Positions 1 to 33,001 of a DNA stretch of 33,001 bases are shown piece after piece (position 1 is the first letter of the stretch; each line of letters opens with the position of its first letter). Source of the DNA: Alphaproteobacteria bacterium. Lineage in GTDB: Bacteria; Pseudomonadota; Alphaproteobacteria; Rhodobacterales; Rhodobacteraceae. The notes beneath the pieces were generated by a model, which did not search any database, was not told the DNA's origin, and saw only the letters and a list, made by a program, of their open reading frames with translations. The stretch is taken from contig JAUIDM010000007.1 of assembly GCA_030428915.1 (NCBI GenBank), forward strand, positions 1 through 33,001, written 5' to 3'. A program made the translations under genes and the position numbers.

Positions 1-126
1 GACGGAGGGCTTCTCGAAGAGGACCGCGCTAAGTTTCCGCCGCACAAGCCGCGCTTCAAGACCGTTGACAGGCCTCGTTTGTATGTGCCCGACGCGGATG
101 ATATTGGGCCGAATATGCCCTCCTGA
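1..126 (+). CDS. C-terminal end of an unidentified gene (cut by window start)
   Basis: Frame 1 is open from the first base to a TGA at 124-126 and gives a 41-residue tail rich in Lys, Arg, Asp and Pro. Codons look like normal high-GC coding sequence. No motif is visible and I do not recognise the family. The start lies outside the window, so length and function cannot be judged. It could also be a chance open frame. Confidence 0.35.
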   Translation, partial: DGGLLEEDRAKFPPHKPRFKTVDRPRLYVPDADDIGPNMPS

Positions 127-845
127 AGTTTTGTCGCGTTGCCCTTAATTCTGACCTTAGCGCCAACTCCTATCGTCACTCCAGAGCAGATGCGCTCAGC
201 CTCTGGGCCGACTATGCTCGCGATATGAACACGTGACAGACGCGGGTCACGCCCGTTGCTTCTCGAACCTGATGTGTGGATCGGCAAGGTCAACACCGAT
301 GCCTTAGGGCGATGAGGTAGAAGCAAGCTGAAACCCATCGGGGCTCGCGGCGTTGATCCGTCAGGCCGCCCAAAGAAGCCGGATATACATCAGCAATCGC
401 GACCTCCGATCCAGAACCAAACAGACCGTTGCATTTAGGCGGGGTCTATATACTACCCACACAAGATGTGACCGCCCCCAACGTCATCAATGTTCCATAT
501 GTAGACGACGGCCCCTCCCTGCAAGAATTCTTTGATGATTTTGATCGGATCGCTTGCGTTCATATGTCCGGTCTGTTGGTGCGCTCGCACTTGAACGCTG
601 GCCAAGATGGTTTCCGCTACGAGGGTTCCAAACAAGGTGGCGGCTACATTGGGCCATTGGCACATACGGGGTATCCCACATCTCGGATCGATCGATCACA
701 CCATCTTCAGGTTTCCTGCAAGTTCACGTATCGGACCAGCACGGTAGCGTCTCTCTCTTGCTCACCGTGGCCGACCGATTTCTTCACGCTGCACAAGCCG
801 CGACTGGCTGATGAGCGACAACCACCTTGTCCGGTACCGACAACC
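127..845. other. About 700 bp without a supported gene; decayed DNA beside an IS
   Basis: Several short overlapping ORFs occur on both strands (for example 429-887 plus and 453-665 minus). None has a clear ribosome binding site, recognisable domain or consistent codon use, and the longest runs into the IS3 inverted repeat. One plus-strand stretch before a TGA near 235 looks vaguely like the tail of an integrase, but this is too weak to call. I read the region as relics of older insertions. Confidence 0.4.
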
Positions 846-871
846 TGGACTTGCACCGGTTCCGTTCCGGT
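846..871. repeat. IS3-family terminal inverted repeat, orfB-side end
   Basis: Begins TGGACTTGC and contains TTCCGTTCCGGT. It matches the reverse complement of 2048-2073 at about 20 of 26 positions, with differences only at the base after TGGACT and in the five bases before the shared block. Confidence 0.85.
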
Positions 872-883
872 GTGTTGCTCATG

Positions 884-1741
884 TTAGGCGGCGATCTTTT
901 CGAAGGCCATGGGTGATTTTCCATCCAGCGCTGAATGGCGCCTGCGCGAGTTGTAGAAACCGTTGATGTATTCGAACACTGCGACCTCGACGTCCCGGCG
1001 CGTTTGCCAAGTGCTTCGCCAAATCAGCTCGGCCTTAAGGGATTTGAAGAAGCTCTCGACAGCGGAATTGTCATAACAATTTCCCTTGCCGCTCATTGAA
1101 GGCAGCAGTTTATGACGTCGAAGGCGTTTCTGGTACTCGTGAGCACAATATTGGGCGCCGCGATCGGTGTGGTGAATGCAGCCGGGTGGTGGCCGGCGCA
1201 GCGCGATGGCCATGTCCAAGGACCGCAATGCCAGGTCCTGCTTCATACGATTGCTAATCGCCCAACCGATCACGCGCCTTGAGTATAAATCAATGATTAC
1301 AGAGAGGTATGACCAACCTTCACGCGTCCAGATGTAGGTTATGTCCCCGGCCCATTTCTGGTCTGGCACCGTCGCCGTGAAATCTTGGTTCAGACGGTTC
1401 GGGGCTATGTTGAAGCTGTGTGCGCTGTCGGTGGTGCGTTTGAATTTACGGCTGCGCAGAACCTGAATGCCGTTGTCGTGCATGATCCGGGCGACGCGGC
1501 GCTGACTGACCTGGATACCAAGCTCTTTCAATTCCTGCGTCATACGCGGTCGGCCGTAGCTGCCCAGGCTGAGCCGATGCTGTTCGCGGATATGAGCTAG
1601 AAGGATCATATCGCGGCGCTGACGCAGTGATGGCGGCCTGCGACGCCAAGCACGGAGCCCACGGTCCGAAACCTGCATCAGGCGGCACAGATGGGCGCGT
1701 GGAAGATCTCCGCGATACTCCGCAATGAACTGAAATCTCAT
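884..1741 (-). CDS. IS3-family transposase OrfB (DDE integrase core)
   Basis: A 285-residue OrfB. After an N-terminal helical region comes an rve-type catalytic core. The first Asp lies in WAGDITYI, the second in HHTDRGAQYC, and the Glu in NSAVESFFKSLK, giving the DD(35)E signature of IS3 transposases. The C-terminal NGFYNSRRRHSALDG motif is also characteristic of the family. Its ATG overlaps the orfA stop as ATGA. The functional transposase is normally the OrfAB fusion made by -1 frameshifting, and the required heptamer is present upstream. The frame is intact, so the element may still be active. Confidence 0.93.
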   Translation of the reverse strand: MRFQFIAEYRGDLPRAHLCRLMQVSDRGLRAWRRRPPSLRQRRDMILLAHIREQHRLSLGSYGRPRMTQELKELGIQVSQRRVARIMHDNGIQVLRSRKFKRTTDSAHSFNIAPNRLNQDFTATVPDQKWAGDITYIWTREGWSYLSVIIDLYSRRVIGWAISNRMKQDLALRSLDMAIALRRPPPGCIHHTDRGAQYCAHEYQKRLRRHKLLPSMSGKGNCYDNSAVESFFKSLKAELIWRSTWQTRRDVEVAVFEYINGFYNSRRRHSALDGKSPMAFEKIAA

Positions 1742-2010
1742 TGCTTTTGGCTCGCGAAGAAGATTGCGGCCTTTTTTAACACCTCCCTCTCCTCCCGCAG
1801 GATACGGTTCTCTTTGCGCAAGCGCTCATTCTCGCGGCGCAGTTCCGCGTCCTCGGCTGCAGCCGGATCGGTCGAATAGTCACGCATCCACTTGCCCAAG
1901 GTCGAAAATCCGGCACCGAGGTCTGAGGCCACTTGCCGCCGTGTCAGGCCACTGTGCGTCGCGATCCGGACCGCTTCGCGTTTGAAATCTTCATTATGTT
2001 TGGGTGCCAT
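1738..2010 (-). CDS. IS3-family OrfA (helix-turn-helix transposase subunit)
   Basis: A 90-residue protein with an N-terminal helix-turn-helix (REAVRIATHSGLTRRQVASD). It is followed by a charged leucine-zipper-like coiled coil (ENERLRKENRILREEREVLKK) that in IS3/IS911 relatives drives multimerisation. It binds the IS ends and, fused to OrfB by frameshifting, forms the transposase; alone it usually represses. It starts about 60 bp inside the outer inverted repeat. Confidence 0.9.
   Translation of the reverse strand: MAPKHNEDFKREAVRIATHSGLTRRQVASDLGAGFSTLGKWMRDYSTDPAAAEDAELRRENERLRKENRILREEREVLKKAAIFFASQKQ
1771..1777 (-). promoter_or_regulatory. A6G programmed -1 frameshift site of the IS3 element
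   Basis: On the minus strand the codons TTA AAA AAG give the heptamer A_AAA_AAG in the orfA frame. Slipping back one base enters a frame that stays open through the orfB ATG, so it would make the OrfAB fusion. This is the classic IS3-family signal. Confidence 0.8.
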
Positions 2011-2047
2011 ATCCGGTCTCCTCTATGGCGAGCATTGCTCGCAGAAA

Positions 2048-2073
2048 ACCGGAACGGAAGTGAAGCTAGTCCA
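2048..2073. repeat. IS3-family terminal inverted repeat, orfA-side end
   Basis: Contains ACCGGAACGGAA and ends AGTCCA, which is the reverse complement of the TGGACT end at 846. The next base, 2074, is IS110-derived sequence. Confidence 0.85.
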
Positions 2074-2795
2074 CAGGCCCATCCAGGCCGCAAACTGTCT
2101 TCCGGATGCAAACTGCTCCGGTGCCGGCGCTTTCATCACCAGTAATACCGCTCGATCGGTCCGACACCGAGAATCTTCGCGAGGCGGCGACAACACTCGT
2201 TGCTGCGGTACCAGGTCATCAAACTCGCTTCTATCTCTTCCAGGCGCTCCCTCAGCTGCGCAAATTCATCCGCAAGTGACGTAAACAGATCGCGCGCCAA
2301 AGCGGGGACGTTTTCATCAGCTATGATGCGTTCCAAAAGGCGCGGAATATGAGACACGCCTTTGGCCGCGGTCACTCCGAACTCTGCGGCATAACCACGG
2401 ATCGTATTGGCAAGTTGCGTCCGGGTTGCGACAGCGCGCTCGCGAATGCCTGCCAGCATCAGTGCCGCCTGTTGCTCGGCGCTCTTTACCGGAACGAACC
2501 GCATCGTCGGGCGGCTCATCGCCTCGCACAGCGCTTCAGCATCGGCCGCATCATTCTTGCCACGCTTCACGTAGGGCTTCGCAAGCTGCGGCGCAATTAG
2601 CTTGTCCTCATGGCCGAACCCGGTCAGCAACCGTGCCCAGTAATGCGAGGCACCACAGGCTTTGATCGCAATGCCGGTCGGCGGGTATTTCGCAAAAAAC
2701 TCCACCATCTCTTTCCGGCGCATCTTGTTGCGAAGAACCGATTGTTCGGCGGTGTCCACGCCATGCAGTTGAAACGCGTGCTTTGACGTATCCAT
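2074..2795 (-). pseudogene. IS110-family transposase, frameshifted and 3'-truncated
   Basis: The N-terminal DEDD nuclease domain is clear: MDTSKHAFQLHG carries the first Asp, and KNDAADAEALCEA and ATRTQLANTIRG are family hallmarks. The track ORF stops at 2136 just after LGVGPI. Moving frame by one base near 2153-2157 restores typical IS110 sequence (AVLLVMK, then EQFASGRQFAAWMGL), which runs up to 2074 where the IS3 element begins. The gene therefore has a one-base frameshift and lacks the C-terminal Tnp_20 part with the serine. The missing part is not on the far side of the IS3 element. Upstream of the ATG the frame is open for about ten codons (IIRIG precedes MDTSK), so the original start was probably earlier. 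Inactive. Confidence 0.85.
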
Positions 2796-2934
2796 GCCAA
2801 TACGGATAATCTGACCCTCGGACGGCTCCTTCGTTTGAGATCTTCAACGACTCACTCTGGCACATTTCGATGCCGCTTGGGGGCCGTCCAGTCCAACAAG
2901 GTGGGTCTGCGAGGACCCAAGGAGGAGGACAGTC

Positions 2935-2997
2935 ATGTCATCAAAGCTATCTGGAGCCAGAGAAAGGGAAGCCCGGGTGCCGGGCTTGAAAGGATAG
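2935..2997 (+). CDS. Possible 20-codon leader peptide before the ParB-like gene
   Basis: An ATG follows a very strong ribosome binding site (AGGAGGAGGA, about 5 bases away) and opens a 20-codon frame ending in TAG. The encoded peptide is basic (GAREREARVPGLKG). A strong hairpin lies within the frame at 2971-2985 and the next gene starts about 40 bases after the stop. The big ORF of the track reads through this region in another frame, which would leave the ribosome site unexplained. A leader peptide or small regulatory ORF is possible; it may also be a remnant start. Confidence 0.35.
   Translation: MSSKLSGAREREARVPGLKG
2971..2985 (+). promoter_or_regulatory. Strong leader hairpin upstream of the ParB-like gene
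   Basis: GCCCGG-GTG-CCGGGC forms a perfect 6-bp GC stem with a 3-base loop, 53 bases before the likely ParB-like start. Another small stem (GGGTC...GACCC, 2903-2918) lies just before the leader ribosome site. There is no T run, so this is more likely a translation or attenuation control element than an intrinsic terminator. Confidence 0.4.
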
Positions 2998-3038
2998 AGA
3001 GAGGCTCATCCGGATCCGGCATGACAAGGACCCTGACC

Positions 3039-5210
3039 ATGGCCAAGACTACGACCCGCCCGAAACCCGCCAATGCGAAGAAGACCGAAGCCGCCGAATC
3101 GGCGGCGCCTGACGGTGCCTCCGACATCCGGATGATCCCGCTCGACCAGCTGGAGCCGAGCCCGCTCAACGTTCGCAAGGTGGCGGCGAGCGCCAGCGAT
3201 GACGCCGAGCTTCTCGCCAGCATTCGCGAGACAGGCATCAAGCAGAACCTGGTGGTTCATGCGCTGTCTGAGACACGTTTTGCCGTTGACGCCGGCGGCC
3301 GCCGCCTCAAGGCGTTGATGCAACTCGCCGAAGACGGTGTGATCCCCACAGATCACCCCGTGCCCTGCCTCGTCGAAGATGAACGCAACGCGATCCTCAC
3401 CTCCGCCACCGAAAACCTCCAGCGCGCGGCGATGCACCCCGCCGACCAGTTCGAAGCTTTCGACAAGATGATCGCCGAGGGCCGCAGTGAAGACGAGATC
3501 GCGCTCAAATTCGGCGTCTCGGTCGACTTGGTGCGCCGCCGCTTGAAACTCGCTCGCGTCGCACCCGAGATCATCGAGCAGTTTCGTGCGGGCGATCTGA
3601 CCCTCGAATGCGTGATGGCTTTCACTCTGACCGACGACCATGATCGCCAGTTGGCGGTCTGGAATGCGGTGAAGGGCGGCTATCACATCCACCCGCAGAG
3701 CATCAAACGCCAGCTGACCGAGACGGCGCGTTCGGCGAACTCGGCCCTGGGGCGCTTTGTCGGCATCGAGGCGTACGAGGCGGCGGGCGGCGTTCTGCTG
3801 CGCGATCTCTTCGATGATCGCGCCAGCGCCCACATGGAAAACCCCGAGCTCCTGGAACGCCTCGCCATCGAGAAACTTCAAGCCGCGGCCAAACCCTTCG
3901 AGGGGACGTGGAAATGGGTCGAGGTGCATCTCTCGGTGGATTACGGCGCGTTTCGCAGTTTCGGACGGGTCTATCCGCAGGATATCGACCCCGATCCGGA
4001 CCTGCTTGCCGAGGAGGAACGTCTCATCGCACGCGAGGAAGAACTGGCGGCGCAGAATGACGGCGAAGACTGGACCGACGCTGAAACCGAGGAATACTAC
4101 GCCATCGAGCCGCGCCTTCGCGAGATCGAGATCCTTCAGCGCGAACGGCAACCTTACGCAGAGGAAGATCGCGCTATCGCCGGTGTGGTTCTGACCATCG
4201 GCCATGACGGCGCGCTGCGGGTTGAGAAGGGTTTGGTGCGGCCTGAGGATATTCCTGCCGCGCCCGAGCCCGACGAGGTCACCGGAGATTCTGATGGTGC
4301 CTCCTCCCCTGCCCGTCCGCAGGTAACGCCGCCGACCTCCTCCTCACCGGTGCCGACCTCCGACCCGGCCGCGACGTTGCGCAAGGCGGACGGAATTTCG
4401 GCTAGTTTGGCCGACGATCTGCGCGCGACCCGTCAGCACATCCTGCGGGCGCATCTGGCGGCGGATTTCGAGGTGGCGTTCGACGCGATGCTTTACGCGT
4501 TCTGCGAGCAGGCTCTGGGGCGGTCCTACAACAACGAGGCGCTCGACATCTCGATCCGACCCTTCCAGGCGCAGAACCGCGAGGTGCTGCATGCGGACAC
4601 TGTCGCCCAGAAGATGCTTGACGCGCTGGAACAGGATATCGCCACTGACTGGATGACGCTGGAGAAACCAGAGGACTTCCGGGCGATGTCGGCACTGCCT
4701 GTGGCGGACAAGCAGGCGCTCTTCGCCTGGGCGACGGGTCTGGCGGTCAAGCCGCAGCTCTCCTCCGACAATCGCCCCTCCCTGATCATCGAGGAAATCG
4801 GCGCGCGGCTTGACGTCGATGTGGCAGCTTGCTGGCGTCCGACCGCTCAGAACTACTGGGGCCGGGTCAACAAAGGGCATGCGGTCGCCACCGCGCGCAA
4901 GCTGATCGGCGACGACTACGCCGAGGATCGCAATCGGGAACGCAAGGGCGATATCGCGGCAGCGATGGAGCGGGCTTTCGCAGAAACCGTCGGCGAGACG
5001 GAAGGTTTCGACGCCGCGACGGCTGCAAAGACGACGCGCTGGCTGCCTGACGGGATGCTGTTTTCCGGTGCGACGGAGGCCGGTGCCGAAATTGCAGGCA
5101 AAGCGCCGGAGACCGAGGAAGGAGATGTGTCCGCCGCAGACCCTCTGACAGATGTCGAGAGCGTTGAACTGTCGTCCCTGCCCGCCTTCCTCAGCGGAGA
5201 TGCGGCCTAA
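3039..5210 (+). CDS. Large plasmid ParB/RepB/Spo0J-like protein
   Basis: I place the start at 3039 (AAGGA eight bases before the ATG; 723 residues) rather than at the track start 2835, whose first 68 codons cross the leader region; 3021 is an alternative. An alanine- and lysine-rich start leads into a ParB N-terminal nuclease-like domain at about residues 30-130 (IPLDQLEPSPLNVRK, then DAGGRRLKAL) and a helix-turn-helix (EDEIALKFGVSVDLVRRRLKLA). A long acidic, mostly helical C-terminal half follows with a Pro/Ser linker near residues 410-450. It is much longer than a partition ParB, and the window has a separate RepB, so it is unlikely to be the partition protein. Related ParB-domain proteins are common in the accessory islands of alphaproteobacterial plasmids and may act on DNA or chromatin; the exact role is unknown. 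It heads the co-oriented island. Confidence 0.8.
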   Translation: MAKTTTRPKPANAKKTEAAESAAPDGASDIRMIPLDQLEPSPLNVRKVAASASDDAELLASIRETGIKQNLVVHALSETRFAVDAGGRRLKALMQLAEDGVIPTDHPVPCLVEDERNAILTSATENLQRAAMHPADQFEAFDKMIAEGRSEDEIALKFGVSVDLVRRRLKLARVAPEIIEQFRAGDLTLECVMAFTLTDDHDRQLAVWNAVKGGYHIHPQSIKRQLTETARSANSALGRFVGIEAYEAAGGVLLRDLFDDRASAHMENPELLERLAIEKLQAAAKPFEGTWKWVEVHLSVDYGAFRSFGRVYPQDIDPDPDLLAEEERLIAREEELAAQNDGEDWTDAETEEYYAIEPRLREIEILQRERQPYAEEDRAIAGVVLTIGHDGALRVEKGLVRPEDIPAAPEPDEVTGDSDGASSPARPQVTPPTSSSPVPTSDPAATLRKADGISASLADDLRATRQHILRAHLAADFEVAFDAMLYAFCEQALGRSYNNEALDISIRPFQAQNREVLHADTVAQKMLDALEQDIATDWMTLEKPEDFRAMSALPVADKQALFAWATGLAVKPQLSSDNRPSLIIEEIGARLDVDVAACWRPTAQNYWGRVNKGHAVATARKLIGDDYAEDRNRERKGDIAAAMERAFAETVGETEGFDAATAAKTTRWLPDGMLFSGATEAGAEIAGKAPETEEGDVSAADPLTDVESVELSSLPAFLSGDAA

Positions 5211-5281
5211 CGGAAAGGGGGGCCACATCCGAATACGACCTGACTCTTTGGCCGTCCTCACCTCGAGGGCGGCCCTTTCCG
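5211..5281 (+). terminator. Long-loop inverted repeat after the ParB-like gene
   Basis: CGGAAAGGG directly after the stop codon pairs with CCCTTTCCG at 5273-5281, leaving a loop of about 53 bases. There is no clear T run. It may be an mRNA 3' structure or attenuator between the ParB-like gene and DUF3768. Confidence 0.3.
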
Positions 5282-5338
5282 GCTGACGGGTTGCCCACAG
5301 CCGATATCAGATCGGTTGGCCCGTCCCGGAGACATCCC

Positions 5339-5719
5339 ATGACCACCACACTCGACCTCGATCCCGTTCAGGAAGTGGCAATTGTCGCTGCGCAGAATGA
5401 TGCGTTTCGCCGTTCAATCCTCGGAAACACTTCCGTTGCCGATGCGCCGCAGGGCCAGTTCGTGATGACGCGGGGCGTCGCGGCGCTTGGGCCCGATGCC
5501 CGGCTGGAACTCACACGCCGCGTTGCGGCCTTCGGCGCCTTCAATGCTGATAGCGACCCCTATGGCTGGCACGAGATGGGCGTCATCGAACTTGATGGCA
5601 CGACGGTCTGGTTCAAACTCGACCTGTACGATGTCGACTACCAATACGGCTCCCCCGAGCCGTCCGATCCAACGCAGACACGCAGGGTCCTGACCCTGCT
5701 TCTTCCGTCGGAATATTGA
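5339..5719 (+). CDS. DUF3768 domain-containing protein
   Basis: I choose the ATG at 5339, preceded by GGAGA six bases away, giving 126 residues; the track start at 5291 has no ribosome site. The family pattern is clear: an N-terminal QNDAFRRSI segment, then FVMTRGVAAL, then an aromatic core (DPYGWHEMGVIELDG, WFKLDLYD) and the ending YGSPEPSDP...RVLTLLLPSEY. DUF3768 proteins are small, soluble and common on plasmids and mobile elements of Alphaproteobacteria. No biochemical function is established to my knowledge. It sits in a run of small accessory genes. Confidence 0.85.
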   Translation: MTTTLDLDPVQEVAIVAAQNDAFRRSILGNTSVADAPQGQFVMTRGVAALGPDARLELTRRVAAFGAFNADSDPYGWHEMGVIELDGTTVWFKLDLYDVDYQYGSPEPSDPTQTRRVLTLLLPSEY

Positions 5720-5744
5720 CGACCTTTCTTCCCAACACCGCCCC

Positions 5745-5771
5745 GGACCGCCCTTGCACCAAGGGCGGTCC
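5745..5771 (+). terminator. Perfect 11-bp stem hairpin after DUF3768
   Basis: GGACCGCCCTT-gcacc-AAGGGCGGTCC forms an 11-bp perfect stem with a 5-base loop followed by TTTCG. It lies 26 bases after the DUF3768 stop and 63 before the next start. It looks like a weak intrinsic terminator or an mRNA-processing hairpin. Confidence 0.5.
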
Positions 5772-5834
5772 TTTCGTGCTGGCGGATTCCAAGGGGCGCG
5801 ATACCCGCGCCCCGCCCGCCGCAGGAGACCACAA

Positions 5835-6131
5835 ATGGCCAAGACACTCGACTACCAGATCACCCTCTATCCCGCACATCGCGATGGCGCCTTCGTCGTC
5901 ACCCAGTTCCAGATGCTAGGGAGCTACCCCGAGAAGCGCATCGAGGCCGCGGGCATGGATGATCTCATCGACCAGGTGACGCAGTTCGCAATGGAGCATG
6001 GTGAGAGCTGCAGCGCCTCGGTGCACTGCCTCGCCCCGCGCAAACCGCCTGGGTTCAAGCGCGCGACAGAGAACCTTTACTTCAATCTTGTCGATCGCAC
6101 GACCGAGAAACGCGGCGACGCGGCGCCCTGA
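5835..6131 (+). CDS. Small hypothetical plasmid protein (98 aa)
   Basis: The ATG at 5835 is preceded by GGAGA six bases away, so the track start at 5754, inside the hairpin region, is rejected. The protein is soluble and mixed alpha/beta, beginning MAKTLDYQITLYPAHRDG, with no signal peptide or membrane segment. A central acidic helix (AAGMDDLIDQVTQFAMEHG) is followed by a Cys-containing strand and a basic tail. I do not recognise the family. Codon use matches its neighbours and it sits between DUF3768 and DUF6878-like genes in the same orientation, so it is probably a genuine accessory gene. Confidence 0.65.
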   Translation: MAKTLDYQITLYPAHRDGAFVVTQFQMLGSYPEKRIEAAGMDDLIDQVTQFAMEHGESCSASVHCLAPRKPPGFKRATENLYFNLVDRTTEKRGDAAP

Positions 6132-6196
6132 AGCTTCCCGACAAACCATTGGGGTGGCCTCGCTAAACGGTCGCCCTCTCCTTCCCTCAATTCCAA

Positions 6197-6592
6197 ATGA
6201 CAAAAGACATGACACAAGCGACTGATTTCTACGCGCAGATGCTGGAAGCCCAGCAACGTGCCGCTGACCAGAGGGTCGAGACTCGCGCTGCCCTTCTCTC
6301 CGAGCTGCGTGCTCTCGGCGTGGCCGGCATCGAGGTGCAATATGAAGGCTACGGCGATTCCGGCAATGTCGAGGACGTTGTCGTGACACCTGACACGATC
6401 ACCCTCACGGAAGAGCTACGGCGCCGCGTCGAGGACTTCGGCTGGGACTTCGCCTATGCGCTGAGCCCCGGCTTCGAGAACAACGAGGGCGGCTATGGCG
6501 AACTGACCTGGGCGCTCGAGAAGGACAAGATCGATGTCAGCCATTCGAACCGCTATATTGAGACCGACACCACCGAACATGAGGGGCTCTGA
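6197..6592 (+). CDS. DUF6878-like small acidic protein
   Basis: A 131-residue acidic protein. The N-terminal half is helical (YAQMLEAQQRAADQRVETRAALLSELRALGV). The second half has the pattern I associate with DUF6878: VEYEGYGDSG-like (here VQYEGYGDSGNVEDV), VEDFGWDFAY, NNEGGYGELTW and a terminal DVSHSNRYIETDTTEHEGL. The family assignment is from memory and only moderately sure. There is no strong ribosome site before the ATG at 6197; a second in-frame ATG lies at 6209. The stop is one base before the next gene's ATG region, so the two are probably cotranscribed. Function unknown. Confidence 0.7.
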   Translation: MTKDMTQATDFYAQMLEAQQRAADQRVETRAALLSELRALGVAGIEVQYEGYGDSGNVEDVVVTPDTITLTEELRRRVEDFGWDFAYALSPGFENNEGGYGELTWALEKDKIDVSHSNRYIETDTTEHEGL

Positions 6593-6593
6593 C

Positions 6594-7070
6594 ATGGCAC
6601 ACCCCCTCCATCACGCCGAAAGCTCGGCCCGAAAATTCGGCGGTGTTCCAGATGATTACCAGCATGTGCATGATTGGTTCGACTCATCCAAAGAGCACCT
6701 AGGTCTTTTCATTCACAGAGCACATCGGCACCACACGCTCGGGATCTTTGAGGCTGAGCGGTTGTTTGGGCGCAGCCTGACCAACAGCGCGGGCCGGGTC
6801 GTCCCGATCCGCTGGATCGGCGAGCAGCATGTGCGCGAAGACTGCCAGGGGCGGATCCCGTCGCTGGCGGACTGGCTCGGACGCATTCAGCCGGAGCCGT
6901 GGATGGCCAATGGCCGGATCGACAACGATCCGACGCAGATTGGCAGCGATCCGCGTGCGGTCTGGATCGAGGCGGTTGCCAATCACCAAACCATTCTTGG
7001 CTTTGAGGATTGGCTTCTCAAGGTCTCGGTCGAGCACGTCCAGCATCGCCAGAATTGCGCCGCCGCCTGA
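6594..7070 (+). CDS. DUF6915 family protein
   Basis: I choose ATG 6594, which lies two bases after the upstream stop, giving 158 residues; the track start at 6534 overlaps the previous gene. The sequence has the family hallmarks HPLHHAESSARKFGGVPDDY, a His-rich segment (HRAHRHHTLGIFEAERLFG), VVPIRWIGEQHVREDC and SLADWLGRIQPEPWM. These proteins recur beside DUF3768, DUF6878 and strawberry-notch genes on alphaproteobacterial plasmids. The many conserved His, Asp and Glu residues are compatible with metal binding, but that is inference. Confidence 0.75.
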   Translation: MAHPLHHAESSARKFGGVPDDYQHVHDWFDSSKEHLGLFIHRAHRHHTLGIFEAERLFGRSLTNSAGRVVPIRWIGEQHVREDCQGRIPSLADWLGRIQPEPWMANGRIDNDPTQIGSDPRAVWIEAVANHQTILGFEDWLLKVSVEHVQHRQNCAAA

Positions 7071-7175
7071 TCTACCGGACGGCAAAGCCACCAACCATCT
7101 GATCCCATCCAGATCGGCCCGCCTGAGTCCCAACCGGCTCGGCGGGTCGATTGCGTTTCAAGAAAGGACATCGGC

Positions 7176-7820
7176 ATGCAAGACCCTGTCTACGAGGAGG
7201 CCCACCACGGCCACACCATCAAAATCTACTACGATCCAGACGCGGAAAGCCCACAGGAGTGGTCCAACCTCGGCATGCTGATTTGCTGGCACCGCCGATA
7301 CCGGCTGGGCGACAGCCACCATTACGACAGCCCTGAGGCGTTCCTGCGCGATCTCGCGGATGTCTCGGATCAGAGTGATCTTTCGATGAACCAGATGCTT
7401 GAGCGCGCCGAGCGCAAGGCGGTCATTCTGCCCGTGTTTCTCTACGATCATTCAGGCCTCGCTATGAACACCATCGGCTTCCATTGTCCGTGGGATTCCG
7501 GCCAGGTTGGCTATATCTATGTGACGCTTGAGGCAGTCAGGCAAGAATTCGGCTTGAAGCGCGTCACCAAGGCGCTGCGCGAAAAGGCAGCCGACATCCT
7601 GCGCGGCGAAATCGTCAGTTACGACGCCTATCTCGGCGGCCGGGTCTATGGCTATGTCATCGAGCAGGACGGCGAGGAGATCGACGCCTGTTGGGGGTTC
7701 GTCGGAGACTATGAGCTGGACTGCCTGTCCGAGGCGCGTGCTTTTGTGGACCAGCTGATTTTGCGAGACGTACACAGCCCCGCTGCCGCGGAACAGAGCG
7801 CAAGCCCGCCCCCGAGTTGA
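7176..7820 (+). CDS. Conserved phage/plasmid-type hypothetical protein
   Basis: A 214-residue soluble protein with AAGGA eight bases before the ATG. Notable segments are a Trp/His-rich N-terminal part (GMLICWHRRYRLGD, then HHYDSPEAFLRDL), a central strand run (ILPVFLYDHSGLAMNTIGFHCPWDSGQVGYIYVT), and a C-terminal part ending EIDACWGFVGDYELD. I recall similar proteins in phages and plasmids annotated only as hypothetical. The pattern suggests a compact single-domain protein made early during element entry; an anti-restriction role would fit the neighbourhood but nothing here shows it. The C-terminus is a low-complexity Ala/Ser/Pro tail. Confidence 0.7.
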   Translation: MQDPVYEEAHHGHTIKIYYDPDAESPQEWSNLGMLICWHRRYRLGDSHHYDSPEAFLRDLADVSDQSDLSMNQMLERAERKAVILPVFLYDHSGLAMNTIGFHCPWDSGQVGYIYVTLEAVRQEFGLKRVTKALREKAADILRGEIVSYDAYLGGRVYGYVIEQDGEEIDACWGFVGDYELDCLSEARAFVDQLILRDVHSPAAAEQSASPPPS

Positions 7821-7869
7821 AATGCGCGCAATACTCATATATCGTATTCATGCGTAATCGGAGATGAGC

Positions 7870-8121
7870 ATGGCAAGCACGAGCGTCACACTTGGCCCCC
7901 ATTGGGACGAATTCATCGCCCTGATGCTTAAAGAGGGGCGTTACGGGTCAACCAGCGAGTTGATCCGCGCCTCTCTGCGCCTGATGGAGGAGCAGGAGGG
8001 GCAGCGGGCGCGACTTCGCGTTGCGCTGATGGAGGGCAAACAATCCGGTGACGCCGGTCCGCTTGACATGGATGAGATCAAGCGCGAGGCGCGGAGCCGC
8101 TCTGGCGCTCCTGATGCGTGA
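7870..8121 (+). CDS. parD: ParD-family antitoxin
   Basis: An 83-residue type II antitoxin. The N-terminus is a ribbon-helix-helix DNA-binding domain (MASTSVTLGPHWDEFIALM, then GRYGSTSELIRASLRLMEEQE), as in ParD and CopG-like antitoxins. The C-terminal half is charged and would wrap the toxin. I prefer the ATG at 7870 because GGAG lies at proper spacing; the ATG at 7864 would sit directly on that site. It overlaps parE by 8 bases. It likely autoregulates the operon from the AT-rich stretch just upstream (7830-7860). The pair is inserted in the accessory island as a plasmid-stabilising addiction module. Confidence 0.88.
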   Translation: MASTSVTLGPHWDEFIALMLKEGRYGSTSELIRASLRLMEEQEGQRARLRVALMEGKQSGDAGPLDMDEIKREARSRSGAPDA

Positions 8122-8413
8122 AATCCATTACTCCCAGGCGGCAAAATCCGACCTCGTCGATATCTGGGTCGAGACACATGGGCAGTGGGGCGAGGCGCAG
8201 GCGGACCGCTATCTCGACGACATCGAGCGTGCCCTGAAGGGTCTCATCGCCAACCCGCAAATGGGGCCTGACTGTTCCGATCTCTTGCAGGGTGCGCGGA
8301 AACTGATCACGGGTCGCCACCTCGTGTTCTACGAGGTGTACCCGGACAGGATCTTCGTGATCCGGGTCTTGCATCAGTCCATGGACGTGCCGAGGCATCT
8401 GCGGTCGTCCTGA
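8114..8413 (+). CDS. parE: ParE-family toxin
   Basis: A 99-residue RelE/ParE-fold toxin starting at the ATG that overlaps the end of parD (ATGCGTGA). Family features are YSQAAKSDLVDIWVE at the N-terminus, a helical hairpin ending DDIERALKGLIANPQMG, and the terminal strands RHLVFYEVYPDRIFVIRVLHQSMDVPRHL. ParE toxins usually poison DNA gyrase; the exact target cannot be read from sequence. The track ORF starting at 8048 is an upstream extension into parD. Confidence 0.88.
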   Translation: MREIHYSQAAKSDLVDIWVETHGQWGEAQADRYLDDIERALKGLIANPQMGPDCSDLLQGARKLITGRHLVFYEVYPDRIFVIRVLHQSMDVPRHLRSS

Positions 8414-8464
8414 TAACGGGCAAATTTGCACCGGGGCTTTGCCATAAAAGAGCGAGAGACAGGG

Positions 8465-8485
8465 CGGGAGGGGTGACCCCTCCCG
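8465..8485 (+). terminator. Very stable GC hairpin between parE and the helicase gene
   Basis: CGGGAGGGG-TGA-CCCCTCCCG is a perfect 9-bp stem with a 3-base loop, about 50 bases after parE and 55 before the helicase gene. No T run follows, so it may slow transcription or protect an mRNA end rather than terminate fully. Confidence 0.45.
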
Positions 8486-8539
8486 GGTGAGAGAGTGCAC
8501 GCGGGGCTCGGGGCCAACCCTAAACCCCGGAGATTGCCG

Positions 8540-11500
8540 ATGAACGCTCACCCCCATTCCGTCCCTCTTGCGCCCGAGGCCGAGGCCCCTGCCCGCCCGG
8601 AAGCCTCGCGCTTCGCCCAAAACCTGATCCAGGCTGCAAGAACCCTCGTCCCCTTGTTAGAGGCAGGCAGGTCCATCGACGCCGCTGCCCTGCGCGCCGC
8701 GATGGAGGATGCTTTCGGCGCAAGCGACACGAGTGGTGCCTGGGTCTGGAAGGACGCCTATGAGGCCGCCGAGGTGGCCCAGATCCTGATGCTCGCACGC
8801 TACGGCGCGCTGATGCAGCGGCAGGCACCCTCGCCGCAAGCCTTTCTCACCATGATCGAACGGCTGGCTTGTCTGGCCCCGTCGCACACGCGGCGCTCCG
8901 AAGACAGTGTCCGGCTGCAACAATTCTCGACCCCTCTTCCCCTGGCGGCCATCGTCTCGCATGCGGCGGGGTTTCGGGACGACGACCTGATGCTCGAGCC
9001 GTCGGCGGGCACCGGCATGCTGGCGATCTTCGCCCGGATCGCAGGCGCTCGCCTGGCGCTGAACGAGCTCGCGGAGACGCGCCGCGCGTTGCTGGAGCAG
9101 CTATTCTCCGACGCTGCAGTCTCGGAACACGATGCCGCCTCGATCGACGACCGTTTGGATCGGTCAATCACGCCCTTGGTTATTGTGATGAACCCGCCGT
9201 TTTCTGCGGCCAACCATGTCGAGGGCAAGTTCCGGCAGGCCACCAGCCAGCATGTTCTCTCCGCCCTGGCGCGTCTCGTGCCCGGCGGGCGTCTCGTCGT
9301 CATCACTGGCGAGAGTTTTCGCCCCTCCACGAAGAGTTTCCAGTCGACGTTTCAGCGGATCGGGCAGAGCGCTGACGTTGTGTTTTCCGCAGCCATCGAC
9401 GGCAAGGTCTTCGCTCGGCATGGCACAACGATCGACACTAGGCTGACGGTGATCGACAAGCGCGTGGCTGGTGCTGAAGAGACCGCACCAGCTGATATTG
9501 ACGCCGCCTATCATCCGATCTGCGCGACCACGAGTGATCTTCTCTCCGCAGTGCTCACCCATTGTCCCGCGCGCCGCAACCCCCTGCCCTGCCCCACTGG
9601 CGCGGCTCTTTCGGTGCCACCTCGCCCGACCCGCACCAACCTGCATGCCCTGCGCAACGCCGCGCGCCAGGAAACCCGCGCCCTCGCCGAAGAACGCGCG
9701 AGGCATCCCTTCGATGACGTCGAAACCGCCCCGCTCGACTACCTGCCGAAAGCCTGGAGCGAGCCTGACGGCGCTTTGCAGGACACGGTCTACGAGGCCT
9801 ATGACCTTCAGGCGATCCGGATCGATGGTGCGGTGGAGCATCCGACTGCTCTCGTGCAGTCCGCCGCCATGGCCTCGGTTCCGCCACCCATCCCGACCTA
9901 CCGCCCCGTCCTGCCGAAGTTCCTCATCGCCGACGGCCTACTTTCCGCGCCGCAGCTCGAAAGCGTCATCTATGCGGGCAATGCGCACGAGACGCATCTC
10001 AAGGGCTGGTTTAAGCGCGGCGAGATAGAGGGCCAGTTGATGGCCGCGACTGAGGGCGACAACGGTGCCTTCCGTCTGCGCAAGGGCTGGTTCCTGGGTG
10101 ATGGCACCGGCTGCGGCAAGGGGCGGCAGGTCGCGGGGATCATCCTCGACAATTGGCTGCAGGGACGCCGCCGCGCGGTCTGGGTGTCGAAAAGCGACAA
10201 GCTCATCGAAGATGCGCGCCGCGACTGGATGGCGCTCGGTGGGCGCGAAAGCGATATCGTGCCGCTCTCGAAATTCCGTCAGGGCAGCGACATTCGTCTG
10301 CCCGAGGGTATCCTCTTCGTCACCTACGCCACTCTGCGCTCAGCCGAGCGAGAGGGCAAAGCCTCCCGCCTCGATCAGGTGACGTCTTGGCTCGGCGAGG
10401 GGTTCGACGGGGCCATCGCTTTCGACGAAAGCCACGCCATGGCGAATGCCGCCGGCGAAAAGTCCGACCGCGGCGACAAAAAGGCGTCCCAGCAGGGTCT
10501 CGCTGGCCTCGCGCTGCAAAACGCCGTGCCCGATGCGCGGGTGCTCTACGTCTCAGCGACCGGTGCCACGGTCGTCGGCAATCTCGCTTATGCCTCCCGT
10601 CTCGGGCTCTGGGGCACCGGGGATTTCCCCTTCGTGACGCGGGCCGAATTCGTCGCCGCGATGGAAGCCGGGGGTATTGCCGCCATGGAAATGATCTCGC
10701 GCGATCTGAAGGCGCTCGGGCTGTATCTGGCACGCTCGCTCTCCTATGCCGGGGTCGAATACGAGATGCTGGTGCATGAGCTGACGCCTGCGCAGGTCGC
10801 GATCTATGACAGCTACGCTGATGCGTATCAGATCATCCATACCAACCTTGAGGCAGCGCTGCAGGCGTCCGGTATTTCCTCCGAGACCGGCACCTTGAAC
10901 GCCCAGGCGAAATCCGCTGCGCGCTCGGCCTTCGAGAGCAACAAGCAGCGTTTCTTCAATCATCTCATCACCGCCATGAAATGCCCCTCACTGATCCGCG
11001 CGATCGAGGCGGACCTGGCAGCGGGTCATTCGGCGGTGATCCAGGTGGTCTCGACCAGCGAGGCGGTGATGGAACGCCGCCTCGAAGACATCCCGCCCTC
11101 CGACTGGGACGACCTGCAGGTCGATTTTACGCCGAGGGAGGCGGTCATGGAGTATTTGATGCACAGCTTCCCGACGCAACTTTTCGAGCCCTATACGGAC
11201 GAGAATGGCGATCTGCGGTCGCGCCCCGCCCTCGATGGCGATGGCAATCCGATCATCTGCCGTGAGGCGGAACGGCGACGGGACGATCTTGTCGAGCATC
11301 TGGGTGCCCTCGCCCCGGTGCAGGGCGCGCTCGATCAGATCCTCTGGCATTTCGGCGGGGACGCTGTGGCCGAGGTCACGGGGCGCAAGCGGCGCATCGC
11401 GAGGACGCGTGAAGGGCGGCTCAAGGTCGAGAACCGCCCCGCCTCCTCCAACCTCGGTGAAACGCAGGCCTTCATGGACGATGCCAAACGCATCCTGATC

Positions 11501-12937
11501 TTCTCCGATGCCGGTGGCACCGGGCGCAGCTATCATGCTGATTTAGGCGCCAAGAACCAGCGCCTCAGGGTGCATTACCTGCTGGAGCCCGGCTGGAAGG
11601 CCGACAACGCGATCCAGGGGCTCGGGCGCACCAACCGCACCAATCAGGCGCAGCCGCCGCTCTTCCGCCCCGTCGCGACCAATGTGAAAGGCGAGAAGCG
11701 GTTTCTCTCCACCATCGCGCGCCGCCTCGACACGCTTGGTGCCATCACCAAGGGGCAACGCGAGACCGGCGGTCAGAACATGTTCCGCGCCGAGGACAAT
11801 CTCGAGAGCCCCTACGCACGGACGGCGCTGCGACAGTTCTTCTACAAGCTGCGTGCGGGCAAGATCGACGCCTGCTGCTATGCGAAATTTCAGGAGATGA
11901 CCGGGCTGACGCTCGAGGAGGCGGATGGCACGATGAAGGAAAACCTGCCGCCGATCCAGCAGTTCCTGAACCGCTGCCTGGCACTCCGCATCGACATGCA
12001 GGACGCGATTTTTGAGGCCTTCGGCGGGTTTCTTTCGGCCATCATCGAAGATGCGCGCCAGGCGGGCACGCTCGATGTCGGCCTCGAAACCCTGCGCGCC
12101 GAGAAGTTCGTCATCACCGACCGCAAGGTCATCTTCGAGCATGAGGCGACGGGCGCGACGGCCACCGCCCTGACTGTCGAGCGGACCGATCGCAACGATC
12201 CGCTCACCCTGCCCCTGGTCAAAGCCATCTGCGCGGATACAAAAGGCGCCACGCTCTGCTGGAACACCTCCTCCAAACGCGCGGCCCTGATGGTGAAGGC
12301 GCCGGCCTTCATGGATGAAGACGGCGTGCCGATCCTGCGTGTGAAACTGCTGCGGCCCATGGCAACAGAAATCCTCGCGCTGACCGAGTTCTCGAAATCA
12401 CACTGGGAAGAGGTCGATGATGCGATGTTCGAACAGCTTTGGCAGGCCGAGGTTGAGGCCGTGCCCGAGTTCACAACCTCGAAGATCACGCTGATCTGTG
12501 GGTTGCTCCTTCCGATCTGGGATCGGCTGCCCGCCGACAACATGCGCATCTATCGTCTGCAGACTGAGGATGGGGAGCGTGCCATTGGCCGTCTGGTCAG
12601 TCAGGAGCAGCTTCTCAATGTCTATGCGCGGCTCGGACTCGACTGCCAGGTCGAGATGACGCCGCAGGAGGTGTTCTGCGCGGTGATGGAGGCGCGAACG
12701 ACCTTGAGCCTGCTCGGCGGCTATCAGCTGCGCCGGTCGTTGGTCATGGGACAGCCGAGGCTCGAGCTCATCGGTGCGTCGGGTGCGGCCTTGCCGGGAC
12801 TCAAAGTCTTGGGCTGTTTCACCGAGGTGATCCAGTGGAAGACGCGGGTGTTCATCCCGGTGGACGGCATCGACGTGCTGACGAGGGTCCTCGCCGAACA
12901 TCCGGTTGGCGCCAGCGCCTCGGATGTCGCCGCATGA
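8540..12937 (+). CDS. Methyltransferase fused to strawberry-notch-type helicase
   Basis: A 1465-residue protein; the ATG at 8540 follows a GGAG. The N-terminal part holds a class I SAM-binding motif (EPSAGTGMLAIFA, near residue 152) and the N6-adenine methyltransferase signature NPPFS (near 218). Next is a superfamily 2 helicase of the strawberry-notch type: Walker A GDGTGCGKGRQ near residue 520, a DEAH-like motif FDESHAMAN near 628, SATGATVVGN after it, and motif VI QGLGRTNRTNQ near 1024. The C-terminal 400 residues are undefined. Such MTase-helicase fusions occur on conjugative plasmids and phages; the P1 DarB antirestriction protein has a comparable architecture. A role in protecting or remodelling incoming DNA is inference. 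It overlaps the Toprim gene by 4 bases (ATGA). Confidence 0.88.
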   Translation: MNAHPHSVPLAPEAEAPARPEASRFAQNLIQAARTLVPLLEAGRSIDAAALRAAMEDAFGASDTSGAWVWKDAYEAAEVAQILMLARYGALMQRQAPSPQAFLTMIERLACLAPSHTRRSEDSVRLQQFSTPLPLAAIVSHAAGFRDDDLMLEPSAGTGMLAIFARIAGARLALNELAETRRALLEQLFSDAAVSEHDAASIDDRLDRSITPLVIVMNPPFSAANHVEGKFRQATSQHVLSALARLVPGGRLVVITGESFRPSTKSFQSTFQRIGQSADVVFSAAIDGKVFARHGTTIDTRLTVIDKRVAGAEETAPADIDAAYHPICATTSDLLSAVLTHCPARRNPLPCPTGAALSVPPRPTRTNLHALRNAARQETRALAEERARHPFDDVETAPLDYLPKAWSEPDGALQDTVYEAYDLQAIRIDGAVEHPTALVQSAAMASVPPPIPTYRPVLPKFLIADGLLSAPQLESVIYAGNAHETHLKGWFKRGEIEGQLMAATEGDNGAFRLRKGWFLGDGTGCGKGRQVAGIILDNWLQGRRRAVWVSKSDKLIEDARRDWMALGGRESDIVPLSKFRQGSDIRLPEGILFVTYATLRSAEREGKASRLDQVTSWLGEGFDGAIAFDESHAMANAAGEKSDRGDKKASQQGLAGLALQNAVPDARVLYVSATGATVVGNLAYASRLGLWGTGDFPFVTRAEFVAAMEAGGIAAMEMISRDLKALGLYLARSLSYAGVEYEMLVHELTPAQVAIYDSYADAYQIIHTNLEAALQASGISSETGTLNAQAKSAARSAFESNKQRFFNHLITAMKCPSLIRAIEADLAAGHSAVIQVVSTSEAVMERRLEDIPPSDWDDLQVDFTPREAVMEYLMHSFPTQLFEPYTDENGDLRSRPALDGDGNPIICREAERRRDDLVEHLGALAPVQGALDQILWHFGGDAVAEVTGRKRRIARTREGRLKVENRPASSNLGETQAFMDDAKRILIFSDAGGTGRSYHADLGAKNQRLRVHYLLEPGWKADNAIQGLGRTNRTNQAQPPLFRPVATNVKGEKRFLSTIARRLDTLGAITKGQRETGGQNMFRAEDNLESPYARTALRQFFYKLRAGKIDACCYAKFQEMTGLTLEEADGTMKENLPPIQQFLNRCLALRIDMQDAIFEAFGGFLSAIIEDARQAGTLDVGLETLRAEKFVITDRKVIFEHEATGATATALTVERTDRNDPLTLPLVKAICADTKGATLCWNTSSKRAALMVKAPAFMDEDGVPILRVKLLRPMATEILALTEFSKSHWEEVDDAMFEQLWQAEVEAVPEFTTSKITLICGLLLPIWDRLPADNMRIYRLQTEDGERAIGRLVSQEQLLNVYARLGLDCQVEMTPQEVFCAVMEARTTLSLLGGYQLRRSLVMGQPRLELIGASGAALPGLKVLGCFTEVIQWKTRVFIPVDGIDVLTRVLAEHPVGASASDVAA

Positions 12938-13980
12938 GCGTGCGGCGCAGCATCGCAGACCTCTCGGCCGATCTTGCGGACCGTGCCGAGAGTTTCTGCC
13001 GCTTGTATTTCCCCGAGGGGCGCAAGCAGGGCAATTATTGGCAGGTTGGCGATACCTCAGGCTCCAAGGGTCAGAGCCTTGCCATCCGGCTCCAGGCGCA
13101 GGGTGGTCGTAAAGCCGGGTCCTGGACCGATTATGCGACGGGTGAATACGGCGACCTGATTGACCTGCTGCGTGAACGGCTTGGGTCAGTCACGCTCAAG
13201 GAAACGCTGAGGGAAGCCCGGTCCTTTCTCGGCGAGGCCCCCTACCCTCCAGCATCTCGTGAAACCCAAAGCGCTGAGCGCCCGGATGCAGCCTCCAGCA
13301 AACGCATCGCGCGGGCGCGCAACCTCTTTGCCGCGGGCAAGCCGGTCCTGGGCACCCTGGCCGCCACCTATCTGCAGCGGCGCGGGATCATACGGCTTGG
13401 ACCTGCCCTCCGCTATCACCCGCGGGTCTTCTTGCGGAAGGGCGAGGACGATCCCGATCCGCGGCAAAGGACCCCTGCCCTACTGGCGAAGATCACCGAC
13501 AATCGGGGCCAGATCACCGGATGCGCAAGGGTCTATCTCGACCCGTCCACCGGCGGTCTGGCCGCGATCGAGAGTCCGAAACGGATCCTCGGGCAGCTTC
13601 ACGGCCATGCCATCCGCTTCTGGTCCGGCTCACCTCGCAGCGATCTCATCGTCGGCGAGGGGCTCGAGAACATCCTCTCGGTTGGCACGGCTCTCCCGGA
13701 GTTCGATCTCGCCTCCTGTCTCACCGCCACCCATCTCAGCCTCTTCATCCCGCCGCCGGGGATCAAGCGTATCTGGATCGCGCGGGATAATGACGAAGCC
13801 GGACGCAACGCATCAAAGAGACTGCGTAACCAACTGGAATCACTTGGAATTGCCTGTTATGATCTCGTGCCGAACATGGGCGATTTCAACGACGATCTGC
13901 GGACTTTCGGCAAGGATGCGCTGCGCCGGTCCCTGTTAGAGGCCATGAAAGCACAAGGTCTGGAGATTGAGGACGGGTGA
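12934..13980 (+). CDS. Toprim-domain, DnaG/primase-like protein
   Basis: A 348-residue protein whose ATG overlaps the helicase stop, so the two are translationally coupled. The N-terminal part (GRKQGNYWQVGDTSGSKGQS, then GSWTDYATGEYGDLIDLL) resembles the DUF7146-type domain of plasmid primases, though a full zinc ribbon is not visible. The C-terminal Toprim fold shows LIVGEGLENILS (the catalytic Glu), IWIARDNDEAG (the DxD-type motif) and GDFNDDL. It probably acts on DNA with the helicase, in primer synthesis or strand processing during transfer or replication. It lacks a recognisable helicase domain of its own. Confidence 0.85.
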   Translation: MSVRRSIADLSADLADRAESFCRLYFPEGRKQGNYWQVGDTSGSKGQSLAIRLQAQGGRKAGSWTDYATGEYGDLIDLLRERLGSVTLKETLREARSFLGEAPYPPASRETQSAERPDAASSKRIARARNLFAAGKPVLGTLAATYLQRRGIIRLGPALRYHPRVFLRKGEDDPDPRQRTPALLAKITDNRGQITGCARVYLDPSTGGLAAIESPKRILGQLHGHAIRFWSGSPRSDLIVGEGLENILSVGTALPEFDLASCLTATHLSLFIPPPGIKRIWIARDNDEAGRNASKRLRNQLESLGIACYDLVPNMGDFNDDLRTFGKDALRRSLLEAMKAQGLEIEDG

Positions 13981-14278
13981 CCGCCAACTTCCTCAGCGAA
14001 GTCTGAAAGGGCAAAGGTTCCGCGGGTTCGATCTGATCCCGTTTGGAAAAGGGGTGCGATGGACCAGCGGGTCGGGGCTGAGTGCCCCTCGCCCGGGCAG
14101 CAATGCGCCGATACCCGGAAAATTCCCCTGAGCCTTCGGCTCATTCCTCGCGGGACCAATTTTCTGGCCCACGGCGCATTCTCCGCTGCGCTCCGATCCT
14201 GACGGATGCGGCCCGGTCGCCGCCGGTCCTGGTATCGCCCCATCCAAATCGGGTCAGATCAAACAGAGGAACCAGACA
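13981..14278 (+). promoter_or_regulatory. Intergenic leader with structured element before DUF2493
   Basis: No gene is visible in these 298 bp. TTCCCCTGA (14123), a 6-bp stem TGAGCC-TTC-GGCTCA, CATTCCTCGCG (14142) and TCTCCGCTGCGCTCCG (14180) follow in order. The same blocks at nearly the same spacings occur in the DUF736 leader at 16328, 16347 and 16383, with a differently paired stem. This points to a shared RNA or operator element. AGAGGA lies about 11 bases before the DUF2493 ATG. Confidence 0.5.
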
Positions 14279-15190
14279 ATGCCCCATCAGACAGACATCC
14301 AAGAGGAGACCGGCGTGACCGCCGCCATCCTCGACCACCTTGCGCTTCACGGCGCAACGCCGGGACCGGGCGAAATCGATCACCGCCCCCTGCCCCAGCC
14401 CGACGAGGTCGAGCTCGCCATGGCGACGCTTTTTGAGACCACCATCGGCCTCCTCACCGGCAGCCAGCTGGAAGACAATCTCGAAGAGATGCTCTGGTCC
14501 CTCACTTCGATCTTCCATCGCCGGCTCACCCATATCCAGAAGCTCCTTGACGACAACGAATTCGAGGTCCGGGAGAGTCTGGCCATCCAAGACGGCTCCG
14601 AGGTCGCCTCGGTCGAGCTGGAACGCCTCCAGATGATCGGGCTGAAGCTCTGGGACCATCGCGACGCTTTCGAGCAGATGCGCGATCTGGCCGTGGACCA
14701 CTTCTCGGCCGCCACGGGCTCGCCCTGGCTGCCCCGCACCGGATCCAAGGTCTCGCATCGCGGCTTGACCTCCGCCGTGGTGGACAGCCGGGCCTATCTC
14801 TCGGCAAAGCGCCGCAAGGAGACCGAAGTGCACTGCCCCGAAGGTACAAGGATCGCCTTCTCAGGGGGCGATTATCACGCCTACGATCTGATCTGGTCCG
14901 TGCTCGACGCCACGCACGCCAAATACCCCGATATGGTGCTGCTTCACGGCGGCACGCCGAAAGGCGCCGAGATGATCGCGGCCCGTTGGGCAGATACCCG
15001 TGGCGTCACCCAAGTGGTCTTCAAACCCGACTGGAAGAGCCACGGCAAGGCCGCCCCCTTCAAGCGCAATGACAAGATGCTCGAGACCATGCCGCAGGGT
15101 CTGATCGCCACCCCCGGTTCGGGTATCACCGAGAACATCGTCGACAAGGCCCGCAAGCTCGGGATCCGCATCAAGAGGATCGGGGCTTAG
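14279..15190 (+). CDS. DUF2493 (YspA-like, SLOG superfamily) protein
   Basis: A 303-residue protein. The first 180 residues are helical and plasmid-specific. The C-terminal third is the DUF2493/SLOG Rossmann-like domain: RIAFSGGDYHAYDLIWSVLD, then LLHGGTPKGAEMIAARWAD, and VVFKPDWKSHGKAAPFKRND. SLOG proteins bind nucleotides or nucleotide-derived ligands, and several act as sensors in conflict systems; DUF2493 itself is uncharacterised as far as I know. It is commonly found with DUF736 and strawberry-notch genes. The gene ends just before the convergent higA. Confidence 0.85.
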   Translation: MPHQTDIQEETGVTAAILDHLALHGATPGPGEIDHRPLPQPDEVELAMATLFETTIGLLTGSQLEDNLEEMLWSLTSIFHRRLTHIQKLLDDNEFEVRESLAIQDGSEVASVELERLQMIGLKLWDHRDAFEQMRDLAVDHFSAATGSPWLPRTGSKVSHRGLTSAVVDSRAYLSAKRRKETEVHCPEGTRIAFSGGDYHAYDLIWSVLDATHAKYPDMVLLHGGTPKGAEMIAARWADTRGVTQVVFKPDWKSHGKAAPFKRNDKMLETMPQGLIATPGSGITENIVDKARKLGIRIKRIGA

Positions 15191-15198
15191 GCCCCGGT

Positions 15199-15492
15199 TC
15201 ATGCGCCGCGCAAGAGATCTTGCACAACAGAAGGTTTCTTGGCGATCAAGGCCAGCAGAACCTGCGCCGGGCCGGTCGGGTGTCGGCGCCCATGTTCCCA
15301 GTTCAGAAGCGTGCCCTTCGCGACGCCAATGCTCTTGGCAAATTCCGCCTGGGACAGGCCCGTCCGTTGCCGGACTTTGGCAACATCAACCTCCGCCACG
15401 GAGACTTCATGGACCTTCGCGTCGGCCAAGTCGCCATCTGCGAAGGCCAGCGCCTCTTCCAGCCCCTTGGAGATGGATTCGAATGCACTCAT
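15199..15492 (-). CDS. higA: HigA/NadS-like helix-turn-helix antitoxin
   Basis: A 97-residue antitoxin. An acidic N-terminal extension (GLEEALAFADGDLADAKVHEV) is followed by a Cro/C1-type helix-turn-helix (VRQRTGLSQAEFAKSIGVAKGTLLNWEHGRRHPTGPAQVLL). This matches antitoxins encoded downstream of HigB/RelE toxins. Its ATG overlaps the toxin stop as ATGA. It neutralises the toxin and probably represses the operon. It is convergent with DUF2493, with only 8 bases between the two stops. Confidence 0.85.
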   Translation of the reverse strand: MSAFESISKGLEEALAFADGDLADAKVHEVSVAEVDVAKVRQRTGLSQAEFAKSIGVAKGTLLNWEHGRRHPTGPAQVLLALIAKKPSVVQDLLRGA

Positions 15493-15830
15493 GTTGCGTC
15501 TCCATATTTCGCGACAAGCGCCTTGCTCATCTCTACTGCCGCGGCCTGTTCGGTTTTCGACAGGTTGGCTTTCTCATTCTTGGCGAAGACCGTGATCAGG
15601 AAGATCGGCATATGGGTCCCGCCAAAGACATACACCGTCCTGAAGCCGCCGCTCTTGCCGCCCCCTTCTCTCGGGATGCGGACCTTGCGCAATCCGCCAC
15701 CAAGAGAGATGCCCGCTTCCGGATTGGCGGCAATGAAGCTGATAGCGGCCTCGCGCTCCTGGTCCGACATGATTGCCTTGGCGCGCCTCTGGAATTCGGG
15801 CAGTTCGACCACTGTCTGCAATCGTGTCAT
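15489..15830 (-). CDS. higB: RelE/HigB-family toxin
   Basis: The track ORF begins at 15929, but its first 33 residues are atypical. I place the start at 15830 (MTRLQTVVELPEFQRRA, 113 residues); 15842 is an alternative. The core is RelE/HigB-like: AISFIAANPEAGISLGGGLRKVRIPREGGGKSGGFRTVYVF and then MPIFLITVFAKNEKANLSKTE. Such toxins usually cleave ribosome-associated mRNA. A promoter-like pair lies directly upstream and would put transcription within a few bases of the ATG. The toxin-first order is typical of HigBA. Confidence 0.85.
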   Translation of the reverse strand: MTRLQTVVELPEFQRRAKAIMSDQEREAAISFIAANPEAGISLGGGLRKVRIPREGGGKSGGFRTVYVFGGTHMPIFLITVFAKNEKANLSKTEQAAAVEMSKALVAKYGDAT

Positions 15831-15839
15831 CTTCAGTAC

Positions 15840-15868
15840 CATATAGGTTTCGGCGGCGTATGTGTCAA
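15840..15868 (-). promoter_or_regulatory. Predicted sigma-70-like promoter of higBA
   Basis: On the minus strand TTGACA (15863-15868) and TATATG (15840-15845) are separated by 17 bp. The start point would fall near 15833, only a few bases before the toxin ATG at 15830, suggesting a leaderless or nearly leaderless message. Confidence 0.5.
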
Positions 15869-16232
15869 TGACGTATAGCATGAGCATTAGAAGGGCAAGT
15901 CGGCGACGCTTGCCGGAGCTAGAGAGCATGTCCAGTCCGTTGGTAGCGGCGGTCCTTGGTCAAATGTCCTGTCACATTTTCTGACCAAACCAACCAGCCG
16001 GGCTGTCATTTAGGGCTATTGGATGGTTGCGGTGTCTCGTGGCGACCCGGCCTTTCGTTCCGCGCTCTGTTCGCCTGGAGCACTCCTCCGCATCGTGGGC
16101 GCTTCAGCAAAGACAATCGGCGCGGTAGTGATCCTGGGGGATGCGGTTTTGACATCTGCTCTGTGTCTTACCTCCGGTGAGTTCGAAGGGAGCCAGGGCC
16201 CTCGCGGCATCTCCATCGGCTGTTCACCCACA
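15869..16232. other. Intergenic DNA between higB and the DUF736 leader
   Basis: No gene is supported. It contains the long inverted repeat at 15956-15988. About 40 bases before 16233 it shows weak, decaying similarity to the sequence before the second DUF736 leader (GCATCT, TCGGC, GTTC and CCA blocks in the same order), so the repeat homology fades out here rather than stopping sharply. Confidence 0.4.
15956..15988. repeat. 33-bp inverted repeat upstream of higBA
   Basis: TTGGTCA and TGACCAA form the outer arms, and AAATGT and ACATTT form inner arms around cctgtc, with a small bulge on one side. It could be an operator, a recombination remnant or the end of a lost element. It lies about 90 bp upstream of the predicted higBA -35. 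Confidence 0.5.
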
Positions 16233-16528
16233 TTCCTTCGCGGCCGCCGCACTTCTCCCGATGTCTGAGTTGCATAACATGCTGGTCGCAGCTGTCGTCC
16301 CGCCCACAAAGGTTGTCGCCGATCTTTTTCCCCTGACCCTGCGGGCCATTCCTCGCGAAGCAAAAAGACCTGCGCCTGCCCCTCTCCGCTTCGCTTCGCC
16401 ATCGGTGTGGCCGGGCCTTGGCCAGCTGCAAGGTGACCATCATTGCAACGCAAACAAGGAGAAGAGCAATGACCACGAACTGCATCAAATTCACCAGCGC
16501 CGACATCGAAACCGCCAAGGGCGTCGGC
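16233..16528 (+). repeat. Direct repeat copy A: DUF736 leader and gene start
   Basis: These 296 bp match 32706-33001 with only four mismatches, all in the first 45 bases. The offset between copies is 16,473 bp. It covers the DUF736 leader and the first 20 codons; the window ends before showing whether copy B continues further. Confidence 0.95.
16328..16398 (+). promoter_or_regulatory. Conserved structured leader element of DUF736
   Basis: TTCCCCTGA, a stem formed by CCC-TGC-GGG, CATTCCTCGCG and TCTCCGCTTCGCTTCG follow in order. The first two sequence blocks are 19 bases apart, exactly as in the DUF2493 leader. The stem bases differ from that copy but still pair, which suggests selection on structure. 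It lies 70 bases before the DUF736 start. Confidence 0.5.
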
Positions 16529-16807
16529 TCCATCTCGACCCTGACATTCGACCTCGACATCACGGTCGAACCCGTCGCGAGCGCGAACCCGATGGCCCCC
16601 ACGCACCGCGTCCTCGGCCGCTCCCCGCGCGGCAAGCTGGTCGAGTGTGGCGGCATCTGGAAGAAGCAGAACAAGGAGACCGGCGCCGACTACTACACGC
16701 TGACCATCCGCGACCACGGCTTCAACGCCAACCTCGGCAAGGCCGCGAACCAGGACGATCTGTCCCTGCAGGCCGTGATCCCCTGGGGGCCGAAAGACGC
16801 CGCCTAA
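16469..16807 (+). CDS. DUF736 domain-containing protein
   Basis: A 112-residue protein; the ATG at 16469 has AAGGAG seven bases upstream, so the track start at 16418 is rejected. The sequence is typical of DUF736: a beta-rich domain with ISTLTFDLDITVEPV, a middle segment PTHRVLGRSPRGKLVECGGIWKKQNKETGADYYTLTIRDHGFNANLG and the ending DLSLQAVIPWGPKDAA. DUF736 genes are very common on Rhizobiales and Rhodobacterales plasmids and ICEs, often near transfer genes; function is unknown. This copy is complete and ends at a hairpin that abuts the replicon. A second copy starts at 32942. Confidence 0.9.
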   Translation: MTTNCIKFTSADIETAKGVGSISTLTFDLDITVEPVASANPMAPTHRVLGRSPRGKLVECGGIWKKQNKETGADYYTLTIRDHGFNANLGKAANQDDLSLQAVIPWGPKDAA

Positions 16808-16812
16808 GCGAA

Positions 16813-16842
16813 GGGTTGGCAGGGGTTCGCCTCTGCCAACCC
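16813..16842 (+). terminator. Hairpin after DUF736
   Basis: GGGTTGGCAG pairs perfectly with CTGCCAACCC around a 10-base loop. It begins 6 bases after the stop codon and is followed by GTTT of the parS palindrome. Likely the DUF736 transcription end. Confidence 0.6.
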
Positions 16843-16858
16843 GTTTACAGCTGTAAAC
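16843..16858. other. parS: parS partition site 1 (repABC type)
   Basis: GTTTACAGCTGTAAAC is a perfect 16-bp palindrome and fits the repABC parS consensus GTTnnCnGCnGnnAAC exactly. It lies 148 bp upstream of repA, immediately after the DUF736 hairpin. RepB would bind it as the centromere. The identical 16-mer recurs inside repB at 18382. Confidence 0.88.
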
Positions 16859-17006
16859 TCCAGAGTAAGTCCGGTCCGTGCATGTAGTCTCTTCGTGCTT
16901 CAGTAGACACTATATAGAGGAAAATTCTTGACTTAGCGCCGTGAATCACGGCTTTTATCCCCAAGTGGCGTGAAAAAGGCCATATTCTCGATTTTGGGGC
17001 AACTAG
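16859..17006 (+). promoter_or_regulatory. repABC operon promoter region
   Basis: This AT-richer 148 bp holds the likely repA promoter. Candidates are TATATA at 16911 and TTGACT at 16928, but no -35/-10 pair has both good boxes and good spacing. A perfect palindrome at 16938-16952 is a likely RepA operator, since RepA proteins autorepress in this family. Confidence 0.5.
16938..16952. promoter_or_regulatory. 15-bp palindrome before repA, candidate RepA operator
   Basis: GCCGTGA-A-TCACGGC is perfectly symmetrical and lies 54 bp before the repA start, downstream of a TTGACT box. The following TTTT could also make it a weak terminator. Confidence 0.45.
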
Positions 17007-18191
17007 ATGATTCCTGTGACACCACTGGCAAACGAGAAGCCTTCAGCGCTCGCGACAGAAATTTCCGAGCGGTTGAATGCTGCCATCCGGGAGCATCTTC
17101 TTTCAGCTTTTGCCCCAGATAGCACCAAAACGCTACGGTCTTTTTCGGCACCTGAGGCGGCAGAACTTCTTGGGGTCTCCGGTCAGTTCATGCGAAAGGT
17201 GCACTCAGAGGGAACGATCCCAGAGCCCGAGGATATTCGTGGAGGGCGGCGCTATTACACGGCGCAGGAGATATGGGATGCACGAGAGATCTTAGAGAAG
17301 TCATCGCGCAAGAAAGGACGCTATCTGCCGCGTCGGTCTGGTGATGAGAAACTGCAAATATGGCAGTTGATGAACTTTAAGGGCGGCTCGAGCAAGAGCA
17401 CCACGAGCATCCATCTTGCGCATTATTTCGCGCTACGCGGCTATCGAGTGTTGGTCGTTGACCTCGATCCTCAAGGATCACTCACGTCCATGTGCGGCAT
17501 CAGCCCGGAAATCGAGTTTGATGGGCTGACTGTATATGACGCGATTCGCTACGACGATCCGGTCAGCATGGCCGATGTCGTTGTTCCCACTTACTTCCCG
17601 GGGATTTCTATTGCGCCGGCGCGCCTAATGTTGTCTGAGTTCGAGACTGAATCTGCAGTCCATTCGAACCCCGACCAGCCGTTCTTTACGCGGATCCGAA
17701 ATGCATTGTACCAAGTTGAGGATGATTTCGACCTTGTCTTGATGGACAGTCCGCCCCAGTTGGGCTTCTTGACAATCGCTGGAATGGCCGCCGCGAGTTC
17801 TCTGATTGTACCTCTAACCCCCTCGATGTTGGACGTTTCGTCGACCGCTCAGTTCCTCGAGCTCGCCGGGGCCTACATGGGGGTAATCGAGGACGCAGGC
17901 GCGACGTTGCAGTATGACCACTTCAAATTCCTGATCACTCGGGATGAGCCGACGGATGTTCCCTCACAGCAGCTGACCTCGTTTATGCGTGCGCTTTTCC
18001 AAGACCGCGTCATGTCTGCGACCGCTCTCAAGAGCACTGCAATCAGTGACGCGACCATGCTCAAGCAGTCCATCTATGAGGTTGTGCGCTCGGAAATGAC
18101 CCGAGCGACCTACGATCGTGCGAAAGGCTCGATGGATGCTGTGGGACAGGAAGTGGAAGTCATGATCCACCAATCATGGGGGCGTGAATAA
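17007..18191 (+). CDS. repA: RepA, ParA-family plasmid partition ATPase
   Basis: A 394-residue RepA of the repABC type. The N-terminal winged helix-turn-helix (SFSAPEAAELLGVSGQFMRKVH, then GGRRYYTAQEIWD, residues 45-91) binds the operator. The ParA ATPase domain follows: deviant Walker A KGGSSKSTTS at 125-134, LVVDLDPQGSLT near 153, and Walker B DLVLMDSPPQLG. RepA drives segregation with RepB and represses the operon. A GGGG about eight bases before the ATG is the only ribosome-site candidate. The stop TAA shares its last base with the repB ATG, giving tight coupling. Confidence 0.95.
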   Translation: MIPVTPLANEKPSALATEISERLNAAIREHLLSAFAPDSTKTLRSFSAPEAAELLGVSGQFMRKVHSEGTIPEPEDIRGGRRYYTAQEIWDAREILEKSSRKKGRYLPRRSGDEKLQIWQLMNFKGGSSKSTTSIHLAHYFALRGYRVLVVDLDPQGSLTSMCGISPEIEFDGLTVYDAIRYDDPVSMADVVVPTYFPGISIAPARLMLSEFETESAVHSNPDQPFFTRIRNALYQVEDDFDLVLMDSPPQLGFLTIAGMAAASSLIVPLTPSMLDVSSTAQFLELAGAYMGVIEDAGATLQYDHFKFLITRDEPTDVPSQQLTSFMRALFQDRVMSATALKSTAISDATMLKQSIYEVVRSEMTRATYDRAKGSMDAVGQEVEVMIHQSWGRE

Positions 18192-19162
18192 TGGCTAGGA
18201 AATCCCTTCGAGATATGTCGGGCATCGCGAGTACCATCGCGCGTTCCAGCAGCACTTCGGCCGAGAGGGTCCCCAAGACGAGCGCGCCTGCGTTAGGGGC
18301 TCTTCAGGGGTCACTTGCGTCTATCCGCGAGATCGATCCTGGTCTGATCGACGATTGGGGTCCCCAGGATCGGTTGGATGAGTTTACAGCTGTAAACGCC
18401 GAGGATGACGATGAGGGTTTTGAGGCGCTCAAGAACAGCATCCGTGAAGGCGGTCAACAGGTGCCAATCCTCGTTCGGCGCTCCAAAGCTGCCGAGGGGC
18501 GCTTCGAAGCGATTTATGGTCGCCGCAGGTTGAAAGCTTGCCGGGAGCTCGGAATTAAAGTCCGTGCCAACGTTCAGGATGTCGATGACGCCACGGCCTT
18601 GTTGGCCAAAGGGCTGGAAAATGCGGCACGTCGCAACCTCTCGTTTTATGAAAAGGCGCGCTTTGCTGAAGCTATCCAAGCCGCGGGGCACGAAAGCGCG
18701 ACGGTGCGCCAAGTATTGAATCTTTCTGCATCAGGCCATTCGCACCTGTCGAAGGTGACGCAGAATGTCCCGTCCAGAGTCGGAGACCTGATTGGTTCGG
18801 CACCCAAGTCCGGCCGGCCGAGGTGGACGGACTTGGCCGAGCTGTTCCTCGAGCGGAAGCTTACCGAGAAGATCGCGCTCAACTTGCTGGCCAATACTAG
18901 CACCTCATCGACGTCTGATGAGCGGTTGGAAGCGCTGATCAAGGAAGCAAGCAAACGCGGAACGAAAGTGTCCAGCGGTCCTCGTGAGATTACGCCGATG
19001 GATGGCGTTGTCATCAAAGCAAGCCGAGGGAGCGTGTCTCTTTCGGTGAAGAAGTCCGGCACAAGTGCCGAGTTCGCAAGCTGGCTTGAGAGCAACCTCG
19101 AGGACATCATCAAGAGATCCTACACCGAATTTACAGATGTAAACGCGGAGGATGACAAGTGA
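18191..19162 (+). CDS. repB: RepB, ParB-family centromere-binding protein
   Basis: A 323-residue RepB. The N-terminal 60 residues interact with RepA in this family. The ParB nuclease-like domain shows FEALKNSIREGGQQVPILVRR and YGRRRLKACRELG. A helix-turn-helix region follows (FAEAIQAAGHESATVRQVLNLS). The C-terminal domain should dimerise. Two parS-type palindromes lie inside the gene, at codons 64-69 and at the very end. Both encode near-identical short peptides: FTAVNAEDD internally and FTDVNAEDDK at the C-terminus. Its own binding sites are thus part of its coding sequence. Confidence 0.94.
   Translation: MARKSLRDMSGIASTIARSSSTSAERVPKTSAPALGALQGSLASIREIDPGLIDDWGPQDRLDEFTAVNAEDDDEGFEALKNSIREGGQQVPILVRRSKAAEGRFEAIYGRRRLKACRELGIKVRANVQDVDDATALLAKGLENAARRNLSFYEKARFAEAIQAAGHESATVRQVLNLSASGHSHLSKVTQNVPSRVGDLIGSAPKSGRPRWTDLAELFLERKLTEKIALNLLANTSTSSTSDERLEALIKEASKRGTKVSSGPREITPMDGVVIKASRGSVSLSVKKSGTSAEFASWLESNLEDIIKRSYTEFTDVNAEDDK
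18382..18397. other. parS: parS partition site 2, inside repB
   Basis: A second exact GTTTACAGCTGTAAAC, identical to the site before repA, here encoding part of FTAVNA in RepB. It matches GTTnnCnGCnGnnAAC. Confidence 0.85.
19129..19144. other. parS: Degenerate parS-like site 3, at the 3' end of repB
   Basis: ATTTACAGATGTAAAC differs from the other two sites at two positions (first base and position 9), both consensus positions. The arms TTTACA and TGTAAA are intact. It lies in the last codons of repB. Weaker binding than at sites 1 and 2 is expected. Confidence 0.6.
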
Positions 19163-19190
19163 GGACGAGCAGAAAGGAGGAAAGGTAAAC

Positions 19191-19222
19191 AAAGAAAACC
19201 CCCGAAACCGAAGCTTCGAGGG
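19191..19222 (-). terminator. Intrinsic terminator of the antisense RNA
   Basis: On the minus strand an 8-bp stem with one G-T pair (CCCTCGAA / TTTCGGGG) closes a 7- to 8-base loop and leads into TTTTCTTT. Confidence 0.75.
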
Positions 19223-19254
19223 CTGCTGCGCAGAGCGCAATTCTTAGATTAGAC
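19192..19254 (-). ncRNA. Counter-transcribed RNA controlling repC (incompatibility RNA)
   Basis: repABC plasmids encode a small antisense RNA between repB and repC. On the minus strand here, TTGTAT (19284-19289) and TAGATT (19261-19266) are separated by 17 bp and would start an RNA near 19254. About 60 bases on, CCCTCGAA pairs with TTTCGGGG across a short loop and is followed by TTTTCTTT, an intrinsic terminator ending near 19192. Position, length, orientation and terminator all fit. It would limit repC expression and determine incompatibility. Confidence 0.75.
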
Positions 19255-19337
19255 ACCTAGAATCTAGCAGCCAGTGAATCGCCATACAAGAGAAAACGCT
19301 TCTGAGCGAACGGGATTTCTTTGTCTGCTGACATAGT
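19223..19337 (+). promoter_or_regulatory. repC leader with alternative stems
   Basis: The repC mRNA leader complements the antisense RNA. GGCTGCT (19221-19227) can pair with AGCAGCC (19266-19272), and AGATT with AATCT inside. A short CGCT-tctg-AGCG stem lies further on, before TTTCTTT. Such competing stems are expected for antisense-controlled repC attenuation or start masking. Confidence 0.5.
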
Positions 19338-20696
19338 ATGGGAAAATTCAGTGGTGCTCCGTGTGGAGCGACTGAGGCAGGCATGCCTCAGCACGAGAGA
19401 GGTATGTCCATCGCATGGCAGCCCTCCGGTTGGCGCAAAGCCTCAGCAGGTCTCGCTGCCGCAGAGCAGCTTGCCCAAGCCGGTGAACGGGTAGCTGTAC
19501 CCAAAACGCGGGCCTTCGTGGCTGTGAAGCGGGTGGGAGCCTACATTGGCCTTAAGGCCGGAGACATGATGCTCCTCGACACGCTCGGGGCCTTTACCCA
19601 GGCCCAGGACTGGGAGGAGGGGCAACGCCCTATCGTCTGGGCGTCGAACGCCTATCTGATGGAGCAAACCGGGTTCTCGCTCTCCGCACTCAAGCGTCAT
19701 GCGCGGCGGCTGGCAGAGATTGGCGTGATCTCCTTCCAGGACAGCCCGAACGGCAAGCGATGGGGCCGCAGGGACGCCGAGGGGCGCATCGTCGAGGCCT
19801 ATGGCTTTGATTTGTCGCCGCTGTCGGCTCGTGTCGAGGAGTTCGAGGAGCTTCATGCCGATTTGCAGGCCGAGCGCGAGCTCTGTCAGCGCCTGAAGCG
19901 CCAGATCACGGTGGCACGCCGGATGATCCGCGCGCGGATCGAGGCGGCCGTCAGCAGCGCGCTGCGCGGGCCCTGGGCGCAATTCACGGGTCTCTTCGAA
20001 GATCTCCTAGGCCGGCTTCCGCGCCGTCACGAAGCCTCAGAGCAGCTTGCACGACTCTTGACTTGGTTCAAGGAGCTCCAGGAACGCGTCGAAGCTGCCT
20101 ATCTCAACGCAACTGAGGTCGCTCAACCTGTGGAAAACACGCACGAAACCAAGGAGCAAGTTCTCAAGAAGACTCAAGAAATGAACCCCAGGGAGGTCAT
20201 TTCTGACCCTCATATACTAATTACAAACCAACTTAATCCTGTAACTCGTAATTCCTCTGAAAATGAGGAAGTCGCGGCCGTGGTGCCCAATGCTCAGCCC
20301 GAAGATCAGGTTGATACGGAGCTGGAAGAATGGGTGGCCGAAGTGCGCAAGAAGCGCGCGGCGCTGGATCTGCCCACTGTGATGCAGGCCTGTCCCGAGT
20401 TCGCGTCCTGGGCGCGCAATATGGGCGGGTTCCTGAAGGATTGGAGCGATCTGCACCGGGTTGCGGGGCAGCTCAGGCCGATGATCGGGGTGTCCGAGCA
20501 TGCCTGGAACGTGGCGCAGGACCGGCTTGGCAAACAGGTGGCGACAGCGGCGCTGGCGCTTGTCTTCGAAAAGCATTGCACGGGCGAGGTTTCGTCGCCG
20601 GGCGGCTATCTGCGCGGCATGGTCGAGAAGGCCGGGGCAGGGGAGCTGCACCTCGAGCGCAGCTTCTATGGCAGGCTCAGCGAGCAGGCGGCGTGA
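19338..20696 (+). CDS. repC: RepC replication initiator
   Basis: A RepC-type initiator of up to 452 residues. Family sequence begins at SGWRKASAGLAAAEQLAQAGE and continues with KTRAFVAVKRVGAYIGLKAGDMMLLDTLGAFT and a winged-helix part (WASNAYLMEQTGFSLSALKRHARRLAEIGVISFQDS). The C-terminal domain contains LRPMIGVSEHAWNVAQDRLGKQVATAALALVFEKH and GGYLRGMVEKAGAGELHLERSFYGRL. The start is uncertain: 19338 lacks a ribosome site, 19383 has GAGG six bases upstream, and 19404 is also in frame. A strikingly AT-rich middle part probably contains the origin. RepC is the only initiator visible here. Confidence 0.93.
   Translation: MGKFSGAPCGATEAGMPQHERGMSIAWQPSGWRKASAGLAAAEQLAQAGERVAVPKTRAFVAVKRVGAYIGLKAGDMMLLDTLGAFTQAQDWEEGQRPIVWASNAYLMEQTGFSLSALKRHARRLAEIGVISFQDSPNGKRWGRRDAEGRIVEAYGFDLSPLSARVEEFEELHADLQAERELCQRLKRQITVARRMIRARIEAAVSSALRGPWAQFTGLFEDLLGRLPRRHEASEQLARLLTWFKELQERVEAAYLNATEVAQPVENTHETKEQVLKKTQEMNPREVISDPHILITNQLNPVTRNSSENEEVAAVVPNAQPEDQVDTELEEWVAEVRKKRAALDLPTVMQACPEFASWARNMGGFLKDWSDLHRVAGQLRPMIGVSEHAWNVAQDRLGKQVATAALALVFEKHCTGEVSSPGGYLRGMVEKAGAGELHLERSFYGRLSEQAA
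20110..20280. other. AT-rich stretch inside repC, candidate oriV
   Basis: Most of repC is GC-rich, but about 20150-20270 is clearly AT-rich, encoding a low-complexity linker with Asn, Glu and Ile. It contains CTAATTAC and GTAATTCC in opposite orientation. In repABC plasmids the origin has been mapped within repC in such an AT-rich region. The boundaries given are approximate. Confidence 0.55.
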
Positions 20697-20708
20697 TGGG
20701 GCAGGGGG

Positions 20709-21806
20709 TCAGAGCCCTGCGGCCTTGGTCAGGTTCACGCGGAACCGATCGCGGCGGCGCTGGTAGCGGCGGGTCATCTCGGCCGAAGCATGTCCGAGGT
20801 GCTTCTGGACATGGCGTTCGTCGATCTCGGCCGAACTGGCCAGCCCGGCGCGGAGCGAGTGCCCCGAGAACAGCGCAAGGCGCTCCTTTTCGGGCAGTTC
20901 GGAGCGGATGCCGGCGTCTAGGACCGTGCGCTTAATCAGCCGGGCAACATGCTTGTCGTTGAGCCGTGTATCGAGGGCGCGCTTGCCATCGCGCGAGGTC
21001 CCTACAAAGACAGGGCCGAAGTTGATCTTCGCAAAGTGCAGCCATTGCTCGAGAGCATGCACGGGGCAGGACTGATCCTTAGAGCCGCGGCCGATCTCGA
21101 CCTCGCGCCAACCTGTCTTCGCATTGAGGGTCAGGAGGGCGCCTTTCTCCATGATCTCTATCCAGCCGCCGGAATCCGCCGTGTCGTCCTTGTGGACGTC
21201 GAGGCTGACGATTTCCGAGCGGCGCAAGCCTCCGGCGTAGCCGAGCAGCAAAATTGCCCGATCTCGCAGCCCGCGCAGATCATAGGGCAGGGTGGCCACC
21301 ATCGCGAGGATGTCTTCTGCCAGGATCGCTTCCTTCTGCACCGGTGGGCGCGCGTGCTTGCGCTTGATCCCCGCCAGCACCGTGGCGATGTGTCGGTTCT
21401 TGCGGTCAAGGTTGAAACCGCGTTGCGAGTAGTTCCAAGCGAGGCCCGACAGGCGGCGGTCTATGGTGCCGACCGATAGGGCAGGGGAGGGGCCCGACCC
21501 GGACGCTAGGTCGGCGAGGTAGAGACCGACCATCTCGGGAGCGGGCGGTAGAGGTTCCACGCCTTTCATCCGGCACCAGCGCGCGAAGTGCGCCCAGTCC
21601 TTTGAATAGGCCTTCATCGTGTTGTCAGAAGCCGCTGCGCGCGCATAGTCGCGGGCCGTATCGACCAGCCGATCAAGCGTGCCGGAGCCGGCCACAAAGG
21701 ACGGCAGGCTCAAGGCCTCGCCGTCAGGGCGATCTCCCTCTTTGTCCTCGTTGGGCGAAGGCCCGATTGGCGGCTCTGAGCTCGATTTCTCGGTGTTTTC
21801 TGACAT
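20709..21806 (-). CDS. Tyrosine site-specific recombinase
   Basis: I place the start at 21806 (MSENTEKSSSEPP, 365 residues); the longer track start at 21938 would cross the palindromic promoter region. Residues 40-150 form a SAM-like core-binding domain (TMKAYSKDWAHFARWCRMKG). The catalytic domain carries the first Arg in AGGLRRSEIVSLD (about 195), HSLRAG (His316, Arg319), the HxxH-type HLGHAS (His339) and the nucleophile Tyr348 in TRRYQR. All active-site residues are present. Such recombinases beside repABC most likely resolve plasmid multimers, but integration of cassettes is possible. It converges on repC, and a symmetrical site sits in its promoter. Confidence 0.92.
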   Translation of the reverse strand: MSENTEKSSSEPPIGPSPNEDKEGDRPDGEALSLPSFVAGSGTLDRLVDTARDYARAAASDNTMKAYSKDWAHFARWCRMKGVEPLPPAPEMVGLYLADLASGSGPSPALSVGTIDRRLSGLAWNYSQRGFNLDRKNRHIATVLAGIKRKHARPPVQKEAILAEDILAMVATLPYDLRGLRDRAILLLGYAGGLRRSEIVSLDVHKDDTADSGGWIEIMEKGALLTLNAKTGWREVEIGRGSKDQSCPVHALEQWLHFAKINFGPVFVGTSRDGKRALDTRLNDKHVARLIKRTVLDAGIRSELPEKERLALFSGHSLRAGLASSAEIDERHVQKHLGHASAEMTRRYQRRRDRFRVNLTKAAGL

Positions 21807-21825
21807 GCCGCTGAGCATATCTTGC

Positions 21826-21856
21826 CATGTCCGATAATGCAAATTTATTGGACATG
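21826..21856. other. Candidate recombinase crossover site or operator (12-7-12 bp)
   Basis: CATGTCCGATAA, a 7-bp centre TGCAAAT, and TTATTGGACATG form two inverted 12-bp arms matching at 11 of 12 positions. The layout resembles tyrosine recombinase core sites (two inverted arms flanking a 6-8 bp overlap, with ATAA/TTAT next to the centre as in dif). It is 20 bp upstream of the recombinase start and overlaps the -35 of a plausible minus-strand promoter (TTGCAT, 17 bp, TATGCT). It may instead be, or also be, an autoregulatory operator. Confidence 0.6.
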
Positions 21857-21931
21857 ACTGCAGGGAACAGAGTGGGGCGGTTATGGCTTTAGTTTCTGGC
21901 GGAAAGCGCCGTCGTGATATAGGCTGCGGGC

Positions 21932-22816
21932 ATGACATTTGCCCGACCGGATCATATCAGCGACCTGGATACACTACCCCGGATGCCCGCCTGGGTCACC
22001 TCTGCGCGCGCTGAAGCCCTTGAAGATGTTGCGTTTTTGTCAGGCGCGGCGCTGAACCACCTGCATCTTGTGTTGGGACGCGAGGAAGTGCCCCAAACCT
22101 TGTTGCGGGACCGGCTCGCGCTGCGTGCGGCCGAGGCCTGTATGGTGTTTTCCGGGCGGCCGGAGCGGGAGGCGGAGCTGCGCGATGCCATATACCTTCT
22201 GCGCCCCGGCGATCTTCCGGGACCGGCGGGCGAAACCTACCTTGTCTGGCGGCGTGCGGTGGAGCGGCCGGTCTCGATCAAGACTCTGGCCCGAGCCATG
22301 CCGGCTTTCGAGGCGGGCCAGATTGCCGCGTGGCTGGATTCGGGGAAAGGGGCGCCGGTGACCCGGGCCGCGATGGTTTTGGAGGCGGCGCTGACGGAAG
22401 CGCCGCGTGCGGACGTAGCGGCGCTGATCCTTGCAGATGCGGCCCTCGCCCAAGCCCTCGGTTGGGATCATCTCGTGCCGCTGCTGGCCCCTTGCCTGAA
22501 ACGCGCCTACCTGCGCAAGCATGGCGATGACCTACGCTTGGCCTGTCATCGGGCACTCGTTTCTTCGGTGATCGAAGCCGTGCGGCAGGCCGCCGACCTC
22601 GAGCGTCGGGCGGCGCATCTCAAGGCAGTCGTGCCAAAGCTTCGGGCGAAAGGGGCGGGCGACTCGGTCGAGATGTTCCTGACCCGCGATGCTATGGCGC
22701 CTTCGGCTTTGCCCTTGACGGATCGCGCCGCGCGGCGGCTCTGTGACCGGTTGGTCGACCTCGGCGCTGTGCGCGAACTGACTGGCCGCGACACCTTCCG
22801 GCTCTACGGGGTGTAG
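21932..22816 (+). CDS. DUF1403 family protein
   Basis: A 294-residue, Ala/Leu/Arg-rich, largely helical protein. Features I associate with DUF1403 are ALEDVAFLSGAALNHLHLVLGREEVPQTLLRDRLALRAAEAC, then ELRDAIYLLRPGDLPGPAGETYLVWRRAVERP, and a C-terminal LTDRAARRLCDRLVDLGAVRELTGRDTFRLYGV. No membrane segment or signal peptide. It diverges from the recombinase and is followed after two bases by scpB, so the two are probably cotranscribed. Function unknown; the fixed company of recombinase and ScpB suggests plasmid maintenance. Confidence 0.85.
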   Translation: MTFARPDHISDLDTLPRMPAWVTSARAEALEDVAFLSGAALNHLHLVLGREEVPQTLLRDRLALRAAEACMVFSGRPEREAELRDAIYLLRPGDLPGPAGETYLVWRRAVERPVSIKTLARAMPAFEAGQIAAWLDSGKGAPVTRAAMVLEAALTEAPRADVAALILADAALAQALGWDHLVPLLAPCLKRAYLRKHGDDLRLACHRALVSSVIEAVRQAADLERRAAHLKAVVPKLRAKGAGDSVEMFLTRDAMAPSALPLTDRAARRLCDRLVDLGAVRELTGRDTFRLYGV

Positions 22817-22818
22817 CG

Positions 22819-23433
22819 ATGGTCAAGGGTCGCTCCGAGCCTGAATTTGACCGCGAGTTGTCCGACCTGCCGCCGGAGCTGCGCTGGCGCGAATGGATGC
22901 GGCGGATTGAGGCTGTGCTGTTTGCGTCCGCCTCGCCTGTACCGCGCGCGGATCTGGCGCGCATAGTGGGGCAGGGGGCCTCGGTTGATCTGCTGGTCGA
23001 GGATCTGGCCGCCGATCTAGACGGGCGGGCGTTCGAGATTGCCATGGTCGCAGGGGGGTGGATGTTTCGGACGCGGACCGCTTACGCGCCCGCGATCCGC
23101 GCAGCGGCGGATGTCGGCGGCCAGCTACTCGATCTGAGCGAATTCGACGTCGCGGTCCTGGCCGCCATCGCCTACCATCAGCCGATCACGCGCGACGGGC
23201 TCAAGGACATCTTCGGCAAAGAGATCACCCGGGACCTGATCGGGCGGCTGCATGCACACAGTCTGATTGGAACTGGGCCGCGCGCGCCGCGTCGTGGTGC
23301 CCCCTATACCTTCGTCACCACTGAGCAGTTCCTCGTCGCCTTCGGGTTGGAGAGCCTGCGCGATCTTCCCGATCGGGAGCAGTTGGAGGATGCGGGGGTT
23401 GTGGGCGAAGCGCAACAAGTTGATTTTGGCTAA
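22819..23433 (+). CDS. scpB: Plasmid-encoded ScpB-like segregation protein
   Basis: A 204-residue protein resembling ScpB, the kleisin-associated winged-helix partner of SMC-ScpA. The first winged helix begins WMRRIEAVLFASASPVPRADLARIVG, with LVEDLAADLDGRAFEIAMVAGGWMFRTR. The second has SEFDVAVLAAIAYHQPITRDGLKDIFGKEITRDLIGRLHAHSLIGTGPRAPRRGAPYTFVTTEQFLVAFGLESL. No plasmid scpA or smc is present, so it may work with host SMC or alone. A second fragment of an scpB-like C-terminus lies at 23667-23780. Confidence 0.88.
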   Translation: MVKGRSEPEFDRELSDLPPELRWREWMRRIEAVLFASASPVPRADLARIVGQGASVDLLVEDLAADLDGRAFEIAMVAGGWMFRTRTAYAPAIRAAADVGGQLLDLSEFDVAVLAAIAYHQPITRDGLKDIFGKEITRDLIGRLHAHSLIGTGPRAPRRGAPYTFVTTEQFLVAFGLESLRDLPDREQLEDAGVVGEAQQVDFG

Positions 23434-23666
23434 CGCGTTGCCGATCTCGTTGTGCGATAAGGCTCTGAGATGACGTTCTTCTTTCGCCCTTAACCTCATA
23501 TCTTGCCGGTCTCCGTTGCCGATGCCTGACGCAAACTCGGTCGTTCTGTTTATCGTTTCATCTGCAGTGCAACGATTTTTGTGGGGACCCAGAAATACTC
23601 ACAATTTCAATGTGATATTCGTTGCACCCCTTTGAAGACGTCCCCTTGCTCGATTCTGGTCGAGAA
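23434..23666. other. Non-coding DNA between scpB and the scpB remnant
   Basis: No gene is supported. The main feature is the inverted repeat pair at 23567-23627. Base composition is more AT-rich than scpB, typical of a module boundary. Confidence 0.4.
23567..23627. repeat. Inverted repeat with 9-bp perfect arms
   Basis: GTGCAACGA (23567-23575) and TCGTTGCAC (23619-23627) are perfect complements 43 bp apart. They lie just before the scpB remnant. They may mark a short mobile fragment, a cruciform or an old operator. Confidence 0.45.
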
Positions 23667-23780
23667 GATGTCGTCGCCTACGCCCGCGAGCAGTTCTTCG
23701 TCTGTCTTGGGCTGGAATACCTTCGCGAACTTCCCGACCTGGAGCAACTGGCGAAGGCCGTGGTGGTCGCTTCGTCGTGA
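23667..23780 (+). pseudogene. Remnant of the 3' end of another scpB gene
   Basis: In one frame, ending at a TGA (23778-23780), the sequence reads YAREQFFVCLGLEYLRELPDLEQLAK. The intact ScpB ends YTFVTTEQFLVAFGLESLRDLPDREQLED, so the match is clear but diverged. There is no start codon or upstream part. It comes from a different scpB allele and marks a recombination boundary before the next module. Confidence 0.75.
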
Positions 23781-23830
23781 GAGCGAAGCGGTGTTCGCAT
23801 GCTGTGACCCATTTACACGATCTAAATGAA

Positions 23831-23882
23831 TTTCGAATATTTCGAGTGTTGCGATTGTTTCGAATGAGGGATAGCCTATATC
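23831..23882 (+). promoter_or_regulatory. Putative promoter/operator of the HTH-PIN pair
   Basis: TTTCGAA (23831), TTTCGAG (23840) and TTTCGAA (23858) repeat upstream of a TATATC box at 23877. A weak -35 (ATTGTT, 17 bp upstream) overlaps the third repeat. The repeats are plausible antitoxin binding sites. The gene start is 31 bp further on. Confidence 0.45.
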
Positions 23883-23913
23883 CAACACGAGACGAGAGAA
23901 CCGGAGAGAGAAG

Positions 23914-24378
23914 ATGAACGCCCTCAGAAAAGAGGCGTTCTTTGATCGTTTGCCCGACGAGGTCGAGATCAAGAACGCCGAACAACTCAGAACGATTGTC
24001 GCCTCCCAGATCAAGGAAGGCGAACCGACAAAGCTGTCGCTCGCCCTGGAAGGCGGCGAAGTTCGCACCGTGACGCTTGCGCCGGCCTTGACGGCTTCGC
24101 TACTCGAAGTGCTGCGGCTTGTCTCGAGCGGTCGCGGGTTTCGGATGATTCCCGTCGAGTCAGAGCTGACCACGCAGCAGGCGGCGGACCTTCTCAATGT
24201 GTCCCGCCCATTCCTGGTGAAGCTTCTCGAGGAAGGTGAGATTCCGTTTGCGAAGACCGGCCGACATCGCCGGGTTCGTGCCGACGATCTGTTTGCCTAC
24301 AAGGAGAAGCGTGACGCGTCTCGCTCTGATGCTTTGAGTGACCTTGCCGCAATGGATGCGGAAGAAGGTCTTGTATGA
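23914..24378 (+). CDS. Excisionase-type HTH antitoxin for a PIN toxin
   Basis: A 154-residue protein with a strong ribosome site (GGAGAG). The N-terminal 80 residues are variable. A MerR/excisionase-like helix-turn-helix lies near residues 82-130: ELTTQQAADLLNVSRPFLVKLLEEGEIPFAKTGRHRRVRADDLFAYK. An acidic tail would contact the toxin. Its stop overlaps the PIN gene ATG (ATGA), a typical antitoxin-toxin arrangement. It should repress the operon through the TTTCGAA repeats (inference). Confidence 0.85.
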   Translation: MNALRKEAFFDRLPDEVEIKNAEQLRTIVASQIKEGEPTKLSLALEGGEVRTVTLAPALTASLLEVLRLVSSGRGFRMIPVESELTTQQAADLLNVSRPFLVKLLEEGEIPFAKTGRHRRVRADDLFAYKEKRDASRSDALSDLAAMDAEEGLV

Positions 24379-24950
24379 GCCGATACGCGGATCGGTTCAC
24401 TGCTCTTCTCGATGCCTGCGTGCTTGGCGGCGCGCTTCGAAGAAACATGCTACTAAGCTTGGCCGAGGCCGGCTTGTTTCGGCCTCGGTGGAGCAGTCGC
24501 ATCCTTGACGAGACCCAGAAAGCGATCACCCAAATCACCAAGGGCGAAACCGATGGTTCCCGGCAAAGGGCGGCAATCGAAGCAGCATTCCCTGAAGCTC
24601 TGGTGACTGGTTATGAGATCTTCGAAGGCAAGCTTGCGTTGCCTGATCCGGGCGACAACCATGTGCTGGCAGCGGCCATCGCGACGTCTGCTTCAGTCAT
24701 CGTGACGGACAATCTTGCCGACTTTCCTTCCGCGGTTCTGGACCCGCACGCCATCCAGGCGATTTCCGCCGACGACTTCATCGCCGATACAATCGAGCTG
24801 GATCCCTCGGAGGCCATTCTGGCCCTGCGTCGCATGCGCGAGCGCTTCAAGAACCCGGCGCTCGATGTTGCGGCTTTGATTCACAAGTCAGAAGCGCAGG
24901 GCCTATTGCAGGTTGCAACCTTCATGGACGAGTACCAGTCGTTCCTGTGA
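24375..24950 (+). CDS. PIN-domain toxin (VapC-like ribonuclease)
   Basis: A 191-residue PIN-fold protein. Acidic metal-binding residues are visible: Asp13 in LLDACVL, Glu46 in RILDETQ, Asp94 in DPGDNHVLAAA and Asp112 in VTDNLADF. The C-terminal 60 residues are helical and end MDEYQSFL. PIN toxins cleave RNA; the specific target is unknown. A diverged copy of its 3' end lies at about 26930-27060, on the other side of the AbiE cassette. Confidence 0.87.
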   Translation: MSRYADRFTALLDACVLGGALRRNMLLSLAEAGLFRPRWSSRILDETQKAITQITKGETDGSRQRAAIEAAFPEALVTGYEIFEGKLALPDPGDNHVLAAAIATSASVIVTDNLADFPSAVLDPHAIQAISADDFIADTIELDPSEAILALRRMRERFKNPALDVAALIHKSEAQGLLQVATFMDEYQSFL

Positions 24951-25011
24951 GGAGACGACTGGTGGATGTTATAGCACAGGCATACGGTACCGTCGGCGAT
25001 GGTAGTTGACG

Positions 25012-25056
25012 TTATTTCCCGCCGGACGTGTTAAGCGGTCCGTGGTAATCTGTCAT
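25012..25056 (-). pseudogene. Remnant of the 3' end of a CapV-like gene
   Basis: The minus strand reads DYHGPLNTSGGK then TAA. The intact CapV gene ends FYHGPLSTPGGT then TAA. The match of about 12 codons, including the stop, is embedded in a 22-bp repeat shared with 27085-27106 at 21 of 22 bases. The rest of that capV copy is gone. It lies between the PIN gene and AbiEii. Confidence 0.7.
25027..25048. repeat. Junction repeat, left copy (flanks the AbiE cassette)
   Basis: CGTGTTAAGCGG followed by TCCGTGGTAA. The right copy at 27085-27106 differs at one base. The AbiE genes lie between the two copies. Confidence 0.85.
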
Positions 25057-25069
25057 CTCTGATCCATCT

Positions 25070-25987
25070 TCAGCCGAGGAGCTTCTCCAGCTCTTCCCTT
25101 TGGGCGGCATGCTTCTTGGGGTTCTCTGCTTTCAGCTTGTTCACGTTGATGAGCTTCCATCTGACCGCTGGAAGCTCGGCCGATTGAGGGCGGTCGATCG
25201 CGTCGAAGTCTGGATCGCCGTCATGCAGGGTTCTCAGAAACCTCTTCGCGCCCTCATCCAAGCGGGATTGGATATCACCGATCAGGCGGTCGCGCGTTGA
25301 GACCAATTCCGCAAGGTCGACCGCTTCCTTCGTCATTCCCTCGAATTCCCGCGCGTAGGGCTGATCAAGATCGATCAGGTTTGGGTTCAGCAATTCGTGC
25401 GGCGGGCGTGGGGAACTCGCGACGTAGATCAGAAAAGTGCGGAACAACGCGTCGGTAAACCCTTCATTCTCGTAGAGCAGTTTGACGTCGTAAAGGTCTC
25501 GCGGGTGCTGGCGATCAAGGGCTGCATGTAGCTTGCCGCCGAACAAATCCTCGAAGGAGACGATGTTCATCGCCGCATATCCGAACGCCTCCTCGACGGC
25601 TTCGGAGACTTCGCGTTGTTCCGGATCATGCACGACGCCCCGGGTGACGGGGGAGGTTTCGATCTTGATTTCGGCTGTCCCGAGGCGGGCGAGCGCACGC
25701 GTGGCGCCGCCGCCACCGCCGGCAATGCGCTGCGCTTTGGCGCCGGTGATTCCGCTTTCGATGGCGGCGGCAATCCGGTCCATCGCGTCGTTGATCTCGA
25801 CGAGGCTTTCGGCGCGGTCCTTGACAGGCAGATAGGTCAAATCGATATCGACCGAGAGGCGCGGAAGGTCGCGATAGAAGAGGTTGATGGCCGTCCCACC
25901 CTTGAGCGCAAATATTTTCTCCTTTGCGACATACGGCAGTATCCGCACGAGCAGCGCCACTTGGGCGGCATAGTCCTCACGCGCCAT
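25070..25987 (-). CDS. abiEii: AbiEii/AbiGii-type nucleotidyltransferase toxin
   Basis: A 305-residue protein starting at MAREDYAAQV; a track ATG at 25993 is an alternative. The nucleotidyltransferase motif is clear: ALKGGTAINLF (residues 28-37), then LSVDIDLTYL with Asp47 and Asp49. Further conserved parts are IVSFEDLFGGKLHAALDRQHPRDLYDVKLL and FLIYVASSPRP. AbiEii toxins modify nucleic acids, in studied relatives tRNA ends, and cause growth arrest or abortive infection. It overlaps the antitoxin end by 11 bases. Confidence 0.9.
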   Translation of the reverse strand: MAREDYAAQVALLVRILPYVAKEKIFALKGGTAINLFYRDLPRLSVDIDLTYLPVKDRAESLVEINDAMDRIAAAIESGITGAKAQRIAGGGGGATRALARLGTAEIKIETSPVTRGVVHDPEQREVSEAVEEAFGYAAMNIVSFEDLFGGKLHAALDRQHPRDLYDVKLLYENEGFTDALFRTFLIYVASSPRPPHELLNPNLIDLDQPYAREFEGMTKEAVDLAELVSTRDRLIGDIQSRLDEGAKRFLRTLHDGDPDFDAIDRPQSAELPAVRWKLINVNKLKAENPKKHAAQREELEKLLG

Positions 25988-26807
25988 GACCACGTTCCTT
26001 TCCTACAAACTCTTCGGGCACCATGATCCTGTAGCGCGGATGTATCTTGCCGCCTTTGACCAATGCGCGATCCCCGCTGCCTAGGTCGAACTCTTCCGGA
26101 TCGAGACGCTTGCGCCAGGCATGGTCGTGGCGGTCGGCAAACACGAAGAACAGGCGTTTGACCTTGATCTTCTTGCAACTTCTGAGCAGTGCCGAGAGGG
26201 TTCTCGGTCGCAACGTCGTCAGGCTTTCGAACACCATGTCGAGGTTGTGAAAGCTCTCCTGATCCGGCAACTCGTCCAGCGCCTCTAAGATCGCGCGTTC
26301 CGGCGAGGACATCACCAGTTTCCAGTCCCATGGCAGGGACGATGCTGTCTCGTTGAGATTATTTCGTGCGTCATTGACACCCAACTCTGGATCGGAGAAC
26401 AGCGATACGCTGCGTGTGCGGAGTTCGGCGTTGAGCGGCAGTTTTTCGAGCCAGTTGGGGATTTTTGAGGCGTAGAGCCAGACTGTGCTTTTGTCGCCGA
26501 GTGAGAGATAGTGCGCATAGCCTTGCAGGTCCAATGCCGTCGCCCCCCCGACATGGGCAGGGTAGTGCATGATGTGCTGGAGCGAGAGCAGGCAGGTCTT
26601 CCAATCGAGCGTATTCGTGGTGGCGCTGCCTGGAGAGGGACGGCGGAAGACGCCGCGTCCAAGGCGTTCTAGCCAGCCGCGTTGGACATAGGCGTAGGAC
26701 GAACGCCGGCCTATCCCGTGGTGCTCCAGCCAGGCGGAGTCCACGAGGAACCCCGTGGGGACAGCCTCAAGAAGGCTCTTTAATTTTTTGTGTTCTTGTC
26801 CACTCAT
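25977..26807 (-). CDS. abiEi: AbiEi-family type IV antitoxin
   Basis: A 276-residue protein. The N-terminal winged-helix domain (LLEAVPTGFLVDSAWLEHHGIGRRSSYAYVQRGWLERLGRGVFRR) is the AbiEi DNA-binding domain. The large C-terminal domain holds YPAHVGGATALDLQGYAHYLSLGD, SSPERAILEALDELPDQESFHNLD and a terminal FFVFADRHDHAWRKRLDPEEFDLG. It represses the operon and counteracts AbiEii without stable binding in studied cases. An upstream GTG at 26816 is an alternative start. Neither start has a ribosome site, and the sequence before them is AT-rich (AAAAATATATC), so a leaderless transcript is plausible. Confidence 0.88.
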   Translation of the reverse strand: MSGQEHKKLKSLLEAVPTGFLVDSAWLEHHGIGRRSSYAYVQRGWLERLGRGVFRRPSPGSATTNTLDWKTCLLSLQHIMHYPAHVGGATALDLQGYAHYLSLGDKSTVWLYASKIPNWLEKLPLNAELRTRSVSLFSDPELGVNDARNNLNETASSLPWDWKLVMSSPERAILEALDELPDQESFHNLDMVFESLTTLRPRTLSALLRSCKKIKVKRLFFVFADRHDHAWRKRLDPEEFDLGSGDRALVKGGKIHPRYRIMVPEEFVGKERGHGA

Positions 26808-26929
26808 AGACGACACAATGATATATTTTTAAAGAGAGCGCCACATGTTTCAGTGGAAACCCACAAAATAGTCGGTCAAGGATGGACAAATTTTTTCATT
26901 TTCAAAGAGACTGGTGGTTGTCGGCTCTG

Positions 26930-27069
26930 AAACTCACCAGAAAAGCAGGGGTGGATGCCCTCGAACAGCTGAGAATACACCCGGCCATGTGGGCTTCGCA
27001 GATGAGCGACTATCAGTCGTTCCTGCGACGAGAAAACCGGTGTTTGTATATCGGCGAATGTGGCCGATT
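26930..27069 (+). pseudogene. Remnant of the 3' end of a PIN toxin gene
   Basis: The frame containing MSDYQSFL matches the end of the intact PIN gene (MDEYQSFL), and the DNA tract CAGTCGTTCCTG is identical. Downstream bases stay similar for about 20 nt (GA.GAG and .GGTG blocks). No PIN catalytic residues remain. The small track ORF at 26882-27073 includes this tail. It abuts the 3' end of capV, mirroring the junction at 24930-25056. Confidence 0.55.
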
Positions 27070-28137
27070 TTAAGTTCCTCCGGGCGTGCTAAGCGGTCCG
27101 TGGTAAAATGCAGCCGAAGCTCGAGGAGCATCAAAGAATGTCTCAAGCCGTTCGGCGTTTTCTTCGACAAGACGTTTCGCCTGCTGCGGAAGTTCGGCAC
27201 TCGCTCGCGTGAAGTCATCAAGTGCAATGGGTTCGAGCGTCGGAGCGGATGTCAGACGAAGCATGCGGTCTCGCCCGATCAAAAGTCCGGCCTGTCCAAG
27301 GGCGTTCTGGCTTTGCAGGTGCATTGCGCTCTCGATGATTGTTCTCCAGTGGAACATGCCGCCGCGCTTGATCTGACCGTCAGTCATACGAAGGTCTTGA
27401 TCGCCACAGCCTAGGCTCAGAATATCGATTTTGTGTCTGTCTACGTTGAAACAGCTCATGGCATCGACCAGCGCCACCATGACGGGGTTGTTCGCCCAAA
27501 CACCGCCATCGGCAAAGTGCCGGGTGCCGTTTCGGTAGGTCGAGAAGAATGTCGGCGCGGCTGACGTCGCCAATGCCACCGTAACCAGTTCTTCCTGCCA
27601 GTCGAGGCGGAAGTCAGGGTGGTGCGGGGTCTTGAGGACGTTGACCTCGTTGAACCCATCGAAGGCGGGAATGTTCAAACGCACATTGACCGAGCCCAGT
27701 GTCCTGTTGCCAAAGCGATCTCGAAGCGCTCGTTCCAAGGGTTCGCGGTTGTATCGATATACGGCAAGATCGCGGGCAAACTGGTAAGCGGATCGCATCG
27801 CGCGACCAAATCGAGTTGGCGGCGTCCAAGGCCGGGGAAATATTTCCGACCCGTGGCGCATATAGATCTCGAGAACCTCCTCGGCGCGCATCCCTGCTGC
27901 CATGCCGAGCGCGATTATTCCTCCGGTCGAAGTGCCGGCGATCATGTCGAAGTAGCTGGCTGCCGAACCGCCCTTCAAGAAACGACGCTCGCATTCCGCC
28001 AGCACTGCCGCAGGCAGAATGCCTTTTATGCCGCCGCCATCAATGGACAGTATGCGAAGATCATCTGCGGGCCATTCGAGTTGATCTCGACGGTGAAAGA
28101 TGGTGCCCTGCGAGCGGCGGGATTGAGGTTGTGCCAT
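27070..28137 (-). CDS. capV: CapV patatin-like phospholipase, CBASS effector
   Basis: A 355-residue protein. I choose the ATG at 28137 because GGAGAG precedes it; the track start at 28209 lies inside the E2 gene. The oxyanion motif DGGGIKG (33-39), the nucleophile elbow GTSTG (Ser70) and the catalytic DGG (Asp210 in HFADGGVWANNP) make a complete Ser-Asp patatin active site. CapV proteins are switched on by cyclic GMP-AMP-type dinucleotides and degrade inner-membrane phospholipids, killing the infected cell. It is the last gene of the CBASS operon. The stop lies next to the junction repeat. Confidence 0.93.
   Translation of the reverse strand: MAQPQSRRSQGTIFHRRDQLEWPADDLRILSIDGGGIKGILPAAVLAECERRFLKGGSAASYFDMIAGTSTGGIIALGMAAGMRAEEVLEIYMRHGSEIFPRPWTPPTRFGRAMRSAYQFARDLAVYRYNREPLERALRDRFGNRTLGSVNVRLNIPAFDGFNEVNVLKTPHHPDFRLDWQEELVTVALATSAAPTFFSTYRNGTRHFADGGVWANNPVMVALVDAMSCFNVDRHKIDILSLGCGDQDLRMTDGQIKRGGMFHWRTIIESAMHLQSQNALGQAGLLIGRDRMLRLTSAPTLEPIALDDFTRASAELPQQAKRLVEENAERLETFFDAPRASAAFYHGPLSTPGGT
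27085..27106. repeat. Junction repeat, right copy (3' end of capV)
   Basis: CGTGCTAAGCGG followed by TCCGTGGTAA, inside the last codons of capV (YHGPLST). One base differs from the copy at 25027-25048. Confidence 0.85.
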
Positions 28138-28630
28138 GAAATCTCTCCATAAGTACCGCCAACCTGGATCGCTCGCCTGACTGACTTCTGATGTGTTTGC
28201 CGGTCCCAAACCATTTTCCCGAAGCGAGCCAGCTTTCGTAGCAGCTCAGCCAGTTGGACGCCCAGGGAATGGTCGTATTGCTGATCAGGTCATCTGGCGA
28301 CCACTGATCCGCTTCGTTGTCGAAGAGGCAGAGGAATGGCCCCGTACGGTCTGTTCGCGGATGTGAAACGTAAACATGCGGCAGGGACCCTTCTTCGTTG
28401 CCGAAACGCCTTTGCAATGTCGGTTCAAGAACCTCAACCAGTGGCTGCAGGTACAGGTTTGATCTGCCTTCAAGCAGTAAGGGTTCCGTATATTCTACCC
28501 GCAGCCGGTACATCGTTCTGTGTGGCTGCAGATGCCCTTCCCAAACGCAAGTTCGCTGGCTCAGCCGGTCGCATGACCATTCAGGATAGACATCGGCCAT
28601 GTCCGCAATCTGATCACCAACAGTTATCAT
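28061..28630 (-). CDS. E2-like conjugating enzyme of a type II-short CBASS
   Basis: A 189-residue protein with the pattern of prokaryotic E2 domains in CBASS: VWEGHLQPHRTMYRLRVEY (beta-strands), LVEVLEPTLQRR, LPHVYVSH, the probable catalytic Cys101 in GPFLCLF, DQWSPDDLI, and a hydrophobic IPWASNWLSCYESWLASGKWFGTGKH. No E1 or JAB domain is fused, which defines the short, E2-only type. In characterised systems it links the CD-NTase C-terminus to targets and raises its activity. It overlaps the CD-NTase by 17 bases and CapV by 77. The last 44 residues are Arg/Ser-rich, unlike the fold. Confidence 0.85.
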   Translation of the reverse strand: MITVGDQIADMADVYPEWSCDRLSQRTCVWEGHLQPHRTMYRLRVEYTEPLLLEGRSNLYLQPLVEVLEPTLQRRFGNEEGSLPHVYVSHPRTDRTGPFLCLFDNEADQWSPDDLISNTTIPWASNWLSCYESWLASGKWFGTGKHIRSQSGERSRLAVLMERFHGTTSIPPLAGHHLSPSRSTRMARR

Positions 28631-29975
28631 CAGGTACAGTGCCCCCCATGTTCGTATTCGCGCGTGCAGGCTTCACGAGGCCTGGTGCGGATGCGATCCC
28701 AGCACCCAGAGCTGGAGCAGCCAGGGACGAAACAGGTGCCGCAGGTTTCAAATGCCCGCTCGGTGTCATGCCGAGCGCACCATGTTCGAGCTGGACAGTC
28801 TGTGCGCGATGATAGGCCTGCAGAGCGGTCTCGCCGGCCCTTTCGCCGAACAAATCGTCGAACGTCGATTGGATAACCGCAGGATCGAAGCCAACCCGCT
28901 TCAGGTTTTCGAGGCGTTCGATGAGGGTGAGCAAGTCCGCCGCCCAAAGCTGCTGGTCGCTCCTTTGAGCCGGCCAACGATCGGTAAAGAGGTCCGGGTA
29001 ATGTGCCGGATTGCGAACTTCCAGCAACCGCAGGTTCTGTTCGGCATTGCGGATCTGCCAGCGCATCCGCTTGGCAATCGCAATCACCTCATCGACCAGG
29101 CTATCGTTTGCAGGGCCGGCATCGATTGCAATCGCTGCGATAATGACGGCCGGGGGTTTGCGTTTGCCACGGTGATCGTCGTGCTTGCGATAGCGTTTGT
29201 CGCGGAACCTCTTGATCAGTTGCAGGGCAACCACGCGAGGCGATTTCTGGTCGAGCGGGACATGCACCGGCATCGGTTGGGTATCTGCCTTTTGCAACGC
29301 CAGACCAGACGTCTCATTTGAAAGCCGCGTGGCCAGTTCGGTGTAGGTTTCGCCGTCTACGAGGTAACGACGCGCATCGAAGCGCTTCTGAAACGCCTCG
29401 CTGATCTCGACGCGAGCATTGAAGTGATCGGCAAACCCCTTCGGATTGATCTCCTTATGGTACCGCTCGTCCGTCTCAGGCTTGTAGTGAAACAGGGTCG
29501 CCACGCGTTCTGGTGCCCCATCGATGCGAACGACCGGCATCAGATCGACCGTGACGCCGTCCGGGTAGGTAACCGTGACACAGCGACTGTTTTTCTCAAT
29601 CAGGTAGTCGTAGTACTTGCTGCCTTCTTCCCCCTTGATCGCTTTGTACAATTGTTCAAGCACCCATGCCGGGTCGGTGCCAGGAGCGATCGCGATCTCA
29701 AGCACGGCATCAACGTCGTGCTGGTCGGTCTTCAGGCGTGACCGTGTCGCGGCGTGGATTGCAAAGCTGCCAGAAGGGTAGATCTCAAGGACCAAATCTT
29801 CGAGAGGGCTTCCAGGGCGGTCGACATGCTGAGCGAGCCCGCGAAAATGGCGGTCAGCTTCGTCGTGCATAGTGCGTGTGATCTGGATGGCACGTGCAAC
29901 GTCCATCAGCGCAGCTTCTACAGGGTCGATCTCCAGGCTGCGGGCGAAATCTTCGAGGTTCGTCCTGATATTCAT
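28614..29975 (-). CDS. CD-NTase (cGAS-like cyclic nucleotide synthase) of CBASS
   Basis: A 453-residue protein. The polymerase-beta-like active site is complete: GS at 69-70 (YPSGSFAIHAATR), Asp87 and Asp89 in HDVDAVLEI, and Asp144 in TVDLMPVV. The helical C-terminal half includes VVALQLIKRFRDKRY and AVIIAAIAI. After about residue 405 an Ala/Pro/Gly-rich, probably disordered tail runs to the end, which reads NMGG followed by eight more residues ending DDNCW. It makes a cyclic di- or oligonucleotide on phage infection that activates CapV; the product cannot be read from sequence. First gene of the operon; divergent from the XRE regulator. Confidence 0.92.
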   Translation of the reverse strand: MNIRTNLEDFARSLEIDPVEAALMDVARAIQITRTMHDEADRHFRGLAQHVDRPGSPLEDLVLEIYPSGSFAIHAATRSRLKTDQHDVDAVLEIAIAPGTDPAWVLEQLYKAIKGEEGSKYYDYLIEKNSRCVTVTYPDGVTVDLMPVVRIDGAPERVATLFHYKPETDERYHKEINPKGFADHFNARVEISEAFQKRFDARRYLVDGETYTELATRLSNETSGLALQKADTQPMPVHVPLDQKSPRVVALQLIKRFRDKRYRKHDDHRGKRKPPAVIIAAIAIDAGPANDSLVDEVIAIAKRMRWQIRNAEQNLRLLEVRNPAHYPDLFTDRWPAQRSDQQLWAADLLTLIERLENLKRVGFDPAVIQSTFDDLFGERAGETALQAYHRAQTVQLEHGALGMTPSGHLKPAAPVSSLAAPALGAGIASAPGLVKPARANTNMGGTVPDDNCW

Positions 29976-29995
29976 CTTCTTCTGCCCCCTCAGGC

Positions 29996-30024
29996 TTGAC
30001 GGATTCGCTGATCCGTCTTACAGT
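29996..30024 (+). promoter_or_regulatory. Predicted promoter of the XRE/ImmA-IrrE pair
   Basis: TTGACG (29996-30001), 17 bp, TACAGT (30019-30024). The space between the boxes is almost filled by the palindrome at 29998-30017. The message would have a leader of about 90 bases. Confidence 0.5.
29998..30017. promoter_or_regulatory. 20-bp palindrome, candidate operator shared with CBASS
   Basis: GACGGAT-tcgctg-ATCCGTC has perfect 7-bp arms. It lies 22 bp upstream of the CD-NTase ATG and between the -35 and -10 of the divergent promoter, so a repressor bound here could silence both directions. The XRE protein encoded at 30121 is the natural candidate. Confidence 0.6.
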
Positions 30025-30032
30025 TTTTGACG

Positions 30033-30056
30033 TTTTCGTAGGGCGGAAAGCGAAAA
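30033..30056. promoter_or_regulatory. Second inverted repeat in the CBASS/regulator intergenic region
   Basis: TTTTCG (30033-30038) and CGAAAA (30051-30056) are inverted 12 bp apart. A further perfect 10-bp palindrome, ACGATATCGT, is at 30087-30096. Either may be a secondary repressor site. A convincing minus-strand promoter for the CBASS operon was not identified. Confidence 0.35.
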
Positions 30057-30120
30057 AAGAAGCCGCGAGCAAGCGGCAGGAATCCTACGATATCGTCATA
30101 CTAACACATGCGGGAGCGTC

Positions 30121-30456
30121 ATGTCAAATTCTACGGATTCCAATGGTGGGTTCGGTGACAGGTTACGTCAGGCCAGAGAAGCGCGAGGGATCAACCAAAC
30201 GGAACTTGCGGCGAAGACTGGGTTACAACCATCAGCAATCGGCCATTTCGAGAAGGAGCGGCGCAAGCCTTCGTTTGCAAACATTAGGGCCCTCGCGAAG
30301 GCATTGAGCGTTACGTCAGACTACTTGCTAGGCAGGACCAACGACATGGCGGGAGCAACAACGGCATTTCGTGGTGAAGAGAACCTGTCAGACGACGACC
30401 GAGAGCACATCCAAATGATGATCGACCTCATGAACCAGAGAAAGTCGGGTCGTTGA
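30121..30456 (+). CDS. XRE-family repressor, CapH-like
   Basis: A 111-residue protein with an N-terminal Cro/C1 helix-turn-helix (FGDRLRQAREARGINQTELAAKTGLQPSAIGHFEKERRKPSFANIRALAKALSVTSDYLLGR, residues 11-72). A short acidic C-terminal helix follows (DDDREHIQMMIDLMNQR) that could dimerise. It is divergent from the CBASS operon and overlaps an ImmA/IrrE-type protease gene. This matches the known CapH-CapP pair, in which CapH represses CBASS until CapP cleaves it after DNA damage. The assignment to that role is by arrangement and family, not by orthology proof. Confidence 0.85.
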   Translation: MSNSTDSNGGFGDRLRQAREARGINQTELAAKTGLQPSAIGHFEKERRKPSFANIRALAKALSVTSDYLLGRTNDMAGATTAFRGEENLSDDDREHIQMMIDLMNQRKSGR

Positions 30457-31340
30457 GCAAATTCCGAATTCATATGGCGCGGCGCCAAGGTGAACTCAAA
30501 GCAAGAGAAAAAGGCTACGATGCCTTCCCCGTTGATCCGTTTGCGATCGCGGAGAGCGAAGACATCTTGGTCGAGCCAAAGGATCCGGGCCGGGTTGGCG
30601 TGAGCGGCGGGATCATCTTCCATGATGACAGCGTTGGCATCTTCTATGCGACCGATATCAAGAGCGAAGGGTTTCGCAGGTTTACCGTGGCTCACGAACT
30701 TGGCCACTATTTTCTTGAGGGGCATCCCGAGGAAATTCTGAAGACCGCTCCGATCCACATGTCCAGGGCCGGGTTTTCACAAGGGATGAGTTCGATAGAG
30801 CTTGAGGCGGATCATTTTGCGTCTGGTCTGCTCATGCCGTCGAAACTCGTGGGCGAGGTCATCGGGGAAAGCCGTGTCGGTCTGGATGGGATCATTGCGC
30901 TAAGTCAGCTGGCAGAGTGCTCGCTCACGGCTTCTGCCATCAGAGCCGCCGAATGTTGCGACTATCCGATGGCGGTTGTCGTCAGTTCCGGCGACAAAGT
31001 CGCATATGCGTTCTTGTCTGAAAGCTTCAAAAAGCTCGACAAGCTCACGTTCCTCAAGAAGGGTACTCCGCTGCCCCGAACCCATACCCTGCGGTTCAAC
31101 TCTGATACGCAAAACATCCGGTCCGCGCGCTCGATATGTGGACAGACCAGTCTTGCTAAATGGTTCTCTTGCGGGCGACGACTTGCGTTGGATGAAGAAG
31201 TCATAGGTCTCGGCGCTTACGGCTTCACTCTTACCATCCTTTCCAGCGAGGAACTTGCCGACGACCCTGATGACGAAGCCTACGAAGAAGAATCCTCATT
31301 GATTGAGAGCTGGACCCCCAAATTCGCGCGAGGTCGCTAG
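30453..31340 (+). CDS. ImmA/IrrE-family metalloprotease, CapP-like
   Basis: A 295-residue protein. The track start is a TTG that overlaps the repressor stop (TTGA); ATG 30474 is an alternative. The zinc motif HELGH (81-85) in FTVAHELGHYFLEGH and the downstream ELEADHFASGLLMP (118-120 region) form a complete ImmA/IrrE active site. The C-terminal 150 residues contain AVVVSSGDKVAYAFLSESFKKL and several Cys, consistent with the GAF-like sensory part seen in CapP/IrrE relatives. It probably cleaves the partner XRE repressor when a damage or infection signal appears, releasing CBASS expression. Confidence 0.87.
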   Translation: MSKFRIHMARRQGELKAREKGYDAFPVDPFAIAESEDILVEPKDPGRVGVSGGIIFHDDSVGIFYATDIKSEGFRRFTVAHELGHYFLEGHPEEILKTAPIHMSRAGFSQGMSSIELEADHFASGLLMPSKLVGEVIGESRVGLDGIIALSQLAECSLTASAIRAAECCDYPMAVVVSSGDKVAYAFLSESFKKLDKLTFLKKGTPLPRTHTLRFNSDTQNIRSARSICGQTSLAKWFSCGRRLALDEEVIGLGAYGFTLTILSSEELADDPDDEAYEEESSLIESWTPKFARGR

Positions 31341-31437
31341 CGTAGCCTTTCTCACCAACTTCCAGGTTCTCGTTGTGTATTTGACGCTGGAAGAAGGTAG
31401 TCCCGCGCGTAGAGCTTCGCCAAACCAGAGCCAGATT

Positions 31438-32019
31438 TCACTTTCGATCGTGGCGCTCTTTTGCCCATACGAAAGTCGTACCGACGGCAGCATTGGCTTG
31501 CTGCACGCTGAACACTTCCGGTTCGAACGCGCCCGCCCATTGCTTTGTATCGCGATGTTCCGGGTGGTGTTTGTCGGTCAGCGCGTCGAGAAACTCTTCG
31601 TAAGAGTAGGGTCCTCCACAGTCCTCTGGCGGGCAGGCTCGCTCTCCGTCAACACAGGCAGGAAAGTCCAGATCTGGTCTTCCGGTTGGTTTGCTAATCC
31701 TCTCAACGGTGACGAGATGCCGCCAGCCATCGCCGAAATCATAAGTGTATGTGAACTGACTGCCTTTCTTGACCAGCTTTCCAAGAGTAAACCTCTTCTC
31801 GTCCTTCCGTCCATCGGTAGGGTCCCAGCTGTCGTCACTTTCGTCGCGGGCCTCGAACCTGTCTTCGCCATTCTCGAACTCATGCAAATGATAGTCTTGC
31901 CAAGGCATAGCGCCCTGGAGAACGGAATGCAGGATGTCCAAGCTGATGTCATTCGGCACGAGGATACGGCGCCAGATGGCTGGTTTGATGCCAACCAGTT
32001 CGATTTTTAGCTCAATCAA
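31438..32019 (-). CDS. Plasmid pRiA4b ORF-3 family protein
   Basis: A 193-residue protein matching the pRiA4b ORF-3-like family. The hallmarks are the N-terminal IELVGIKPAIWRRILVPNDISLDILHSVLQGAMPWQDYHLHEF, then FTYTYDFGDGWRHLVTVERI, and the cysteine-containing CVDGERACPPEDCGGPYSYEEFLDAL. The family occurs on plasmids and in some transposons; function is not established. It converges on the CapP-like gene with about 100 bp between stops and ends the defence block. Confidence 0.9.
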   Translation of the reverse strand: MIELKIELVGIKPAIWRRILVPNDISLDILHSVLQGAMPWQDYHLHEFENGEDRFEARDESDDSWDPTDGRKDEKRFTLGKLVKKGSQFTYTYDFGDGWRHLVTVERISKPTGRPDLDFPACVDGERACPPEDCGGPYSYEEFLDALTDKHHPEHRDTKQWAGAFEPEVFSVQQANAAVGTTFVWAKERHDRK

Positions 32020-32705
32020 AGTGTGTCCCGCCTGTTTTAATGGCCCTGCCGTTGAAGTATTTTTTGATCCTTAAATTGAGGCATTCAAGGGGAACATTGG
32101 CCCCTCCTGCCCTTTGGTCAGGACCGCGCCCTACTCGGTCGGCTGCACGCAGCCGCCCTCCCCGAGCTGAAACGCCGCCTCTCCCTGCAACGTGCCGCTG
32201 GCCGTGCCGTCTCCTCCGGAGCCAGCCCGACCAGCCGTCGCATGGTCGTGGCAACGCTTCATCTCGGCCGTTCGGTAACGGTCGCTGGGGCAGGCGTGTG
32301 ACATCAGTGATCACGTACCTCGCGTCTCGGCCGGGGTTGGTCCTCGCTTTGCCGGACACGCAGCTCCGCGCCGCGATCATGGGTCGCAAGCGATGTCCGA
32401 CGACCGCCGGATTGCATTGGCCGCAGCTGGCAGAAGGCCGGTGATGGTCGCGCTGTGCAAATCCAAGCTTTCGGGCTGCCGTAGAGGGTCCGTTCGAAAT
32501 CCTGGTGATCCGAGCACGGTATCGATGCTTCGACGGTCTCCCTGGTGCTCTTCCAGACAACACACATCGGATTGCCACGAGAACCAGCCGTCGGGGCACA
32601 TGAGACAGGGTCAGGGAAAGCGCTGCCTCGTCCGGGTTCGGATCGGGGCAAGAGGTCAGAAGAAACATCGCACCCCGCCGCATCTTTGTCGGCAGTTCCT
32701 CCACC
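32020..32705. other. About 690 bp without a convincing gene
   Basis: Long but overlapping ORFs on both strands (for example 32012-32704 minus and 32393-32809 plus) show no domain, ribosome site or consistent codon pattern. A minus-strand segment (GKARTNP, then ARYVIT) faintly recalls IS1380-type transposases but is too short and broken to call. The GC-rich part near 32100-32260 has several small inverted repeats. Probably relic DNA before the second DUF736 leader. Confidence 0.4.
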
Positions 32706-33001
32706 TTCCTTCGCGGCCACCGCGCTTCTCCCGATGTCTGAGTTGCATGTCATGCTGGTCGCAGCTGTCGTCCCGCCCACAAAGGTTGTCGCCGATCTTT
32801 TTCCCCTGACCCTGCGGGCCATTCCTCGCGAAGCAAAAAGACCTGCGCCTGCCCCTCTCCGCTTCGCTTCGCCATCGGTGTGGCCGGGCCTTGGCCAGCT
32901 GCAAGGTGACCATCATTGCAACGCAAACAAGGAGAAGAGCAATGACCACGAACTGCATCAAATTCACCAGCGCCGACATCGAAACCGCCAAGGGCGTCGG
33001 C
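32706..33001 (+). repeat. Direct repeat copy B: DUF736 leader and gene start
   Basis: Matches 16233-16528 with four mismatches in the first 45 bases and none seen in the remaining 250. It includes the structured leader element (TTCCCCTGA at 32801, CATTCCTCGCG at 32820). Runs off the window end. Confidence 0.95.
32942..33001 (+). CDS. Second DUF736 gene, 5' part only (cut by window end)
   Basis: The first 20 codons (MTTNCIKFTSADIETAKGVG) are identical to the complete DUF736 gene at 16469, with the same AAGGAG ribosome site. Whether the gene is complete, recombinant or broken lies outside the window. Confidence 0.85.
   Translation, partial: MTTNCIKFTSADIETAKGVG

Follow-up and report, generated by a model that had tools for sequence, protein, structure and literature searches.

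What is the function of the short palindrome that separates a tyrosine recombinase gene from a divergent gene of the DUF1403 family on a plasmid of the Rhodobacteraceae? The stretch of DNA that we analysed (the window, 33,001 nucleotides of contig JAUIDM010000007.1) is a RepABC plasmid. Plasmids of this type are the principal large plasmids among Alphaproteobacteria, and it is common for marine Rhodobacterales to hold several of them together. On the recombinase side of the site, the plus strand carries the replication and partition operon (17007-20696; NCBIfam TIGR03453, TIGR03454 and NF040974), consisting of repA (17007-18191), repB (18191-19162) and repC (19338-20696). It is followed by the recombinase gene on the minus strand (20709-21806, 365 aa; Pfam Phage_integrase, 1.3e-15), whose product is predicted to act at the palindrome. 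To the right lie the gene for a DUF1403 protein (21932-22816, plus strand, 294 aa; PF07183, 7.7e-105), a candidate accessory or regulatory DNA-binding partner, and downstream of it a ScpB-like gene (22819-23433, plus strand; PF04079, 5.4e-33), an order that is kept in most loci. Near the scpB end of the module, the minus strand encodes an AbiEi/AbiEii type IV toxin-antitoxin pair (25070-26816), and an AbiEii gene is found near scpB in plasmids of Sulfitobacter alexandrii too. Adjoining genes on the minus strand (27070-29975) encode a patatin-like phospholipase and a SMODS nucleotidyltransferase with a weak match to CBASS cyclases; these look like a CBASS defence pair.

The palindrome at 21826-21856, a feature to which no strand is assigned, reads CATGTCCGATAA-TGCAAAT-TTATTGGACATG. 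Its two 12-bp arms (21826-21837 and 21845-21856) differ by one mismatch and enclose a 7-bp spacer, TGCAAAT (21838-21844), the predicted crossover region. The two-armed 12-7-12 site with a 7-bp centre that a preliminary description of this DNA had pointed out is thus real, and it does adjoin the recombinase gene, whose frame begins at 21806, leaving 19 bp to the 12-bp arm (20 bp in that description). As a bare palindrome it is unexceptional: six further 12-bp inverted repeats in the window match at 11 or more of 12 positions with spacers of 0-9 bp, although some of these are a single repeat counted in overlapping registers. In 100 dinucleotide-shuffled versions of the window, no match to the core sequence within 3 mismatches arose, a comparison that tests the exact sequence only. 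The significance of the core comes from its conservation elsewhere and not from palindromy as such. It recurs in 15 viral contigs, in a second copy in the same genome, and in at least 116 stretches of genome contigs matching the scan pattern TGTCCRATAA-N7-TTATYGGACA, for which we estimate about one chance match in that collection. The arm identity of this sampled set is given by construction of the pattern; the spacer, position -1 and the accessory repeat described below are not part of it. In the aligned genome loci, the conserved arm is (A)TGTCCRATAA.

The recombinase carries the catalytic R-K-HxxR-H/W-Y set of tyrosine recombinases. Among 30 aligned proteins (29 homologues and the query), R195, H316, R319 and Y348 are invariant and K230 and H339 are kept in at least 90%, with K230 as the presumed hairpin lysine. 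The best solved-structure match of the recombinase profile is Cre (1.6e-22, positions 31-353, nearly full length), and the protein is also homologous to TnpS of Tn4651 (E 2e-16), with 26% of 316 aligned columns identical. Against curated cut-offs it scores 53 bits where XerC demands 335 and 46 where XerD demands 330. Viral contig L007 encodes a relative (37-38% identity) at a distance of 72 bp from a core whose arms are the same. Could the palindrome nonetheless be a dif-like site served by the host’s chromosomal XerC/XerD, as on many small plasmids? The ATAA/TTAT beside the centre and the similar length would fit such a site, and the XerC and XerD models do match the enzyme distantly. However, the XerC and XerD arms of dif-type sites differ from each other while the arms here are near-identical, and the site travels with its own recombinase, which falls far below the XerC/XerD cut-offs. 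We regard a dif-like site as highly unlikely.

Beyond the core, the conserved unit is larger than the preliminary description had recognised: its crossover core is retained here, but a second inverted repeat (21876-21911) and the DUF1403 partner had been overlooked. In 92 of the 116 genome loci listed, the inverted repeat GGCGGTTT-N19-AAAGCGCC stands at a fixed distance behind the core TGTCCGATAA-N7-TTATYGGACA; beyond the repeat come DUF1403 and then scpB, with the tyrosine recombinase gene running divergently on the core’s other side. In the window, the left half of this accessory repeat (21876-21883, plus strand) reads GGCGGTTA, against a consensus of GGCG[G/C]TTT, and the right half (21903-21911, plus strand) reads AAAGCGCCG, with 91-97% conservation per base over GCGCC-G. 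The left half begins 48 bp from the core start in 80 of the 92 composite loci (78 with the two halves at offsets 48/78, two at 48/79), and across these loci the accessory repeat is as fixed in position as the core itself. DUF1403 starts at offset 104 from the core in 59 of them; the distance from core to DUF1403 hardly varies, and that from core to recombinase ranges from about 22 bp to several kb. Position -1 of the core is A in 87% of sampled loci. The spacer, read towards DUF1403, is mostly [T/G]GCAAAC (51/92), and the central 7 bp are conserved in orientation. Elsewhere to the left of the core or between elements, most columns carry less than about 0.5 bit of information. The composite site, its fixed geometry and its gene linkage are direct observations; the site measures about 105 bp, from 21826 to about 21930, and is very probably a recombination site with the palindrome as its crossover core.

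The exact core was found in 17 of 150 genomes of the family and DUF1403 in 30 of 150, with all 17 among the 30 (P about 1e-14). On other plasmids with the same recombinase, where the preliminary description had suggested looking for the site, it is indeed present, on many related plasmids.

Since the site fills a divergent promoter region, it has to be asked whether both inverted repeats are simply operators of the two promoters, any joints found at the core being homologous recombination in conserved DNA. The conserved elements that run up to the DUF1403 start do look promoter-like, and column conservation suggests a possible -10 element for DUF1403, TAGGCT (21920-21925, plus strand), 7 bp before the ATG; this candidate element is missing where DUF1403 is missing. 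A consensus scan of 21700-22000 returned no sigma-70 promoter, including for DUF1403, and the earlier proposal that the palindrome overlaps the likely -35 of the recombinase gene was not borne out, no sigma-70-like promoter scoring there. Against an operator-only function, the site is retained without either gene. The accessory repeat is kept without DUF1403 at two loci on plasmids of the RepA type (PF10134; L024 and L032), at locus L108, and in phage contigs L002, L003, L012 and L015, so that it belongs to the site itself and is more than a DUF1403 promoter. Some composite sites have no recombinase nearby (L024, L032, L108 and others), which counts against a crossover function unless such plasmids depend on a recombinase supplied in trans or their site is a relic. 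The oriented conservation of the central 7 bp likewise speaks against operators alone, an explanation that we consider improbable and that the joints and transposon insertions described below make harder to hold.

The viral occurrences raise a different alternative, namely that the palindrome is an attP/attB-like integration site of a mobile element and not a resolution site. Three N4-like phage contigs carry the full composite site (L002:5491-5517; L003:4709-4735, in a 72-kb contig; L015:326-352), together with N4-like genes for virion RNA polymerase (vRNAP), primase, ssDNA-binding protein and a RuvC-like resolvase. We found no recombinase or DUF1403 in the examined stretches of these three contigs, and the phage collection gave no meaningful match to the phage-borne sites. 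Cores in phage contigs, some with the accessory repeat, are what an integration site would lead one to expect; however, no copy was seen to flank an inserted element, about 1 Mb of loci yielded hardly any further degenerate cores, and one site per plasmid is usual (191 records, 200 places). Integration is accordingly a very unlikely primary role. Other viral contigs (L001, L006, L008-L011, L013 and L014) have the exact core, with neither the accessory repeat nor a related recombinase in the stretch examined. Near-identical core arms also appear in Bacillus, once as two cores 51 bp apart (L055:7865-7942) and once with an adjoining Xer-like tyrosine recombinase (L098:6631-6657).

Is there evidence that DNA has been joined at the core? 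In Dinoroseobacter shibae DFL 12, the coexisting plasmids pDSHI01 and pDSHI03 agree over 61,466 bp without mismatch from core base 1 rightwards; to the left of the core, one base matches and the sequences are then unrelated, with different recombinases. Homology that begins exactly at the core implies an older joint there. The published passages on these sister plasmids describe shared regions of >50 kb (PMC4886583) and an origin by plasmid duplication and recruitment of a new RepABC module (PMC5513947), and in those passages a border at the core is not mentioned. Two coexisting plasmids of Sulfitobacter alexandrii AM1-D1 are identical over 6,566 bp from core base 2, with core base 1 differing, and on the recombinase side they are 78% alike, 27 of the last 52 columns beside the core matching. 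Three cross-species pairs (L038/L078, L031/L044 and L099/L116) are 91-100% alike over 75 bp up to the core and then diverge, and the pair L035/L086 switches at the core in the reverse sense. Sequence in the 20 bp from core to accessory repeat goes with the right flank, and the base just left of the core goes with the left flank, a division that operators alone would not explain. One pair counts against the core model: L089 and L106 have a common left flank but a different first spacer base (T/G), a combination incompatible with a strict overlap of 7 bp. The joints could also partly reflect homologous exchange or gene conversion that stopped where homology stops. A global left/right correlation of flank similarity over all pairs gave little separation, and pairwise joints were used instead; a gapped end-free alignment of 300-bp flanks produced artefacts and was not relied on. 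The Gemmobacter fulvus plasmids p4 and p5 (L173, L174) share a 6,547-bp block at 100% identity that comprises recombinase, site, DUF1403, scpB and a Tni transposon; being identical on both sides, this pair was rejected as a joint and is uninformative on the core.

Plasmid records with two cores were examined in five cases. CP081132, CP139710 and CP151764 hold inverted pairs with equal spacers, CP020696 a direct pair with unequal spacers (TGTAAAC and CGCAAGG), and CP010728 an inverted pair with one decayed arm. These arrangements are as expected if direct pairs with equal spacers are deleted, in a sample that is small (n=5). The two inverted sites of CP081132 (L142, L144) agree from the core to the end of the first accessory half and diverge beyond it, a possible trace of exchange or conversion between the two.

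A further observation comes from transposons. A strict screen for breakpoints at BLAST ends returned only transposon-bearing pairs on the left side, which led us to notice that in 12 loci a Tni transposon has its end (ACGACA) on the recombinase side of the core, at a distance of 28-30 bp; CP081132 also has a Tni end at this distance. These elements carry Mu-type TniA, TniB and TniQ. The DNA between transposon and core is mostly different from locus to locus, which suggests repeated insertion. Elements of the Tn5053 family, the res-site hunters, are known for their preference for resolution sites (PMC7765201), and the clustering of ends at -28 to -30 by the core is what would be expected of a target of Tn5053/Tn402-type res hunters. 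We read it as circumstantial support for occupation of the core in the manner of a resolution site, and insertion at a fixed distance is one more point against operators only; alternatively, a transposon protein may read the DNA directly. Where a transposon intervenes between core and recombinase, no second degenerate core was found there, and in L106, the one locus inspected by eye, there were no direct repeats at the two insertion ends. Inside the left end of the Tni transposon, before tniA, a half-core-like ATTATCGGACAT is present (L100:3200-3330, also L106). With natural joints falling on the core, Tni insertions at a fixed distance, and the same site and recombinase on many plasmids, the earlier reading of the palindrome as a crossover site gains support, and we consider it very likely that the core is the crossover site of the adjacent Cre/TnpS-like recombinase.

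What binds the accessory repeat is a separate matter. DUF1403 is the likeliest candidate. Its C terminus has a weak, sub-threshold match to Pfam HTH_13, and its structure model (pLDDT 91) comes closest to winged-helix-bearing members of the Fic family (best E 5.5e-5; TM 0.5-0.6 and rmsd 8-11 A among the four leading matches), a resemblance that is only suggestive of a Fic-family-like, winged-helix fold. A comparison with TnpT listed no match at E up to 10, and the literature searched yielded no paper on the DUF1403 gene. From its position, the weak HTH/winged-helix resemblance and the analogy with rst of Tn4651, binding of DUF1403 to the second inverted repeat is a proposition that we hold to be evenly balanced. 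It would compete with binding by the recombinase itself, on the model of TnpI in Tn4430 and Tn5401, which is compatible with the core as crossover site. The accessory repeats of TnpI resemble their core arms, whereas GGCGGTTT/AAAGCGCC are unlike the core arm TGTCCGATAA; the retention of the repeat where DUF1403 is missing points the other way, and single-protein accessory control is known for TnpI (PMC7157771). This second possibility appears to us the less probable of the two.

With the core as the place of crossover, recombinase made from the divergent gene would sit as two pairs on the arms (11-12 bp each, four in all) of two copies of the site, and strands would be exchanged over the 7-bp spacer. 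The second inverted repeat, 20 bp right of the core, would be the target of a partner, DUF1403 being the likeliest, that would restrict the reaction to directly repeated sites, such that multimers and cointegrates would be resolved. Resolution of this kind is likely to be the main purpose of the system. In the window, the replication module is on one side of the core and the remaining backbone on the other, and a crossover between plasmids would therefore re-pair both blocks; the system probably also swaps large plasmid blocks. Occupation of the divergent promoter region may control the expression of the two genes, and repression of the recombinase gene by binding at the site, as the preliminary description had envisaged, is plausible from position, with the case for and against it about equal. 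More tentatively, the site could be a shared exchange point that re-pairs replication modules and backbones across the RepABC plasmids of Rhodobacterales, with recombinase-less plasmids and N4-like lytic phages using or decoying the resident recombinase, and DUF1403 could be a Fic-derived DNA-binding protein and as such a novel kind of tyrosine-recombinase accessory factor; we think this broader picture possible rather than probable.

A widespread RepABC maintenance module thereby gains a probable recombination site, a probable enzyme and a probable partner. For the D. shibae sister plasmids, one border of the shared block is exactly this core, which provides a concrete junction. The Tni ends suggest that res-hunting transposons can track a tyrosine-recombinase site, and the site itself is short and defined, and hence suited to testing and to genetic tools.

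How does this arrangement compare with known systems? In TnpS/TnpT with rst (Tn4651 of pWW0, Tn3 family), the site lies between divergent genes and consists of two inverted repeats, with crossover at one of them (PMC7157771). The plasmid site shares this layout of two inverted repeats between divergent recombinase and partner genes, and its enzyme is homologous to TnpS. However, DUF1403 has no similarity to TnpT, the rst sequence differs from the plasmid site, and the site is carried by RepABC plasmids as a stability module; no Tn3 transposase was found among the larger ORFs of the window that were scanned. The loxP site has an 8-bp centre and needs no accessory element. Cre is the best structural match here and the core is likewise symmetrical with a directional centre, but that centre is 7 bp long and is accompanied by a conserved accessory repeat and a partner gene. 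The 12-mer of Tn5401, ATGTCCRCTAAY, resembles the core arm of the RepABC plasmid site. TnpI/IRS of Tn4430 and Tn5401, which resolves cointegrates, also has a palindromic core with extra repeats on one side (PMC7157771), as does the site described here, although its accessory repeats differ from the core arms and its partner gene is separate and divergent. With the XerCD plasmid sites (cer, psi, dif-like), it has in common a core with accessory sequence and, probably, a role in multimer resolution, whereas its arms are near-identical and its recombinase is dedicated and lies outside XerC/XerD by curated cut-off. By analogy with these systems, the best reading is a plasmid resolution site with a TnpS/TnpT/rst-like layout and an unrelated partner, DUF1403; what is new relative to them is the different partner, the different site sequence and the RepABC plasmid home.
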